From the NCBI RefSeq assembly GCF_900172295.1, contig NZ_FWFL01000001.1:310001-374000 (forward strand): DNA of 64,000 nucleotides, in the 5' to 3' direction. The translations under genes were made by a program, and so were the position numbers. The notes beneath the pieces are model-generated. The model saw only the letters and a list, made by a program, of their open reading frames with translations. It searched no databases and was not told the origin of the DNA. Numbering within the stretch: position 1 is the first letter of the stretch; every line of letters starts with the position of its first letter. Origin of the DNA: Roseovarius litorisediminis (GTDB lineage Bacteria > Pseudomonadota > Alphaproteobacteria > Rhodobacterales > Rhodobacteraceae). This document shows, piece by piece, positions 1 to 64,000 of this stretch.

Positions 1-42
1 CTGACCGAACTAACGGAAGTTGTTCAACGACAACTTGCGTGA
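1..42 (+). CDS. C-terminal tail of an upstream gene, possibly hybrid kinase CckA (partial)
   Basis: The first frame reads LTELTEVVQRQLA and then TGA, so 13 codons of a gene entering from the left are present. A short amphipathic helix of this kind is typical of the last helix of a response-regulator receiver domain. From memory, cckA lies close to recA in Rhodobacter capsulatus, so the CckA C-terminus is a reasonable guess. Thirteen residues cannot establish it. The end is followed by 36 bp without an obvious terminator and then by the 3' end of a gene on the other strand. Confidence 0.3.
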   Translation: MTELTEVVQRQLA

Positions 43-78
43 AGCGGTTGGAAAAGCTTGGGGTGCTGCGGTCGCGTG

Positions 79-708
79 CTACCGGGCGTTGGGCAATGGC
101 TTATACCGGCCGCAAGCCTCGATACTATCATAAAGCTGGAATTCGCCGGCAAATTTCCGGCGAAATCGCATCTCGACATTGGATGACAGAGTTAAAGGCG
201 CTGCTGGTGAGACATTGATGTTTGGCAGCGTGATATTGGTTTGCAGGCGCTCTTCCAGAAAAGCGATGAGGCCGGGCTGATCTTCGTAGCGAAACAGATG
301 CGTGACGCCGGTGCCGTTTTTTTGCGTTTCAAGGAATTTCGCCTGAGACCCCACTTCGGCAAAGGCAGGTCTGTTTCCTTTCATATAGGCAAGAACAAAT
401 TCGTCAAAGGTAACGCCATGGGTTGCATTTTCCTGCCCCTGCACGGCATCGCGCTGCCGGTACCGATACCAGCTGCCCAGCCAGTTGATGGGTTCACGCA
501 TGACGGCAAGAACATCCATCTTTTCAGACACAAATTTTTCCAGCATTGGACGGAAGAAACGGTTGTAGCGAAAAACCGGAGCGTGTTTTAACTCGGGTGG
601 ATCCGAGATGATCATCGCCGCTTGCGGGCCAAGTGCCGCCTCGAAAGCCGAGGTTCCGGTTTTGGGAACGGACAAAAAAACCAACCGGGCCTTTGAAAAC
701 ACAAGCAT
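79..708 (-). CDS. Sulfotransferase-family protein
   Basis: A 209-residue protein of the P-loop sulfotransferase fold. A PAPS 5'-phosphosulfate-binding loop is visible close to the N-terminus (VPKTGTSAF, residues 14-22), and the 3'-phosphate-binding segment follows at about residues 68-84 (VMREPINWLGSWYRYR, with Arg71 and Ser79 in the expected places). There is no signal peptide or membrane span, so it should be cytoplasmic and transfer sulfate from PAPS to a carbohydrate or small acceptor that cannot be named. It is short for the family, so it is a minimal version. An AGGAG about 10 nt upstream supports the start. It is transcribed divergently from recA and appears to have its own promoter. 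Confidence 0.75.
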   Translation of the reverse strand: MLVFSKARLVFLSVPKTGTSAFEAALGPQAAMIISDPPELKHAPVFRYNRFFRPMLEKFVSEKMDVLAVMREPINWLGSWYRYRQRDAVQGQENATHGVTFDEFVLAYMKGNRPAFAEVGSQAKFLETQKNGTGVTHLFRYEDQPGLIAFLEERLQTNITLPNINVSPAAPLTLSSNVEMRFRRKFAGEFQLYDSIEACGRYKPLPNAR

Positions 709-800
709 TTTTTGGCAACTCCTTTTGAATGACCTGAATTTATTGGTCGTAAACTACTCTTTAACCGTTTCAGGCAAAAGTGAAGGCACAAAGAATTCTC

Positions 801-829
801 TTGAAATGTTCTCTTTTTGTATCCATAAG
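801..829 (+). promoter_or_regulatory. Putative recA promoter (-35/-10)
   Basis: TTGAAA at 801-806 and CATAAG at 824-829 are separated by 17 bp. This would place the transcription start within or next to the SOS box at 837-851. The -10 element matches the consensus only in its ATAA core, so this is a tentative assignment. Confidence 0.4.
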
Positions 830-836
830 TTAATGA

Positions 837-851
837 GAACAAGAGGCGAAC
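837..851 (+). promoter_or_regulatory. LexA-binding SOS box of recA
   Basis: The sequence GAACAAGAGGCGAAC is an exact GAAC-N7-GAAC direct repeat, the complement of the alphaproteobacterial SOS box GTTC-N7-GTTC bound by LexA. It lies 51 bp ahead of the recA ATG, where repression would be expected. A second, degenerate element (GTTC-N7-GTAT, 808-822) lies between the putative -35 and -10. Damage-induced LexA cleavage should therefore derepress recA. Confidence 0.85.
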
Positions 852-902
852 AAACGCAGTGATTGCCGCCCGTGACAGGGTGTGGAATAAGGAACCAGAA
901 CA

Positions 903-1985
903 ATGGCAACGGCAGATCTTTTATCCATGGACAGCAAGAAAAAAGAGGACAAGCAAAAGGCGCTTGATAGCGCGTTGGCGCAGATTGAACGGCAGTTCGG
1001 CAAGGGCTCGATCATGAAACTGGGCGCCGATAACCCGGCGCAGGATATCGAAGCTACACCGACCGGGTCACTGGGGCTGGATATTGCTCTTGGCATTGGC
1101 GGTCTGCCCAAAGGCCGGGTGGTTGAGATTTACGGACCCGAAAGCTCGGGCAAGACAACGCTAACGCTGCATTGCATCGCCGAAGAACAGAAAAAAGGCG
1201 GGGTTTGCGCCTTTGTCGATGCTGAACACGCGATGGACCCGATTTATGCCCGCAAACTTGGCGTCAATCTGGATGAATTACTGATCTCGCAGCCAGATAC
1301 GGGGGAGCAGGCACTGGAGATCGTGGATACGCTGGTACGCTCGGGCGCGGTGAGCATGATCGTGGTCGATTCAGTTGCTGCACTGACGCCGAAATCTGAA
1401 CTTGAAGGCGAAATGAGCGACAGCAGTGTTGGCGTGCATGCCCGGTTGATGAGCAAGGCGATGCGCAAGCTGACCGGTTCCATCAGCCGCACCAAATGCA
1501 CGGTGATCTTCATCAATCAGATCCGCATGAAAATTGGCGTGATGTTTGGCAGCCCCGAAACCACCACAGGGGGTAACGCGCTGAAGTTTTACAGCTCGGT
1601 CCGGCTGGATATCCGCCGCATCGGATCAATCAAGGATCGCGACGAGGTTGTCGGCAATGCCACGCGCGTAAAGGTGGTCAAGAACAAGGTGGCACCGCCC
1701 TTCAAACAGGTTGAATTCGACATCATGTATGGCGAAGGTATCAGCAAGATGGGCGAATTGCTGGATCTGGGCGTCAAGGCTGGTGTGGTAGAGAAATCAG
1801 GTAGCTGGTTCAGCTATGCTGACGAACGGATTGGCCAGGGTCGCGAAAATGCCAAAACCTTTCTCAAGGAGAATGTCAGGACCGCCCTGGAGATCGAAGA
1901 TAAGATTCGTGCTGCACACGGGCTCGATTTTGACATGCCTGAAGTTGAGCCAGAAGCAGACGATGGTGACATTCTGGAAGCGTGA
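903..1985 (+). CDS. recA: Recombinase RecA
   Basis: A full-length 360-residue RecA, the ATP-dependent strand-exchange protein that also triggers LexA self-cleavage. Visible features are the N-terminal polymerisation helix (about residues 15-35), Walker A GPESSGKT (78-85), the Walker B region with [10 protein letters not shown], the L2 region with [27 protein letters not shown]-type conserved residues, and an acidic C-terminal tail ([10 protein letters not shown]) that modulates DNA binding. The start follows GGAA by 7 nt and gives the usual alphaproteobacterial N-terminus. It is transcribed alone between an SOS box and a strong terminator. Confidence 0.98.
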
Positions 1986-2009
1986 TACCAACGTCTGAGT
2001 AACCAAGAG

Positions 2010-2040
2010 AGCCCAAGGTCTTTGCCTTGGGCTTTTTCTT
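2010..2040 (+). terminator. Rho-independent terminator of recA
   Basis: A 9-bp perfect stem (AGCCCAAGG at 2010-2018 with CCTTGGGCT at 2025-2033) encloses a 6-nt loop and is followed by a T-rich tract ending in TCTT. It begins 24 bp after the recA stop. Confidence 0.9.
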
Positions 2041-2113
2041 GCGGTGGACACGGGGTTCCGGCACCGCTAAATCAGCGGGACGCCTGGCCACAAATGCCCA
2101 GAAAGAGACGCCC

Positions 2114-4777
2114 ATGCCCACACTGAATGAAATCCGCTCCACCTTTTTGAACTTCTTTGAAAAAAACGATCACCGGATCGTCGAAAGCTCGCCTCTGGTG
2201 CCGCGCAACGACCCGACGCTGATGTTTACCAACTCGGGCATGGTGCAGTTCAAGAACTGTTTCACCGGGGTAGAGCATCGTGATTACAAACGAGCGACTA
2301 CCAGTCAGAAATGTGTACGCGCCGGCGGCAAGCACAACGATCTGGATAATGTGGGCTACACCGCGCGGCATCATACCTTCTTTGAAATGCTCGGAAATTT
2401 CAGCTTTGGCGATTATTTCAAGGAACAGGCAATCCCGTATGCCTGGGATCTGCTGACCAAGGATTTTGGTCTGGATAAATCCAAGTTGCTGGTCACGGTT
2501 TACCATACCGATGACGAAGCAGCGGATATCTGGAAGAAATATGCCGGGCTTTCCGATGATCGGATTATCCGCATCGCCACGGATGATAATTTCTGGTCGA
2601 TGGGGGCCACCGGCCCCTGTGGGCCCTGTACGGAAATTTTCTATGATCATGGCCCCGAAATCTGGGGTGGTCCTCCGGGCAGTGCCGAAGAGGACGGGGA
2701 TCGGTTTATCGAGATCTGGAACCTTGTTTTCATGCAGAACGAACGGTTCGAGGATGGCACACAGCGCGATCTTGACATGCAGTCGATTGACACAGGCATG
2801 GGGCTGGAGCGGATCGGCGCGCTGTTGCAGGGCAAGCACGACAATTACGATACCGATCTGATGCGAAGCCTGATCGAGGCCAGCGCACATGTAACCAGTC
2901 AGGATCCGGACGGGCCGGGCAACGTGCACCACCGGGTGATTGCGGACCATTTACGCTCCACCTCTTTTCTGATTGCAGATGGGGTCATGCCCTCGAATGA
3001 GGGGCGTGGTTATGTGCTGCGCCGTATCATGCGGCGCGCGATGCGCCACGCCCATCAGTTGGGGGCAAAAGACCCGGTGATGCATCAGTTGGTACCGGCG
3101 CTGGTGACGCAGATGGGGCAGGCCTTTCCCGAACTTGGCCGGGCGCAAACGCTGATCGAAGAGACACTCAAACTGGAAGAGACGCGGTTCAAGCAAACCC
3201 TCGATCGGGGGCTGCGGCTTTTGGATGAAGAGCTGTCGGACTTGCCCGAGGGCGCGGCATTGGCGGGCGAAACCGCGTTCAAGCTCTACGACACATATGG
3301 GTTTCCGCTCGACCTGACACAGGATGCGTTGCGCGAAAAGGGACGCGAGGTGGATACCCAAGGCTTTGATGCCGCCATGGCCGAGCAAAAGGCCAAAGCA
3401 CGAGCGGCCTGGTCGGGCACGGGCGAAGCCGCGGATGCATCGGTTTGGTTCGATATAGCCGAGGCAAGCGGAACCACGGATTTCCTGGGGTATGACACGG
3501 AAAAAGCCGAAGGGCAGATCATTGCCCTGGTCCGCGAAGGTGGTCAGACAGATCGGGCCGAAAAAGGTACGACGTTGCAGATAGTTCTGAATCAAACGCC
3601 GTTCTACGCCGAATCCGGGGGGCAGGTCGGTGACAAGGGCATGCTGAGAACCGAAAGCGGCACGGCGCGCATCACCGACACCAAAAAGGCTGCGGGCCTT
3701 TTTATTCACATAGCAGAGGTGACCGACGGGGTTATCAGCAAGGGGCAGGCGGCCCAGTTGGAGGTTGACCACGCGCGCCGCACCGCCATCCGCGCCAACC
3801 ATTCGGCAACACATTTGCTGCATGAAGCGCTGCGCAACGCCCTGGGCGATCATGTGGCGCAACGCGGATCGCTTAATGCCGAGGATCGGCTGCGGTTTGA
3901 TTTCAGCCACAGCAAGGCGCTGTCGGCAGAGGAACTGAAACGCGTGGGAGAAGAGGTTAACACCTATATCCGTCAGAACGCGCCGGTGGAAACCCGGATC
4001 ATGACGCCAGATGATGCACGTGAACTGGGCGCGCAGGCGCTTTTTGGCGAAAAATACGGCGACGAGGTGCGCGTTGTGTCGATGGGCCTTGAAGAAGGGT
4101 CTGGCAAGGGGCTGGACGGGCAGACCTATTCGCTGGAGCTGTGCGGCGGCACCCACGTGCGTCAGACAGGCGATATTGGTGTGTTTGTGGCCACGAGCGA
4201 TCAGGCGTCGAGCGCCGGTGTGCGCCGGATCGAAGCGCTGACGGGTCAGGCAGCCTTTGACCATCTCAGTGAACAGGCCCGGCGGATTGAGGCGCTTGCC
4301 GGTGAACTGAAAGCCAAGCCCGAGGATGTTGTCATACGCGTCAAGACGTTGATGGATGAACGCAAGGCGCTGTCCAACGAGGTGGCCCAGTTGCGTCGCG
4401 AGTTGGCGATGGCCGGCGGCGCAGGCCAGGGCGCCGGCCCCGAGGCAAAGGAAATTGCCGGCGTCAGATTTCTGGCGCAGGTGATGACAGGCGTGTCTGG
4501 CAAAGACCTGCCGGCCCTGATCGACGAACACAAGTCCCGACTTGAGTCTGGTGCCGTGCTGCTGATTGCCGACACGGGTGATAAGGTCGCGGTCGCCGCA
4601 GGTGTGACGGATGACTTGACGGATAAGGTTTCTGCTGTTGATCTGGTCAAGGCTGCTGTGGCTGAGCTGGGCGGCAAGGGCGGGGGTGGCCGGCCCGACA
4701 TGGCACAAGGTGGTGGCAAGGATGCCGCCAATGCCGATGCCGCAATCAAGGCTGCCGAAGGGGTTTTGACACCCTGA
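2114..4777 (+). CDS. alaS: Alanine--tRNA ligase
   Basis: An 887-residue class II synthetase that charges tRNA-Ala. The catalytic core opens with [15 protein letters not shown], and class II motifs follow. The editing domain shows the zinc/active-site pairs HSATHLLH and CGGTHV. A coiled coil (about residues 730-760) leads into the C-Ala domain, which ends in a [15 protein letters not shown] stretch. The frame is open 29 codons further upstream into the recA terminator, but ATG 2114 has the family N-terminus and an AGAGAC just upstream, so I use it. The DUF1330 gene starts 9 bp after the stop, so the two may be co-transcribed. Confidence 0.97.
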
Positions 4778-4786
4778 GGAGGAAAT

Positions 4787-5071
4787 ATGAGCGCCTATAT
4801 CATTGCCCGGATCAATGTGACGGACCCTGAGGACTACAAAACCTATGCCAGCCAGACTGTGGCATTGGCGGAAAAAGCCGGGGGACGGTTTCTTGCAAAA
4901 GGTGGGGCTCAGACGCAGTTAGAGGGCAATTGCCCTGACCGGCATGTGATCATCGAGTTTCCCGATCACGAGACGGCGCTGGCCTGGTATAACTCGGACG
5001 CCTATCGGCGCATTTTACCCATCGCGCTGAGCAGCAGCGAGAGAGATATTGTCGTCGTGGACGGCATTTAG
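4787..5071 (+). CDS. DUF1330 domain-containing protein (first copy)
   Basis: A 94-residue protein with the DUF1330 dimeric alpha-beta-barrel pattern: N-terminal YIIARINVTDPEDYKTYA, a central RFLAKGG, and a C-terminal EFPDHETALAWYNSDAYRRI helix followed by the DIVVVDG strand. Members are small cytoplasmic proteins related to antibiotic-biosynthesis monooxygenase folds. Their biochemical role is unknown. A GAGGAG Shine-Dalgarno lies 6 nt before the ATG, and the gene follows alaS closely. It is paralogous to the next gene. Confidence 0.85.
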   Translation: MSAYIIARINVTDPEDYKTYASQTVALAEKAGGRFLAKGGAQTQLEGNCPDRHVIIEFPDHETALAWYNSDAYRRILPIALSSSERDIVVVDGI

Positions 5072-5095
5072 CATCCAAAGGAAAGGAAAAATGCG

Positions 5096-5380
5096 ATGCC
5101 TGCACTCTGGATCGCCCATGTCACCGTGACCGATGAAGAAGCCTATGCCAAATACGCCAAACTGGCGGGGCCCGCGATAGCCAAACATGGCGGAGAATTT
5201 ATCGCTCGAGGCGGACGTTATGTGCAGTTGGAAGGCAGGGATCGGCCGCGCAATGTTGTTGCCCGGTTTCCATCGGTTGAAGCTGCTGAAACATGTTATC
5301 ACTCGGCCGAATATCAAGAAGCGTTAAGCCACGCCCGCGGCGCATCAGAGCGCGAGTTACTGATTGTGGAAACCACCTGA
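5096..5380 (+). CDS. DUF1330 domain-containing protein (second copy)
   Basis: Also 94 residues and of the same family as its upstream neighbour (ALWIAHVTVTDEEAYAKYA; GGEFIARGGRYVQLEG; ARFPSVEAAETCYHSAEYQ). The aligned blocks are recognisably similar but well diverged, which suggests an old tandem duplication. The gap of 24 bp carries GGAAAGG before ATG 5096. The two proteins could form a heterodimer, since the fold is usually dimeric, but that is inference. Confidence 0.85.
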   Translation: MPALWIAHVTVTDEEAYAKYAKLAGPAIAKHGGEFIARGGRYVQLEGRDRPRNVVARFPSVEAAETCYHSAEYQEALSHARGASERELLIVETT

Positions 5381-5384
5381 ACGA

Positions 5385-6059
5385 TTACGGGGCTTCGAAA
5401 TCAAAACGGATTTTCCCCGACATGATCTGTCCGACATAGCTGCAGGCATCTTCCTGCTGTGACAGATGAGTCCATGCCTTTTGAATGAAAATATCTGGCG
5501 CCATCATCAGGAAAACGGCGTTTATTTCATCGTTTTCGATTGTTTTGTCCAGATTCATCCCTACCCCCAGATCGCTGTGGCCCGCATGGATCAGCGACCT
5601 GATTTGCATAGTATAGGCAACATATTCGGCGGTCGCCGGACAAATGCCGGTAGCGCAGGGGATCTTGTCGAAGGCAGCATGTGAGAGTTCGTGAGTCACA
5701 ATGCTGTCAAAGAACTGTTCGGTGGGAAACTCCGCAAAGGCGCTGTTGGGTTTACGCAGGGCACCTGTGGCGTCAGGTGGCAAGATTTCAATTCGATTCT
5801 CGCCGCAGTGATAAAGCCCCATACAGTTTTCCGGCAAAGATTTGACGACCTCTATTTCGACAGGGTCGGTTATGATCACATTGCACTCACGCAGTAGCTT
5901 ATATGCCCGCCGTGCGGATTGGCAGGTGCGTTGACGCATTTCAGATGTCGAAGCGCTCACTGAAACCGGAATGCCAGTGCAAGAAAGCGCATCGCCAGAC
6001 GTGGCTTGCGTCCCAAGACACAGGACGCAAGACCAAATCAATTTTCGTGCCATCTGCAC
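5385..6059 (-). CDS. Secreted Cys-rich protein with HExxH motif (putative metallopeptidase)
   Basis: A 224-residue protein with a signal peptide (MARKLIWSCVLCLGTQATSGDA, cleavage near residue 24) and many cysteines in the mature part, consistent with periplasmic disulfides. The segment SIVTHELSHAAF puts HELSH at residues 123-127, with a Glu at 145 in PATAEYVAY, which could be the third ligand of a gluzincin-type zinc site. It resembles uncharacterised Rhodobacteraceae secreted proteins (possibly the DUF6639 group, recalled and not checked). The start could be Met1 or Met3. It converges on the DUF1330 genes with only 4 bp between them. Confidence 0.65.
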   Translation of the reverse strand: MQMARKLIWSCVLCLGTQATSGDALSCTGIPVSVSASTSEMRQRTCQSARRAYKLLRECNVIITDPVEIEVVKSLPENCMGLYHCGENRIEILPPDATGALRKPNSAFAEFPTEQFFDSIVTHELSHAAFDKIPCATGICPATAEYVAYTMQIRSLIHAGHSDLGVGMNLDKTIENDEINAVFLMMAPDIFIQKAWTHLSQQEDACSYVGQIMSGKIRFDFEAP

Positions 6060-6120
6060 CGAAACTGCCCCGTTTTTGACTGTCTAAGGCATCACAATAG
6101 CAGAGTACGTCCAAAAATAG

Positions 6121-7941
6121 TTAATAGGTTTTGGACATACGTTTGCGCTCATGGGGGTCCAGATAACGTTTGCGCAGACGGATCGATTCGGGTGTGACTT
6201 CAACCAGTTCATCGTCGTCGATATAGGCAATGGCCTGTTCAAGGCTCATTGTAACTGGTGTGGTCAGGCGAACGGCCTCGTCCGTGCCTGATGCGCGAAC
6301 GTTGGTCAGTTTCTTGCCCTTGAGCGGGTTCACCTCAAGATCGTTTTCACGGCTGTGTTCGCCGATGATCATGCCCGTATAGATTTTTGCCTGCGGGCCG
6401 ATGAACATGCGCCCGCGATCTTCGAGGTTCCATAGGGCATAAGCGACGGATTCACCATTTTCCATCGAAATCAGGACACCCGCGCGACGGCCCGGCACCG
6501 CGCCTTTATGAGGGGCCCAACTGTGAAAGACCCGGTTGATCACCCCGGTGCCCCGGGTATCGGTCAGAAACTCGCCATGATACCCGATAAGCCCGCGCGA
6601 CGGCACCAGAGCGATGATCCGCGTCTTGCCAGCACCGGCGGGTTTCATCTCGGCCAGTTCACCCTTACGGGGGCCTGTGATTTTCTCGATTACAGCGCCG
6701 GAATATTCATCGTCGACGTCGAATGTAACCTCTTCAATGGGTTCAAGTTTATTGCCGTTTTCATCTTCGCGCAGCAACACCTGCGGGCGCGAGATTGAAA
6801 GTTCAAACCCTTCGCGGCGCATGTTTTCGATCAGAACGCCCATCTGCAATTCGCCACGACCGGCCACTTCAAATGCCTCACCTCCCGGCGTGTCGGTCAC
6901 GCGGATGGCGACGTTTGATTCAGCCTCTTTCATCAGGCGATCACGGATCACACGGGATTGTACCTTTTTGCCTTCACGGCCTGCGAGCGGCGAATCGTTG
7001 ATGCCAAAGGTGACGGTGATGGTGGGCGGATCAATCGGCTGTGCTGCAATCGGGGTGTCGACGGCCAAAGCGCAAATCGTGTCAGCCACGGTGGCCTTGG
7101 ACATGCCGGCCAGGCTGACAATATCACCAGCTGTCGCTTCGTCGATATCCTGACTGGACAGACCGCGGAAAGCCTGAATGCGGGTGACGCGGAATTGTTC
7201 GATTTTCTGGCCGACGCGGCTGAGGGCCTGCACCGTCGCCCCTACCTTGAGACGGCCCGACTCCACGCGTCCGGTCAGCAGGCGACCGACGAATGGATCG
7301 GCACCAAGCGTTGTGGCCAGCATGCGAAAATCTTCGTTGATATGGGCGATCTGCTTGGGAGCATGGACATGGTTGACGATAAGCTCGAACAATGCCGACA
7401 GATCTTTGCGCGGCCCGTTCAACTCGTGGTCGGCCCAGCCCGAGCGGCCCGAGGCGTACATGTGCGGGAAATCCAGCTGATCGTCTGACGCATCAAGGTT
7501 GGCGAAAAGATCAAAGCATTCGTTCAGCGCTCTGTCGGGTTCAGCATCGGGTTTGTCGACCTTGTTGAGTACCACGATGGGTCGCAACCCAAGGGCGAGT
7601 GCCTTGGATGTTACGAATTTTGTCTGCGGCATCGGGCCTTCGGCAGCATCTACCAGCAGAACAACGCCATCAACCATCGACAGGATCCGTTCAACTTCGC
7701 CACCGAAATCGGCGTGGCCGGGGGTATCGACAATGTTGATGCGTGTGGATTTGTAAACCACGGATGTGGGTTTGGCGAAAATGGTAATCCCGCGCTCACG
7801 CTCCAGGTCGTTGCTGTCCATAGCGCGTTCGTCCACGGCCTGATTTTCCCGGAAGGCGCCGGATTGTTTCAGCAGTTCGTCCACAAGCGTGGTTTTGCCG
7901 TGGTCGACGTGGGCGATGATTGCGATGTTGCGCAGGTCCAT
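6121..7941 (-). CDS. typA: Translational GTPase TypA/BipA
   Basis: A 606-residue GTPase of the EF-G/LepA group that associates with the ribosome and helps 50S assembly and stress adaptation. Visible G motifs are AHVDHGKTT (G1), RGITI (G2), [12 protein letters not shown] (G3) and NKVDKP (G4), followed by domain II, an EF-G III/V-like region ([36 protein letters not shown]) and the TypA-specific C-terminus with [14 protein letters not shown]. The frame is open for 92 more codons upstream but that stretch is Arg/Pro-rich and unlike the family. [18 protein letters not shown] is the canonical N-terminus. Confidence 0.97.
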
Positions 7942-8024
7942 TGGGTGATGTCCTAAGATTGTTCGCCTGCGCCCTATACGCCGTTGCACTGAAAGGCCAG
8001 AGGCAAAGCGCCTCATGCTGCGTT

Positions 8025-8960
8025 TCAGGCGGCCGCGTGGCGGGATTGTCTTGGATAAATCAGCCGTGGCAGCGCCAACATACCGGGACCAAGGGCGCGG
8101 ACGGCAGCGCCGCTTCCGATCTTGAAGCGCGCCAGGCCGGGCGAATTCCGGGTGTCGACCTGCCCCAGATCTAACCGGCTGTATCCGTTTTCGCGAAGCC
8201 ACTTTGATGCTGTCCACAACAGCAGATTATGGGCTGACAGGCGTCGGCCTTCACCCCCTGTATAGCCGATATGATAGGTCGCCACCGGCCAGTGGAGCAG
8301 GATCAGCATATAAGCAACGATCTGAGAGTTTTTTCGCGCAATGAAAAGGCGGGTTTGATGCAGGGTATTTTGCGCCCAGGCAATGGTAAAAGCCGGCGGC
8401 AGGGCATGATACCCGCGCCGTCGCCTTTGGTCGGCTTCATACGCCAACAGTGATTTGTGCCGGCACGAATCGAAAGGCGTGTTGCGAACATCCAGGCTGG
8501 ATTTAAAGGCATGTCGCAGCCGGTTGCGCCATTTGACGTGCTGCCTTGCCAGTTGCTGGTCGGCAGAAAGCGTGAGGTCAATTTCTGATAATGTTTGCGG
8601 CGTGATAAGCGCGGCGAATCCATGGCCTCTGAAAAGCTCTGTTTCGGGCAGTGTTTCGGGGGTTGCAAGCCATTGTACCGATTTTCCAAACGAGGCCATG
8701 ATGGTTTTGAGAACATTGTTTTTGTCATCTGGCGGAAGGGAAGGGGCCCAGACCGGACCACGTGGCATCCAGGCAACGCTGAAAGGGCCGAAACGACGCA
8801 GAATAATCTGAGCCTGCGCTGCAACGGCACCATCCTGAGACAGAGTGGCCACCTGCACAGTTGCGCCCAGCCTTGCAATCGCCTGACCATAGCTAGGGTG
8901 CTGTTGCATGGCGGAGGGCGCAGGGGGTGAGGTGTGTGGGCTGGCCAGAGAGATTTTCAT
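8025..8960 (-). CDS. GNAT/FemAB-like acetyltransferase
   Basis: A 311-residue cytoplasmic protein. The second half (about 135-285) has the FemAB/GNAT layout: a basic helix RQHVKWRNRLRHAF, then RRRRGYHALPPAFTIAW, a beta-strand LFIARKNSQIVAYMLILLH, the glycine-containing YHIGYTGGEGRRLSAHNLLLWTASKWL acyl-CoA-binding segment, and YSRLDLGQVDTRNSPGLARFKIGSGA. Such proteins transfer acyl or aminoacyl groups. The acceptor here is unknown. It is divergent from the small membrane-protein gene at 9006. An inverted pair ATTAACC/GGTTAAT (8967-8973, 8993-8999) lies between the two starts. Confidence 0.7.
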   Translation of the reverse strand: MKISLASPHTSPPAPSAMQQHPSYGQAIARLGATVQVATLSQDGAVAAQAQIILRRFGPFSVAWMPRGPVWAPSLPPDDKNNVLKTIMASFGKSVQWLATPETLPETELFRGHGFAALITPQTLSEIDLTLSADQQLARQHVKWRNRLRHAFKSSLDVRNTPFDSCRHKSLLAYEADQRRRRGYHALPPAFTIAWAQNTLHQTRLFIARKNSQIVAYMLILLHWPVATYHIGYTGGEGRRLSAHNLLLWTASKWLRENGYSRLDLGQVDTRNSPGLARFKIGSGAAVRALGPGMLALPRLIYPRQSRHAAA

Positions 8961-8966
8961 GGGTCA

Positions 8967-8999
8967 ATTAACCGGATGAAAACCTAAAGCGTGGTTAAT
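8967..8999. promoter_or_regulatory. Inverted TTAACC half-sites between divergent genes
   Basis: ATTAACC (8967-8973) and GGTTAAT (8993-8999) form an inverted repeat with a 19-bp spacer, between the start of the acetyltransferase (8960, minus) and the small membrane protein (9006, plus). TTAACC is part of the alphaproteobacterial CtrA half-site, so a CtrA-type regulator is one possibility. The assignment rests on the motif alone. Confidence 0.3.
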
Positions 9000-9005
9000 G
9001 GCGTT

Positions 9006-9149
9006 ATGAGCGGGAAAAGAAATAGCGTCATGGGAATTGACGCGCCAGGACCAAGACCGACGTTTCTGGCCGCTTTGCTGTTTGCCGCAGCACTGTCATT
9101 TCCCATTTTTGTGGTGCTGAGCCTGGTTGCGCTGGTTTTGCAAAGATAA
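9006..9149 (+). CDS. Small single-pass membrane protein (47 aa)
   Basis: ATG 9006 opens 47 codons. After a polar N-terminus with PGPRP (about residues 14-18), one hydrophobic helix of about 26 residues runs from TFLAALLFAAALSFP to LVALVLQR at the C-terminus. This is a typical N-in or N-out single-span small protein. An alternative start is Met9. The stop TAA overlaps the base of the terminator hairpin shared with ssb. Conserved hydrophobic pattern and tight packing against a terminator support a real gene, but I do not recognise a function. Confidence 0.55.
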   Translation: MSGKRNSVMGIDAPGPRPTFLAALLFAAALSFPIFVVLSLVALVLQR

Positions 9150-9172
9150 AGGCCGCCCGATTGGGCGACCTT
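9149..9172 (-). terminator. Terminator hairpin between the small membrane protein and ssb
   Basis: AAGGCCGCCC (9149-9158) pairs with GGGCGACCTT (9163-9172), 9 of 10 positions, around a GATT loop. In the minus direction it is followed by TTTATC, so it can end the ssb transcript. It may also act on the convergent small gene, although the T-tract on the plus side is poor. Confidence 0.7.
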
Positions 9173-9183
9173 GTGTATTTGGG

Positions 9184-9681
9184 TCAGAACGGGATTTCGT
9201 CATCCATGTCCCGGGCTGGGCTGCTGCCGCTGGAACCGCCCTGAGACGGCCCGCTGTCATAACCGCCGCCATAGTCTCCGCCGCTGCTTTGGCCGCCATA
9301 TCCGCCGCCGCTTCCGCCGCCACCTTCACCGCGCCCGTCCAACATGACCAGAGAGGCATCAAAGCCTTGCAGAACCACTTCAGTTGAATACCGGTCCTGG
9401 CCGGATTGATCCTGCCATTTGCGGGTCTGAAGTTTGCCCTCGATGTAAACCTTGGAGCCTTTTTTCAGGTACTGCTCAGCAACACGCACCAGCCCCTCCG
9501 AAAAGATCGCAACCGAATGCCATTCGGTGCGTTCGCGGCGTTCCCCGGTGTTTTTGTCTTTCCAGGTTTCCGAGGTGGCAATGCGCAGGTTGCAGACCTT
9601 GCCACCGTTCTGGAAGGTGCGGACCTCGGGGTCGCGGCCTAGGTTGCCGAGTAAAATTACCTTGTTGACTGAGCCGGCCAT
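9184..9681 (-). CDS. ssb: Single-stranded DNA-binding protein
   Basis: A 165-residue SSB. The OB-fold (residues 1-110) begins [20 protein letters not shown] and includes the [21 protein letters not shown] segment. It is followed by a Gly/Ser-rich linker (about 115-155) and the acidic tip MDDEIPF that recruits repair and replication partners. An AAGGAGGTC Shine-Dalgarno precedes the ATG. I see no GTTC-N7-GTTC SOS box in the 190 bp upstream, so LexA control is not supported here. Confidence 0.97.
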
Positions 9682-9875
9682 CGCGACCTCCTTGTTTTTC
9701 GTGTTCGGATTCCTCTGGGCGGTTACACCACCGTATGCGCGTGAAGGAAAGGTTAAATTTTTCGTCGATTTGCAGGAATCGCGCTAGAAAGCACGAAGTA
9801 CAACCTGAATTCTGGAAATCTGCGCAAATGTCAGTATAGTGCTCTAAGTTCAAGGTACGGGGGGCCGGTATCAGT

Positions 9876-10469
9876 ATGCGTTTCGCTACACTTATGCTTT
9901 TGACCATGGGGATGGTGGCACCGCATGTGGCCGTTGCCGACGTTCTTTCGACTCAGAACCGCATCAAGCTGTTCAGATCCCAGACCAGCATTCTGGATAC
10001 CCGGGCCAGGCAGCAATACAACAACTCGGTTCGGTTGCAGCCAAGGAAGATCAATACGCCCACGAAATGGGGGGATGGGTCTTCGAAATCATATCGCGGT
10101 GAATATCGGGGCAGGTACCTGAACATGGCAAAGGACGCCGCGCGCCGGCATGGTGTGCCCGAAGACCTGTTTCTGCGCTTGGTCCAACAGGAATCGGGTT
10201 GGAAACCATCGGCAAGGTCGCACAAGGGGGCGATCGGTCTGGCGCAGTTGATGCCGGGCACCGCCCGAAAACTGAATGTCGACCCCCATGACCCCTATGA
10301 AAATCTGGATGGTGGGGCGCGATATCTGGCCTTGCAATTCCGCGATTTCGGATCGTGGAGGCTGGCTTTGGCGGCCTATAATGCGGGGCCGGGTGCTGTG
10401 CAGAAATACGGTGGGGTTCCCCCTTACCGCGAAACAAAGAATTACGTGCGCAAGATCTGGGGCAGCTAG
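9876..10469 (+). CDS. Periplasmic lytic transglycosylase (SLT domain)
   Basis: A 197-residue secreted enzyme: a signal peptide (residues 1-22, cleaved after VAVA), a 55-residue basic linker, then a family 1 SLT domain. The catalytic glutamate is Glu106 in [12 protein letters not shown]. It is followed by [13 protein letters not shown] and [11 protein letters not shown], the standard substrate-groove motifs. It should cleave the MurNAc-GlcNAc bond of peptidoglycan to give 1,6-anhydro ends. Small size and a single domain are typical of stand-alone SltA-type proteins in Rhodobacteraceae. It is divergent from ssb and ends 80 bp before the converging AraC gene. Confidence 0.88.
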
Positions 10470-10549
10470 GGCCAGATCTTTTATTCGACCAGCATGAAAA
10501 GTTGTCTGTTCCAGGGCTGCGGTTTCTGCAGGACGTGGTGCAATCGCCT

Positions 10550-11359
10550 TTACCGGCCACTGACCCTGGGTATTGCGCGGGACTGTTTGCGCAGGTCAGA
10601 CGGGCTTTTGCCAGTGTGGTGCAATATGAAACGCGAAAAATACGCAGCACTGGTGAAACCCAGAAGGGCTGCGATGTGGCGAATGGCTTCGCTGGAGTCT
10701 TCCAGCATTGTGCGTGCGTCATACAAAACCCGTTGAGTCAGCAAGTCCGCAGCGGTCAGTCCTGCGCAGTGTCGGCAACTCCGCGTCAGGTGGGTGGGCG
10801 TCACCCCAAGTTGGCTGGCAAATTCGGCCATTGTCTTGCCCTGTCTGAACTCACGCTCCACAAGGGCGGCATAGGCATTGACCAGCCTGACAGCGGCCGG
10901 TTTCTTTCCGTCGGGTGCGCCATGTTCAATCATCGCCCTGCGCAGCCAGACAGTCAAAAGGCCCGCCTGCGCATTCAGGGCTTCGTCCATGAACGCGCGT
11001 TTCGTGTTTTGTTCGCGTTGCATGGCATCCAGAATGGCGGTCAGTTCTGTCTGGGCCTGAACATCCCTAATGCGGAGATGCTGGGATAAATCCGGCATCA
11101 TGATAGGGCCAGAGGTGGGGATCAGGCAGACTAGCCCGAAACCCTGTTTGCCCAATTCAAGCGAAAACATCGTACCAGCAGGAATGACCACAGCATTGTG
11201 GACGCCAACGCCACGTCTGACGCCATCTATGACTGCGATGCCCTGACCACGGGTAACCCAGATAAGCGCATGTTTGGCGCTGCTATGCAGCAAGGAGGCC
11301 CGCCAGCTCACGCCACAGGCCCATTCGGCCAGAGTTAATATGTGCGCATGTTCAACCAT
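10550..11359 (-). CDS. AraC-family transcriptional regulator
   Basis: A 269-residue regulator with an N-terminal cupin-like sensor domain (about 10-130; HALIWVTRGQGIAVIDG, VVIPAGTMFSL) and a C-terminal double HTH (about 165-260): KTMAEFASQLGVTPTHLTRSCRHCAGLTAADLL and SEAIRHIAALLGFTSAAYFSRFILHHTGKSPSDLR. The inducer and targets are unknown. No enzyme gene is adjacent in an obviously regulated position. A dyad just upstream at 11371-11396 suggests self-regulation. Confidence 0.85.
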   Translation of the reverse strand: MVEHAHILTLAEWACGVSWRASLLHSSAKHALIWVTRGQGIAVIDGVRRGVGVHNAVVIPAGTMFSLELGKQGFGLVCLIPTSGPIMMPDLSQHLRIRDVQAQTELTAILDAMQREQNTKRAFMDEALNAQAGLLTVWLRRAMIEHGAPDGKKPAAVRLVNAYAALVEREFRQGKTMAEFASQLGVTPTHLTRSCRHCAGLTAADLLTQRVLYDARTMLEDSSEAIRHIAALLGFTSAAYFSRFILHHTGKSPSDLRKQSRAIPRVSGR

Positions 11360-11370
11360 GTTGTTGTGAG

Positions 11371-11396
11371 GAATATCTCAGATATGCAGGATATTC
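11371..11396. promoter_or_regulatory. Operator-like inverted repeat upstream of the AraC gene
   Basis: GAATATC (11371-11377) and GATATTC (11390-11396) are perfect inverted arms around 12 bp. The pair sits 12 bp ahead of the AraC gene start, a place where a regulator would block its own promoter. The sequence between also contains ATATCTCAGATAT. Confidence 0.4.
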
Positions 11397-11448
11397 TAGA
11401 AACTTTCGATGAAAAAGCGGGGGAATTTTGTGGGAAAAGTTGAAAATT

Positions 11449-12330
11449 CTAAATTTGTTCAGGTTGCAGCCGGAGCCAGCTGCGCATCCGCGCCCTGAAC
11501 CAGGTGCGTTGCCGTTTGGCAAATTGGCGGGTCGCGACCGTTGCCGCCTCGCGGGCCTGATCCAAAGAGATTTCACCACGCAAACAGGCGATCAATTCAG
11601 GCGCGCCAATGGCCTTGGAGGACAGGTGATCAGGGTTCCATTGTGGCAGGTTTGCCTTTGCCTCTTCCAGCGCACCGTCGGCCAGCATCTGGTTGAAACG
11701 TTGGCTGATACGCTGGTTCAGCCATTGCTTATCTGTATCAAACAAAATTGCCGTGCATTTATTCAGGGGTAACAGGGGCGGCGGCGTATCATCCTGCCAT
11801 GACGCCAAACCCCGCCCCGTAGTTTTCTGCACTTCCCATGCGCGTTGCACGCGCATCGGGTTTTGAATGTCGATACGTGCAAGTGTTTCTTTGTCCAGGG
11901 CAGGCAGAAGGGCAGGGGTGCCATGGTTTTTTAAAAGGTTATCCGCCTGCGCCCGAACCTCGGGCGGGGTTGGCGGTATATTGGCCAGCCCTTCGGTCAG
12001 GGCGGTGAAATACAGACCGGTACCGCCAACGATGATGGGCCGTTCGCCCGATTTCAACAAGGGTTCCAGATCACGCAGCCAATGGCCGACGCTGTATGCG
12101 GCAGTGCCGGGGATGTGGCCATAAAGCAGATGTGGGGCGGTTAATTCATCTTCCGGAGAGGGGCGTGCGGTCAATATGCGCCAGTTTTCAAAGACCTGAA
12201 TAGCGTCAGCATTGACGATCACTCCGCCTTGTTCCCGGGCAATCTGCAGCGCAAGCGCAGACTTTCCCGAGGCAGTTGGCCCCGCAATCAGAACCGGGCG
12301 GTTGGGTGAAATATCCAGATCAGGTTTCAT
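11449..12330 (-). CDS. miaA: tRNA dimethylallyltransferase MiaA
   Basis: A 293-residue enzyme that transfers a dimethylallyl group to N6 of A37 in tRNAs reading UNN codons. Visible are the P-loop GPTASGKS (residues 17-24), the substrate motif GGTGLYF, and the swinging C-terminal region with [14 protein letters not shown]. The frame extends 15 codons further to ATG 12375, but [24 protein letters not shown] fits the family length better. The last codons end close to a T-rich stretch. Its 5' end is divergent from pyrH. Confidence 0.95.
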
Positions 12331-12475
12331 TTGCTGCCCGAAATAAGCGACATTGTGCAGATTTGCGAGGTGCATTTATTCATTTTCCACGGGATCGAAA
12401 CTCTGCGATTGAACCTGCCGGGCTTTTCCGACATTTTGCGCGCCAACATCCATGGCCTGAACAGAGAGCAACAAA

Positions 12476-13207
12476 ATGTCCGATGCCGATGATCCCAAGA
12501 CGACCTTCAGCCGTGTCCTTTTAAAAATATCTGGTGAGGCTTTGATGGGGGATCTGGGGTTCGGCCTGCATCCTCCGACCGTGGAACGGATCGCGCGCGA
12601 GGTCAAAACGGTTCACGATATGGGCGTTGAGATTTGTATGGTAATTGGTGGCGGCAATATCTTCCGCGGGTTGCAGGGCAGCGCGCAGGGGATGGAAAGA
12701 ACCACGGCGGACTATATGGGAATGCTGGCCACTGTCATGAATGCCCTGGCCATGCAGAGCGCTTTGGAGAAACTTGGTGTTTTCTGCCGGGTGATCAGTG
12801 CGATCCGAATGGATGAGGTCGCCGAACCCTATATTCGCCGTCGGGCTGTGCGCCACCTTGAGAAAAAACGGGTCTGCATTTTTGCCGCAGGTACCGGTAA
12901 CCCCTATTTTACGACCGATACCGCCGCGACACTGCGCGCCAATGAAATGGCCTGTGAAGCGATCTTCAAGGGCACCAAGGTGGATGGGGTCTATGACAAA
13001 GACCCTGTCAAACATGCTGACGCCAAACGGTATGACCGCATTTCGTATGACGAGGTTCTGGCCAAACATCTGGGGGTGATGGATGCCAGCGCGATTGCAC
13101 TGGCCCGTGACAACAACCTGCCGATCATTGTTTTCAGTCTGGACGAACCGGGGGGATTCAAGGGGATCTTAGCTGGGGACGGCACCTATACAACCGTACA
13201 CGGTTAG
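12476..13207 (+). CDS. pyrH: UMP kinase
   Basis: A 243-residue hexameric amino-acid-kinase-fold enzyme that phosphorylates UMP to UDP. Motifs are [12 protein letters not shown] at the N-terminus, the glycine-rich [41 protein letters not shown] and [12 protein letters not shown] near the C-terminus. It is the first gene of the envelope operon, followed by frr after 48 bp, the usual bacterial order. Confidence 0.97.
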
Positions 13208-13255
13208 CGCTAAAAAGAAGCAGATAACGGGCGACGCCTAAGAAGGAAGTACAAC

Positions 13256-13819
13256 ATGGCGGATGATTTCGAGATTGACACGGGTGACCTGGAGCGACGG
13301 ATGGACGGTGCCATCGCTTCGTTGCGGACCGAATTTGCATCCCTGCGCACTGGTCGTGCTTCGGCCAGCATGCTGGAACCGGTGATGGTGGATGCCTACG
13401 GCCAGAAAACCCCGATCAACCAGGTGGGTACGGTGAACGTGCCTGAGCCGAGGATGGTCACGATCAACGTTTGGGACAAGGGCTTGGTCGGCAAGGTTGA
13501 AAAGGCAATCCGCGAAAGCGGCTTGGGGATCAACCCGCAACTGAATGGCACGATTATCATGTTGCCCATTCCCGAACTGAACGAAGAGCGCCGCAAGGAA
13601 TTGACCAAGGTCGCCTCGCAGTATGCAGAACATGCGCGTGTCGCGGTACGTAATGTGCGCCGGGATGGGATGGACCAGATCAAAAAGGCCAAAACCGATG
13701 GCATGTCGGAAGATGACCAGAAATTCTGGGAGACCGAGGTTCAGGAACTGACCGACCGTTTCATCAAAGTGGTGGACGAGACATTGGAAAACAAGCAATC
13801 CGAAATCATGCAGGTTTAA
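13256..13819 (+). CDS. frr: Ribosome recycling factor
   Basis: A 187-residue RRF that, with EF-G, splits the post-termination ribosome. The family landmarks are [20 protein letters not shown], the hinge region, and [16 protein letters not shown] in the long helical bundle. A strong GAAGGAAG site precedes the ATG. The stop shares its last base with the start of uppS (TAATG), which implies coupled translation. Confidence 0.97.
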
Positions 13820-14562
13820 TGACCAGAGGCGCCACAATGGAAGATACAAAGGCCGATTTAAGCGGTCCGCGCCATGTGGCGATTATCATGGATGGAAACG
13901 GCCGTTGGGCGCAGGCCCGCGGGCGCCCGCGCCTTTTTGGTCATCATGCCGGTGCAAGACGCGTACGCGAGATTGTCAGCGCCTGCCCGGACGTTGGTGT
14001 GAAATACCTTACGATATTTGCCTTTTCGACTGAGAACTGGAAACGCACACAAACCGAAGTCGCTGGATTGATGAGCCTGTTTCGGCGCTACATCATGAAG
14101 GAAATGCAGGAGTTCGTAAAAGAAAATGTGCGGGTTCGCTTTATCGGGGACCGGCCACGCCTGGATGCAAAACTGCGGGGCTTGATGGACGAGGCCGAAC
14201 GCATGACCCAACATTGCACCGGCACCAACCTGACCATTGCCCTTAACTATGGCGGGCGCGACGAAGTCTCGCGCGCGACCAAACGGCTGGCGCTGGATGT
14301 TGCTGAAGGGCGGTTGAACCCGGCCGACGTTGATGAAGAGACTTTGCCGAAATACCTTGATACCTATGTGCTGCCCGATCCCGATCTGGTGATCCGCACA
14401 AGCGGCGAGGCGCGAATTTCAAATTTCCTGCTGTGGCAGTCTGCCTATGCGGAATACGAATTTATCGACACGCTCTGGCCCGATTTTACGCGCGAGATAT
14501 TTATTGACCTTCTTAGTGGCTACGGTGCACGTGACCGGCGTTTCGGGGCGGTAACTGCATGA
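13819..14562 (+). CDS. uppS: Isoprenyl transferase (undecaprenyl diphosphate synthase)
   Basis: A cis-prenyltransferase of 247 residues that makes the C55 carrier lipid for peptidoglycan and O-antigen. The diphosphate site is in HVAIIMDGNGRWAQARGRPR with the catalytic Asp. FAFSTENWKR and the C-terminal VIRTSGEARISNFLLWQSAYAEY are also family signatures. Two starts are possible: ATG 13819, overlapping the frr stop, or ATG 13837, which has AGAGG 8 nt upstream and gives a shorter N-terminus. Confidence 0.96.
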   Translation: MTRGATMEDTKADLSGPRHVAIIMDGNGRWAQARGRPRLFGHHAGARRVREIVSACPDVGVKYLTIFAFSTENWKRTQTEVAGLMSLFRRYIMKEMQEFVKENVRVRFIGDRPRLDAKLRGLMDEAERMTQHCTGTNLTIALNYGGRDEVSRATKRLALDVAEGRLNPADVDEETLPKYLDTYVLPDPDLVIRTSGEARISNFLLWQSAYAEYEFIDTLWPDFTREIFIDLLSGYGARDRRFGAVTA

Positions 14563-15338
14563 GTGACCCGGCCCAATGGTCTGACCTGGCACCGCGGGTT
14601 TTGTCGGGCATCGCGATGGCGGTGTTTGGTGTCGGAATCGTGTATGCCGGGGGCTGGGTTTTTTCGGCTGCTGTATGGGGCCTGTGCGGTTTGCTGATTT
14701 GGGAAACCGCCCGGATGTTTGGTGCAACAAAGGCAGTTGGAATCGCGGTCTTTGGGTCTGCCGCGCTGGCGGTATCTGCATTTTCTCCGGCACTGTTGGT
14801 GCTGCCCGTGTTGCTGGCTGTCGCAATCGTCGGTTCTGGGATGGTAGCGCGGGACCGGCCTTTATTTCTGGTCACGATCGCATGGATTTTGTGCAGTTGC
14901 TACGCGATGATTGTTCTTCGCACTCAATTTGGCCTGACTTGGGTTCTTTGGCTGATCGCGATTGTCGTAGCCTCGGATATCGCTGGATATTTTGCAGGCA
15001 GGTTACTGGGCGGGCCTAAATTCTGGCCACAGGTCAGCCCAAAGAAAACATGGTCGGGCACTATTGCCGGCTGGATCGGTGCAGCCCTTGTCGGGCTGGC
15101 TTTCATGTCCCCGTTGCAGGCGGGTTTTGCCCTTGTTCCGGTTTCCATGATCATAGGTTTTGCCGGGCAAATGGGGGACATCGCCGAAAGTGCGGTCAAA
15201 CGCCGGACGGGCATCAAGGACAGTTCCAACCTCATTCCCGGCCATGGCGGTGTGTTTGACCGGCTGGATGCCATGCTGGGCGCGGCTGTGTTGGTAATCG
15301 CTCTTGCCGCATTGCAGATGTTGCCAGGCATATCATGA
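14559..15338 (+). CDS. cdsA: Phosphatidate cytidylyltransferase
   Basis: A 259-residue polytopic inner-membrane enzyme that converts phosphatidate and CTP to CDP-diacylglycerol. About seven hydrophobic segments are visible. The CdsA signature near the C-terminus is present (SAVKRRTGIKDSSNLIPGHGGVFDRLDAML), as is SPKKTWSGTIAGWIGA upstream. It overlaps uppS by ATGA and dxr by 4 bp. Confidence 0.95.
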   Translation: MSDPAQWSDLAPRVLSGIAMAVFGVGIVYAGGWVFSAAVWGLCGLLIWETARMFGATKAVGIAVFGSAALAVSAFSPALLVLPVLLAVAIVGSGMVARDRPLFLVTIAWILCSCYAMIVLRTQFGLTWVLWLIAIVVASDIAGYFAGRLLGGPKFWPQVSPKKTWSGTIAGWIGAALVGLAFMSPLQAGFALVPVSMIIGFAGQMGDIAESAVKRRTGIKDSSNLIPGHGGVFDRLDAMLGAAVLVIALAALQMLPGIS

Positions 15339-16513
15339 AGCGGGTGTCGATTTTTGGCGCCACCGGGTCGATCGGGCAAAATACGATTGATCTGCTGCGC
15401 CGCCAACCGGAAGAATTTGATGTCGTCGCCCTTAGCGGTGGGCACAATATCGGTCAATTGGCGAAAGACGCGATCGAATTGCAGGCCAATATTGCGGTCA
15501 CCGCGCATGATGATCGTCTTGATGACCTGCGCCGCGCGCTTGCTGGTAGCGGGATTGAGGTCGCAGCAGGGCAGGCGGCGCTCAAAGAGGCGGCGGCGCA
15601 TCCCGCACACTGGGTGATGTCGGCGATTGTTGGTATCGCCGGCCTGCCGCCCGGACTGGCCGCGTTGGAACAGGGCGCCACGCTGGCGCTGGCAAACAAG
15701 GAATCACTGGTCGCTGCCGGGCCGGTTCTGATGGATAGCGCGCGCCGGAACGGTGCACGTATCCTGCCCGTTGACAGCGAGCATTCAGCGATTTTTCAGG
15801 CGCTTGCCGGGGAAGATATAAGCGCGGTCAACCGTGTGATCATCACAGCAAGCGGCGGGGCTTTTCGCGACTGGCCGCTGAATGATCTTGCCGGTGCCAC
15901 CGTCGCACAGGCTTCTGCACATCCAAACTGGGACATGGGGCAGCGCATCACCATCGACAGCGCATCAATGTTCAACAAGGCGCTAGAGATGATCGAGGCG
16001 CGCGAGTTTTTCGATTTCCAGCCTGATCAAATTGAGGTTCTGGTGCACCCCGAGTCGCTGGTACATGCGCTGGTCGGGTTTTGTGATGGGGCCCTGATGG
16101 CCCATGTCGGGCCACCAGATATGCGCCATGCCATCGGATTTGCGCTGAACTGGCCACAGCGGCGATCGCTGCCTGTTGATCAACTTGATCTTGCGGCTGC
16201 GGGGCAGCTGACATTTCGCGAACCGGACATCGCGCGTTATCCGGCTCTGCGGCTGGCGCGCAACGTCATGGCCCAACGTGGTTTAAGCGGTGCTGTCTTT
16301 AATGCGGCCAAGGAACGCGCACTTGATCATTTCATTGCAGGGCGGATCGGGTTTACCGGGATGAATTCAGTGGTCGAAGAGGTTTTGACCCGCCTGTCTT
16401 CCGAGAACGGCCTCATTGATGCCGAGATCACCCTTGATAGTGTCGGGAAAGCAGACCATCTAGCAAGACAATGCGCCGATCAACTGGTGCTGGAACAGGC
16501 AAATAGGACTTGA
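15335..16513 (+). CDS. dxr: 1-deoxy-D-xylulose-5-phosphate reductoisomerase
   Basis: A 392-residue MEP-pathway enzyme making 2-C-methyl-D-erythritol 4-phosphate with NADPH and a divalent metal. The N-terminal nucleotide motif is IFGATGSIGQNT. The catalytic region shows ALANKESLVAAG, PVDSEHSAIFQ and SGGAFRD, and the flexible loop carries SAHPNWDMGQRITIDSASMFNK. It supplies isopentenyl units for the neighbouring uppS step. Start and stop overlap cdsA and rseP. Confidence 0.97.
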   Translation: MKRVSIFGATGSIGQNTIDLLRRQPEEFDVVALSGGHNIGQLAKDAIELQANIAVTAHDDRLDDLRRALAGSGIEVAAGQAALKEAAAHPAHWVMSAIVGIAGLPPGLAALEQGATLALANKESLVAAGPVLMDSARRNGARILPVDSEHSAIFQALAGEDISAVNRVIITASGGAFRDWPLNDLAGATVAQASAHPNWDMGQRITIDSASMFNKALEMIEAREFFDFQPDQIEVLVHPESLVHALVGFCDGALMAHVGPPDMRHAIGFALNWPQRRSLPVDQLDLAAAGQLTFREPDIARYPALRLARNVMAQRGLSGAVFNAAKERALDHFIAGRIGFTGMNSVVEEVLTRLSSENGLIDAEITLDSVGKADHLARQCADQLVLEQANRT

Positions 16514-17862
16514 GTTTGGATATTACGTCGCTTCTTCCGCAGTTCGGTGGTTTCTTTTCGACGATGCTGGCCTTTGTTGTGGCCTTATCGGTCATCGTGG
16601 CCATCCATGAATACGGGCATTATATCGTCGGGCGCTGGTCCGGCATCAAAGCCGAAGTGTTTTCCCTGGGGTTTGGGCCTGTTATCTGGTCCCGGGTAGA
16701 TCGGCGTGGCACCCGTTGGCAATTTGCGCTGTTACCTTTTGGCGGATACGTAAAGTTTCTGGGCGATGCCAATGCGGCAAGCGCCAAAAGCGCTAGGGTT
16801 ATGGAAGAAACGCCGCCCGAATTGCTGCGGCAAACGATGCACGGGGCGCCTTTGTGGGCACGTACTGCAACAGTATTGGCGGGTCCTGTTTTCAATTTCA
16901 TTCTGTCCATTCTGGTTTTTGGTGCGGTGATGATGTCGCAAGGCAAAACAGTGGATCCTTTGACTGTGGGCACGTTGAAGCCTTCGCCGGTGCAAGGGAT
17001 CACGCTGCAACCCGGTGATGCATTGTTGCGCGTTGCCGGTGTGGACGTCCCGAGCATTGAAAACGGCGATTCCTTTGATGAATTTACCGATCAGTTGCCG
17101 ACGGATGCGTTGCTGGATTACGAAGTGCTCAGAGATGGCCAGCCGGTGGTGGCCAAGGGGCCCTATCCTTTGCCACCTGTAGTGGTCGGGTTGGCACCAC
17201 AATCTGCAGCGTATGATATCGACATGCAACCCGGTGACGTCATCACGTCAGTAGATGGGCAGGAGATATCGTCATTTTCGGAATTGAAAGACGTGGTCGA
17301 GACGTCAAATGGCCGGGTTCTGGCGCTGAAAGTCTGGCGCGATGGCGAGATCATCGATTTTGCCCTCGCCCCGCGCCGGGTAGACGAACCTCAGCCCGAA
17401 GGCGGATTCAAAGCCAGCTGGCGAATAGGGATTTCGGGCGGATTGGCGTTTGAGCCATCGACCGAAACCCTAGGTGTCGGCGCGGCGCTGATTGGCGGAG
17501 TGAAACAGACAGCGCGGGTTATCGAAACATCGTTTTCCGGGCTGTTCCATATGATCACCGGCGCTATCAGCAGTTGCAACATGTCCGGGCCAATCGGAAT
17601 CGCGCAGGTTTCTGGTGCAATGGCCAGTCAGGGGGCCGGTAGTTTTATCACGTTCATCGCGTTTCTTTCTGCCGCGGTGGGTTTGCTGAACCTTTTCCCG
17701 ATTCCGGTTCTGGATGGCGGGCATCTGGTGTTTTATGCCTACGAGGCCGTCGCCGGAAAGCCGCCCAGTGATACAGCGCTTCGGGTTCTGATGACTGCCG
17801 GGCTGGTATTGATTCTGGGGTTGATGGTTTTTGCTCTGGGGAATGATCTTTTTTGCCCGTAG
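16510..17862 (+). CDS. rseP: RIP metalloprotease RseP (site-2 protease)
   Basis: A 450-residue inner-membrane zinc protease. The first helix carries HEYGH (residues 33-37). Two PDZ-like domains occupy the periplasmic loop (about 130-310; QPGDALLRVAGVDV and QPGDVITSVDGQEI). The distal catalytic NLFPIPVLDGGHLVF motif and a final transmembrane helix follow. In proteobacteria it cleaves anti-sigma factors and remnant signal peptides. The start is TTG, overlapping the dxr stop as TTGA. A second TTG two codons later is possible. It is the last of the overlapping genes in this cluster before a 400-bp break. Confidence 0.95.
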   Translation: MSLDITSLLPQFGGFFSTMLAFVVALSVIVAIHEYGHYIVGRWSGIKAEVFSLGFGPVIWSRVDRRGTRWQFALLPFGGYVKFLGDANAASAKSARVMEETPPELLRQTMHGAPLWARTATVLAGPVFNFILSILVFGAVMMSQGKTVDPLTVGTLKPSPVQGITLQPGDALLRVAGVDVPSIENGDSFDEFTDQLPTDALLDYEVLRDGQPVVAKGPYPLPPVVVGLAPQSAAYDIDMQPGDVITSVDGQEISSFSELKDVVETSNGRVLALKVWRDGEIIDFALAPRRVDEPQPEGGFKASWRIGISGGLAFEPSTETLGVGAALIGGVKQTARVIETSFSGLFHMITGAISSCNMSGPIGIAQVSGAMASQGAGSFITFIAFLSAAVGLLNLFPIPVLDGGHLVFYAYEAVAGKPPSDTALRVLMTAGLVLILGLMVFALGNDLFCP

Positions 17863-18065
17863 CGGCATTTCTATTGTCCGGCTTGGGTCCCTGTCACGAC
17901 ATTGCGGAAAGTCCGGATTTGGGCGAAATCGCGCTAACTGCGTGATGCAAAGGCAAAAAAGGGGCTGAGCCGGGGGTGCCCAAGTTTTGCCACATTGATC
18001 GCCCGAATTCAGCCTTAATTATTGGTGATATTGTCGGGGTGAAATGAAATGGTGAAAGTAAGACC

Positions 18066-18191
18066 ATGCAAAATATAGCAAGCGGATACCGAGGCCTTAG
18101 CCTGTTGGTCGACCTGAACTGGGACCGGATTCTTTATCTGGCCACGATCGGCGCTGCACTTTATGCGGCTGCCTTTGTTGGCTCGCTTTAA
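18066..18191 (+). CDS. Small membrane protein (41 aa)
   Basis: ATG 18066 opens 41 codons: a polar start MQNIASGYRGLSLLVDLNW, then a hydrophobic helix of about 19 residues with small residues (LYLATIGAALYAAAFVGSL) at the C-terminus. A GGTGAAAGTAAG stretch precedes the ATG. The W-D-R motif before the helix and the small-residue helix recall short conserved Rhodobacteraceae hypothetical proteins, but I cannot name a family. It sits in the break between rseP and bamA and could be in the same transcript. Confidence 0.55.
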   Translation: MQNIASGYRGLSLLVDLNWDRILYLATIGAALYAAAFVGSL

Positions 18192-18263
18192 AGCGGCCGG
18201 ATCGGGCAATGGCGGGTTTCACAGATACCTGAACTGGCGTTTTGACAAGCCCCGGAAGACCGG

Positions 18264-18280
18264 TTACTGACAGTCAGTAA
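18264..18280. promoter_or_regulatory. Perfect palindrome TTACTGACAGTCAGTAA upstream of bamA
   Basis: A 17-bp perfect dyad with 8-bp arms and a central A. It ends 4 bp before the first possible bamA ATG (18285). A TTGACA at 18242-18247 lies 16 bp upstream of it, so the dyad overlaps where a -10 element would be. The layout is that of a repressor operator. The sequence looks like operators of TetR-family proteins, which is an impression and not a match. Confidence 0.55.
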
Positions 18281-18284
18281 TGGG

Positions 18285-20633
18285 ATGTCTGACTGGGTTT
18301 GGCCAATGTATAACTTCGGTATGGGGCGACTGATACGCCCGGTAAGAACTTCTTTAGCGAAAGACAAGGTGCACCTGCTTTTTGTCGCTTTGGCGACGGT
18401 GCTTTGTCTTTCGATGACGGGTCATGCCGAAGCGCAGAATTATCGTTTCAGTACAGTTGCCATTGAGGGTAATCAACGTGTTGAGCCCGGTACAATCATC
18501 AATTACGCAGGCATTGCGCAGGGCGAGACCATATCTGCGGCCCAGTTGAATGACGCCTATCAGCGTATTTTGGGAAGTGGCCTGTTCGAGTCTGTGTCGA
18601 TCGAACCCCAGGGTAGCCGGCTTTTGATCAAGGTTACCGAATACCCCACGATCAACAAGATCGCCTTTGAAGGCAACAGAAAGCTTAAAGACGAGGACCT
18701 TGAAGGGTTTATTGAAAGCCGCGTTCGTCAGGTTTTCAGCCCGACAAAAGCAGAGCGCGATGCGGGCGTACTGGCTGAAGCCTATTCACAGAACGGAAGG
18801 GTGTCAGCGCGCGTTACACCCAAGGTGATCAGGCGCAGCGATAACCGTGTCGATCTGGTGTTTGAAATCTTTGAAGGCAAGAAGATTGAAGTTCAGCGTA
18901 TCGGATTTGTCGGGAACCGCGCCTATTCTGACCGCCGTTTGCGCCGGGTTATCGGAAGCAAACAGGCGGGATTGCTGCGGGCATTGATTGAACGGGACAC
19001 TTTTGTCGAGGACCGCATTCAATTTGATCGTCAGGTCCTGAGCGATTTCTACCAGTCCCGGGGCTATGTTGATTTTCGGGTTACCGGAACCAATGCCGAA
19101 CTTGCCCGCGAACGTGATGCTTATTTTGTGACGTTCAACGTTCAGGAAGGCCAGCAGTTCCGTTTCGGTGAGATCACCACCGTCAGCGAAATTTCTGAAG
19201 CAGACGCAGATGAATACCACAAGGCTCTGAAGATTCGCCCAGGTGTTGTTTACTCGCCGACACTGGTTGAAAATTCGATCTCGCGGATGGAACGTCTCGC
19301 GATCAAAAACGGCGTTGATTTTCTACGTGTCGAGCCAAGGATTACCCGCAATGACCGGGAACTGACCCTTGATGTTGAATTTGCGCTTGTACGCGGTCAG
19401 CGAATCTTCATTGAGCGGATCGATATCGAAGGCAATACGACGACGTTGGACCGGGTCATTCGCCGCCAGTTTGACGTGGTAGAAGGCGACCCATTCAATC
19501 CACGCCAGATAAGAGAAGCCGCCGAGCGTATCAGGGCGTTGCGCTATTTCAACACCGCAGACGTTGATGCCCGGGAAGGCTCGCGACCTGATCAGGTGGT
19601 TGTGGATGTGAATGTCGAAGAAACCACCACCGGGTCGGTGTCAATCGGGGCCAGTTTTTCATCCAGTAACGGCCTTGGTATTCAGCTTGGTTTTAGTGAA
19701 CGAAATTTTCTGGGCCGGGGTCAAAGCCTGACTGCTTCGGTCTTGGCCGGGGCAGACCGGGCAAATTACAACATCGACTTTGTGGAACCCGCATTTCTGG
19801 GTCGCAACGTGGCTTTTGGCCTGCGTTTTGCATTGCTGGAAACCGACAGCGATAACAACTTGTTCGATACAACGACCGCAATTTTCCGTCCAAGCCTTAC
19901 CTTTCCGGTAAGCGAAAACGGACGTTTGGGGTTTTTCTACAACGCCAGCTATCAGGATATGACCAACTATACCGGTTTGTCAGGAATAATAGCCGCCGAG
20001 ACGGCCCAGGGTGATTTGTGGACCAGCGGAGTTGGGTATGAGTATACCTTCGATACCCGCAGGACAGGTTTGAATCCGAACGCGGGGATATTGCTGGCAT
20101 TTGGTCAGGAATTTGCCGGGCTGGGTGGCGACAATGACTTTATCAAAACATCCGCCCGTCTGATTGGTCAGACCAAGGTTCTGAATGAAGAAGTGACATT
20201 GAGGGCATCGCTGGAGGGTGGCTTCCTTAATTTCCAAGGTGGCCAGAACAGCCGGACAATCGATCGCTTTACAGAGCAGGTTATTCGCGGGTTCGAGCCA
20301 AATGGGATTGGGCCAACCGAGGGTACCGAACATCTTGGCGGCAATTATTTTGCGGCGCTCAAACTTGAGGCAGAATTTCCTCTGGGCCTGCCAGATGAAT
20401 ATGGCATCACGGGCGGCGCCTTTTACGACGTGGGTTCAATCTGGGGCGTCAATACCAGAAATGCCACCGGGGTTATTAGTTCGAAAAATTTCAAAGACCG
20501 TCATGTCATTGGCCTGTCGGTATTCTGGCAGTCACCTTTTGGACCGCTTCGGATGAATTTTTCCACGGCCCTCAAAAGTGAGCCAGGAGATCTGGAACAA
20601 AACTTCGACCTGACGGTGAAGACGGAATTCTGA
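18285..20633 (+). CDS. bamA: Outer membrane protein assembly factor BamA
   Basis: An Omp85 protein of up to 782 residues that inserts beta-barrels into the outer membrane. A signal peptide (VHLLFVALATVLCLSMTGHAEA) precedes five POTRA domains (about 50-450; for example FSTVAIEGNQRVEPGTI, INKIAFEGNRKLKDEDL, IEVQRIGFVGNRAYSDRRL, IFIERIDIEGNTTTLDRVI) and a 16-strand barrel ending in aromatic F. The barrel contains RGFEPNGIGP, the VRGF-like lid motif. The start is uncertain: ATG 18285, 18306 or 18321. The later ones fit better if transcription begins within the palindrome at 18264. Confidence 0.95.
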   Translation: MSDWVWPMYNFGMGRLIRPVRTSLAKDKVHLLFVALATVLCLSMTGHAEAQNYRFSTVAIEGNQRVEPGTIINYAGIAQGETISAAQLNDAYQRILGSGLFESVSIEPQGSRLLIKVTEYPTINKIAFEGNRKLKDEDLEGFIESRVRQVFSPTKAERDAGVLAEAYSQNGRVSARVTPKVIRRSDNRVDLVFEIFEGKKIEVQRIGFVGNRAYSDRRLRRVIGSKQAGLLRALIERDTFVEDRIQFDRQVLSDFYQSRGYVDFRVTGTNAELARERDAYFVTFNVQEGQQFRFGEITTVSEISEADADEYHKALKIRPGVVYSPTLVENSISRMERLAIKNGVDFLRVEPRITRNDRELTLDVEFALVRGQRIFIERIDIEGNTTTLDRVIRRQFDVVEGDPFNPRQIREAAERIRALRYFNTADVDAREGSRPDQVVVDVNVEETTTGSVSIGASFSSSNGLGIQLGFSERNFLGRGQSLTASVLAGADRANYNIDFVEPAFLGRNVAFGLRFALLETDSDNNLFDTTTAIFRPSLTFPVSENGRLGFFYNASYQDMTNYTGLSGIIAAETAQGDLWTSGVGYEYTFDTRRTGLNPNAGILLAFGQEFAGLGGDNDFIKTSARLIGQTKVLNEEVTLRASLEGGFLNFQGGQNSRTIDRFTEQVIRGFEPNGIGPTEGTEHLGGNYFAALKLEAEFPLGLPDEYGITGGAFYDVGSIWGVNTRNATGVISSKNFKDRHVIGLSVFWQSPFGPLRMNFSTALKSEPGDLEQNFDLTVKTEF

Positions 20634-20635
20634 AC

Positions 20636-21223
20636 ATGCTTAAGCTAATGCGCATTGTCGGGCTGGTTGGTATTCTGACCTGCCTGACCTTGGGCCCGGC
20701 GCAAGCACAGGAAATTGGTGTTGTGCGCAGTGAGATATTGATTCTCGATTCAGAACGCCTATTGACAGAGACACTTCTGGGCCAGCGCCTGACTGCCGAT
20801 CTTCAAGCCGAACGTGACAAGCTGATCGCAAGAAACCGGAAAATTGAAACCGAGTTAGAAGCAGAAGAGCAGGCGCTCACAGATTTGCGGTCGCAAAAAT
20901 CGCCCGAAGAGTTCCGTGCCCTGGCAGATTCATTTGACACCAAAGTTCAGGAAATCAGGCGCGACAGCGAGAGGGCCGCACGAGACCTTGAGCGGAATCG
21001 CGAACTGGCACCGGTGCAGTTTATGCGGATGGCCGAACCGGTACTGGTGCAGGTCATGCAGGAAGCAGGTGGATCGGTCATACTGGAAAGGCGGGGGGTT
21101 TTGCTCAGTTCGGATGCCATCAATATTACCGATCTTGCCATTGTTCGTATCAACAAGGAAATAGGGGATGGTCTGCCCCGGAATCCTACGGAAGATACAG
21201 ACCCGTCCCAAACATCGGAATAG
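20636..21223 (+). CDS. OmpH/Skp family periplasmic chaperone
   Basis: A 195-residue secreted protein: a signal peptide (cleaved after AQAQ, about residue 23), then the OmpH pattern ILILDSERLLTETLLGQRLTADLQ leading into a long charged coiled coil (about 60-130) and a return strand GGSVILERRGVLLSSDAINITDLAI. Skp holds unfolded outer-membrane proteins for BamA, and here the gene follows bamA after 2 bp. The C-terminal tail is acidic and low-complexity. Confidence 0.88.
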   Translation: MLKLMRIVGLVGILTCLTLGPAQAQEIGVVRSEILILDSERLLTETLLGQRLTADLQAERDKLIARNRKIETELEAEEQALTDLRSQKSPEEFRALADSFDTKVQEIRRDSERAARDLERNRELAPVQFMRMAEPVLVQVMQEAGGSVILERRGVLLSSDAINITDLAIVRINKEIGDGLPRNPTEDTDPSQTSE

Positions 21224-21292
21224 CCGTTGCTTGCCCATTCCGGGCCCAGTTGCTAGGGAAATGGAACAACGGGATTAGTAAAGGAAAACCCA

Positions 21293-21757
21293 ATGACCGA
21301 GCCGCGAAAAACTGCAGATATCCATCTGATCCAGCGGCTTATCCCGCATCGCTATCCATTCCTTCTGATTGATCGCGTGGTCGACATCGAGGGCTATCAA
21401 TCTGCACGGGGCATCAAGAATGTCACCATGAACGAGCCGCACTTTCAGGGACACTTTCCAGGCAAGCCGATTATGCCGGGTGTGACTATTGTCGAGGCGA
21501 TGGCCCAGACAGCCGCTGTCATGGTAGGAACCGCCCTGGGTATGGAAGATCGCAACATGCTGGTCTATTTCATGGCGATCGACAAATGCAAGTTCCGTCG
21601 CATGGTTGTTCCCGGAGATGTTCTGGAAATGAATCTAATCACGGTGCGGGGCAAGCCCGGTGGTAAGGTCTGGAAATTCAGCGGTTTGGCCGAGGTTGGA
21701 GGCGAAATGGCCGCTGAAGCGGAATTTACTGCGATGATGGATCTTCCCGGGGAATGA
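21293..21757 (+). CDS. fabZ: 3-hydroxyacyl-ACP dehydratase FabZ
   Basis: A 154-residue hot-dog-fold enzyme that dehydrates 3-hydroxyacyl-ACP in fatty-acid synthesis. [14 protein letters not shown] and [15 protein letters not shown] contain the catalytic His, and [14 protein letters not shown] has the catalytic Glu. It draws on the same hydroxyacyl pool as LpxA, which overlaps it (ATGA). Confidence 0.97.
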
Positions 21758-22566
21758 CATCAATGGCCGGTTCTTCACAAACACAAATCCATCCCAGTGC
21801 AATTGTCGAGGATGGCGCCCAGCTTGGCCAGGGGTGCCAGATTGGACCGTTTTGCCACATAGGCGCCGATGTCAGGCTGGGCGACCGTGTTCAGCTCAAG
21901 TCGCATGTGGTGGTGACAGGCGTCACTGAGATTGGGGAGGACACTGTTGTTTTCCCATTTTCCTGCATCGGTGAGGTTCCTCAGGATCTTAAATTCAAAG
22001 GGGAAAAGACCCGTTTGGTGATCGGGGCCCGTAATCGCATCCGTGAACATGTAACGATGAATACAGGAACCCATGGCGGCGGCGGTTTGACCCAGGTAGG
22101 GAACGACGGGCTGTTTATGGCGGGCTGTCACGTGGCGCATGATGTGCGGATCGGAAACAATGTAATCGTGGTCAACAACGCAGCCCTTGCAGGGCACTGC
22201 GTGCTTGAGGATGACGTTATCATCGGCGGGCTTTCCGGGGTGCACCAGTGGGTGCGCATCGGTCAGGGCGCGATTATCGGCGCCGTGACGATGGTGACCA
22301 ACGATGTTATTCCCTTTGGGCTGGTCCAGGCCCCCCGAGGAGAGCTGGATGGGCTGAACCTTGTGGGCCTCAAACGGCGGGGCGTCGCGCGGGCGGACAT
22401 TACTGCCTTGCGGGCCGCATTTCAGATGCTGGCACAGGGTGAAGGGGCGTTTCAGGACCGTGCGCGCCGCTTGGGCGAAGAAACCGAAAGTGTTTATGTT
22501 CAGCAAATCGTCGATTTCGTAACTGGCCAGAGCGATCGTTCCTTTCTTACACCTGGACAGGGTTGA
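21754..22566 (+). CDS. lpxA: Acyl-ACP--UDP-N-acetylglucosamine O-acyltransferase LpxA
   Basis: A 270-residue trimeric left-handed beta-helix enzyme making the first lipid A intermediate. The repeated hexapeptides ([55 protein letters not shown]) occupy residues 10-190, with the helical C-terminal domain after that. An internal ATG at 21763 is an alternative start. It precedes lpxI by 4 bp. Confidence 0.97.
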
Positions 22567-22570
22567 CCCG

Positions 22571-23377
22571 ATGGCGGCACGGCTTGCCCTATTGGCGTGC
22601 AGCGGTGCATTACCGGTTCAGATCGCTCAGGCCTATCCTGATGCGATAAGAATTGGTTTTTCCGGTGTTACCAATAACTTGAACGGCGGTGTTCAGGTTC
22701 ATCGGTTCGAAGAACTCGGCGGGCTGTTTTCGGCCCTGAAATCGCAGGCGGTGGACCGCGTGGTTTTCGCAGGAGCATTGTCACGCCCATCGCTGGACCC
22801 AAGCAGTTTTGACCCGGTTATGCAAAAGTTGGCGCCACGATTGATGGCATCCATGCAAATGGGGGATGATGCCCTGCTGCGCGATGTGATCGCGATATTC
22901 GAAGAGCAAGGGTTTGCTGTGGTAGGCGCGCATGAACTGCTGCCTGACCTGACCGCCTCTGAGGGGATGCAGGTAGGATCTGCACCGTCGAATGCGGACC
23001 TGGACGATGTTGCAAGGGCTTGGGATATTCTGATGGCATTGTCGCCTTTGGATGTTGGGCAGGGCTGTGTCGTGGCGGGCGGGCAGTGTCTGGGTATCGA
23101 GACAGTGCAGGGAACTGACGCTTTGTTGCAGTTTGTTGCTGCTACACCCGAAAAATTCCGCCGAAATTGCAAGGGTGTTTACGTCAAAGCGGCCAAGCGC
23201 GGGCAGGATTTGCGGGTAGATATGCCGGCAATCGGGCCCCATACAATTACCGCAGCGGCCCGGGCCGGGCTGGCGGGGCTAGTTATCGAAGCGGACAAGG
23301 TCATGGTTCTGGATCGCGACAAGACCCTTCAGGCCGTTGAAGAGGCCGGGCTGTTCCTGGCGGCAAAGGTGCTTTGA
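22571..23377 (+). CDS. lpxI: UDP-2,3-diacylglucosamine pyrophosphatase LpxI
   Basis: A 268-residue protein of the LpxI (DUF1009) family that hydrolyses UDP-2,3-diacylglucosamine to lipid X, the alphaproteobacterial replacement for LpxH. Landmarks are the N-terminal LALLACSGALPVQIA, central DDALLRDVIAIFEEQGFAVVGAHELLPDL, GQCLGIETVQGTDALL, and the C-terminal PAIGPHTITAAARAGLAGLVIEADK. Its place between lpxA and lpxB is the standard one. The stop TGA overlaps the lpxB start region. Confidence 0.94.
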   Translation: MAARLALLACSGALPVQIAQAYPDAIRIGFSGVTNNLNGGVQVHRFEELGGLFSALKSQAVDRVVFAGALSRPSLDPSSFDPVMQKLAPRLMASMQMGDDALLRDVIAIFEEQGFAVVGAHELLPDLTASEGMQVGSAPSNADLDDVARAWDILMALSPLDVGQGCVVAGGQCLGIETVQGTDALLQFVAATPEKFRRNCKGVYVKAAKRGQDLRVDMPAIGPHTITAAARAGLAGLVIEADKVMVLDRDKTLQAVEEAGLFLAAKVL

Positions 23378-24546
23378 TGCGGGTGTTCCTGATCGCTGGC
23401 GAGGCGTCCGGTGACAGGCTTGGCGCTGCGTTGATGGCCGGATTGAAGTCTCTGGAAAGCGTTGAGTTTTGTGGTGTTGGTGGTCCGCTTATGCAAGCGG
23501 AGGGAATGAATAGCCTTTTCCCGATGGATGAGCTGAGTGTTATGGGGCTGGCCGAGGTATTGCCGAAATATCCACAGCTAAAGCGCAGGCTGAACCAGAC
23601 TGTGAATGCGGTATTGGCAAATAATCCCGATGTTCTGATAACCATCGACAGCCCCGATTTCTGTTTGCGGGTTGCACGTAAGGTTCGCGAGAAAACCAAC
23701 ATAAGAACAGTGCATTACGTTGCCCCGTCGGTTTGGGCTTGGCGCGAAAAACGCGCTTTCAAGATGGCACAGATGATCGACCAGGTTTTAGCCCTGCTGC
23801 CGTTTGAACCGCCCTATATGGAAGCGGCCGGGATGGCCTGCGATTTTGTCGGACATCCGGTTGTGACCGAACCGGTGCCCGATTCCACCGAAATTCGGTC
23901 TTTCAAGGCACGACACGACCTGCTGGATCAGCCTTTGTTGATGGTATTACCAGGGTCCCGAAAGGGTGAAGTCGGGCGACTGACCCCTGTTTTCGGTGAA
24001 ACAGTCAAAGAAGTCTTAAAGGCACGCCCGGCCACCCGATTGATTGTGCCCACCACCCGGAATGTTGTCGGCATGGTGCGGGACATGACCAGAGACTGGT
24101 CTGGGCGCCCGGTTATACTTGATCCGACCGGTATGAGCACCGCTGCCTATGCGGTTGAAAAGGCCTGCGCTTTTCATGCGGCGGATTGGGCGCTTGCCGC
24201 GTCAGGCACGGTATCGTTGGAACTTGCCGCTGCAAACACGCCGATGGTGATCGCATACGACATGAACTGGATCAGCCGGAGACTGATTGCCCGGATGCTA
24301 AAGGTGGATACGCTGACTCTGGTCAATCTGGTAAGTGAAACCCGTGACGTGCCCGAGTTTCTGGGCGACAACTGCCGGCCTGACTTGATTGCGGCAGCAC
24401 TATTGAAATTGATGGAGATGCCGGGCGCACAGGCCGATGCGATGCGCGTGACCATGGAACGGCTTGGTCGCGGCGGCGAGGCACCTGGATTGCGGGCTGC
24501 CCGTGCCGTTTTGAAATATTTCAACCAGGCCGCTGATACGCATTAG
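23377..24546 (+). CDS. lpxB: Lipid A disaccharide synthase LpxB
   Basis: A 389-residue GT19 glycosyltransferase joining lipid X and UDP-diacylglucosamine. N-terminal VFLIAGEASGDRLGAALM, central THYVAPSVWAWREKRAFKM-type motif (here VHYVAPSVWAW), LLMVLPGSRKGEV, and SGTVSLELAAANTPMVIAY near the donor site are diagnostic. ATG 23377 is chosen. A TTG directly before it is also in frame. Its 3' end overlaps the convergent DUF2059 gene by 4 bp, so it is the end of the lipid A block. Confidence 0.96.
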   Translation: MRVFLIAGEASGDRLGAALMAGLKSLESVEFCGVGGPLMQAEGMNSLFPMDELSVMGLAEVLPKYPQLKRRLNQTVNAVLANNPDVLITIDSPDFCLRVARKVREKTNIRTVHYVAPSVWAWREKRAFKMAQMIDQVLALLPFEPPYMEAAGMACDFVGHPVVTEPVPDSTEIRSFKARHDLLDQPLLMVLPGSRKGEVGRLTPVFGETVKEVLKARPATRLIVPTTRNVVGMVRDMTRDWSGRPVILDPTGMSTAAYAVEKACAFHAADWALAASGTVSLELAAANTPMVIAYDMNWISRRLIARMLKVDTLTLVNLVSETRDVPEFLGDNCRPDLIAAALLKLMEMPGAQADAMRVTMERLGRGGEAPGLRAARAVLKYFNQAADTH

Positions 24547-25022
24547 CTCCCCGAGATGATTTCCTGAAGCCTGGGCAACATCTGGGGAGTGATGTTGCGC
24601 AGCATCTCTGCGATCATCGGCTGCTGGCGCTGCGACAGGGTTGGCATCTTCTGCATCACGGCGCGACCGTCTTCGGAATTATAGAAATCCCGCAGGGCGG
24701 AAAGCTCTTCCAGGGTCATCAACTCTGCCATCAGATCGACCTGTTGCAGCATGACATTTGTCAGCGGTTCGGTCAGGGTGTCGTTGTAAAGCGTTTCAAT
24801 CTGCGTGATCTGTTCCGGCGACAGGTTTTTCCCGCTGTTCTTCATCTGTTGAATGACCGGAATCCACATCTGCTTGATGAAGGCCGCCATATCCATATCG
24901 GCCATTGTCGCATCGACATATTCCTGTGCAACAGCAAGGCGTTCAGCCTGATCGGAATCCTGGGCGGTGGCTGGAAGGGTAAGGCAGAGTGCAGTAAAAA
25001 CAGCGGCTAAAATGCGGGTCAC
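24543..25022 (-). CDS. Secreted DUF2059 protein
   Basis: A 159-residue protein with a signal peptide (MTRILAAVFTALCLTLPATAQ) and an all-helical DUF2059 body: LAVAQEYVDATMADMDMAAFIKQMW, a central PEQITQIETLYNDTL helix, LMAELMTLEELSALRDFYNSEDGRAVMQKMP, and a final ISGS. The family is periplasmic and of unknown function. The 3' end overlaps lpxB. I see no operon partner. Confidence 0.85.
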   Translation of the reverse strand: MTRILAAVFTALCLTLPATAQDSDQAERLAVAQEYVDATMADMDMAAFIKQMWIPVIQQMKNSGKNLSPEQITQIETLYNDTLTEPLTNVMLQQVDLMAELMTLEELSALRDFYNSEDGRAVMQKMPTLSQRQQPMIAEMLRNITPQMLPRLQEIISGS

Positions 25023-25143
25023 GGAATAACTCCTTGGATGAAATACCGGCTTACCCGAACATTCTGTGGCGATGGTGTCAATGGTGGAATCAGTTCAGAT
25101 GACTTGCGTCGGGCGGGCAGGGTTGTTATCTGGCCTGAATAAT

Positions 25144-25162
25144 TCCGATCAATTTGATCGGA
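25144..25162. promoter_or_regulatory. Perfect palindrome TCCGATCAATTTGATCGGA
   Basis: A 19-bp perfect dyad with 9-bp arms and a central T, ending 16 bp ahead of the GTG start of the ABC ATPase gene and just before its GAGG ribosome site. It could be an operator or, as RNA, a hairpin next to the ribosome-binding site. I do not recognise the regulator. Confidence 0.55.
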
Positions 25163-25178
25163 TAACCATGAGGCCGAA

Positions 25179-26267
25179 GTGCAGCTCGAGACTCCAAGAC
25201 TTGAGATCAGGAACCTGACCCGCCGCTATGACGGGCGCGTTGTTGTTGACGATGTGTCGTTGCGGGTGGGGCCGGGGCAGGTGACCTGCTTGCTGGGGCC
25301 ATCGGGCTGCGGCAAATCCACGACATTGCGGATGATCGCGGGCGTCGAGATGCAGGACAGCGGCGAGATCTGGGTGGATGGCAGCCTGATTTGTGACACT
25401 GTTTTCCGGGTTCCTCCCGAACGGCGCCATATTGGTTTGATGTTTCAGGATTTTGCGTTGTTTCCGCATCTGACTGTCGGCGCGAATGTGGCGTTCGGCC
25501 TGTCAGGCGATAAGACGGAAATGGACAAGCGGGTCCTGGAGTTATTGAAGCGCGTCGGCATGGGACGCTTTGTTGACAGCTATCCACACGAGCTGTCGGG
25601 GGGCGAGCAGCAGCGGGTTGCGCTGGCGCGTGCACTGGCGCCCCGGCCACGGATAATGCTGATGGATGAACCGTTTTCGGGGCTGGATAACCGCTTGCGC
25701 GATGGTATTCGCGATGAAACGCTTGATATCCTGCGAGAACAGGATACGGCGGTATTGCTGGTAACCCACGAACCGGAAGAAGCAATGCGCATGGCGGATG
25801 AAATTGCGTTGATGCGGGATGGGCGGATTATACAGCAAGGTGCTCCCTACAACATTTATAACGCCCCGGTTGACCGAGATTCGGTTGCATTCTTCAGCGA
25901 CATCAATGTGATCCGCGGCAGGGTAGAAGGATCTTTGGTGCAGACGGCTTTTGGCCAGTTTCTGGCACCGGGCGCGCATGAGGGCAACGAAGTAGATATT
26001 GTCATCCGGCCGCAGCACATGAAGATAGATTTTGACCGTCAGGGCCGGGGCCCCGACCCAACCATCGAATACGGAACTGCCGCAAGGGGTGTGGTGAGGC
26101 GCGCAAGATTCATGGGCAGTGAAAGCCTGATCGAGTTCAAGATGGACCACGATGGGTCAACCCTGCGCGCAACTGTGCCAAACGTTTTTCTGCCCAGCCC
26201 CGGGAAACCTTTGTGGTTGATGATCCGCAGGGACCGGTGTTTTGTCTTTCCGGTTAAGAAAGACTGA
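25179..26267 (+). CDS. ABC transporter ATP-binding protein, FbpC/PotA type (no permease adjacent)
   Basis: A 362-residue ATPase of the iron/polyamine importer type. Walker A is GPSGCGKST (about residue 40), the Q-loop is FQDFALFPH, the signature LSGGEQQRVALARAL, Walker B IMLMDEPFSGLD, and the H-loop LLVTHEPEEA. The last 110 residues form a TOBE-like regulatory domain (VDIVIRPQHM; ARFMGSESLIEFKM). The start is GTG 25179, 5 nt after GAGG. No substrate-binding protein or permease is nearby, so its partners must be encoded elsewhere or it serves several permeases. It is followed by a 366-bp gap. Confidence 0.85.
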   Translation: MQLETPRLEIRNLTRRYDGRVVVDDVSLRVGPGQVTCLLGPSGCGKSTTLRMIAGVEMQDSGEIWVDGSLICDTVFRVPPERRHIGLMFQDFALFPHLTVGANVAFGLSGDKTEMDKRVLELLKRVGMGRFVDSYPHELSGGEQQRVALARALAPRPRIMLMDEPFSGLDNRLRDGIRDETLDILREQDTAVLLVTHEPEEAMRMADEIALMRDGRIIQQGAPYNIYNAPVDRDSVAFFSDINVIRGRVEGSLVQTAFGQFLAPGAHEGNEVDIVIRPQHMKIDFDRQGRGPDPTIEYGTAARGVVRRARFMGSESLIEFKMDHDGSTLRATVPNVFLPSPGKPLWLMIRRDRCFVFPVKKD

Positions 26268-26633
26268 AGAAGTCAGGCAAAAATCTACGTTCTTGCAAAA
26301 AAACACGCCCTTGTTTCTGGCGCGCCCGAATCCGATCAAGCGTTACGCCCGGCCAGACGAACTGGCGCTGGAAAACCGATTATGGGCTGCGCATCAGCGG
26401 CATCGAAGCAATTCACGCGTTGATTGCGATGGCATCGCCATCGCTCACAGTCATTGCAGGGGGCTTCGCGCCGGTTTAAACGGTATTAAAAATCGGTCCA
26501 TCAGAAGATTTTTGTTAATTTAAACCGGGTGATGGCGCTTTGGTTCTTTCAACCTGCGCGTTGACGGATTAGATACGGTTGACGAAATTGCCGGGGCCGA
26601 CCAAAACTGGCCCCGACATAGGGAGAAGATGAC
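26268..26633. other. Intergenic stretch with several dyads before tatA
   Basis: No convincing gene is visible, although short frames are open. It contains GCGATGGC (26426-26433) with GCCATCGC (26437-26444), an 8-bp hairpin with a 3-nt loop; an outer pair CCGGTTTAAA (26471-26480) and TTTAAACCGG (26519-26528); and an inner pair AAAAATC (26488-26494) and GATTTTT (26507-26513). A further CGGGGCC/GGCCCCG hairpin (26592-26598, 26609-26615) lies just ahead of the tatA ribosome site. It could hold a terminator for the ABC gene, a promoter for tat, or an RNA gene. Confidence 0.4.
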
Positions 26634-26858
26634 ATGTTGAATAATATTGGCCTGCCGGGCCTTCTGCTTATCGCAGTTGTGGTGCTGGTGCTTTTTGGAC
26701 GCGGCAAAATCTCATCGTTGATGGGCGAGGTCGGCAAAGGCATCACCTCGTTCAAAAAGGGCGTGGCTGAAGGTACCAAAGAATTGGAAGACGAAGCGAC
26801 CGACGCTGCGGATGCGGCCAAGGACGTGACGCCCGAAGACGAAAAAGACAAGGCCTGA
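26634..26858 (+). CDS. tatA: Twin-arginine translocase subunit TatA
   Basis: A 74-residue protein: an N-terminal transmembrane helix ([16 protein letters not shown]), the [23 protein letters not shown] hinge and amphipathic helix, and an acidic tail. TatA oligomers form the pore for folded proteins carrying RR signal peptides. A GGGAGAAG ribosome site precedes it and tatB follows 6 bp downstream. Confidence 0.95.
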
Positions 26859-26864
26859 ACCTAG

Positions 26865-27431
26865 ATGTTCGACCTTGGCTGGACCGAGCTGCTGCTGATC
26901 GGCATCGTGGCGTTGATCGTCGTGGGGCCAAAAGATTTGCCGGGTATGTTCAAGACCCTGGGCAAATTTATCGGCAAAGCCAAAGGCATGGCGCGTGAGT
27001 TCAGCCAGGCTATGAATGACGCTGCCGACAATTCGGGTGTCGGCGATATTCAGGATACGCTGAAAAAGGCGAGCAATCCGCTGAATTCTGCCTTGGACGA
27101 TGTCAAGAAAGCCACAGACAGCTTTACCAAGCAGACTATGGAAAGCGGCAAACCCAAGCTTAGCGAAGAACGTCAGGCACAGGCCGACAAGATCCGCGAA
27201 AAGGCCGCTGAACTGGCGACCGAGCGTAAAGTGGCCGAAGATGCAGCCAAAGCTGAAGCGGCCAAACCTGCTGCTGAAAAGCCCGCCACCAAAAAGCCTG
27301 CTGCGAAAAAAGCGCCTGCGCCCAAGCCTGCAGCCAAAAAGACAGCGACGAAAGCGCCGGCAAAGGCCGCACCTCAAAAAACCACGGCCAGGAAAACCGC
27401 TGCTAAAAAGAAGACTGAGGGCAAAGCATGA
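26865..27431 (+). CDS. tatB: Sec-independent protein translocase subunit TatB
   Basis: A 188-residue protein with the N-terminal signature [26 protein letters not shown] (transmembrane helix plus Glu8), the amphipathic helix to about residue 70, and a long C-terminal tail. From about residue 120 the tail is a low-complexity Lys/Ala/Pro sequence ([16 protein letters not shown] and similar), resembling a histone H1 tail. TatB joins TatC to recognise substrates. The stop overlaps tatC. Confidence 0.95.
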
Positions 27432-28327
27432 GTTCTCCGGATAACATTGAGGACAGCAGCGCACCGCTGATCGAACATCTGGCAGAACTGCGCACAAGGC
27501 TGATCCATTCTGTTGTCGCTTTCATCATCGGTATGGTGATCTGTTTCACCATCTGGAACCCGATCTTCAATTTTCTGACCCATCCGCTGTGCTCGGCAAT
27601 GATGGAACGCGGCCAGTCCGATTGCGGGCTGATCCTGATCAAGCTGCAGGAAGGGTTCTTTGTCGCGATCTCGATCTCGCTTCTGGGGGGGCTGGTGCTA
27701 TCCTTTCCCTACATTTCCTACCAGATGTGGCGGTTTGTGGCGCCGGGTCTGTATAAATCAGAAAAAGGTGCGTTCCTGCCGTTTCTGGTAGCTTCGCCGT
27801 TCATGTTTTTCCTGGGCGCAAGCTTTGCCTTCTACGTGGTCACGCCGCTGGCTTTTGACTTTTTCCTGGGCTTCCAGCAGGCCGGATCTCTTATCGGCGA
27901 AGACGATGCAAAAAGCGGCGGGATCGCTGCAATTGCGTTTCAGGGGTCTGCGCAGGAATATCTGCGGCTGACGATAAAATTCATCGTGGCCTTCGGTCTT
28001 TGCTTTCAATTGCCTGTTCTGCTGACCCTGATGGGTAAGGCCGGACTGGTCAGCGCGCAGGGGTTGCGCAGCGTTCGCAAATACGCGGTTGTTGGCATTC
28101 TTGTGCTGGCCGCGTTGGTTACGCCTCCCGATGTTATCACTCAGGTGATCCTGTTTGTGGTCGTCTACGGTCTTTATGAGGTCTCGATCCAATTGGTGAA
28201 GCGGGTTGAAATCAAGCGCGAGGCCGAGTTGCGGGCGCAGGGCCTATGGGTAGACGACGACGAGGACGAAGACCCCATGACCGCTGACTTTGGTGAAGAT
28301 GAGGCCGACGAAGGGGCCAAGTCGTGA
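27428..28327 (+). CDS. tatC: Sec-independent protein translocase subunit TatC
   Basis: A 299-residue protein with six transmembrane helices. [15 protein letters not shown] at the N-terminus is the TatC signature, and [22 protein letters not shown] and [23 protein letters not shown] confirm it. TatC binds the twin-arginine motif. The C-terminal tail is unusually acidic ([21 protein letters not shown]), ending at the overlapping GTG of the next gene. Confidence 0.96.
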
Positions 28328-29160
28328 GTGAGGCCCTGGAACGGATTGCCGACGCGCTGGAACGGATGAGCCCGGCGCCCCTGGCATCCCCAGATTTCAA
28401 TGCCGCTGATGCCTTTGTCTGGCATGTGGACCCCGACCGCTTGCAACCCGTGCCCGACGTCAGCCGGGTCGAGATGTCTTTGCTGGTGGGGATCAACCGG
28501 GCGCGGGACACGCTACTGGAAAACACGCTGCAATTTGCCAGGGGGTTGCCCGCGAATAACGCACTGCTTTGGGGCGCGCGGGGCATGGGAAAATCTAGCC
28601 TTGTGAAGGCCGTGCATGCCGCTGTGCGGGCCCAGGGACTGGGGTTGAAGATCGTCGAATTGCAGCGTGAAGATCTGCCAAGTGTCGGTCGGCTGCTGAA
28701 CCTGTTGCGCGAAAGCGGTGAACGTTTCTTGCTGTTTTGTGACGATCTGTCGTTCAGCCATGACGACCAGCATTACAAATCGCTTAAGGCGGTTCTGGAT
28801 GGCGGAATCGAGGGGAGGCCGGAAAATGTGGTGTTTTATGCCACGTCTAACCGCCGCCACCTGATGCCGCGTGACATGATCGAAAACGAACGGTCCAGCG
28901 CGATCAGCCCGTCCGAGGCGGTCGAAGAAAAGGTTTCATTGTCAGATCGGTTCGGGTTGTGGCTGGGTTTCCATCCTTGTGATCAGGACGAATACCTGGC
29001 GATGATCCGTGGCTATTGTGATGCCCACGGTGTCAGAATTGACGATGACACATTGCGCGCCGAGGCCATCGAATGGCAGGCAACGCGCGGATCACGGTCC
29101 GGTCGGGTGGCCTGGCAATACTTCACAGACCTTGCCGGACGCAAGGGTGTGGCGATCTGA
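28324..29160 (+). CDS. DUF815 AAA+ ATPase-like protein
   Basis: A 278-residue cytoplasmic P-loop protein of the DUF815 family. Walker A is [14 protein letters not shown] (about residue 85) and Walker B is [10 protein letters not shown]. The sensor-like [18 protein letters not shown] and a [24 protein letters not shown] segment follow. The start is GTG at the TatC stop (GTGA), which suggests translation coupled to tatC. The family has no established function. Its tie to tatC may reflect operon convenience. Confidence 0.85.
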
Positions 29161-29179
29161 TCCAAAGCAGACGAAACGC

Positions 29180-29767
29180 CTATTCCGTCATCTTGATCGT
29201 CAGTTTCACGTTTCCATACCATTTTGCGACCGCCCGAATGTCCGAATCGCTGAGATCGGCGGCGATATCCGACATGATTTCATGCTTGCGTTTGCCAGAT
29301 CGAAACGCCTTGAGCTGCGTTTCGATATAGATGTTGGACTCGCCCGCGAGATTGGGAACATCTTCGGCCCGGCCCATGCCATCTTCGCCATGGCAACCCG
29401 TGCAGCCCTCAGGGGCAAAGGCGGCGATAACACCCGGCGCAAGAGTTGCGGTGGCCTGTTGCGCACTGTACCAGGCGGCAAGATCGGCAATCTGGCTATC
29501 GGTAAGGCCCTTTGCCACAACACTCATCATTTCATGCTCACGAGTCCCGTCGCGAAACGCGGTAAGCTGCGAAGCAAGATACGGGGCCGGCTCGCCGCCG
29601 ATATGCGGTGCGATAGGGATTTTGGCAAACCCGTCCACCCCATGGCAGGTACGGCATTGGCCCGATATCTGTCGGCCTTGCTCGGGGTCCCCGTTCAGGA
29701 CCTCCTGGGCAAAAGTAACCCCGGCGAGGAAAACCCCGCCAAGGGCTGTGATGATGATCTGTTTCAT
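29180..29767 (-). CDS. Diheme cytochrome c (c4-like), periplasmic
   Basis: A 195-residue exported protein: a signal peptide (cleaved near residue 20) and two cytochrome c domains with heme motifs CRTCH (residues 38-42) and CTGCH (122-126). Each half also has a candidate Met ligand in a matching repeat (HEMMSVVAKGL; HEIMSDIAADL). The two domains look like an internal duplication, as in cytochrome c4. It overlaps the upstream dehydrogenase gene by 4 bp, so it is probably its electron acceptor, passing electrons towards a terminal oxidase. Confidence 0.88.
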   Translation of the reverse strand: MKQIIITALGGVFLAGVTFAQEVLNGDPEQGRQISGQCRTCHGVDGFAKIPIAPHIGGEPAPYLASQLTAFRDGTREHEMMSVVAKGLTDSQIADLAAWYSAQQATATLAPGVIAAFAPEGCTGCHGEDGMGRAEDVPNLAGESNIYIETQLKAFRSGKRKHEIMSDIAADLSDSDIRAVAKWYGNVKLTIKMTE

Positions 29768-31017
29768 TCGCCGTAACTGATCCTGTAGATTGCCCCGGCC
29801 AGATCGTCCGAGACAAGGATCGAGCCGTCTCGCAATTCGGCGATGGCAGCTGGACGGCCAAGATATTCGCCGTTTTCATTCAGCCAGCCTTCGGCAAAAG
29901 GCTCGGACGTGGCATTGCCCTCGTCGTCAATGAAGGTCACCATGACCCGCGCGCCAACAGGTTCGGTGCGGTTCCACGATCCATGCTGAGCCGAGAAAAT
30001 GGCGTTCTTGTATTTGGCCGGGAACATTTTACCGTCATAGAATTCCATACCCAGATCGGCGGCGTGGGCAACCATCTCAACGGCTGGCATGACAACTTCA
30101 ACAGGGACTTCTTGATTCTTGTACTCGTTCGTCCGAACACTGCCACCGCCATACCACGGATGTCCGAAATGCTGGCCCATGGCGGTCTGGCGGTTCAATT
30201 CGCCCGGCGGGATATCATCCCCCATGCCATCCACCTGATTATCGGTGAACCATAATTCCCCTGTGACGGGGTGAAAGTCATGCCCGACCGAGTTGCGCAC
30301 GCCGTAGGTATAAACCTCGCGGCCTGTGCCATCGGTATTCATGCGGATGATGCCGCCAATACCCTTTTCCTTGTAAAGTGCCAGCTTTTCGGGGGGAGAA
30401 ACGTTGAAGGGCTGACCAAGAGAGATATAGATCTTGCCATCTGGTCCGATTTTACAGACTCGTGCCGTATGGTTGAAACTTTCCTCGGATGCCGGGATCA
30501 GATCGCCCTGCGCCACCAGGTTGAAAGCCGCCACATCGGGGCTTTCGTAAAAGAACTCTGCTGCGGGGAAAAGAAGTACGCGGTTTTGCTCGGCAATATA
30601 TAAAAACCCATCCTTCGAGAAACACGGCCCGTTGGGGATGGTAAAATCCAGTGACGGTGCGAAATCCTTGACCTCGTCAGCAACACCATCCTTGTTGCGA
30701 TCGGTGACGGACCAGACTTTGTCTTTGCGGGTGCCAACGAAGGTCACGATGCCCTGCGGCCCCACAGCCATGTTGCGGGCGTCGGGGACAACTGCATAAA
30801 GCGAAATATTAAAGCCGGGGGGCAGGGTAATGCGCTCAAGTGTTTTCTTGATTCCATCTGCGTAAGGGCCCGATTGATCAACAAAGGTGAAATCGGTCAC
30901 GCCTGTGGTCTGAAAACTGGATAGTTTTTCCAGGTTGTCTGGAACATCGGCTGACTGTGCCGATGCCATTCCAACGCCCAGTGCCAGCGCAGCAGTTAAC
31001 GTCCATACGCGTTTCAT
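29764..31017 (-). CDS. PQQ-dependent sugar dehydrogenase family protein (sorbosone/glucose type)
   Basis: A 416-residue exported beta-propeller protein. A signal peptide (MKRVWTLTAALALGVGMASAQ) is followed by LPPGFNISLYAVVPDARNMAVGPQGIVTFVGTR, DFTIPNGPCFSKDGFLYIAEQNRVL, YGVRNSVGHDFHPVTGELWFTDNQVDGMGDDIPPGELN, and PAAIAELRDGSILVSDDLAGAIYRI, the soluble quinoprotein glucose/sorbosone dehydrogenase pattern. The start with GGGAGGAAAAC upstream is at 31017. The substrate is unknown. It forms an operon with the cytochrome c gene. Confidence 0.85.
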   Translation of the reverse strand: MKRVWTLTAALALGVGMASAQSADVPDNLEKLSSFQTTGVTDFTFVDQSGPYADGIKKTLERITLPPGFNISLYAVVPDARNMAVGPQGIVTFVGTRKDKVWSVTDRNKDGVADEVKDFAPSLDFTIPNGPCFSKDGFLYIAEQNRVLLFPAAEFFYESPDVAAFNLVAQGDLIPASEESFNHTARVCKIGPDGKIYISLGQPFNVSPPEKLALYKEKGIGGIIRMNTDGTGREVYTYGVRNSVGHDFHPVTGELWFTDNQVDGMGDDIPPGELNRQTAMGQHFGHPWYGGGSVRTNEYKNQEVPVEVVMPAVEMVAHAADLGMEFYDGKMFPAKYKNAIFSAQHGSWNRTEPVGARVMVTFIDDEGNATSEPFAEGWLNENGEYLGRPAAIAELRDGSILVSDDLAGAIYRISYGE

Positions 31018-31102
31018 GTTTTCCTCCCGAATTGATTTAGTCACCCGGAAATAAAACGTCGTGCGCCGGTTTCTTGTCAATCGCTACCAAGGTCGGCGGC
31101 AA

Positions 31103-31138
31103 TACAGCATTTCGCCCTGTACACAGGGCGAAATGCTG
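31103..31138. repeat. 36-bp perfect inverted repeat between nlpD and the dehydrogenase gene
   Basis: ACAGCATTTCGCCCTGT (31103-31119) is the exact reverse complement of ACAGGGCGAAATGCTGT (31122-31138), leaving only AC between. There is no T-tract on either side. It lies 89 bp past the nlpD stop and 86 bp before the dehydrogenase start. It may be a terminator hairpin without a U-run, an operator or a mobile-repeat remnant. Confidence 0.75.
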
Positions 31139-31227
31139 TGGTCGTAAAGAAATGGGCCAAACCCGCCTGCGAGGGAAGAATCCCTCCGGATCTCTACCAG
31201 AACATCCGGTGGTCCGATGGGTTTTGA

Positions 31228-32403
31228 TCAGCCCAGATAAGGTATCGGATCCACACTGTCGAAGCCTTCGCGTACCTCAAAGTGAAGCGCGGCCGTGCCC
31301 GAACGCCGGATTTCAGCAAGCTTTTGCCCGCGCTTTACCGAATCCCCTTTTTTGACCGCCAGATTGCCTATATTGGAATAGACCGTCAGCAGGTTGTTGG
31401 GATGTTTGACCACGATGATCGGAATACCATTGGTGTCTTCCGTGATCGCGGCGACAACGCCGTTCGCCGCTGCCTTGACCGCTGTACCCGGGTTGGCCGC
31501 GATGTCGATACCATCGTTCTTGCCTTTGGCATATTCGCGGATGATGTCGCCGCGCACCGGATAGGCCATGCGTGAATTGCTTGCCACTGTCTGGGTCGTG
31601 CCCAGATTTGGAGCGCTTGATTTCACCGGCGTTGATTTCGGAACGGTTTTTTCCGCTGGCAAAGGCTTGCTGGCGCTTGGTGGTGTCGGCGTAAGTGATC
31701 CCGCGCCCGGCGGTTCGACTGCCTGAACTTCAGCAGAATCAAACGGTTTGACCTGCTCACCCGGAGGCGCCACCGGGATCAGCAAATACTGACCTTCGCG
31801 CACCGAGAAATCGCTACCCAACCCGTTCCACTCGGCAAGGCTGCGGATCGAGACGTTGTATAGACGCGCGATGGTAAAGGCGGTTTCGCCCCGTTCCACC
31901 CGGTGACGGATCGGCTGGATCCCGACTTGCGAACTGGGGGCAAGGGTTGTGGTTTCAACTTTGTTTGCATCAGCTTTTCTGATGGCGCCATCGGCCAGTG
32001 TGGTTATGTCGACACCTGCCGGGGCGTGAATCGGGCCGCCGGCAGGTTCAGAGACACGGCCGGGCAGGGCAATGATTTCTCCGTCGCGCAGGGGGTCACC
32101 TGTCTGGATGCCGTTGTAACGGGCCAGGGCCTGCGGATCAGCGCCAATCCGCGCCGCCAGACTGGCCAGATTATCGCCGCGTTGTGCCACGGCAACCTGA
32201 TAGCCCGGATAAGAGATTATACCACGCGCGTCCGGTTCTGGTCGGTCGGAAACTGCGTTGCGGGCTGCGGCGGCGGTGCTGGGGGCATTGCCAAAAGCAC
32301 CGCGAAAGTCCAGATCAATCGGCTCGCTACAGGCGGTAACTGCCATCAGCGCTGTGCTGACCACCAGCAACCCAGGGCGAATATGGAAGGTCATCTCGAT
32401 CAT
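31228..32403 (-). CDS. LysM/M23 lipoprotein, NlpD-like murein hydrolase activator
   Basis: A 391-residue predicted lipoprotein (lipobox MAVTAC, Cys25). Two LysM domains bind peptidoglycan (about 64-112 and 165-212). A Pro/Ser linker leads to a C-terminal LytM domain. In that domain the metal-binding HxGID is KNDGIDI, with Asn in place of His, and the final HLHFE is ALHFE. Two metal ligands are thus missing, as in NlpD/EnvC activators. It should activate an amidase at the septum, not cut peptidoglycan itself. ATG 32394 is an alternative start. Confidence 0.85.
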   Translation of the reverse strand: MIEMTFHIRPGLLVVSTALMAVTACSEPIDLDFRGAFGNAPSTAAAARNAVSDRPEPDARGIISYPGYQVAVAQRGDNLASLAARIGADPQALARYNGIQTGDPLRDGEIIALPGRVSEPAGGPIHAPAGVDITTLADGAIRKADANKVETTTLAPSSQVGIQPIRHRVERGETAFTIARLYNVSIRSLAEWNGLGSDFSVREGQYLLIPVAPPGEQVKPFDSAEVQAVEPPGAGSLTPTPPSASKPLPAEKTVPKSTPVKSSAPNLGTTQTVASNSRMAYPVRGDIIREYAKGKNDGIDIAANPGTAVKAAANGVVAAITEDTNGIPIIVVKHPNNLLTVYSNIGNLAVKKGDSVKRGQKLAEIRRSGTAALHFEVREGFDSVDPIPYLG

Positions 32404-32462
32404 GTCCTCATAATTTGCCCCTTGTTTTCGGGGCTTTGTTTCTACTTCAGATCCTCGTTACG

Positions 32463-33119
32463 CTAACCGTCACGCCCCAGCCCTTCGACAAGGGGCACAA
32501 ACCGTACCGGTCGCAATTCGTCATAGTCGAACCCCGTCTCGTGCCGCGTTACACGGATCAGGCTTTGAACGGCATCTGACTGTCCGACCGGTACCACCAT
32601 GATACCCCCGATTCTGAGTTGCGCCAAGAGTGGCCCGGGTGGGTCTTCGGCAGCAGCGGTAACGATGATGCGGTCGAACGGCGCCTGATCCGGCAGGCCA
32701 AAGCTGCCGTCGGCGGTAAGGGCGGTAATATTTGTCAGGTCCAGTTCCTGAAAAATCGCGCTGGCCTCGGTCACAAGGCGTTTGTGACGGTCGACCGTAT
32801 AAACCCGTCGCACAAGGTGGCTTAGAATGGCGGCCTGATATCCAGAGCCGGTCCCCACTTCAAGAACCTTGTCTCGCGGGGTGAGTTTCAGCGCCTGTGT
32901 CATCAGCCCCACAACCGAAGGCTGGCTGATCGTCTGACCGCAGGCAATCGGCAGTGGCATATCCTCGTAGGCGCGGTCAGTGAAATAGCCACGTATAAAC
33001 GGACCGCGGTCAACCTTTTCCATCGCCGTAAGAACCCGCGCATCTGTCACCCCTTTCGAGCGCAGCGCAAACAGGAACTGCATCTTGCGTTCGGCGATAT
33101 CGTCTGCGTCTTCGGTCAT
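32463..33119 (-). CDS. pcm: Protein-L-isoaspartate O-methyltransferase
   Basis: A 218-residue SAM-dependent repair enzyme that methylates isoaspartyl residues. The PCMT signature is clear: [43 protein letters not shown] (SAM loop) and [14 protein letters not shown]. The adjacent surE overlap by ATGA, with nlpD downstream, is a conserved stationary-phase group. Confidence 0.95.
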
Positions 33120-33898
33120 TCGATAGCTTTCAGCAGCTCCAGCGCGTCATGCGCCGTAAGATCGGCCCGCATCGGTGTGACCGAGATGTAGCCCTGCAGA
33201 TTCACGTCCGCGTCCGAACCGGGCATGGTGGGCTGCTGTTGCGGCGCACCTGTGACCCACAGGAAGCGCCTTCCCGAGGGCGAATCGTGCGGCTGAACAC
33301 CAAAGCCCATGTCGCGGCGAAATCCCTGAGGGGCGGCGCGCACGCCTTTGACCTCGTTTGCAGGCACCGGCGGGAAGTTGATGTTATAAAATATGCCGTA
33401 GTCGTCTTTGGTCCACACCCCCTTGTCAAGCAAGGTACGCAGGGTTTGTAACCCGTGCATTCGGGCGGCCTCAAAGGTGTCGTCAATGTCCCTGTTGGCA
33501 GGGCCGTAATATTGGCTGAGGGCGACGGCGGGTATGCCCTGCAGCGCGGCTTCCATTGCCGCGCCGACGGTACCCGAATAGACAGCGTTTTCCGCCGAAT
33601 TGTTGCCCCGGTTGACACCCGAAAGCACCAGATCGGGCAGGGTGCCTTTCATGATGTCATGCACACCGGCAAGCACGCAATCTGCCGGGCTGCCCTGGGT
33701 GGCATAACGGCGTTCGCCCATCTGGCTGACCATCATCGGCTGCGTAAAGGAAATGCAGTGTCCGACGCCCGATTGCTCAAACGCGGGGGCCACGGTCCAG
33801 ACTTCACCATCCGGACCCGCAAGTTCGGTGGCAATCTGATGCATCACCTCAAGTCCCGGAGCGTTGATACCGTCGTCATTGGTGATGAGAATACGCAT
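33116..33898 (-). CDS. surE: 5'/3'-nucleotidase SurE
   Basis: A 260-residue metal-dependent survival nucleotidase. The N-terminal [15 protein letters not shown] is the SurE catalytic metal motif. Further motifs are [19 protein letters not shown] and [29 protein letters not shown]. It dephosphorylates nucleoside monophosphates. It is the first gene of surE-pcm on this strand. serS, often upstream in relatives, is absent from this window. Confidence 0.96.
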
Positions 33899-33997
33899 TT
33901 TTTCTTCCCTGACTGCCCTTGCTCCTGTCTATCGCTGCGGCGGTCCAGCGGCAAGCACCGCAATGGCTTTGGGGCCGGGATGGCTCAGAATGAAAGG

Positions 33998-34654
33998 TTA
34001 TTCAATGGTATCAAGCAACCGGCGCGCTTCAGCGCGCGGATCGGCCAACGGGTTGCGATCCTCGCCGGGGAAAAATCGAGCACGTGTGGCGGTCGGCATG
34101 GGCGCGGGCGAAAGGATGTGAACACGCGGGCCGGTTTTTACGGTTTCGGCCTGCCAGCTTCGGGCCACCGCGATCTGTGCGGCTTTGGTGGCGCCGTAGG
34201 CGGCAAAAAATTTGGCCCCCGCTGTGGTGGCATCGTCAAAGAATAGCGCTTTACCGCTAACCCCCAGCAACGGCGCGATGAAAGGGATCAGCTGGCCCGT
34301 GGCGGTGATATTGGTCGCTACCGATTTTGCCCAGTCCTTGGCATCAAGATGCGCGGCCGGTGTCAGCGGGGCGGCATGGATTGCGGTATGTGCCCAGATA
34401 TCAACCGCGCCCCAGCGATCAAAGATCGATCGGCAAAGCTGCGCCATGGCATCCATGTTGGTAATATCCATCGGTGCCAGTGTGGCCTGCCCCCCGGCCG
34501 CCTGAATGCGGTCATCCAGCTCTTCCAGCGCACCAGTGGTGCGGCCGACGGCCACGATATGATGGGTTTCGGCAAGGATTTCTGCCAAAGCAGCCCCCAG
34601 ACCCCGCGAGGCGCCGGTGACAAGGGCGATTTTTAAGTTGTTTTTATCGGTCAT
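33998..34654 (-). CDS. Short-chain dehydrogenase/reductase family protein
   Basis: A 218-residue Rossmann-fold oxidoreductase. The nucleotide loop ALVTGASRGLGAALAEIL is near the N-terminus and the active-site pair is YGATKAA. The serine that normally lies about 13 residues before Tyr is not evident; the stretch reads ALFFDDATTAG, so a Thr may serve or activity may be altered. The substrate is unknown. ATG 34654 (MTDKNNLKIALVTG) is preferred over a start 14 codons upstream. The gene is divergent from bioY. Confidence 0.78.
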   Translation of the reverse strand: MTDKNNLKIALVTGASRGLGAALAEILAETHHIVAVGRTTGALEELDDRIQAAGGQATLAPMDITNMDAMAQLCRSIFDRWGAVDIWAHTAIHAAPLTPAAHLDAKDWAKSVATNITATGQLIPFIAPLLGVSGKALFFDDATTAGAKFFAAYGATKAAQIAVARSWQAETVKTGPRVHILSPAPMPTATRARFFPGEDRNPLADPRAEARRLLDTIE

Positions 34655-34764
34655 AATGCGGCAAATCCCACCAGTGGGCATAATAATCAAGGGCATTCGC
34701 TTGACTTTTTTGCACGTGCAGCGAAAAAGTTACGCAAATTAAACAAATCAAAGGACGCAAGCCA

Positions 34765-35334
34765 ATGCGCAATACTGTTCTAGCCAAGGCCGTCATCGGT
34801 CAGGAAACACTGCTACGTAAGGCCGGCCTTGTTCTGGGCGGCTCGTTCTTCATTGCGCTGGCTGCTCAGGTCAGTGTGCCGTTCTTTCCCGTACCGCTGA
34901 CGCTACAGACACTGGCCATCCTGATTGTTGGCCTGACCTTCGGCTCGCGCCTTGGGGCGGTGACCCTGCTGGCCTATCTGGCCGAGGGCGCCATGGGTCT
35001 GCCGGTGTTTGCCAATGGCATGAACGGCGCAGCCCTGATGGGGCCGACCGCCGGTTTCCTCTTTGGCTTTGTCGGCATGGCGTATCTGGCCGGTCTTGCG
35101 GTTGAAAAGGGTCTGGCGCGCGGTGTTGTCACGACAGCCGTCTGCGGCATCGCCATTTCGGCGTTGCTGTATGTGCCCGGTCTGGCGTGGCCTGCGGCGG
35201 TTCTGGGCAAGAGCATGCCCGAACTGTGGACCTACTGGATGAGCCCCTTCCTGCTGGGTGATGCTGTCAAAGCAGTGATTGCCGCGATGGTTGTCGCCGG
35301 TGGCTGGGCTACAATGCGCGCGCGCAAGGGCTAA
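34765..35334 (+). CDS. bioY: Biotin transporter BioY
   Basis: A 189-residue S-component of an ECF-type biotin importer, with six hydrophobic segments. The BioY signature is visible: AAQVSVPFFPVPLTLQTLAILIVGLTFGSRLGAVTLLAYLAEGAMGLPVF, then GPTAGFLFGFVGMAYLAGLAVE. Upstream, TTGACT (34701-34706) and a TGCACGTGCA palindrome (34711-34720) could be promoter parts. I see no BioR-type site. Confidence 0.92.
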   Translation: MRNTVLAKAVIGQETLLRKAGLVLGGSFFIALAAQVSVPFFPVPLTLQTLAILIVGLTFGSRLGAVTLLAYLAEGAMGLPVFANGMNGAALMGPTAGFLFGFVGMAYLAGLAVEKGLARGVVTTAVCGIAISALLYVPGLAWPAAVLGKSMPELWTYWMSPFLLGDAVKAVIAAMVVAGGWATMRARKG

Positions 35335-35358
35335 ACCCTGTGCATATTGGGTATATGG

Positions 35359-35385
35359 CGCCGTCCCTCAGGGGGCGGCGTTTTT
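35359..35385 (+). terminator. Rho-independent terminator of bioY
   Basis: The stem pairs CGCCGTCCC (35359-35367) with GGGGCGGCG (35372-35380), including one G-T pair, around a short loop, followed by TTTTT at 35381-35385. It overlaps the stop of the convergent DUF1284 gene. Confidence 0.8.
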
Positions 35386-35805
35386 CGTTTCGGTGTGCAG
35401 ATCGAAAAGCGCCTGTTCACATAGACCCAGATCCAGCCACTGGCAGCCGCTGCAGAGATTTTGCAACGCACCGGGTGGCACGCGTTTTACAATGCGCCGC
35501 TTGGCCTCGGCCCATGTCAGGCAGGTGCCCGAGAACAGGCCAAGTGCGCGGGCATGACGGGAATCCAGTGCGGCGATCTTTTCCTGCGCATCACATATCT
35601 GCCCACGGCGTTTGGGGCATGGTGCGCAGATGTCATCGGTGGCGCCTGTCACTTCGATCAGGGTATCGTCACCACCGGGCGCGCGCAGACCTTCCACCAC
35701 GATGCGCGCCATGTTGGCGGTAAAGCCATCGGAATAACCTTTGCCCTGAAAACCCAGCGAGCAAAGAAAGTGGTGCGGACGGAACGTAACGGTTGGAAGG
35801 GCCAT
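35368..35805 (-). CDS. DUF1284 domain-containing protein
   Basis: A 145-residue cytoplasmic protein with the DUF1284 N-terminus (TVTFRPHHFLCSLGFQGKGYSDGFTANM) and eight cysteines, several in CxxC-like groups (ICAPCPKRRGQIC; NLCSGCQWLDLGLC), which suggest an iron-sulfur or zinc site. The function is unknown. A TTG start at 35844, overlapping the upstream gene's stop, would add 13 residues. Confidence 0.82.
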   Translation of the reverse strand: MALPTVTFRPHHFLCSLGFQGKGYSDGFTANMARIVVEGLRAPGGDDTLIEVTGATDDICAPCPKRRGQICDAQEKIAALDSRHARALGLFSGTCLTWAEAKRRIVKRVPPGALQNLCSGCQWLDLGLCEQALFDLHTETKNAAP

Positions 35806-35840
35806 GTCAAAGGCCTTTTGGTGGAAAAACGGCCCGTTTG

Positions 35841-36227
35841 TCAATCACCGGGCAGGGTAAGCTTGCGGGTCTGACCAGATTCAGACAGAACCATGACGCC
35901 TTCGTCGATTGCAACCACCATTGCGCCGTCGACCCAATCGCCAATGGTAACGTTTTGAACCTTGGTAGCGCCGACACGCACAAGGGCGGACACGCTATCG
36001 GGTTTGATAATCGTGCCCAGCAAGGCCAGACGCGACGCTGGCAAAGCATCATGGAGCGTTGCTGTAAGCAGCGTTTCCCTCGGGGTATCTGTGTTTTGTG
36101 ACAACGGGATTTCGCCTGATATCTCTGCCGGAACCGCAGGGTGCGCTCCGGTGCAGAAAAGGCAGGTATCAACGCGGCATGGGAAAGAAAAGCAGGTGTT
36201 AAGAGTATCGGCGAGAACTTGCTGCAA
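35841..36227 (-). CDS. Hypothetical protein with GspC/PilP-like domain
   Basis: A 128-residue protein whose second half (about 52-125) has the fold pattern of a small all-beta homology domain as in type II secretion GspC: SRLALLGTIIKPDSVSALVRVGATKVQNVTIGDWV, GAMVVAIDEGVMVL and SGQTRKLTLPG. No transmembrane helix is obvious with this start, and the N-terminus reads as Cys-rich and non-specific, so the true start may be later. The link to secretion is inference. It ends where the DUF1284 gene begins and starts 46 bp past the purF stop. Confidence 0.5.
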   Translation of the reverse strand: MQQVLADTLNTCFSFPCRVDTCLFCTGAHPAVPAEISGEIPLSQNTDTPRETLLTATLHDALPASRLALLGTIIKPDSVSALVRVGATKVQNVTIGDWVDGAMVVAIDEGVMVLSESGQTRKLTLPGD

Positions 36228-36273
36228 CGCAGCATTGCATCTGCAGCGTTCCGTTTGGCAACGTCAGTAAAAG

Positions 36274-37740
36274 TTATTCGGCGGCTTTTAGTTGGAACCC
36301 GTTTTCAATCATATCAGACGGCGCAACCGGGTATTCCCCCGAGAAACATGCATCGCAATATTGCGGGCATTTTGCATTGCGTCCCTGTGCCTCGCCCACA
36401 GCGCGGTAAAGCCCGTCAAGCGAGATGAACCTGAGGCTGTCGACCTGAAGGTGATCGCGCATTTCATCCTCGGACATGGTGGCGGCCAGAAGTTTTTCAC
36501 GTTGCGGCGTGTCGACCCCGTAAAAACAGGGCCAGGCGGTGGGCGGCGAGGCGATACGGAAATGGACCTCGGCGGCGCCGGCATCCAGAATCATTTCCTT
36601 GATCTTGCGGCTGGTCGTTCCACGCACCACACTGTCATCCACCAGAATAACGCGTTTACCCTGAATAAGGGCGCGGTTCACATTCAGCTTGAGACGCACA
36701 CCCATGTTGCGGATCTGTTCGGTCGGTTCGATAAAGGTCCGGCCCATATACTGATTACGGATGATCCCCATGGCATAGGGAATGCCGCTTTGCTGGCTGA
36801 AACCGATCGCCGCCGGGGTGCCGCTGTCGGGCACGGGACAGACAAGATCGGCGTCCACGGGGCTTTCCTTGGCCAGCTCCACACCGATCTGGCGCCGGTT
36901 TTCGTACACCGAACGGCCGCCGATGATGGAATCGGGGCGCGAGAAATAGACATGTTCGAAGATGCAAAAACGGGGCAACTGGCGGCGAAAGGGAAAGTGG
37001 CTTTCGACGCCCTTATCCGACACCACAACCATCTCGCCGGGTTCTATCTCGCGCACGAACTTGGCGCCGATGATATCCAGCGCGCAGGTTTCCGAACTAA
37101 GCACCCAGCCATCGGCAATCTGACCCAGAACCAACGGGCGCACGCCCAGGGGATCACGCACGCCGATCATTTTGGTCCGCGTCATGGCCACAATCGAAAA
37201 CGCTCCTTCAACCCGGCGCAGCGCATCTTCCATCCGTTCAGGGATGGTGCGCTGCAAAGAGCGGGCCATCAGATGAATGATACATTCACTGTCCGAGCCT
37301 GACTGAAAGATCGAACCGCGTTCGATCAGTTCTTTGCGCAGGGCAACGGCATTGGTGATATTGCCGTTATGGGCGATTGCTGCGCCGCCCATTGAAAACT
37401 CGCCGAAAAACGGCTGCACGTCGCGGATCTGCGCCGGTCCTTTTGCGCCTGCCGTGGAATAACGCACATGGCCGATGGCCAAAGGCCCCGGCAGCGTTTC
37501 CATCAGCGACTGTTTGGTGAAATTGTCGCGCACATAGCCAAATCGGCGGGCGGAGTTAAAGCCACGCTCGGGGTGATGGCAGACGATGCCACCGGCCTCC
37601 TGGCCGCGGTGCTGAAGGGCGTGCAGCCCGAGCGCCACAAAGTTTGCTGCATCAGTAACGCCAAGAACGCCAAAGATACCGCACTCTTCTTTCAGTTTGT
37701 CATCGTCAAAGGGGTGCGCGGGGGGCATCTGAATGGACAA
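36274..37740 (-). CDS. purF: Amidophosphoribosyltransferase
   Basis: A 488-residue enzyme that commits PRPP to purine synthesis. Cys20 in KEECGIFGV is the N-terminal glutaminase nucleophile once the propeptide is removed. The PRTase motif is VILVDDSVVRGTTSRKI. Cysteines in CFYGVD and YCDACF suggest the Bacillus-type 4Fe-4S cluster. Met5 is an alternative start. It is in line with cvpA and radA, a common Rhodobacteraceae order. Confidence 0.97.
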   Translation of the reverse strand: MSIQMPPAHPFDDDKLKEECGIFGVLGVTDAANFVALGLHALQHRGQEAGGIVCHHPERGFNSARRFGYVRDNFTKQSLMETLPGPLAIGHVRYSTAGAKGPAQIRDVQPFFGEFSMGGAAIAHNGNITNAVALRKELIERGSIFQSGSDSECIIHLMARSLQRTIPERMEDALRRVEGAFSIVAMTRTKMIGVRDPLGVRPLVLGQIADGWVLSSETCALDIIGAKFVREIEPGEMVVVSDKGVESHFPFRRQLPRFCIFEHVYFSRPDSIIGGRSVYENRRQIGVELAKESPVDADLVCPVPDSGTPAAIGFSQQSGIPYAMGIIRNQYMGRTFIEPTEQIRNMGVRLKLNVNRALIQGKRVILVDDSVVRGTTSRKIKEMILDAGAAEVHFRIASPPTAWPCFYGVDTPQREKLLAATMSEDEMRDHLQVDSLRFISLDGLYRAVGEAQGRNAKCPQYCDACFSGEYPVAPSDMIENGFQLKAAE

Positions 37741-37844
37741 GGCGGGGCAGCTCCGAATCCGAGTTATATCGATTGCCCCCCTCTTAAGGGGTCAGCCTGC
37801 CTATGTCACGAAACTATCGCAAAAACTTGCCTTGCGGAACCTTC

Positions 37845-38405
37845 TTACAGGCCCTTGTCACAGGACCCGACAAGTTCTTCGTATTGCTCGGTGATCCAGC
37901 CAAGCGCCTGTTCGGGGTTGCCGCTGTTGATGCTGTCGGTCATTCGCGCAAACACACGGGCCGAGCGACTGTCGTCAATTACCTGGATATTTTGCGATGA
38001 AATGACTGTTTCGTAGACGAAATAGGCAATTGCCACCAGCAGAACGCCACGCGCCACGCCAAAGATAAAACCCAGCCCCTGGTCGATTCCACCAAGTGCC
38101 GAGCGCTGCACTAACGACGAAAACAGCGGGGTAATCAATGAGGCCACAATCAGTGCAACGGCGAAAACCACGGCAAAAGCCGCGATCATCGAAAGCTCGC
38201 AACTGTCGGCGATGAATTCGCCTGCAACGGGTATTTCCTTGACCAATGGTTCAAGCTGTGGCGCAAAGATAAAGGCCACGATCCCGGCGGCAACCCAGCC
38301 AGCAATGGCCAGCGCCTCGCGGACAAGACCGCGTGAATAGGCCAGAAGGGCCGACAGTACGATGACCAGCGCCACCACGCCGTCAATGATTGTGAAACCT
38401 TCCAT
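37845..38405 (-). CDS. cvpA: CvpA family protein
   Basis: A 186-residue integral membrane protein with four hydrophobic segments. The N-terminus FTIIDGVVALVIVLSALLAYSRGLVREAL is the CvpA signature, with GGIDQGLGFIFGVARGVLL later. It is linked to colicin V production and membrane stress in other bacteria. It lies between purF and radA, as in many relatives. Confidence 0.93.
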   Translation of the reverse strand: MEGFTIIDGVVALVIVLSALLAYSRGLVREALAIAGWVAAGIVAFIFAPQLEPLVKEIPVAGEFIADSCELSMIAAFAVVFAVALIVASLITPLFSSLVQRSALGGIDQGLGFIFGVARGVLLVAIAYFVYETVISSQNIQVIDDSRSARVFARMTDSINSGNPEQALGWITEQYEELVGSCDKGL

Positions 38406-38431
38406 ATGCCTCTTCCTGTCCCATGGCGCGT

Positions 38432-39796
38432 TTACCCTGCGCCGAAAATGTCACCTACAAACGCGGTCAGATCACCCATTTGCATAAGTTTCAGGCCGCT
38501 GCTACCCACCGATTTTCCACCGGAAGGTGCGATTGCGGTTGTGAAACCAAGTTTTTGCGCTTCTTTCAACCTGTTTTCGGTCTGACCCACCGGTCTTAGG
38601 GCACCAGACAGGCTGATTTCGCCAAAAACCACCGTATCGGCGGGCAATGCCACGTCTTCGCGTGCGCTCAACAGGGCGGCGGCAACAGCCAGATCAGCGG
38701 CGGGCTCGGAAATTTTCAGGCCGCCCGCGACATTCAGATAAACATCCAGGCCCGCAAAGGGGATTCCACAGCGCGATTCCAGTACAGCCAGAATCATCGC
38801 CAGTCGCGCGCCATCCCAGCCCACAACGGCGCGGCGCGGTTGTGAATGCGGGGTGGGGGCGACAAGCGCTTGCATTTCAACCAGCAGGGGACGGGTGCCC
38901 TCAATGCCGGAAAACACGACCGACCCGGGGCTGGGATCGCCGCGACCTGACAGAAACAGGGCCGACGGGTTGGCGACCTCGGCCAATCCGGACCCTGTCA
39001 TTTCGAACACGCCAATTTCATCGGCCGGGCCAAAGCGGTTCTTGACGCAGCGCAGAATGCGAAACTGATGGCCGCGTTCGCCTTCAAAATATAGCACTGT
39101 GTCGACCATATGTTCGACCACGCGGGGCCCTGCGATCTGCCCCTCCTTGGTGACATGGCCAACAAGGACCACGGACGTCCCTTTGCGTTTGGCAAAACTT
39201 GTCAGTTCATGGGCGGCAGCACGGACTTGTGAAACACTGCCGGGCGCACTTTCCACCGCGTCGGACCAGACAGTCTGAATCGAATCGATAACCACAAGGT
39301 CGGGCTTCTCGGCTTCCAGTGTGGTCAGGATATCGCGCAGCGAAGTCGCGGCGGCCAGTTTTACAGGCGCATCGGCAAGACCAAGACGGGCGGCGCGCAT
39401 TCTTACCTGCGCACTGGCCTCTTCACCGGATACATAAAAGGTTTTCAGCCCGGCCTGGGCGAACCGGGCGGCGGCCTGCAACAGCAGCGTGGATTTGCCG
39501 ATACCCGGATCGCCCCCCACCAGGATGGCACTGGCCGGAACCATGCCGCCACCCAGAACACGGTCAAGTTCGTTGATGCCGGAATTGGTACGCGGCGGCG
39601 GGACCTCCTGCGCCGACAGATCGGTAAGCTGGATGGCGTTGCCGCGTTTTGAGCCCAGAGACTTTGACGCAGGTCCGGTGGAAAGTGGCGTATCTTCAAC
39701 AATGGAATTCCATTCACCACAGGCGTCACAGCGCCCCGACCATCTGGTATGAGCCGCGCCGCAGGCCGTGCAGGAAAAGGAAACGCTTTTCGCCAT
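38432..39796 (-). CDS. radA: DNA repair protein RadA
   Basis: A 454-residue RecA-like helicase that processes recombination intermediates. It has the N-terminal zinc finger (CTACGAAHTRWSGRCDAC), Walker A GGDPGIGKST, the RadA KNRFGPADEIGVFEM motif, and the C-terminal Lon-like domain (GLDVYLNVAGGLKI; VFGEISLSGALRPV). ATG 39796 gives the canonical MAKSVSFSC start. The frame is open for 12 more codons upstream. Confidence 0.96.
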   Translation of the reverse strand: MAKSVSFSCTACGAAHTRWSGRCDACGEWNSIVEDTPLSTGPASKSLGSKRGNAIQLTDLSAQEVPPPRTNSGINELDRVLGGGMVPASAILVGGDPGIGKSTLLLQAAARFAQAGLKTFYVSGEEASAQVRMRAARLGLADAPVKLAAATSLRDILTTLEAEKPDLVVIDSIQTVWSDAVESAPGSVSQVRAAAHELTSFAKRKGTSVVLVGHVTKEGQIAGPRVVEHMVDTVLYFEGERGHQFRILRCVKNRFGPADEIGVFEMTGSGLAEVANPSALFLSGRGDPSPGSVVFSGIEGTRPLLVEMQALVAPTPHSQPRRAVVGWDGARLAMILAVLESRCGIPFAGLDVYLNVAGGLKISEPAADLAVAAALLSAREDVALPADTVVFGEISLSGALRPVGQTENRLKEAQKLGFTTAIAPSGGKSVGSSGLKLMQMGDLTAFVGDIFGAG

Positions 39797-39872
39797 AGCC
39801 AGCGTGATGCCCCAAGCACGCGTCAGCGTCAAACCCAGAATTCAACAGGGCCGAGTGGTCAAAGGCGGTAGG

Positions 39873-40358
39873 TCAGATATGAGAGTCGGTGGTTTCGTTT
39901 GTTTCGCTTTGGGCGACAATCCTTTGTGTCGTCGCCGATTTTTGCGTGAAATGACCTATAAAAACAGAAACCAGAATGCAGGCAGTAAACAGATATAGCC
40001 CCCAGGCCGTTTCAACCCGGCCCACACCAATGCCTTTGGACAGGGTGATATAGACCGCGACCAGAAAAACATCTGCCATCGCCAGCTTCCCCAGGATTTG
40101 CAGCGCCGGCAGCACCTTGCGGCGCAACAGGCCAAAGTGAATGAGCGCCAGACCGATGGTTTTAGCATAGGGCGCGAAGAGCGCCAGGAACGTCACGACC
40201 AGCGCAAGAAAGACATCCGAATCCCACAGGCTCTGCAGGCCCGAGATGACGCTGATTTCGTTCAGGCTGAACAGCGGCAACCAGCCTGCGCGAATAAGCG
40301 GCGCGAACCACGAGATGGGGAAAAGGACAAGCAGCGCTAGGTTGGCGAGTTTGAGCAT
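39873..40358 (-). CDS. Paraquat-inducible protein A-like membrane protein
   Basis: A 161-residue PqiA-domain protein with four transmembrane helices: LANLALLVLFPISWFAPLI, DVFLALVVTFLALFAPYAKTIGLALIHF, MADVFLVAVYITLSK, and AWGLYLFTACILVSVFIGHF. It is a short form of PqiA, which in full-length versions works with MCE proteins in lipid trafficking. The start at ATG 40358 has GAGGG upstream. The frame is open for another 106 codons into the intergenic repeat region, but that part is not PqiA-like. mlaF/mlaE lie upstream on the same strand. Confidence 0.78.
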   Translation of the reverse strand: MLKLANLALLVLFPISWFAPLIRAGWLPLFSLNEISVISGLQSLWDSDVFLALVVTFLALFAPYAKTIGLALIHFGLLRRKVLPALQILGKLAMADVFLVAVYITLSKGIGVGRVETAWGLYLFTACILVSVFIGHFTQKSATTQRIVAQSETNETTDSHI

Positions 40359-40759
40359 CGGACCCTCATGATAACGATCAACCTCACCTAAAGACTGCGC
40401 GCGGCGCACGCAAGCAAGGGGCGTAAGTGTAAACCATTTGAACGACGCGAAGAGCTCTAACTGACGAACCGCCCCGCGCGGATTCAAGGCCGCGGCCCCC
40501 GCAAATCGGGTATGCCAAAGGCATGATTTCGGTATGACCGGCCCCCGGCACGGCGATTTGGCCAGGGTTCGCACAATGATTCGATATTTTACGATTTTGG
40601 CTGGTTTAAAGCGGCGGAATACTAACGACCGATCGCCATAGCGCGTCCCGTTGATGCTCGTCTCCAACGGCAACAAAAGCTCAAAATCGCGCGTATGCCC
40701 GGCATTTCAAAGCGTAATTCAGTAGGCTCTGGCGACATTTCCGCCCCCTTCGGAAAGGT
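40359..40759. other. 401-bp intergenic region, unexplained
   Basis: Between mlaF and the PqiA-like gene there is no recognisable gene. One minus-strand frame is open throughout but is Arg/Pro-rich and does not resemble a protein family. The sequence has local dyads (GGCCGCGGCC near 40486-40495; ATGCC-AAA-GGCAT near 40511-40523). It may hold a small RNA or a dispersed repeat. Confidence 0.3.
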
Positions 40760-41506
40760 CTATCTCACCGCTTCAATCGGCCCCTCAGCCCTGCCGTGGA
40801 TGAACTGATCAAGGTAGGGATCGCCGGAATTGTCGATCCGCGACACCGGGCCGGTCCATTTGATCACGCCGTCATGCAGCATGGCGATGTTGTCGGCGAT
40901 GGCGCGCACCGATGTCATGTCGTGGGTGATGGTCATGGCGGTGGCGCCCATCTCGGTTACGATCTCGCGGATCAGTTCGTTGATGACGCCTGCCATGATC
41001 GGATCAAGGCCGGTGGTCGGCTCGTCGAAAAAGATGATCTCGGGTTCGGCGGCGATGGCACGGGCTAGGCCCACACGTTTCTGCATGCCACCTGAAAGCT
41101 CGGACGGAAACAGATCGGCCACATCGGGTTTCAGCCCGACCCGGCGAAGTTTTTCAATGGCGATCTCGCGCGCCTCGGCAACGGGGCGTTTCAGCGATCC
41201 GCGCAGCAGACGGAAGGCGACGTTCTGCCAGACGGGCAGGGAATCAAACAGCGCGCCCCCCTGAAACAGCATGCCAAAGCGGGCCAGAAACGCATCCCGG
41301 TCGCCTTTTGTCACATCCTTTCCATCCAGCGAAATCATGCCGCTGTCGGGTTTGATAAGGCCAAGGATACATTTAAGCGCCACGGATTTGCCGGTGCCCG
41401 AGCCGCCGATAATCACCATCGAGGTGCCGGATTCAATCGTCAGATTGATTCCGCGCAGAACGTGTTTGCTGCCAAAGGCCTTATGGACATCCTTGAGTTC
41501 GATCAT
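40760..41506 (-). CDS. mlaF: Lipid-transport ABC ATP-binding protein MlaF-like
   Basis: A 248-residue ATPase with Walker A GGSGTGKSVALK, the Q-loop LFQGGALFDSLPVWQNV characteristic of Mla-type systems, signature LSGGMQKRVGLARAI, Walker B IIFFDEPTTGLDPIMAG, and H-loop ITHDM. It powers phospholipid traffic between outer and inner membranes. It overlaps mlaE by ATGA. Confidence 0.92.
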   Translation of the reverse strand: MIELKDVHKAFGSKHVLRGINLTIESGTSMVIIGGSGTGKSVALKCILGLIKPDSGMISLDGKDVTKGDRDAFLARFGMLFQGGALFDSLPVWQNVAFRLLRGSLKRPVAEAREIAIEKLRRVGLKPDVADLFPSELSGGMQKRVGLARAIAAEPEIIFFDEPTTGLDPIMAGVINELIREIVTEMGATAMTITHDMTSVRAIADNIAMLHDGVIKWTGPVSRIDNSGDPYLDQFIHGRAEGPIEAVR

Positions 41507-42288
41507 GCCGAGAAAAAGAGCTCCGTTAGCAGGTAGTTCGAGGCCAGGATCAGCACCGATGCGGCGACTACGGCGGCCTTGGTGGCGCGGCCCACGCCCT
41601 GCGCGCCGCGGCCCGAATTCATTCCGTGATAACAGCCCATCAGCGCCACGATAAAGCCAAAGGCCGCCCCCTTGATCAGGCCCGAGACCACATCCCAGGT
41701 TTCCAGAAAGTCCATGGTGTTGTGCAGGTAGGTGGCGGCAGAGAAATCAAGCCGCCCGACGCCCACCAGAAAACCGCCCATGATACCCAGCACATCGCCC
41801 ACGCCAACCAGTACCGGCACGGCCAGGGTGGCGGCCAGTACCCGGGGCAGGGTTAGGTATTTCATCGGATTGGTCGACAGGGTGGTCAGCGCATCGATCT
41901 GCTCGGTCACCTTCATGGTGCCAATCTCTGCCGCGATGCTTGAGGCCACGCGCGCTGCAACCATCAGGCCGCCCAGAACCGGGCCCAGTTCGCGCGTGAG
42001 GCCAATGGCGACAATCGACGGCACTACGGTTTCGGCATTGAAGCGCGAGCCACCGGCGTAGATCTGCAAGGCCAGCGCGCCACCGGTAAAAAGCGCGGTC
42101 ATGCCGACAACGGGTAGCGACAGCCAACCGATCTGCATCAGAGCATGGCTGAATTCACGCGCATAAAACGGCGGGCGCAACAGGTGGCTGATGGTATCAA
42201 CGGCAAAGAGCGCAATCCGCCCGATAGAGGCAAGCCAGGACAAAACATGGCGCCCGATGGCGGCGAGGAAACCAAGGGTCAAATTCAT
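41503..42288 (-). CDS. mlaE: MlaE family phospholipid ABC permease
   Basis: A 261-residue permease with five to six helices. Diagnostic segments are [56 protein letters not shown], and [39 protein letters not shown]. The MCE protein (MlaD) is not adjacent, so the transport complex is split across the genome. Overlaps both alr and mlaF. Confidence 0.93.
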
Positions 42289-43322
42289 CCGTTTTGATAC
42301 CGCCGTTTGTAACGCGTGCCCAGTGATGTCAGGATTTCATAACCGATGGTGTCGGCATTGTCTGCCAGCGTGTCAACTGATTGGTGACGCCCCAAAAGTT
42401 CCAATGATTTAGGGGTATGATCCAGGTCGGTGATATCAACGCCTATCATGTCCATCGAGATGCGACCCGCAACCGGGCATTTCTGGCCCCCTGAAAAAAG
42501 CTGGGTTTTGGGGCCCATGGCGCGGATGATGCCATCGGCGTACCCCGCGGCAATCGTTGCGATGCGGGTTTCGCGGGTGGCGGTAAAGGTGTTGCCATAG
42601 CCCACGGTTTCGCCCGGTTCCAGTTTGCGGGTCTGGATGACCGGTATGTCAAGCGTGACCACCGGTTGGGCATCGACGAAGGGCAGACCACCATAAAGGC
42701 CGATCCCGGGCCGGGACAGATCAAAGTGGTAGGGCTGGCCCAGCAGAATGCCGCCGGTATTGGCCAGAGACCGCGGTACGTCAAGGCCATCGCTCATGTC
42801 GTGGAAGGCTGCAAGCTGTTGCGCGTTCATCGCATGATCGGGCTCGTCAGCGCAGGCAAGGTGACTCATGATCAGGGTAGGGGCCTGGGCAAGGGCGATC
42901 TCGCGCACGGCGGCCCATTCGGCGGGCTCCATGCCCAGGCGGTTCATCCCGGTATCCAGTTGCAGGCCGAACGGATGTTTCGGCAGCGCCTCGACATGGC
43001 GGATCATCTGATCCAGCGAGTTGATCATCGGGGTAAGCTGAAGGTCCCCGATCATGTCGGCATCCCCCGCCATATGTCCCGAAAAGATGTTGATTGCCGG
43101 GCCGGGGCCCAGCGCCAGGCGCAGGGCGGCGCCTTCTTCGGCGGCGGCGACAAAAAAGGTGCGTACACCGATGTTGGCCAGCGCCCGGCCGACGCGGTCG
43201 GCGCCCAGACCATAGGCATCAGCCTTGACCACGGCGGCGGTCTCGCTGTCGGTCATGGCGTTAAGCGCCCGCCAGTTGGCGATGATGGCGTCAAGGTGGA
43301 TTGTCAGGTGTGCAGTACTCAT
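42285..43322 (-). CDS. alr: Alanine racemase
   Basis: A 345-residue PLP enzyme interconverting L- and D-alanine for peptidoglycan. The PLP lysine is in [17 protein letters not shown] near the N-terminus. The other active-site elements are [38 protein letters not shown], and [13 protein letters not shown] near the C-terminus. The start at 43322 ([13 protein letters not shown]) fits the family. The frame is open 37 codons upstream. Confidence 0.95.
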
Positions 43323-43516
43323 GCGCTGCGTTTTGACATGGCTGGCGCGGGGGTCAAGGGGAAAGACCGGTGGCGCTTCCGGAACGAGCAACGCGGCGCC
43401 CAATTTGATGCCGCTCTTGTCGGGAAAAGGCACCCGGCAACGGTTTGGGGCGACGATGACCCGATAGGATCAAAGCGGGGCCTGCCGCCGGGCTTGATGG
43501 CGGTCTTTTCCGTTCC

Positions 43517-44548
43517 TTAGACCGACAACCGGGCCGCATGGGCCCCACGTTCACGGTACGGGGTCGTGTCATAATGGGCGCGGTAACATTTCGAGAAATG
43601 CGAAGGGCTTGCAAAGCCACAGGCCAGAGCGACGTTGATAACCGTCATGTCCGTCTGCATCAGCAGGTTGCGGGCCTTTTGCAGCCGCAACTCCATATAG
43701 TAGCGCTTGGGCGACCGGTTCAGGTAGCGGCGGAACAACCGCTCAAGCTGTCGGGTCGACATGCCCACATTCTTGGCCATGATAGACGGGCTGATCGGTT
43801 CTTCGACATTGGTCTCCATCATCTGGATGACCTGGCTCAGCTTGGGGTGGCGTACGCCGATGCGCGTGGGCACAGACAGGCGTTGTGTATCCTGATCGGT
43901 GCGGATCGAGGAATAGATCAGCTGATCGGCCACCAAATTGGCCAGTTTTTCACCATGATCGTCGGCTATCAGTTTGAGCATCAGGTCGATGGAGGATGTG
44001 CCGCCCGCAGTTGTCATCCGGTTGCCATCAACCACAAAGATCGATTTTGTCAGTTCAACCTCGTCAAACTCTTCGCTGAAACTGTCGTGGTTCTCCCAGT
44101 GGATCGTCGCCCGTTTACCATCCAGCAGGCCCGCCTTGGCCACGCTATACGCCGCCGTGCACAGCCCTGCAATCTTCAAACCGCGCCGGGCTTCGCGCCG
44201 TATCCAGCTTAGAATTTTTCTGGTTGTCGCGGACTGCACATTGATGCCGCCACAGATCATCACCGTATCGTCGCGGCGCAGCTCTTCAAGGTCGATATCG
44301 ACCTTGAATTCGGCCCCCGCAGAACAGGTAATCGATTCCCCGCCTTCACCGGCAAGCACCCATTCATACAGTTTTGCATCAGCCATCCGGTTGGCAATCC
44401 GCAGGCTTTCCACGGCTGCAGCAAAGCAAAGCAGCGTGAAGTTATCAAGCAACACAAACACAAAACGCCGCGGCGCCTTGGGGGCGGTTATCTTTATTGT
44501 GTGTTTTTCTGGTTGCATTAGTGCCGAATCCTTAGGGAGTGCGCCCAT
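43517..44548 (-). CDS. GlxA family AraC-type transcriptional regulator
   Basis: A 343-residue regulator with an N-terminal DJ-1/PfpI-like domain (FVFVLLDNFTLLCFAAAVESLRIANRM; ICGGINVQ; GLCTAAYSVAKAGLLDGKRATIHWEN) and a C-terminal AraC HTH (about 235-335; MSTRQLERLFRRYLNRSPKRYYMELRLQKARNLL; VALACGFASPSHFSKCYR). GlxA-type regulators often respond to quaternary amines, such as GbdR for glycine betaine. The ligand here is not known. A later start is Met11. It is divergent from the DAHP synthase. Confidence 0.85.
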   Translation of the reverse strand: MGALPKDSALMQPEKHTIKITAPKAPRRFVFVLLDNFTLLCFAAAVESLRIANRMADAKLYEWVLAGEGGESITCSAGAEFKVDIDLEELRRDDTVMICGGINVQSATTRKILSWIRREARRGLKIAGLCTAAYSVAKAGLLDGKRATIHWENHDSFSEEFDEVELTKSIFVVDGNRMTTAGGTSSIDLMLKLIADDHGEKLANLVADQLIYSSIRTDQDTQRLSVPTRIGVRHPKLSQVIQMMETNVEEPISPSIMAKNVGMSTRQLERLFRRYLNRSPKRYYMELRLQKARNLLMQTDMTVINVALACGFASPSHFSKCYRAHYDTTPYRERGAHAARLSV

Positions 44549-44599
44549 TCTGGCCTGATTCAGGAAGCAGTTGCAAATAGCAAGGGCCCAGGCAGGAAA

Positions 44600-44627
44600 T
44601 TGCGAAATTTCAGGAACATCCTATATA
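44600..44627 (+). promoter_or_regulatory. Putative promoter of the DAHP synthase gene
   Basis: TTGCGA (44600-44605) and TATATA (44622-44627) are 16 bp apart, giving a leader of about 55 nt to ATG 44688. The -35 overlaps an inverted repeat GAAATT-N4-AATTTC (44596-44611), a possible regulator site. Confidence 0.45.
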
Positions 44628-44687
44628 GCCTCTTGCGGGCTGCTTTAGTATAGACGGGGCTCAGATTTCTGAAAGCGGAGAAAGACA

Positions 44688-46058
44688 ATGACGGAATGGC
44701 AAAAATCTGACTGGCGCGCAAAGCCGCGTGTGCAGATGCCGGAATATATCGATGGCGCAGCCCTGAACCGGGTCGAATCGAAACTGTCGCAATATCCTCC
44801 GCTTGTTTTTGCAGGCGAGGCGCGGCGCCTGAAGGCGCAGCTTGGTGCGGCCTCGCGGGGCGAGGCGTTTTTGCTACAGGGCGGTGATTGTGCCGAAAGC
44901 TTTGAACAGTTTTCAGCCGACGCAATCCGTGACACTTTCAAGGTGATGCTGCAAATGGCGATGGTGCTGACCTATGGCGCCAAGGTGCCCGTGGTCAAAG
45001 TGGGCCGTATGGCTGGCCAGTTCGCCAAACCCCGCAGCGCCCCGACCGAGGTGATCGATGGGGTGGAACTGCCCAGCTACCGCGGCGATATCATCAACGA
45101 ACTGGCCTTCACGCCAGAGGCCCGGATACCGGACCCCGAAAAAATGTTGCAGGCCTATACTCAGGCTGCTGCCACGCTGAACCTGCTGCGTGCTTTTTCA
45201 ACCGGCGGCTATGCGGATGTGCATCAGGTGCATGCCTGGACGCTTGGTTTTACCGAAGGTGAAAAGGCCGCGAAATACCGCGAGATGGCCAATCACATCA
45301 GCGACGCGCTGGATTTCATGAAGGCGGCCGGCGTTGACAGCCACCAGGCCCACACGCTGCAAACGGTTGATTTCTACACCAGCCATGAAAGCCTTCTTCT
45401 GGAATACGAAGAGGCGCTGACGCGGCTTGACTCGACCTCGGGCAAATGGCTTGCAGGCTCGGGGCACATGATCTGGATCGGTGATCGTACCCGTCAACCC
45501 GATGGCGCGCACGTTGATTTCTGCCGCGGGGTACAAAACCCGATCGGCCTGAAATGCGGCCCCTCTATGACATCGGATGATCTCAAGGCGCTTATGGCAA
45601 CGCTGAACCCCCAGAACGAGGCGGGGCGCCTGACGCTGATTGCACGTTTTGGAGCCGGCAAAGTGGCCGAACATCTGCCACGTCTGATCAAGACTGTTCA
45701 GGAAGAAGGTGCAAGCGTCGTCTGGGTATGTGACGCGATGCACGGCAACACCATCAAATCCTCGACCGGCTACAAGACCCGCCCGTTCGAGTCAGTGTTG
45801 CGCGAGGTGCGCGAATTCTTTGGTGTGCACAAGGCCGAGGGCACGATCCCAGGTGGCGTGCACTTTGAGATGACAGGCCAGGACGTGACCGAATGCATCG
45901 GTGGTGTCCGCGCGGTCAGCGAAGAAAATCTGTCCGACCGTTATCACACTGCCTGCGACCCGCGCCTGAACGCCAGCCAGTCGCTGGAACTGGCGTTCCT
46001 TGTGGCAGAAGAGCTGTCATCGCTGCGTGAAAGCCGTCAGGCCGCCCGGGCAGGCTGA
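44688..46058 (+). CDS. aroG: Class II 3-deoxy-7-phosphoheptulonate synthase
   Basis: A 456-residue plant/mycobacterial-type DAHP synthase, first step of the shikimate pathway. Class II landmarks are [53 protein letters not shown] and [12 protein letters not shown] near the metal site, with [17 protein letters not shown] at the C-terminus. The gene symbol is used loosely, because class II enzymes are unrelated in sequence to E. coli AroG. It is monocistronic, with a strong terminator. Confidence 0.95.
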
Positions 46059-46075
46059 GCCCGCTGAAATCAATC

Positions 46076-46105
46076 AAAGGCGCCTCCGGTCGGGGGCGCC
46101 TTTTT
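46076..46105 (+). terminator. Rho-independent terminator of the DAHP synthase gene
   Basis: AAAGGCGCC (46076-46084) pairs perfectly with GGCGCCTTT (46095-46103) around a 10-nt loop, followed by TTTTTC. It starts 17 bp after the stop codon. Confidence 0.92.
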
Positions 46106-46201
46106 CATTCGGGGAAAAGAGCGTCCGGTCCTCGGTTAACCGCTGTGGTGCTCAGTCATCCGCGCAACTTTCAAAAAGTCATAATGACAACCTGGCAATT
46201 C

Positions 46202-47323
46202 TCACTTGAAGACAATTTCGGTTATCGCAGTGTCCTGATAATGCGTCCCGGCATAAACATCGAGGATTTCAAAGTTGGCCCAGGCAATCGGTCCAAGGTC
46301 AGCGATTGTGCCGATTTGTTGCCAATCTGACGTATCGCGCAATGTGAAGTTTGCCTGTTTTCCGTTCGACCCTGTGATCCTCATCGAACGAACGCGGCTG
46401 TTACGGGAATAAACCCTTTCCGATTTGGCATAGCCATTACGGATAGACAGGACACTCAGATGCGTCGGTGCGTCAAAGATAATCGAGAAGTTTTCCCCGA
46501 CCCCCTGACCAGACACGCCTTCAACCCAGGCCGTTCGCGGATTTCCGTCCTGTGTATTTCCCGGACCATAGCTGTTGCTTCCCTGCGAAGCCAAATACGA
46601 GGAAAAGCATAATTGCGCAGGGCGGTTCGATGCCGAAATGGAAACGCAGTTGCGCATGTACCGGCCTGGTGGCGGCGGGGCAGATGATGTCGAAGGTTGC
46701 GCCGCAGGGCGTGTCGATGCCGGTGACTGGCCTTTACGGCGAATCCATCCCCGCTCGACCGCAGCCAGTCGCTGATGACGCGGCGGATGTGTCACAGAGC
46801 CGCTTTCCGACAACGTGGCCCACAATGATTGCGCTTCGGTAAGAGATGCACCAAGGGCGGATAAGGTGAAACCCGCGTATTCATCTGCTTCCAGTTCTGT
46901 CGGCGGGCGCGATCCGGTGCCGGTGATCGTATGACCCTGCAGATGGTGCCCGACCTCATGTGCCATCACGCCATAAAGCTGCCATTGCGCAAATGGGTCG
47001 GCTTTATACTGCGCTATCCAATCAGGATTGAATGCCAGATAGCGCTCGCCGTCGATAATCACGGCGGCTGCATTGCCGACTTCATCGGTTTCGACAACCT
47101 GGAAATTGGGCAGCAGACCCGACACAGAAAGAATGTCGTTCACCACTGACCAGACCTGCTGAACCGAAAACGCACTGGCATCAGAATAGCGTGGTTTGGG
47201 AAGAACAATTTCTTTACAGCCCGCAAGTGTGCAGACCACCTGGGGCTGCGCGGCTTCCTGTGCGGGCGCAAAAGTACCGAACAGGCTAAGCCATAAGGCG
47301 CAGGGAATGAAACGTACACGCAT
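46202..47323 (-). CDS. Secreted HEVGHH metallopeptidase with C-terminal NADase-type glycan-binding-like domain
   Basis: A 373-residue exported protein with a signal peptide (cleaved near residue 22). The catalytic half has GVMAHEVGHHLQGHT (HEVGH at 122-126) and PTELEADEYAGF with Glu143/Glu145 and Asp147 as likely third ligand region, the M48-like layout but with no membrane helix. After a Pro/Ser linker (about 200-222), the last 150 residues show IRNGYAKSERVYSRNSRVR, FTLRDTSDWQ and VYAGTHYQDTAITEI, which I recall from NADase-type glycan-binding/discoidin-like modules. Substrate and ligand are unknown. Confidence 0.75.
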   Translation of the reverse strand: MRVRFIPCALWLSLFGTFAPAQEAAQPQVVCTLAGCKEIVLPKPRYSDASAFSVQQVWSVVNDILSVSGLLPNFQVVETDEVGNAAAVIIDGERYLAFNPDWIAQYKADPFAQWQLYGVMAHEVGHHLQGHTITGTGSRPPTELEADEYAGFTLSALGASLTEAQSLWATLSESGSVTHPPRHQRLAAVERGWIRRKGQSPASTRPAAQPSTSSAPPPPGRYMRNCVSISASNRPAQLCFSSYLASQGSNSYGPGNTQDGNPRTAWVEGVSGQGVGENFSIIFDAPTHLSVLSIRNGYAKSERVYSRNSRVRSMRITGSNGKQANFTLRDTSDWQQIGTIADLGPIAWANFEILDVYAGTHYQDTAITEIVFK

Positions 47324-47408
47324 GTCGACTGACCCCTCTCTGAGAACAGGTTAGGCCAATTCTTTGGCACTGGTAAAGAGAGACGCGAATTCTTGTGCCC
47401 GTGCAGGG

Positions 47409-48083
47409 CTACTTGACCAGGCGCAAATAAGGTTTTTCGCTTGGGTTGGCTGGTCGATGCTCAAAACGATGACCGGTTTCTGCCATTCCCGGACCCTGCA
47501 TTGACTCTGCCATCAAACCCGGGCTGCCTGTGTCCAGTGGCTCAAGTGTTGTGCTTGCAATATTGAAACGGCGCGGTGCCCGTCCGATATTCCCTTTCGT
47601 CACCAGGCACCCCAAAGCGCGTGAGATATCTCCCAGATCACTGCGCAGTGGCAACAATACCAGATCGCTTTCGATCACCGGCCGGCCGATGCCGCCATCG
47701 GATCGCAACTTCAGATGCAGTGTCGCCGGTCGGTCAAAAAGCTCGACCAGTTGCAGGGCAAAATCCTTGCGCTGACCGGGGTCTACAAACGCACTTAGCG
47801 GCATGCCGCGCACCTCCATGCCCATCAGGTCACTCAGGTGCGATCCCGCGATGCGCAGGCGCGTCACACCTGGCGCGATGTTTTCTGCGATAAAAGCATT
47901 TTCCAGCAGTCCCTCGATCCCGCGCGGATCAATGTCCGAACGCCACGGAACATCACCGGATTTGCGCATGCTTTGCCAATAGGCCCGAAATGCATCAATG
48001 TCTTTTGTCTTTGCCGAGGTACGGTCGCCGCGAAATTTGACAACGGTGTCGGGGAACGGCTGTCTTTTCTGATCGTCGTGCAT
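47409..48083 (-). CDS. PAS domain-containing protein (PAS_5 type)
   Basis: A 224-residue cytoplasmic protein. The PAS_5-like region (about 20-165) reads IDAFRAYWQSMRKSGDVPWRSDIDPRGIEGLLENAFIAENIAPGVTRLRIAGSHLSDLMGMEVRGMPLSAFV, followed by the back part of the fold. Such proteins are common in Rhodobacteraceae and of unknown signalling role. ATG 48083 (MHDDQKRQPF) gives a compact start. The frame is open for 34 more codons upstream. A CtrA-like box lies at 48211-48225. Confidence 0.8.
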   Translation of the reverse strand: MHDDQKRQPFPDTVVKFRGDRTSAKTKDIDAFRAYWQSMRKSGDVPWRSDIDPRGIEGLLENAFIAENIAPGVTRLRIAGSHLSDLMGMEVRGMPLSAFVDPGQRKDFALQLVELFDRPATLHLKLRSDGGIGRPVIESDLVLLPLRSDLGDISRALGCLVTKGNIGRAPRRFNIASTTLEPLDTGSPGLMAESMQGPGMAETGHRFEHRPANPSEKPYLRLVK

Positions 48084-48210
48084 GTCAAAACCCTTGAAAA
48101 CTCTGAAGTCAAAGTGGATCCGGACAAATGCACATGCCCTTGCATGCCCGGACCCACTCTTACGGCTTTGTTCAGAATGCCACAATTCGAGGCGGATTTA
48201 TCTAAAATTC

Positions 48211-48225
48211 GTAACAAATGGTTAA
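48211..48225 (-). promoter_or_regulatory. CtrA-like binding box upstream of the PAS gene
   Basis: On the minus strand the sequence is TTAACCATTTGTTAC, that is TTAA-N7-TTAC, one base off the CtrA consensus TTAA-N7-TTAA, and it contains the full half-site TTAACCAT. It is 128 bp upstream of the PAS gene start and oriented with it. Confidence 0.5.
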
Positions 48226-48314
48226 CTCCGCCGTAAGTCACGGGCGATGTCATGTGCTTGCCAGCGCAGGGGCGAATGGCTAGGACAGGGCGGCAATCGA
48301 AAAGGGATGCTGCT

Positions 48315-49205
48315 GTGCTACATTCAATGACGGCCTTTGCGTCGGCCACGGGCGCGCATGACGGATACAGCTGGACGTGGGATCTGCGCAGCGTCAACGG
48401 CAAGGGGCTGGATCTGCGCCTGCGCGCGCCTGATTGGATTGACGGCCTTGAGGCCGGTCTGCGTGCCCGGCTGGGCAAGGCGCTTAACCGCGGCAATGTC
48501 ACCCTGTCGCTGCGGCTTCTGGCCGAGGATCAGGGCAGCACCCAGCGCATCAATGACGTGCAACTGGACAGTGTTCTGGCCGCCATGGCCCAGATCGAGA
48601 CCCGCGCGATGGATATGGGCCTGTCGCTGGCACCTGCAAATGCGGCCGACGTTCTGTCTGTGCGGGGCGTGCTGGAGTCCGGGGCAGCGGATCAGGACAC
48701 AAGCGCACTGGCAAGCGCGCTGCTGGCCGATTTCGAAACGCTGCTGCAAGGTTTCATCGCCATGCGCGCCAGCGAGGGGACGGCCCTGGCCGGCGTTCTG
48801 TCGGCGCAGCTTGACGTTATTGCCCACCTGACCGATCAGGCGGCCGAAACAGCCGAAACGCGCAAGGCCGATATGGCGCTGAATTTCCGCAATGCCCTTC
48901 AAAGGGTGCTCGACAATACCGACAGCGGCGATGAGGGCCGCATCGCCCAGGAAATTGCGATGCTGGCGGTCAAGGCCGATGTCACCGAAGAGATCGACCG
49001 ACTGCGCGCCCATGTCGGTGCCGCCCGCGACCTGCTGGCCAAAGGCTCGCCGATTGGTCGCAAGCTTGATTTCCTCAGCCAGGAATTCAACCGCGAAGCC
49101 AACACCCTGTGCGCCAAGGCGCAAAACACCGCACTTACCACCATCGGTCTGGAGTTGAAAACCGTCATCGACCAAATGCGCGAACAGGTGCAGAATGTCG
49201 AATGA
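48315..49205 (+). CDS. yicC: YicC family endoribonuclease-like protein
   Basis: A 296-residue YicC/YloC family protein. The family N-terminus is MLHSMTAFASATGAHDGYSWTWDLRSVNGKGLDLRLR. The C-terminal DUF1732 part has EEIDRLRAHVGAARDLL, GRKLDFLSQEFNREANTLCAKA and LELKTVIDQMREQVQNVE. E. coli YicC is a proposed RNase. The start here is GTG, with AAGGG 8 nt upstream. An ATG at 48327 is also possible. gmk follows after 95 bp, the usual pairing. Confidence 0.92.
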   Translation: MLHSMTAFASATGAHDGYSWTWDLRSVNGKGLDLRLRAPDWIDGLEAGLRARLGKALNRGNVTLSLRLLAEDQGSTQRINDVQLDSVLAAMAQIETRAMDMGLSLAPANAADVLSVRGVLESGAADQDTSALASALLADFETLLQGFIAMRASEGTALAGVLSAQLDVIAHLTDQAAETAETRKADMALNFRNALQRVLDNTDSGDEGRIAQEIAMLAVKADVTEEIDRLRAHVGAARDLLAKGSPIGRKLDFLSQEFNREANTLCAKAQNTALTTIGLELKTVIDQMREQVQNVE

Positions 49206-49300
49206 CCGCGTAGGGCTGATCTGTTGCATTTGAGTATTTTTGGAAAAATGAAAGCAGAGCCGGGACCAAGGGCAGGGACTGAATTAAGGATACCTCTAAA

Positions 49301-49942
49301 ATGACCAACCGCCGCGGCCTTCTGATTATCCTGTCTTCGCCCTCGGGCGCGGGCAAATCCACATTGTCGCGGCGCCTGCGCGACTGGGATCCGACAATTT
49401 CTTTTTCGGTTTCGGCCACAACCCGCATACCGCGGGCGGGCGAAGTGGATGGGCAGGACTATCATTTCCTGACCGAAAAGCAGTTTCAGAATGATGTGGC
49501 CAATGGCGACATGCTGGAACATGCGCATGTTTTCGGTAATTTTTATGGCAGCCCGCGTGCCCCGGTTCAGGCGGCCATCGACGCGGGCCGCGATGTTCTG
49601 TTCGATATTGACTGGCAAGGCGCGCAGCAGATCCAGAACTCGGCCCTGGGTCCGCACACCCTGTCGATTTTCATCCTGCCACCGTCGATCGCGGAACTGC
49701 ACCGGCGGTTGACCACGCGCGGACAGGACAGTGACGAGGTCATCGCCAAACGCATGCGCAAAAGCTGGGATGAAATCAGCCACTGGGCCGAATACGATTA
49801 TGTCCTGATCAACGATGATCTGGACTGTACCGAAAAAAGCCTGAAAAACATTGTGACGGCGGCCCGGCTCAAACGTATTCAGCAACCGGGCCTTAATGCC
49901 CATGTCAAACGACTTCACACCGAATTCGAGGAAACCACGTGA
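49301..49942 (+). CDS. gmk: Guanylate kinase
   Basis: A 213-residue kinase converting GMP to GDP. Landmarks are the P-loop [32 protein letters not shown] (GMP-binding), and [13 protein letters not shown]. Its 3' end overlaps the next gene as GTGA. Confidence 0.97.
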
Positions 49943-50460
49943 CCCTTTACAGTCTTGATGGAACCGCACCGCAGATTGCCGACGATACCTGGGTGGCGCC
50001 CGATGCCAACCTGATCGGCAAGATCATTCTGGAAACTGCCGCTTCGGTCTGGTTCGGCTGTACCCTGCGCGGCGATAACGAGACGATTACCATCGGCGCG
50101 GGCAGCAATGTGCAGGAAAACACGGTCATGCACACCGATTTGGGGTTTCCGTTGACGATTGGTGCGGGCTGTACCATCGGTCACAAGGCGATGCTGCATG
50201 GCTGCACCATCGGCGACAATTCCCTGATCGGGATGGGGGCCACGGTGCTGAACGGTGCCAGAATTGGCCGCAACTGTCTGATCGGGGCAGGCGCCCTGAT
50301 TACCGAAGGCAAGGAAATTCCCGATGGCAGCCTGGTGATGGGCGCCCCCGGCAGGGTGATCCGCCAGATGGATGCCGCAGCGATAGATGGCCTGCGCCAA
50401 AGCGCACTGCACTATCAGCAGAACATGCGCCGGTTTCGCGACGGGTTGCGGGCGCTGTGA
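49939..50460 (+). CDS. Gamma carbonic anhydrase family protein
   Basis: A 173-residue left-handed beta-helix protein of the gamma-CA/YrdA family, with hexapeptide repeats through residues 15-140. Candidate metal ligands are His in [17 protein letters not shown]. Many members are inactive as anhydrases. The start is GTG, overlapping gmk by 4 bp. phoR follows 17 bp later. Confidence 0.9.
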
Positions 50461-50477
50461 CGCCCCTGCACGGATAA

Positions 50478-51527
50478 ATGGAACCCTCCCAGGTCCAGCC
50501 GCTGCTGCAGGCTTTTCCCTTGCCGGTTCTGCTGATCGGCCCGGATGAGCTTATCCTTGGTGCCAATGATCCGGCCCAGGCGTTTTTGGGCAAGGGGCTG
50601 ACCGGGCGCCATTTCATTGCCGCCCTGCGCCAGCCCACCGTGCTGGACGCGGTTGAGGCCTGCCTGCGTAAGGGCACGCCCGGCAAAACCCGGTATCTTG
50701 GTAGTGACGGCGCCCAGGATACAAGCTTTGACGTCACTTGTACGTCGGTGCCCACGGCGGCAGGCCCCGGCGTTCTGGTGTCGTTCGAGGATACAACCCA
50801 TCTGCAGCAGGCGGACCAGATGCGCCGTGATTTCGTTGCCAATGTCAGCCATGAATTGCGCACGCCGCTGACATCGCTGATGGGATTTATCGAAACCCTG
50901 CGTGGTCCCGCGCGCAACGATCCCGTCGCCATCGATCGGTTTCTTGGAATCATGCAATCCGAATCGGCCCGGATGGAACGGCTGGTGCGCGATCTGCTGT
51001 CCCTAAGCCGGGTTGAAGGACAGGAACGTGTTCGCCCTACTGAAACCGTGGAGATCGGGCAATGTCTGCAATCGGTCGTGCACGCGCTGCGCCCTGTCGC
51101 GACCGACAAGGATGTGACAATCGACCTTGTTTTGCCCGAAACGGGCCTGACGGTTAACGGTGCGTCCGACCAGCTTGTGCAGGTCTTCACCAATCTGATT
51201 GAAAACGCGGTGAACTACGGAGGCGCCGGTAACAGTGTTGAAGTTGCGGCACATGTTTCCGAAAACGCCCCATCTGTCCGTGGTCCTGCCGTGATTGTAA
51301 CGGTGACCGATCAGGGCCCCGGCATTGATCAGGTTCATATCCCGCGCCTGACAGAGCGATTCTATCGCGTTGACAGTCACCGCTCACGTGAAATGGGCGG
51401 CACGGGGTTGGGCCTGGCCATCGTCAAACATATCATAAATCGCCACCGAGGCCGGCTGCGCATTTCCAGTGAGCTGGGAAAAGGCAGCGAATTCCGGGTG
51501 ATCCTGCCCCGCGAAACACGCGGGTGA
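50478..51527 (+). CDS. phoR: Phosphate regulon sensor histidine kinase PhoR
   Basis: A 349-residue kinase with an N-terminal PAS-like domain (about 10-110), the HisKA phosphoacceptor in FVANVSHELRTPLTSLMGFIETL, and a catalytic ATPase domain (N box QVFTNLIENAVNYGG, G1 VTDQGPGID, GGTGLGLAIVKHI). No transmembrane helix is evident, so unlike E. coli PhoR it appears to be cytosolic. It precedes pst-phoU-phoB, so its partner is PhoB. Confidence 0.93.
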   Translation: MEPSQVQPLLQAFPLPVLLIGPDELILGANDPAQAFLGKGLTGRHFIAALRQPTVLDAVEACLRKGTPGKTRYLGSDGAQDTSFDVTCTSVPTAAGPGVLVSFEDTTHLQQADQMRRDFVANVSHELRTPLTSLMGFIETLRGPARNDPVAIDRFLGIMQSESARMERLVRDLLSLSRVEGQERVRPTETVEIGQCLQSVVHALRPVATDKDVTIDLVLPETGLTVNGASDQLVQVFTNLIENAVNYGGAGNSVEVAAHVSENAPSVRGPAVIVTVTDQGPGIDQVHIPRLTERFYRVDSHRSREMGGTGLGLAIVKHIINRHRGRLRISSELGKGSEFRVILPRETRG

Positions 51528-51698
51528 AACTTCAGTCGCGCCGCGCCGGTTTGCGAAAAAGGGTTTGTTGTTAACACGTTACAGTTTCGCGTGACCGCGC
51601 AATTCCGGGACATGCCCCCCCCGGGCCCCCAAGAATTTGTTGAGTGACGAACGTTCGCCCGAAACGTCCGCGCGATTGCTTTGACAGAAAAATACCGA

Positions 51699-51731
51699 CT
51701 GTCATGAAACCGTTACAAAAACGTAACAAAA
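51699..51731 (+). promoter_or_regulatory. Pho box upstream of pstS
   Basis: CTGTCATGAAA / CCGTTACAAAA / ACGTAACAAAA form three consecutive 11-bp units (51699-51709, 51710-51720, 51721-51731), matching the PhoB half-site plus A-rich spacer pattern. The first two units contain an 18-bp Pho box, CTGTCATGAAACCGTTAC. The pstS start is 77 bp downstream. Confidence 0.85.
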
Positions 51732-51808
51732 GCGTTGTCACGGAGGATTAGCAACGGCGCCAGAGGTCATCGCCTGAATGGCCCGGACAAACAGATCAGG
51801 AGTTTGAT

Positions 51809-52807
51809 ATGTCCCTTGCAAAACTGACCGCCTCTGCCGTGGTCATCGCTGCTGTTTCCGCCAGTGCCGCATCGGCGCGAGACCAGATCCGCATTGTCGG
51901 GTCATCCACCGTTTTTCCGTTTTCAACCGCCGTGGCTGAACAGTTTGGCAAAACCACCGATTTCCGGACACCGGTTGTTGAATCGACCGGATCGGGTGGG
52001 GGTCTGAAACTGTTCTGTGCTGGCGTCGGTGTGGAACATCCTGACGTCGCCAACGCCTCGCGCCGTATGAAGGCTAAGGAATTCAAACTTTGCGCCGAAA
52101 ATGGCGTAACCGAGATTACCGAAGTTACCGTAGGTTTTGACGGCATCGTTGTGGCCAACGCCAAATCCGGTGCCGATTTCGAAGTGACCCGTGAACAGCT
52201 GTGGCAGGCGCTGGCCGCCGAAGGGGACAAACCCACCACATGGGACGAGATTGACCCGGCGCTGCCCGCCATCGACATCGAAGTTCTGGGCCCGCCGCCA
52301 AGTTCGGGTACCCGCGATGCGTTCGAGGAGCTGGTTATGATCGAGGGCTGTCTTGAGGCAGGCCATGAAAAAGACTTCTGCGGCAAGGACGGCAGCCATA
52401 TTCGCGAGGACGGCCCCTATGTCGAAGCCGGGGAAAACGACAACCTGATCGTTTCGAAACTTGAGGCCAATCCTGATGCCCTGGGTGTCTTTGGTTTCTC
52501 GTTCCTGGATCAGAACGCTGATGCCATCAAAGGCGCGGTGGTTGATGGTGTGGAACCAACTTTCGACAACATCGCTTCGGGTGACTATCCGGTGTCACGC
52601 TCGCTGTATTTCTACATTAAGAATGCCCATGTTGGTGTGGTGCCCGGCATTCAGGAATACGCGGTCGAGTTCATGTCGGAAAACGCCGCTGGCGAAGACG
52701 GCTATCTGCTGGACAAAGGCCTGATCCCGCTGCCCGCCGACAGCTTCAATACTGTCAGCGACGCGGTCAAGAACCTGACCACCATGACCGGCAACGAGTG
52801 GAACTGA
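51809..52807 (+). CDS. pstS: Phosphate-binding protein PstS
   Basis: A 332-residue periplasmic binding protein with a signal peptide (cleaved after ASA, about residue 21). Phosphate-binding motifs are IVGSSTVFPFSTAVAEQF, ESTGSGGGLKLFCAG and GPPPSSGTRDAFEELV. It is the first gene of the PhoB-controlled operon, with CAGGAG 7 nt upstream. Confidence 0.96.
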   Translation: MSLAKLTASAVVIAAVSASAASARDQIRIVGSSTVFPFSTAVAEQFGKTTDFRTPVVESTGSGGGLKLFCAGVGVEHPDVANASRRMKAKEFKLCAENGVTEITEVTVGFDGIVVANAKSGADFEVTREQLWQALAAEGDKPTTWDEIDPALPAIDIEVLGPPPSSGTRDAFEELVMIEGCLEAGHEKDFCGKDGSHIREDGPYVEAGENDNLIVSKLEANPDALGVFGFSFLDQNADAIKGAVVDGVEPTFDNIASGDYPVSRSLYFYIKNAHVGVVPGIQEYAVEFMSENAAGEDGYLLDKGLIPLPADSFNTVSDAVKNLTTMTGNEWN

Positions 52808-52881
52808 TCCATCACGCCTGAACTCAGAACGGGAGGCGGTCCCACGCCTCCCGTTAACATGTAAGGACCCGGGGAACGCAT

Positions 52882-54258
52882 ATGACAACCCTGCTTTTCG
52901 GCTTTGTTCTGGTGCTGGCGCTGGCTTCGTTTCTGGTTGCCAGATCCCGCGCCGGGCAGCTTGCCGGTGACACGCCGGCCAGTCTGCATTCGCGTCCCGC
53001 CTATCACGGGTTCTACAGCCTGCTATGGGTGTTGATGGCGGGCATTGGTTTTCTGATCGTTCTGACGCTTGTGCCCAACTATCTGATGACAAACAGCCTG
53101 CTGTCTCAGATCGGTCAGGCCCTTCCTGACAGCGCTTTTATCGAGCGCCAGTTGATCCTGTCGGATGCCAAGGCGCTGGCCACCGGCCGCATCGCCAGCC
53201 AGACAGACCCGCTGCGTCAAGAGATTGCAGCCGCCTATGCCGCCAAAGCCGCCTTTTGGGGCTGGATCCGTATCGCGTTGGTTGTTGGTGCAGCCCTGAT
53301 AGCAGCCATTGCCACTCAGGCGACCGTGTCACTGGACTGGCGCGCGCGCAACCGCGCAGAAAACATCGTGCGCCTGATCCTGGCCGCCATGGCCACCATC
53401 GCGATCCTTACCACCATCGGTATCGTGGTTTCACTGATTTTTGAAACTTACAGCTTCTTTTCAAAAATCGACTGGCAGCTGCACAAGTTTCTGTTCGGCA
53501 CAACCTGGAGCCCGCTCTCTGGCGTACAAGAGGGGCATATGGACGCCGACAAGGTAGGCGCGGTCCCGCTTTTCGCCGGTACGCTGATGATCACTTTTAT
53601 CGCCATGCTCGTGGCCGTGCCCGTGGGTCTGTTTGCCGCCATCTATCTCAGTGATTTTGCCGGGAACCGAACCCGCGCCATCGTCAAGCCGATGCTGGAA
53701 ATTCTGGCGGGTATTCCCACTGTGGTCTATGGATTTTTCGCCGCCATCACCGTGGCGCCGTTTTTCAGGAACACCGGCGATGCCATCGGTGTTTCCATTG
53801 CGTCCGAATCCGCCCTTGTGGCCGGGCTTGTCATGGGCATCATGATCATCCCATTCATATCATCGCTGTCCGACGACGTGATCAATTCCGTGCCGCAGGC
53901 GCTGCGCGACGGGTCGTTTGGGCTGGGCGCCACCAAGGCCGAAACCATCCGTCAGGTGGTTCTGCCCGCCGCATTACCAGGTATCGTCTCGGCTGCTTTG
54001 CTGGGATTCAGCCGCGCCGTGGGGGAAACCATGATCGTGGTCATGGCCGCAGGGCAGGGTGCCAACCTGACTGCCAATCCGCTAGAGGCAGTGACAACCG
54101 TTACCGTGCAGATCGTTATGCTGATCACCGGCGATACCGAGGCCGAAACCGCTGCAGGCCCGGCCTTTACACTCGGGTTTACGCTGTTTTGCATCACGCT
54201 TTTGATGAATGTGGCGGCCCAGCGTCTTGTGCGCAAATACCGCGAAACCTATGAGTAG
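52882..54258 (+). CDS. pstC: Phosphate ABC permease PstC
   Basis: A 458-residue permease. The N-terminal third (three helices with an extra loop) is the alphaproteobacterial extension. The permease core starts near residue 165 and holds the EAA-like loop DGSFGLGATKAETIRQVVLPAALPGIVSA. Together with PstA it forms the phosphate channel. The pstA start overlaps its 3' end region. Confidence 0.95.
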   Translation: MTTLLFGFVLVLALASFLVARSRAGQLAGDTPASLHSRPAYHGFYSLLWVLMAGIGFLIVLTLVPNYLMTNSLLSQIGQALPDSAFIERQLILSDAKALATGRIASQTDPLRQEIAAAYAAKAAFWGWIRIALVVGAALIAAIATQATVSLDWRARNRAENIVRLILAAMATIAILTTIGIVVSLIFETYSFFSKIDWQLHKFLFGTTWSPLSGVQEGHMDADKVGAVPLFAGTLMITFIAMLVAVPVGLFAAIYLSDFAGNRTRAIVKPMLEILAGIPTVVYGFFAAITVAPFFRNTGDAIGVSIASESALVAGLVMGIMIIPFISSLSDDVINSVPQALRDGSFGLGATKAETIRQVVLPAALPGIVSAALLGFSRAVGETMIVVMAAGQGANLTANPLEAVTTVTVQIVMLITGDTEAETAAGPAFTLGFTLFCITLLMNVAAQRLVRKYRETYE

Positions 54259-54268
54259 AGGCCGCTCC

Positions 54269-56041
54269 ATGACCGACATGACCGGACATCACCGCTCGTT
54301 GCTGGGCACATCCAGCCCGCGATTGCGGGCCCGCCGCCGCGCGGAATGGCGTCTGCGCGCTTATGGCATTACCGCTATCACCGTTGCCGGGCTGGCGCTT
54401 TTTACCCTGCTATGGTCAGTGCTGTCTCAGGCGGCAACGTCGATCACCGAAAGTTACCTGACTCTGCCGGTCACCCTGTCGGCCAATGAACTGGGTCTTG
54501 ACGACACAGCCACTCCAAACGACATCCTGCGGGCCGATTTTTCAGGGCTGACCAAAGATGTGCTGAAAGAACAATTCCCGTCGATCAAAGGCCGCACGGC
54601 AAAACGCGAGCTTTATGATCTGGTCTCTTCCGGCGCATCTTTTGAACTGGCTACCAAGGCCAGCTTGAACCCTGCTTTGATCGGTCAGACCATAGAATAC
54701 CCGTTCCTCGCCTCTGACGCCACCGACCTGTATCTCAAAGGCGAATACGGCGCACTGGTGGAAAGCCCGACAAAGGGAAATCTGACGATAACTCTTGATG
54801 ATGATGCAGTCACCGTGACCTCCACCGCTGATGACTTTGCAACGGCGCTGCTGACCGTCAAAAAACATTTGCTCGGGGATGCCGCAGACCTGCGGCGCAA
54901 GGCTGCTCGTCAGGACAATGCAGCTCAGGTTTATGCTCAGCGGGCTGAAACGGCTGATACCGACAAAGAGCGCGAAAAGAACAGTGCAAAAGCCAAGAAA
55001 AGCGCGGCCAACCGTGACAAACTGCTGGCACAGGCTCGGGCGCTCGAAATCCGCGCCTCGCAAACCGAAGGCACCGAGGAACTGGATGACGAAAACCGCT
55101 CGATGCTGATCAATGTTGCCGGCGGCTGGATCAAACTTACCAAACTTGATCGCGCACGGGCCAGTGGCACCGTATTGACCGAAACGCGCGCCGTCACGGA
55201 TGTTGCCGACTGGTCGCTTTATATGACCGACCTGCCCGAAGCCGCGCGCAAAATCTCGGATACCCAGATAGCCGCCATTGAAACCCTCCGGGTTCAGGGG
55301 CAGGTGGACCGGGTGTTCAACTGGCGCTTCTTCACGTCGGCAGATTCGCGTGAACCCGAGCTGGCTGGCATCTGGGGCGCCACCGTGGGGTCATTCTGGA
55401 CGATGCTGGTAACCTTCCTGCTGGCCTTTCCCATCGGGGTCTCTGCAGCCGTTTATCTGGAAGAATTCGCACCCAGGAACAAATTCACCGATTTCGTCGA
55501 GGTCAATATCAACAACCTTGCCGCCGTGCCCTCGATCGTCTTCGGCCTGCTGGGGCTGTCGGTTTTCCTTGGCATCTTCGGCGTGCCGCGTTCGGCCCCT
55601 CTGGCAGGGGGGATCGTGCTGGCGCTGATGACCCTGCCCACGATTATTATCGCCTCGCGTGCCGCGCTCAAGGCGGTGCCGCCGTCAATCCGCGACGCCG
55701 CGCTTGGGGTTGGGGCTTCACGTCTGCAAACTACTTTCCACCACGTGCTGCCGCTGGCCATGCCCGGCGTGCTGACCGGAACCATCATCGGCATGGCGCA
55801 AGCCCTTGGTGAAACTGCCCCGCTGATCATGATCGGCATGGTTGCCTTTATCGTGGACATCCCCGGCGGTATCACCGACAGCGCCAGCGTTTTGCCGGTG
55901 CAGGTGTTCCGCTGGTCCGATTTTCCAGAACGCGCGTTCGAGGCCAAGACCGGTGCGGCCATCTGTGTATTGCTGCTGTTTCTGGTGGTCATGAACGCCG
56001 TCGCCATCCTTCTTCGCCGCCGCTTTGAGCGCCGCTGGTAA
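54269..56041 (+). CDS. pstA: Phosphate ABC permease PstA with large extracytoplasmic insertion
   Basis: A 590-residue protein with a transmembrane helix (about 34-56), then 310 residues outside the membrane, then the permease core (about 370-590) with the EAA loop [33 protein letters not shown]. The early outer part fits the DUF3333 extension of alphaproteobacterial PstA. Between about 190 and 265 it carries a highly charged coiled coil ([44 protein letters not shown]) that makes it longer than usual. The ATG at 54269 has AGAGG upstream. Earlier starts overlap pstC. Confidence 0.93.
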
Positions 56042-56058
56042 CTCACAGGATAAACCCC

Positions 56059-56856
56059 ATGTATGACACTCAAACCCACGGAAGCGCCTTGGATCAGACC
56101 GACATCAAATTTTCCGCCCGTAACGTGCAGGTCTACTATGGCGACACCCACGCCATCAAAGACGTCGACGTGGATATCGCCGACAAGACCGTGACCGCCT
56201 TTATCGGCCCCTCGGGATGTGGCAAATCCACCTTCCTGCGCTGCCTGAACCGGATGAACGACACCATCGACGTCTGCCGCATCACCGGCGACATCCGTCT
56301 GGACGGCGAAGATATCTACGACAAACGTGTCGACCCGGTGCAACTGCGCGCCAAGGTCGGCATGGTGTTCCAGAAGCCCAACCCGTTTCCGAAGTCCATC
56401 TACGACAACGTCGCCTATGGCCCCAAGATCCACGGGCTTGCCAGGACACGCGCCGATCTGGACGTGATTGTAGAAAAGGCCCTGCGTCGCGGCGCCATCT
56501 GGGACGAGGTCAAGGATCGCCTTCATGCCCCCGGCACCGGCCTGTCGGGCGGGCAGCAGCAACGCCTGTGCATCGCCCGCGCCATCGCCACCGAACCCGA
56601 GGTGCTGCTGATGGACGAGCCGTGTTCAGCGCTTGATCCCATCGCCACCGCACAGGTCGAAGAACTGATAGATGAGCTGCGCACGCGCTATTCGTTGGTG
56701 ATTGTCACCCACTCGATGCAGCAAGCCGCCCGCGTCAGCCAGAAAACCGCTTTCTTTCATCTGGGCAACCTTGTGGAATTTGGCGAAACCAGCCAGATTT
56801 TCACCAACCCCGATGATCCGCGTACCGAAAGCTATATCACCGGCCGTATCGGCTAA
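56059..56856 (+). CDS. pstB: Phosphate ABC ATP-binding protein PstB
   Basis: A 265-residue ATPase with Walker [10 protein letters not shown], the PstB hallmark [37 protein letters not shown], signature [16 protein letters not shown], Walker [17 protein letters not shown], and H-loop THSMQQA. It drives PstSCA. Confidence 0.97.
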
Positions 56857-56865
56857 GGAGTCCCC

Positions 56866-57591
56866 ATGTCAGACGATCACATTGCCTCGGCCTTTGACCG
56901 CGACCTTGAAACCATCCTGGCCCGGATCATGAAGATGGGCGGGCTGGTTGAAGAGGCGATCATCAACGCGGCCAGCTCGCTTGAGGCGCGCGACCCGGAA
57001 CAGGCCGAAAAGGTGCGCCGCGCCGACCAGGCCATTGACGCGTTGGAGGAGGAGATCAACCAGGAAGCCGCCCGCGTTATCGCCCTGCGCGCGCCCACCG
57101 CGCGTGACCTGCGCCTCATTCTGTCGGTGATCAAGATCGCCGGCAATCTGGAACGCATCGGCGATTACGCAAAAAACATGGCCAAACGAACCACCGTTCT
57201 GGCCGGCATGACCCCGGTCAACGGCTCATCGGCCGCCCTGCGCCGCATGGCAAAAGAGGTCGGGCGTATGTTGAAAGACGCGCTTGATGCCTATATCCAG
57301 CGCGACGCCGATCTGGCCAGCGACGTGATTGAACGCGACCACGATGTCGACCAGATGTACAATGCGCTTTTCCGGGAATTCCTGACCTTCATGATGGAGG
57401 ACCCGCGTAATATCACGCCTTGCATGCACCTGCATTTCATCGCCAAGAACACCGAACGCATGGGAGATCATGTCACTTCGATCGCCGAGCAGGTGATTTA
57501 TCTCGTCACAGGTGAAATGCCCGATGACGCCCGCCCGAAAAGTGACAGTACCTCAACCGACCCCAGCATTGCCCCACCTGTGCAGGGTTAA
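56866..57591 (+). CDS. phoU: Phosphate-signalling protein PhoU
   Basis: A 241-residue protein with two three-helix PhoU domains. Conserved metal-binding segments are VRRADQAIDALEEEINQEA and VIERDHDVDQMYN. It links PstB to PhoR and keeps the regulon off when phosphate is plentiful. Confidence 0.96.
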   Translation: MSDDHIASAFDRDLETILARIMKMGGLVEEAIINAASSLEARDPEQAEKVRRADQAIDALEEEINQEAARVIALRAPTARDLRLILSVIKIAGNLERIGDYAKNMAKRTTVLAGMTPVNGSSAALRRMAKEVGRMLKDALDAYIQRDADLASDVIERDHDVDQMYNALFREFLTFMMEDPRNITPCMHLHFIAKNTERMGDHVTSIAEQVIYLVTGEMPDDARPKSDSTSTDPSIAPPVQG

Positions 57592-57610
57592 GGTATAAGG
57601 AGGCCAACCT

Positions 57611-58300
57611 ATGTCAGCCGACCAACCCACTGTGCTTCTGGTCGAGGATGAGCCGGCACAGCGCGAAGTACTTTCCTATAACCTTGCGGCCGATGGTTTT
57701 CGCGTGCTCACAGCCAGTAATGGCGAAGACGCGCTGATGCTGGTGGCCGAAGATACACCCGACATCATCGTGCTTGACTGGATGATGCCCAACACCTCGG
57801 GGATCGAAGTGTGTCGCCAGTTAAAAACCCGCAATGCCACCCGCGCCATTCCAATCATCATGCTGTCGGCCCGGTCCGAAGAACTGGACCGTGTCCGTGG
57901 TCTGGAAACTGGGGCTGACGATTATGTCGTCAAACCCTATTCTGTGGTCGAATTGCTGGCCCGGGTTCGCGCCCAACTGCGCCGCACCCGACCTGCCACC
58001 GTAGGCGAGCGCCTGGAATATGACGATATTGTTCTGGATTCGGAAACGCATCGTGTCACGCGCCGCGACAAACCCCTTAAACTTGGCCCCACTGAATTTC
58101 GCCTTCTGTCGACCTTCATGGAGAAACCAGGCCGGGTCTGGAGCCGCGAACAATTACTGGACCGGGTTTGGGGGCGCGATATCTACGTCGATACCCGCAC
58201 TGTCGATGTGCACATCGGGCGCCTGCGAAAAGCGCTTTGCGTGCATGGCGGTGATGATCCGCTGCGCACCGTGCGCGGAGCCGGATACGCCCTGGGCTAG
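57611..58300 (+). CDS. phoB: Phosphate regulon response regulator PhoB
   Basis: A 229-residue OmpR-type regulator. The receiver domain has VEDEP, phosphoacceptor Asp56 in VLDWMMP, and the conserved Lys in VVKPYS. The C-terminal winged helix contains VWSREQLLDRVWGRDIYVDTRTVDVHIGRLRKAL. It should bind the Pho box ahead of pstS. The gene ends the operon and is followed by the CGTACG cluster. Confidence 0.96.
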   Translation: MSADQPTVLLVEDEPAQREVLSYNLAADGFRVLTASNGEDALMLVAEDTPDIIVLDWMMPNTSGIEVCRQLKTRNATRAIPIIMLSARSEELDRVRGLETGADDYVVKPYSVVELLARVRAQLRRTRPATVGERLEYDDIVLDSETHRVTRRDKPLKLGPTEFRLLSTFMEKPGRVWSREQLLDRVWGRDIYVDTRTVDVHIGRLRKALCVHGGDDPLRTVRGAGYALG

Positions 58301-58303
58301 GTG

Positions 58304-58431
58304 TTTCGTACGAAACGTACGCCGGTCGCCCGAAAGCCCTCAAATCGCGTACGAAATCCACGTGCAATCCGTACGCTTCGTACGAAATTTTTCATCGCCT
58401 TGCATCCTCGCTCATTAACCATTTCCGTACG
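58304..58431. repeat. Cluster of six CGTACG palindromes
   Basis: CGTACG occurs at 58307, 58316, 58348, 58370, 58379 and 58426. The first is the core of the 12-bp palindrome TTTCGTACGAAA (58304-58315). Twice the hexamer occurs as a pair with a 3-nt gap: CGTACG-AAA-CGTACG (58307-58321) and CGTACG-CTT-CGTACG (58370-58384, followed by AAATTTTT). Starts of the two pairs are 63 bp apart. A TTAACCAT (58415-58422) lies just before the last copy. It sits between the ends of phoB and a convergent LysR gene. The second pair could double as a phoB terminator, but that would not explain the rest. Confidence 0.8.
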
Positions 58432-58463
58432 GTGGTACATGAGCATTCTGCATGAAAACGTCA

Positions 58464-59372
58464 TCACCGGGGCAGGGGGTCTTCGTCTTCGGTTTGTCCT
58501 GCCAGCCAGTCACGAAACTTCAATAACGCCGGATCACGCGCCTTGCGCACCGGCCAGACCAGATAATAGGCGCCGGGGCTTTGTGTCGGGCCGCCCCAGG
58601 CTGATACCAGCCGACCGGTCGCCAGATCCTGCTCGGCCAGGTAATCGGGCAGCAATGCCACCCCCAGCCCGTGCAGAGCTGCCTGCGTGATGGTCGAGAA
58701 CTGGTCATAGATTGTTCCAGACACCTGTCCCATCAGCACGCCGTGACCGGCAAACCACGCCGGCCAGGCCTCGGGCCGGGTTTCGATATGCAAGAGCGGC
58801 AGGTTCAGCAGATCGCGGGGGCTCTGAATATCCACGTTGCAGATCATCCCGGGCGCACAGACTGGCAGAACCGTTTCGGTCTTCAGCCGCAGCGCCTGGG
58901 TGTTCGCCCAGTCGGCCGTTCCGAAATGTATTGCTGCATCAAAGGGTTGTTGGTTGAAGCTGAAGGGTTTCAGCCGCGTTGACAGATTGATCGTCACCTC
59001 TGGATATTGGCGTGCAAAATCGGCCAGTCGTGGCACCAGCCAGCGCATGCCGAAAGTCGGAAGGATTGCCAGATCTAGGCTGCCGCCTGTTGGGTTGACC
59101 GTCAGCTTCAACGACGCCTGACTGATTTGCTGCAATGCGCCACGTATCTTTTCGGCATAATCCTCCGCCTCGGGCGTCAGCATCATCCGCCGCCCTTCGC
59201 GGATGATCAGGGTCACGCCCAACTGTTCCTCAAGCGCCTGCAACTGACGGCTGACAGCGCTCTGGGTCTGCGCCATTTCCTCGGCCACGGCGGTGGCGCT
59301 TCCCAGCCTGTCAAGTGCCTCCAGCGCGCGCAGCGAAGCAATGGAAGGCAGAAATCTGCGAGGAATGGCCAT
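58464..59372 (-). CDS. LysR family regulator, GcdR-like
   Basis: A 302-residue LysR regulator of the GcvA/TrpI-like branch. The HTH is at about 10-60 (LPSIASLRALEALDRLGSATAVAEEMAQTQSAVSRQ), and a periplasmic-binding-protein-like effector domain follows (LAILPTFGMRWLVPRLADFARQYPEVTINLS). It is transcribed divergently from gcdH, so it very likely controls glutaryl-CoA oxidation, as described for GcdR-type regulators. The inducer is unknown. Confidence 0.85.
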   Translation of the reverse strand: MAIPRRFLPSIASLRALEALDRLGSATAVAEEMAQTQSAVSRQLQALEEQLGVTLIIREGRRMMLTPEAEDYAEKIRGALQQISQASLKLTVNPTGGSLDLAILPTFGMRWLVPRLADFARQYPEVTINLSTRLKPFSFNQQPFDAAIHFGTADWANTQALRLKTETVLPVCAPGMICNVDIQSPRDLLNLPLLHIETRPEAWPAWFAGHGVLMGQVSGTIYDQFSTITQAALHGLGVALLPDYLAEQDLATGRLVSAWGGPTQSPGAYYLVWPVRKARDPALLKFRDWLAGQTEDEDPLPR

Positions 59373-59487
59373 CTATGCGAATAACTCATGATAGGATGCG
59401 GATTTATCGATATTCCTCTGGCATAAAATGCGCTAGCTTGCAATCAACCTGGCGATTTTGTTGCCGAAAACTCATAAGGAGCCTGAA
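59373..59487. promoter_or_regulatory. LysR/gcdH divergent control region
   Basis: The 115-bp gap between the divergent starts includes the dyad GCAT-AAA-ATGC (59421-59431) and AT-rich stretches. Divergent LysR promoters normally carry such T-N11-A type dyads. I cannot assign which half-sites are used. Confidence 0.4.
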
Positions 59488-60711
59488 ATGTCCCTGGATA
59501 CGCCCGCAATCCGCGCAAAGGATGCACCAGATCTTAACGCATTCGATTGGGAAGATGCGCTGCGCCTGAACGATCAACTGGAAGAAGACGAACGGATGAT
59601 CGCCGAAAGCGCCCGGGCATTTGCGCAGGACGTCCTGCAACCCCGGGTAATCAAAGCATATTCCGATGAAACTTCCGACCCGGGAATTTTCCGTGAAATG
59701 GGCGGGATGGGCCTGCTTGGTACAACGATTCCCGAAGAATATGGCGGGTTATCCGCCGGGTATGTCAGTTACGGCCTTGTCGCCCGCGAAATCGAGCGTG
59801 TCGATTCAGGCTATCGCAGTATGATGAGCGTGCAATCCAGTCTTGTGATGTATCCGATCTATGCCTACGGCAGTGAAGAACAGCGCCTTAAGTATCTGCC
59901 AGGATTGGCAAAAGGCGAATTGATTGGCTGTTTCGGCCTGACGGAACCCGATGCCGGCAGCGACCCCGCCGGCATGAAAACCCGCGCCCAAAAAATTGAT
60001 GGCGGCTATCGTCTGACCGGGTCCAAGATGTGGATTTCGAACAGCCCTATCGCCGATGTTTTCGTTATCTGGGCCAAATCCGATGCCCATGACGGTAAAA
60101 TTCGTGGCTTTATCCTTGAAAAGGGCATGAAGGGTTTGAGCGCCCCGAAAATCGGCGGCAAACTCAGTCTGCGCGCATCCATCACCGGCGAGATCGTTAT
60201 GGACGGTGTCGAGGTTGGAGAGGACGCGCTTTTGCCTAATGTTCAAGGGCTTAAAGGGCCTTTTGGATGTTTGAATCGCGCCCGGTATGGCATTGCATGG
60301 GGCGTCATGGGGGCGGCCGAATTTTGCTGGCACGCGGCCCGTCAGTATGGACTGGATCGGCATCAGTTCAAACGTCCGCTGGCGCAAACGCAACTGTTCC
60401 AGCTTAAACTTGCCAATATGCAGACTGAGATTTCTTTGGGTCTGCAGGCGGCCCTGAGGGTGGGGCGGTTGATGGATCAGGCCAATGCCGCGCCCGAAAT
60501 GATTTCGCTCATCAAGCGCAACAACTGCGGCAAGGCACTGGACATCGCCCGCCATGCCCGTGACATGCATGGTGGCAACGGTATTTCCGAAGAGTTTCAG
60601 GTAATCAGGCACATGATGAATCTGGAAACAGTAAATACCTATGAAGGTACGCACGACGTGCACGCTCTTATCCTGGGCCGGGCCCAGACGGGCTTACAGG
60701 CCTTTTTCTAG
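59488..60711 (+). CDS. gcdH: Glutaryl-CoA dehydrogenase
   Basis: A 407-residue acyl-CoA dehydrogenase that oxidises and decarboxylates glutaryl-CoA to crotonyl-CoA in lysine/tryptophan breakdown. ACAD motifs are [35 protein letters not shown] and the catalytic Glu (about residue 386) in [46 protein letters not shown] matches the glutaryl-type enzymes. A start 10 codons earlier is open, but ATG 59488 with AGGAG nearby is better. Confidence 0.93.
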
Positions 60712-60747
60712 GTCCGCCAGCGCGTGTTGATCACTTCGGATTATACT

Positions 60748-60783
60748 AGGGGATTTGCCAAATATCTTGGTAAATCCCCTTTT
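60748..60783 (+). terminator. Rho-independent terminator of gcdH
   Basis: A 14-bp stem (60748-60761 with 60767-60780; one G-T pair) encloses the 5-nt loop ATATC and is followed by TTT. Starts 36 bp after the stop codon. Confidence 0.92.
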
Positions 60784-60927
60784 GGTACCGTGTTGACACT
60801 ATTTGCATTTACGCACACTCCCTGTTCATCGGCGACGCCGCCATTGATTACCGATCGGTACTGACATAACTGCACCTCTCCTTGGAAAATCTTGTTCAAT
60901 CCTAGGGGTTGTTCAGCGGAGAGCGAA

Positions 60928-62331
60928 ATGGCAATTCAGGCCAAAACCAGTTTCACCAGCGGAAACCTGTTTCGACACGTTTCAGTGATGGCATTTACTT
61001 CTAGCATCGGCTTGATGGCGATCTTTGCCGTCGACCTGATCGACATCATTTTCATTTCGATGCTGGGGCAGGAGTCGCTGGCGGCCGCAGCAGGCTATGC
61101 CAGCACCCTGATGTTCTTTGCCAGCGCGGTCAACATCGGACTGTCAATTGCTGCGGGGGCCCTGGTTGCCAAGGCAATCGGCGCCGATAACGAGGTCGAC
61201 GCACGCGAATATGCAACCAGCGTCGCGGTGATCTCGGTTATTGTAGGCATCCTTATACCTATAATAACGCTACCTAATATTGATTTCCTGTTAAGTCTTG
61301 TTGGCGCGACCGGGCAGGTTGCAGAAATGGCCGCAAGCTATTTATGGATCATATTACCTACAACCCTGCTTTCGGGGATGGCAATGACAGCTGTTGCCGT
61401 GTTGCGCGCCTACGGTGACGCCAACAGGGCGATGTATCCGTCCCTGGCCGGTGCTGCTGTCAACGCTGTTTTTGATCCAATCCTGATCTTTACATTGGGA
61501 TTTGGACTGGAAGGCGCAGCCCTAGCCACGGTTCTGGCGCGGTTTGTCACCATGCTTGTCGCGCTTTATCCGGCTATTGCCCGGTATCGGGCCTTTGCCA
61601 TACCGCGCCCGCGCTGCGTCATGCGCGACTTTGGCGATGCGGCAAAGATCGCCATTCCGGCGGTTCTGGGCACTGTTGCCACTCCGGTCGGCGCGGCAAT
61701 CGTTACCCGTGAAATGGCCCAGTTCGGATCGGATGCGGTGGCGGGTATGGCCGTCATCAACCGGATGGTTCCGGTGGTTTTCGCTGTCGTGCTGGCTCTT
61801 TCGGGTGCGATTGGACCGATCTTTGGGCAGAACCACGGGGCTGGGCAACACAAAAGGGTACGCGAAGCGTTTTTTGACGGACTTATCTTTGTTGCGGTTT
61901 ATGTGCTGGTCATGTCGGCCCTGCTGTTCCTGCTGAGGGAACCGATTGCGGATCTTTTTGATGCAACAGGCATGATGCGATCCCTGATATTCATTTATTG
62001 CGGTCCTCTGGCGCTGGCCGCGTTCTTTAACGGTGCAATTTTTGTATCGAATGCGTCGTTCAACAACCTCGGGCATCCAATGTATTCCACATGGATAAAC
62101 TGGGGACGCAGCACGTTGGGAACACTGCCACTGGTAATTCTTGGGGCGTCGATCTGGGGCGCCCATGGCGTTTTGATCGGACAGGCAATTGGCGGCATTA
62201 TTTTCGCCGGCATTGCGGTCAGCCTGAGCATGCGGATGATCGATGATCCGAACAGGTCACCGCTTAAACCCAAATTCCTGTGCCCGGACGAACGCATGCA
62301 GATTATGTCCAACCGTTGTTGCCGATCTTAG
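60928..62331 (+). CDS. MATE family efflux transporter
   Basis: A 467-residue protein with about 12 hydrophobic helices in two similar halves, the MATE multidrug/toxic-compound exporter pattern (FAVDLIDIIFISMLGQESLAAAAGYASTL; GALVAKAIGADNEVDAREY; SGAIGPIFGQNHGAGQHKRVREAF). It should couple drug efflux to sodium or proton entry. The substrate is unknown. A start 12 codons upstream is open, but ATG 60928 with GGAGAG just before it is favoured. A TTGACA lies at 60793 with no clear -10. Confidence 0.88.
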   Translation: MAIQAKTSFTSGNLFRHVSVMAFTSSIGLMAIFAVDLIDIIFISMLGQESLAAAAGYASTLMFFASAVNIGLSIAAGALVAKAIGADNEVDAREYATSVAVISVIVGILIPIITLPNIDFLLSLVGATGQVAEMAASYLWIILPTTLLSGMAMTAVAVLRAYGDANRAMYPSLAGAAVNAVFDPILIFTLGFGLEGAALATVLARFVTMLVALYPAIARYRAFAIPRPRCVMRDFGDAAKIAIPAVLGTVATPVGAAIVTREMAQFGSDAVAGMAVINRMVPVVFAVVLALSGAIGPIFGQNHGAGQHKRVREAFFDGLIFVAVYVLVMSALLFLLREPIADLFDATGMMRSLIFIYCGPLALAAFFNGAIFVSNASFNNLGHPMYSTWINWGRSTLGTLPLVILGASIWGAHGVLIGQAIGGIIFAGIAVSLSMRMIDDPNRSPLKPKFLCPDERMQIMSNRCCRS

Positions 62332-62404
62332 AGCCTGAAAAGGCGCGCCGTTCATCTTCGCTCAACAATTAAAGTGTTGCGGTCACTTGTTGACGGCGCC
62401 GCTC

Positions 62405-63550
62405 TTAACGGCCTTTCCAGATCCAGCCACCGCCGAGGATGCGGCTGCCCTCGGTTTCGTAAAACACGCAGGCCTGTCCCGGGCTGATACCTTCTTCGGC
62501 GGTCAGCAGCTCCACTTCGGCCTCGGTGTCAGAGAGCGGCCGGATGATCGCGGTGCGCGGGGGCCGGGTAGAGCGGACCTTGACCGAGATTTCCCATTCC
62601 GGGCGTGAGGCAAGGGCCTCGTCCCCCAGCCAGTTGATCTCGCGCACCGGAATGGTGCGGGTGGACAGCATGCTTTTGGGGCCGACGATAACCTGTTTGG
62701 TGTCGACGTCGAGTTTGACAACATAAAGCGGGTCTTCCAGCCCTCCGATGCCCAGACCGCGGCGTTGGCCGATGGTGTAGTGGATCACACCGTTATGTTC
62801 GCCCAGAACACGCCCATCGGTATCGACGATCTGGCCAGGTTCGGCCGCGCCAGGGCGCAGCTTTTCGATCACGCTGGCGTAGTTGCCGTTCGGCACAAAG
62901 CAGATGTCCTGGCTGTCGGGCTTGTCCGCGACGGACAGCCCATATTTCGCCGCCAGTTCGCGGGTCGCATCCTTGGAGGGAAGGTGGCCCAGCGGGAAGC
63001 GCAGATAATCCAGTTGCTCAGGCGTGGTGGAAAACAGAAAATACGACTGGTCGCGGTTGGCGTCAGCTGCGCAATGCAGCTCGGGGCCGTTTTCCCCTAT
63101 CTTGCGTTGGATATAATGGCCGGTCGCCATGCAGTCGGCCTCAAGATCGCGGGCTGTTTCCAGCAGGTCCTTGAATTTCACCCGCTCATTGCAGCGGATA
63201 CAGGGCACGGGTGTGGCACCGGCCAGATAGCTGTCGGCAAATTCGTCGATCACGGCGTCTTTGAAGATATTTTCGTAATCCAGCACGTAATGCGGAAAGC
63301 CCATATCTTCGGCCACACGGCGGGCATCGTGGATGTCGATACCTGCACAACAGGCGCCTTTTTTGGCCAAAGCTGCCCCGTGGTCATATAGCTGCAGGGT
63401 GACCCCGACCACATCATAGCCTTCCTCGGCCAGTTTTGCGGCAACGACCGAACTGTCAACGCCACCAGACATGGCCACGACAACGCGGGTGTCGGCCGGG
63501 GGTTTTGCAAATCCCAGCGAGTTCAGTCTGGTGTCGTTGTCCAGTGCCAT
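62405..63550 (-). CDS. mnmA: tRNA-specific 2-thiouridylase MnmA
   Basis: A 381-residue PP-loop enzyme that makes 2-thiouridine at tRNA position 34. The motif is [15 protein letters not shown]. Catalytic cysteines lie in [11 protein letters not shown] and DICFVPNG. The C-terminal region has [10 protein letters not shown] and [10 protein letters not shown]. It converges on the MATE gene and is divergent from sciP. Confidence 0.96.
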
Positions 63551-63770
63551 CGTGGCCTCCGGTCGGGTGGTTGTGTAAGATCTGGCCTATGGCCGTTTGA
63601 CAGAGCGCCTGCAATACATCCGTTTTGGCCGCTCCCGCAAGGGGCGGATCGGGCCTGTAGGGTCAGGTCGTTACGAATATAGGAAAATCCGAAATACTCT
63701 CAAGGTCCCGCTTCACCCGTCGTTAAGCGGTGAAACCGCATTCTGTCGGCGATTACGAGAGGGTGAGAGA

Positions 63771-64000
63771 ATGTATCTGAAGAAAGTGGATTGACCAAGA
63801 GCGGTCAAATTACCTGACGGGCAAATCATGACAGTGGCCGATCTGCCACCGGCCGATACACGCCGGTGGGTCGCGTCGCGTAAATTAAAGGTTGTGCGAG
63901 GGGTCGTGTATGGGCTGATCACCCAGGGCGATGCGGAGGCGAGATATAACATAAGCAAAGAGGAATTTAATTTTTGGGTGAAAGCAGTTAGCCACTTTGG
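63771..64000 (+). CDS. sciP: SciP/DUF1153 family CtrA regulator, TGA at codon 8, cut by window end
   Basis: From ATG 63771 the frame reads MYLKKVD-stop-PRAVKLPDG and continues without further stops to the window edge: ADLPPADTRRWVASRKLKVVRGVVYGLI and YNISKEEFNFWVKAV. This is the SciP HTH protein that inhibits CtrA-dependent transcription in Alphaproteobacteria. The TGA (63792-63794) replaces a codon that I recall as conserved Gly (GGA would be one base away). An in-frame ATG at 63828 (codon 20) could restart. The GAGGGTGAGAGA just before 63771 supports the first start. It may be a pseudogene, a truncated protein or a sequence error. Confidence 0.75.

Follow-up and report, generated by a model that had tools for sequence, protein, structure and literature searches.

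The only sciP gene found in this Roseovarius-type rhodobacterial genome is interrupted by an in-frame TGA at its eighth codon, and the most likely account, to which we give a probability of about 70%, is that a single base change recently created this nonsense allele. The TGA lies at 63792-63794 of the window, the 64,000-nucleotide stretch of DNA that was analysed, in a gene of the DUF1153/SciP family. The first-pass annotation had located it correctly, reading MYLKKVD, the stop, PRAVKLPDGQI and an ATG at 63828. The window ends within sciP, and the remainder of the gene was taken from locus L002 on the same contig. There the frame runs open to ALKATALKTYRQP (ending ALKTYRQP) and a normal stop at about 64047-64049, outside the window, giving 92 codons in total; the earlier statement that the frame is intact apart from the TGA is thereby borne out. 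A second intact sciP, which the same annotation had suggested looking for, was not found: the whole-genome search (39 contigs, completeness 100, contamination 0.23) returned a single match, and a second copy was rejected.

Table 1. Features in and around the interrupted sciP gene (window coordinates).
Feature	Position	Strand	Basis
mnmA (tRNA 2-thiouridine synthase), upstream neighbor	62405..63550	-	Pfam; NCBIfam NF001138, 429.6 bits, cut-off 284
Ribosome-binding stretch GAGAGGGTGAG before the first ATG	63757..63767	+	Pairing with the 16S tail, 17 bases 63751-63767
sciP codons 1-7, MYLKKVD, up to the early stop	63771..63791	+	Resembles MYLKKVD/E of relatives
TGA, codon 8, next base C	63792..63794	+	Gly codon in 98/100 relatives' loci
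sciP codons 9-19, PRAVKLPDGQI, in frame, protein-like, no ATG, GTG or TTG	63795..63827	+	Frame, conservation
sciP from codon 20 (ATG), DUF1153 core, possible 73-aa restart product	63828..64000, on to ~64049	+	Pfam PF06627, L002 frame

The identification of the gene as sciP was right. Pfam DUF1153 (PF06627) scores 76 bits (cut-off 23.5) over the stretch that begins at codon 20 and reaches the window end, and the match of profile A1 spans positions 1-92 with one TGA inside. The NCBI SciP model NF051866 aligned over profile positions 20-75 of 90 and gave 74.9 bits against a whole-protein cut-off of 100; the input was a cut piece of 57 residues from codon 20, for which a score below 100 may be expectable. 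Downstream, sciP is followed by ctrA, ligA and recG (NCBIfam NF045991, NF005932 and NF008164, all above cut-off), with ctrA directly adjacent (426.6 bits, cut-off 350). In the 105 loci of the conservation comparison, too, sciP is followed by a CtrA-like frame. SciP (PF06627; NF051866) is the CtrA antagonist of Caulobacter, where it represses CtrA-activated promoters (PMC4287350, in part). The window gene likewise has the Pfam match, a helical core and ctrA downstream, but differs from Caulobacter SciP in its stop at codon 8, and its role here is putative. The available portions of PMC11999139, PMC7200025, PMC9437464 and PMC4287350 contain nothing on SciP function in Rhodobacterales, and those of PMC7200025 and PMC9437464 nothing on SciP N-termini. 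In the collection searched, no literature on DUF1153 was found, nor any that treats SciP, CtrA, cryo-EM and RNA polymerase together; the one paper there that joins SciP and CtrA with pseudogenes in Alphaproteobacteria concerns Wolbachia.

Structure prediction separates a flexible N-terminus from a compact core. With the TGA read as Trp, the 76 residues within the window were modeled by AlphaFold2 at pLDDT 87.2, residues 1-10 at 65, with strands at 11-13 and 19-21 followed by three helices. The piece from codon 20 onward (57 residues within the window) reached 90.6 and has three helices but no strands, so that a restart product is predicted to lose the tail and the hairpin and to keep the core. 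The top solved fold matches of the read-through model are the NMR structures 2jrt (Rhodobacter sphaeroides RHOS4_12090; E 2.2e-8, 60% identity) and 2oa4 (SiR5; E 2.6e-7, 64% identity). These models indicate that the window gene probably encodes the SciP fold. The two solved proteins belong to other species and are not known as interrupted, whereas the window gene is.

Glycine is the usual residue at codon 8, as the first-pass annotation had supposed. The codons in 101 distinct loci, window included, are GGG (49), GGC (24), GGT (16), GGA (9), AGA (1), ACT (1) and TGA (1); Arg and Thr thus occupy the two relatives' loci without Gly, and a stop occurs in none of the 100. Within the genus a sciP match is present in 82 of 84 genomes, including all 72 of good quality; the two lacking one have completeness values of 66% and 85%. 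A script screened the DNA of every one of the 82 for lesions, meaning either a stop in frame ahead of residue 75 or the lack of a start codon at frame position 1. Three genomes carry one (the window genome, G017 and G455), all within codons 1-8, and none was seen in codons 9-75. The remaining 79 of 82 are free of lesions, which agrees with the earlier view that sciP is normally intact. One locus flagged as broken in the screen, L192, was dropped as an unlike helix-turn-helix gene (score 76).

In a family sample of one genome per genus, sciP was found in 144 of 154 genomes, and none of the 143 others that have it showed a lesion. In this sample the DNA was read for rows with an internal stop or a best match beginning beyond position 1 (19 other relatives, namely 16 genomes, G198 among them for its short match, plus G122, G126 and G186) and the remainder were judged by the table alone; the G198 gene is cut by a contig end. 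Family counts refer to this sample of 154, a search of 394 family genomes, with only best-scoring matches listed, being left out; the genus searches around G310 and G237 covered 1 and 4 genomes only. Four of the 144 genomes (loci L251-L254) have DUF1153 genes that keep the core but begin, by eye, with 20 residues bearing no resemblance to the customary MYLKK...LPDG, so that an N-terminal lesion cannot be judged in these four. Within the genus, the loci L021 (G035), L023 (G006), L025 (G024) and L029 (G019) end at a natural stop a few codons ahead of the usual YRQP end, which appears as TGA or TAA within the profile match.

Conservation of the codons flanking the stop is close to that in intact relatives, which suggests that the stop is either recent or a consensus error. 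Similarity to relatives over codons 21-88 is 0.668 against 0.667 expected from CtrA distance in the closest bin and 0.653 against 0.666 in the next. Codons 1-19 reach 0.737, where the closest bin gives 0.783 as the expectation, the stop itself being one of the 19 positions, or about 0.05. For codons 2-7 and 9-19, dN against five relatives is 0.07, 0.07, 0.08, 0.13 and 0.20; dS is 2.0 for one relative and saturated for four. The terminal branch of the window is long in both genes (sciP 0.28 against a median of 0.16; ctrA 0.17 against 0.08), which indicates a long lineage and not merely a faster sciP. We conclude that translation of the tail either continued into recent times or goes on today, unless the stop is an error. 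An old, decayed pseudogene was rejected, since the gene has no further lesion and normal conservation; a young pseudogene would be indistinguishable by these lesion and constraint tests.

Codon usage and the retention of the gene in the genus count against a recent nonsense allele. The codon-usage score is low, at -0.31 for codons 9-19, like that off frame, and 0.06 for codons 9-76, where the long ORFs of the window have a 5th percentile of 0.004 and a median of 0.21; such scores are erratic for short stretches. The retention of sciP in every good-quality genome of the genus, moreover, implies that its loss should carry a cost.

That retention, together with surroundings of the stop conserved much as in intact relatives, also fits a sequencing or assembly consensus error over an intact gene in the cell, which ranks next after the nonsense allele and is a distinctly less probable reading. 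Against it stands the good quality of the genome described above. A codon-usage scan of the window, which requires 40 open codons on either side of a stop and is blind to frameshifts and to lesions near gene ends, the sciP stop included, flagged five stops between coding-like stretches; by eye all five look like gene boundaries or shadow frames, which also argues against error. Substitutions are rare in short-read consensus, which would count the same way if such reads were used here. When the window was aligned to its relative G014, two pieces only could be aligned, the mnmA and sciP regions.

A more doubtful possibility is that the first sciP codons are expendable in Roseovarius-type bacteria, having been broken in three lineages while the core is conserved and a functional short SciP arises by restart at codon 20. 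The two other lesions resemble that of the window in lying early in a gene that is otherwise intact and has an ATG at codon 20, but they (codons 4-6) are changes in the length of an A-run, whereas the window lesion is a stop. In G455 (Roseovarius amoyensis, L040/L153) the run at codons 4-5 is one A shorter than usual, causing a frameshift. Its run reads AAAAAG, a kind known from -1 ribosomal slippage, and the gene has two ATGs at codons 19-20. In G017 (L009/L139/L154), an assembly of about 280 contigs, a run of seven A in place of the six of its neighbor L012 shifts the frame at codons 4-6, and the remainder is intact. A-runs are a hot spot for both mutation and sequencing error. In a midpoint-rooted tree of ctrA from 82 distinct loci the common ancestor of the three lesion genomes holds all tips and their nearest neighbors differ, indicating that the three lesions are not one inherited event. 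With lesions spread evenly over codons 1-75, the chance that all three fall in codons 1-19 is (19/75) cubed, about 0.016 by hand arithmetic for a region picked post hoc. G017 and L012 differ at 3 of 14 positions in codons 6-19 and at 2 of 68 in codons 21-88. Such a difference does not prove that constraint is relaxed, because 100 of 298 other close pairs (pairs differing at no more than 14 places in codons 21-88) also have at least three differences in codons 6-19. The three early lesions thus hint that the N-terminal tail is expendable; three cases, two of them in A-runs, fall short of showing it. If it were true, tail and hairpin would carry a separable, optional function of SciP.

The translation signals favor the first ATG. 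As claimed in the first-pass annotation, a good ribosome site precedes ATG 63771: its pairing energy with the 16S tail is -8.7 kcal/mol, a value reached by 2.5% of the 1149 ATGs of the window. The restart it proposed at ATG 63828 is sustained in part, in that the ATG exists in frame and a ribosome site does not; the pairing there is -2.5 kcal/mol, below mean strength (-3.1) and reached by 60% of the ATGs. Codon 20 is ATG in 64 of 101 loci (window included), TTG in 8, GTG in none and a non-start codon in 29, so that selection for a start at this place is not apparent, and a conserved internal start was rejected. Both the missing ribosome site and the variable codon 20 count against the nonsense-allele reading with its restart.

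It is very improbable that ATG 63828 is the native start and that codons 1-19 went untranslated in this lineage, a reading that overlaps with the restart branch of the nonsense allele. The ATG is in frame, the core is predicted to fold without residues 1-19, and the unlike N-termini of L251-L254 would suit it. The strong ribosome site, however, sits at 63771, and codons 2-7 and 9-19 are conserved as protein, which a long-untranslated stretch would lose.

Equally slight is the prospect of programmed UGA read-through or recoding (selenocysteine, suppressor tRNA or a leaky context) that gives a regulated full-length SciP. The frame and the N-terminal codons are kept on either side of the stop, and a C after UGA makes for a leaky context. 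According to the available part of PMC11126739, UGA leaks more than the other stop codons in E. coli, its background misreading, mostly as Trp, depends on context and growth, and signal was obtained from a reporter in which TGA stood in place of a glycine codon. Against recoding, none of the 100 relatives' loci shares the TGA, and the machinery was not found. No selA was found in the genome by a search that gave an above-cut-off match in one of 14 control genomes, and the nine selB matches all fell below the cut-off of 242 bits (best 96). The one tRNA-Sec candidate above cut-off among ten matches (47.2 against 47) is a tRNA-Leu with anticodon taa. No UCA anticodon is present among the 41 tRNAs found, a number made up of a list of 40, without tRNA-Tyr, and the tRNA-Tyr (anticodon gta) recovered by the tRNA-Sec search. 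The single tRNA-Trp found, its sequence read by hand, has a 5-bp anticodon stem, A9 and G24 and thus none of the three tRNA-Trp features that the available text of PMC13092985 ties to UGA reading. RF2 is intact, with 508 bits against a cut-off of 370 and no internal stop, which likewise counts against recoding, and TGA terminates 21 of the 36 long ORFs of the window, which points to the standard code. Selenocysteine insertion, a suppressor tRNA and an altered code were therefore rejected, and nothing supports programmed recoding.

A perfect 6-bp inverted repeat, TTGACC-N6-GGTCAA, occupies window positions 63791-63808, its left arm including the TGA. The window contains 185 repeats of 6 bp with loops of 3-10; the stem over the stop was taken as chance and not as a signal, and its commonness is a further point against recoding.

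Under the preferred reading, that of a recent nonsense allele, translation would start at ATG 63771, with its strong ribosome site, and end after seven codons, and full-length SciP would drop to a small fraction. A ribosome stopping at codon 8 could restart at ATG 63828, 33 bases downstream, at a low rate, and translational coupling from the upstream stop could enable this. Some ribosomes may in this way produce a 73-residue SciP that would lack the flexible tail and the first hairpin strand but retain the three-helix core. Early nonsense alleles of E. coli lacI, an example of downstream restart, are similar in having a stop in the first codons and an in-frame start shortly after it; in the window the restart ATG has no ribosome site, and the short product is putative. 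The available part of PMC5972666 presents no bacterial restart case. Ordinary UGA misreading, mostly as Trp, may contribute a trace of full-length SciP. The earlier proposal of a shortened protein or read-through therefore names two possible but unproven outcomes, one dependent on an ATG without a ribosome site and the other on read-through machinery that was not found. The cell is perhaps null for SciP, or has the short form, or a trace of the full-length protein, and CtrA targets in this strain would be braked weakly or not at all.

A working short form would separate the tail from the DNA-binding core; otherwise the sciP stop would be an ordinary lesion of a single genome. If the stop is real, the CtrA network of this natural strain has a damaged brake, and the strain would be useful for understanding the role of SciP outside Caulobacter.
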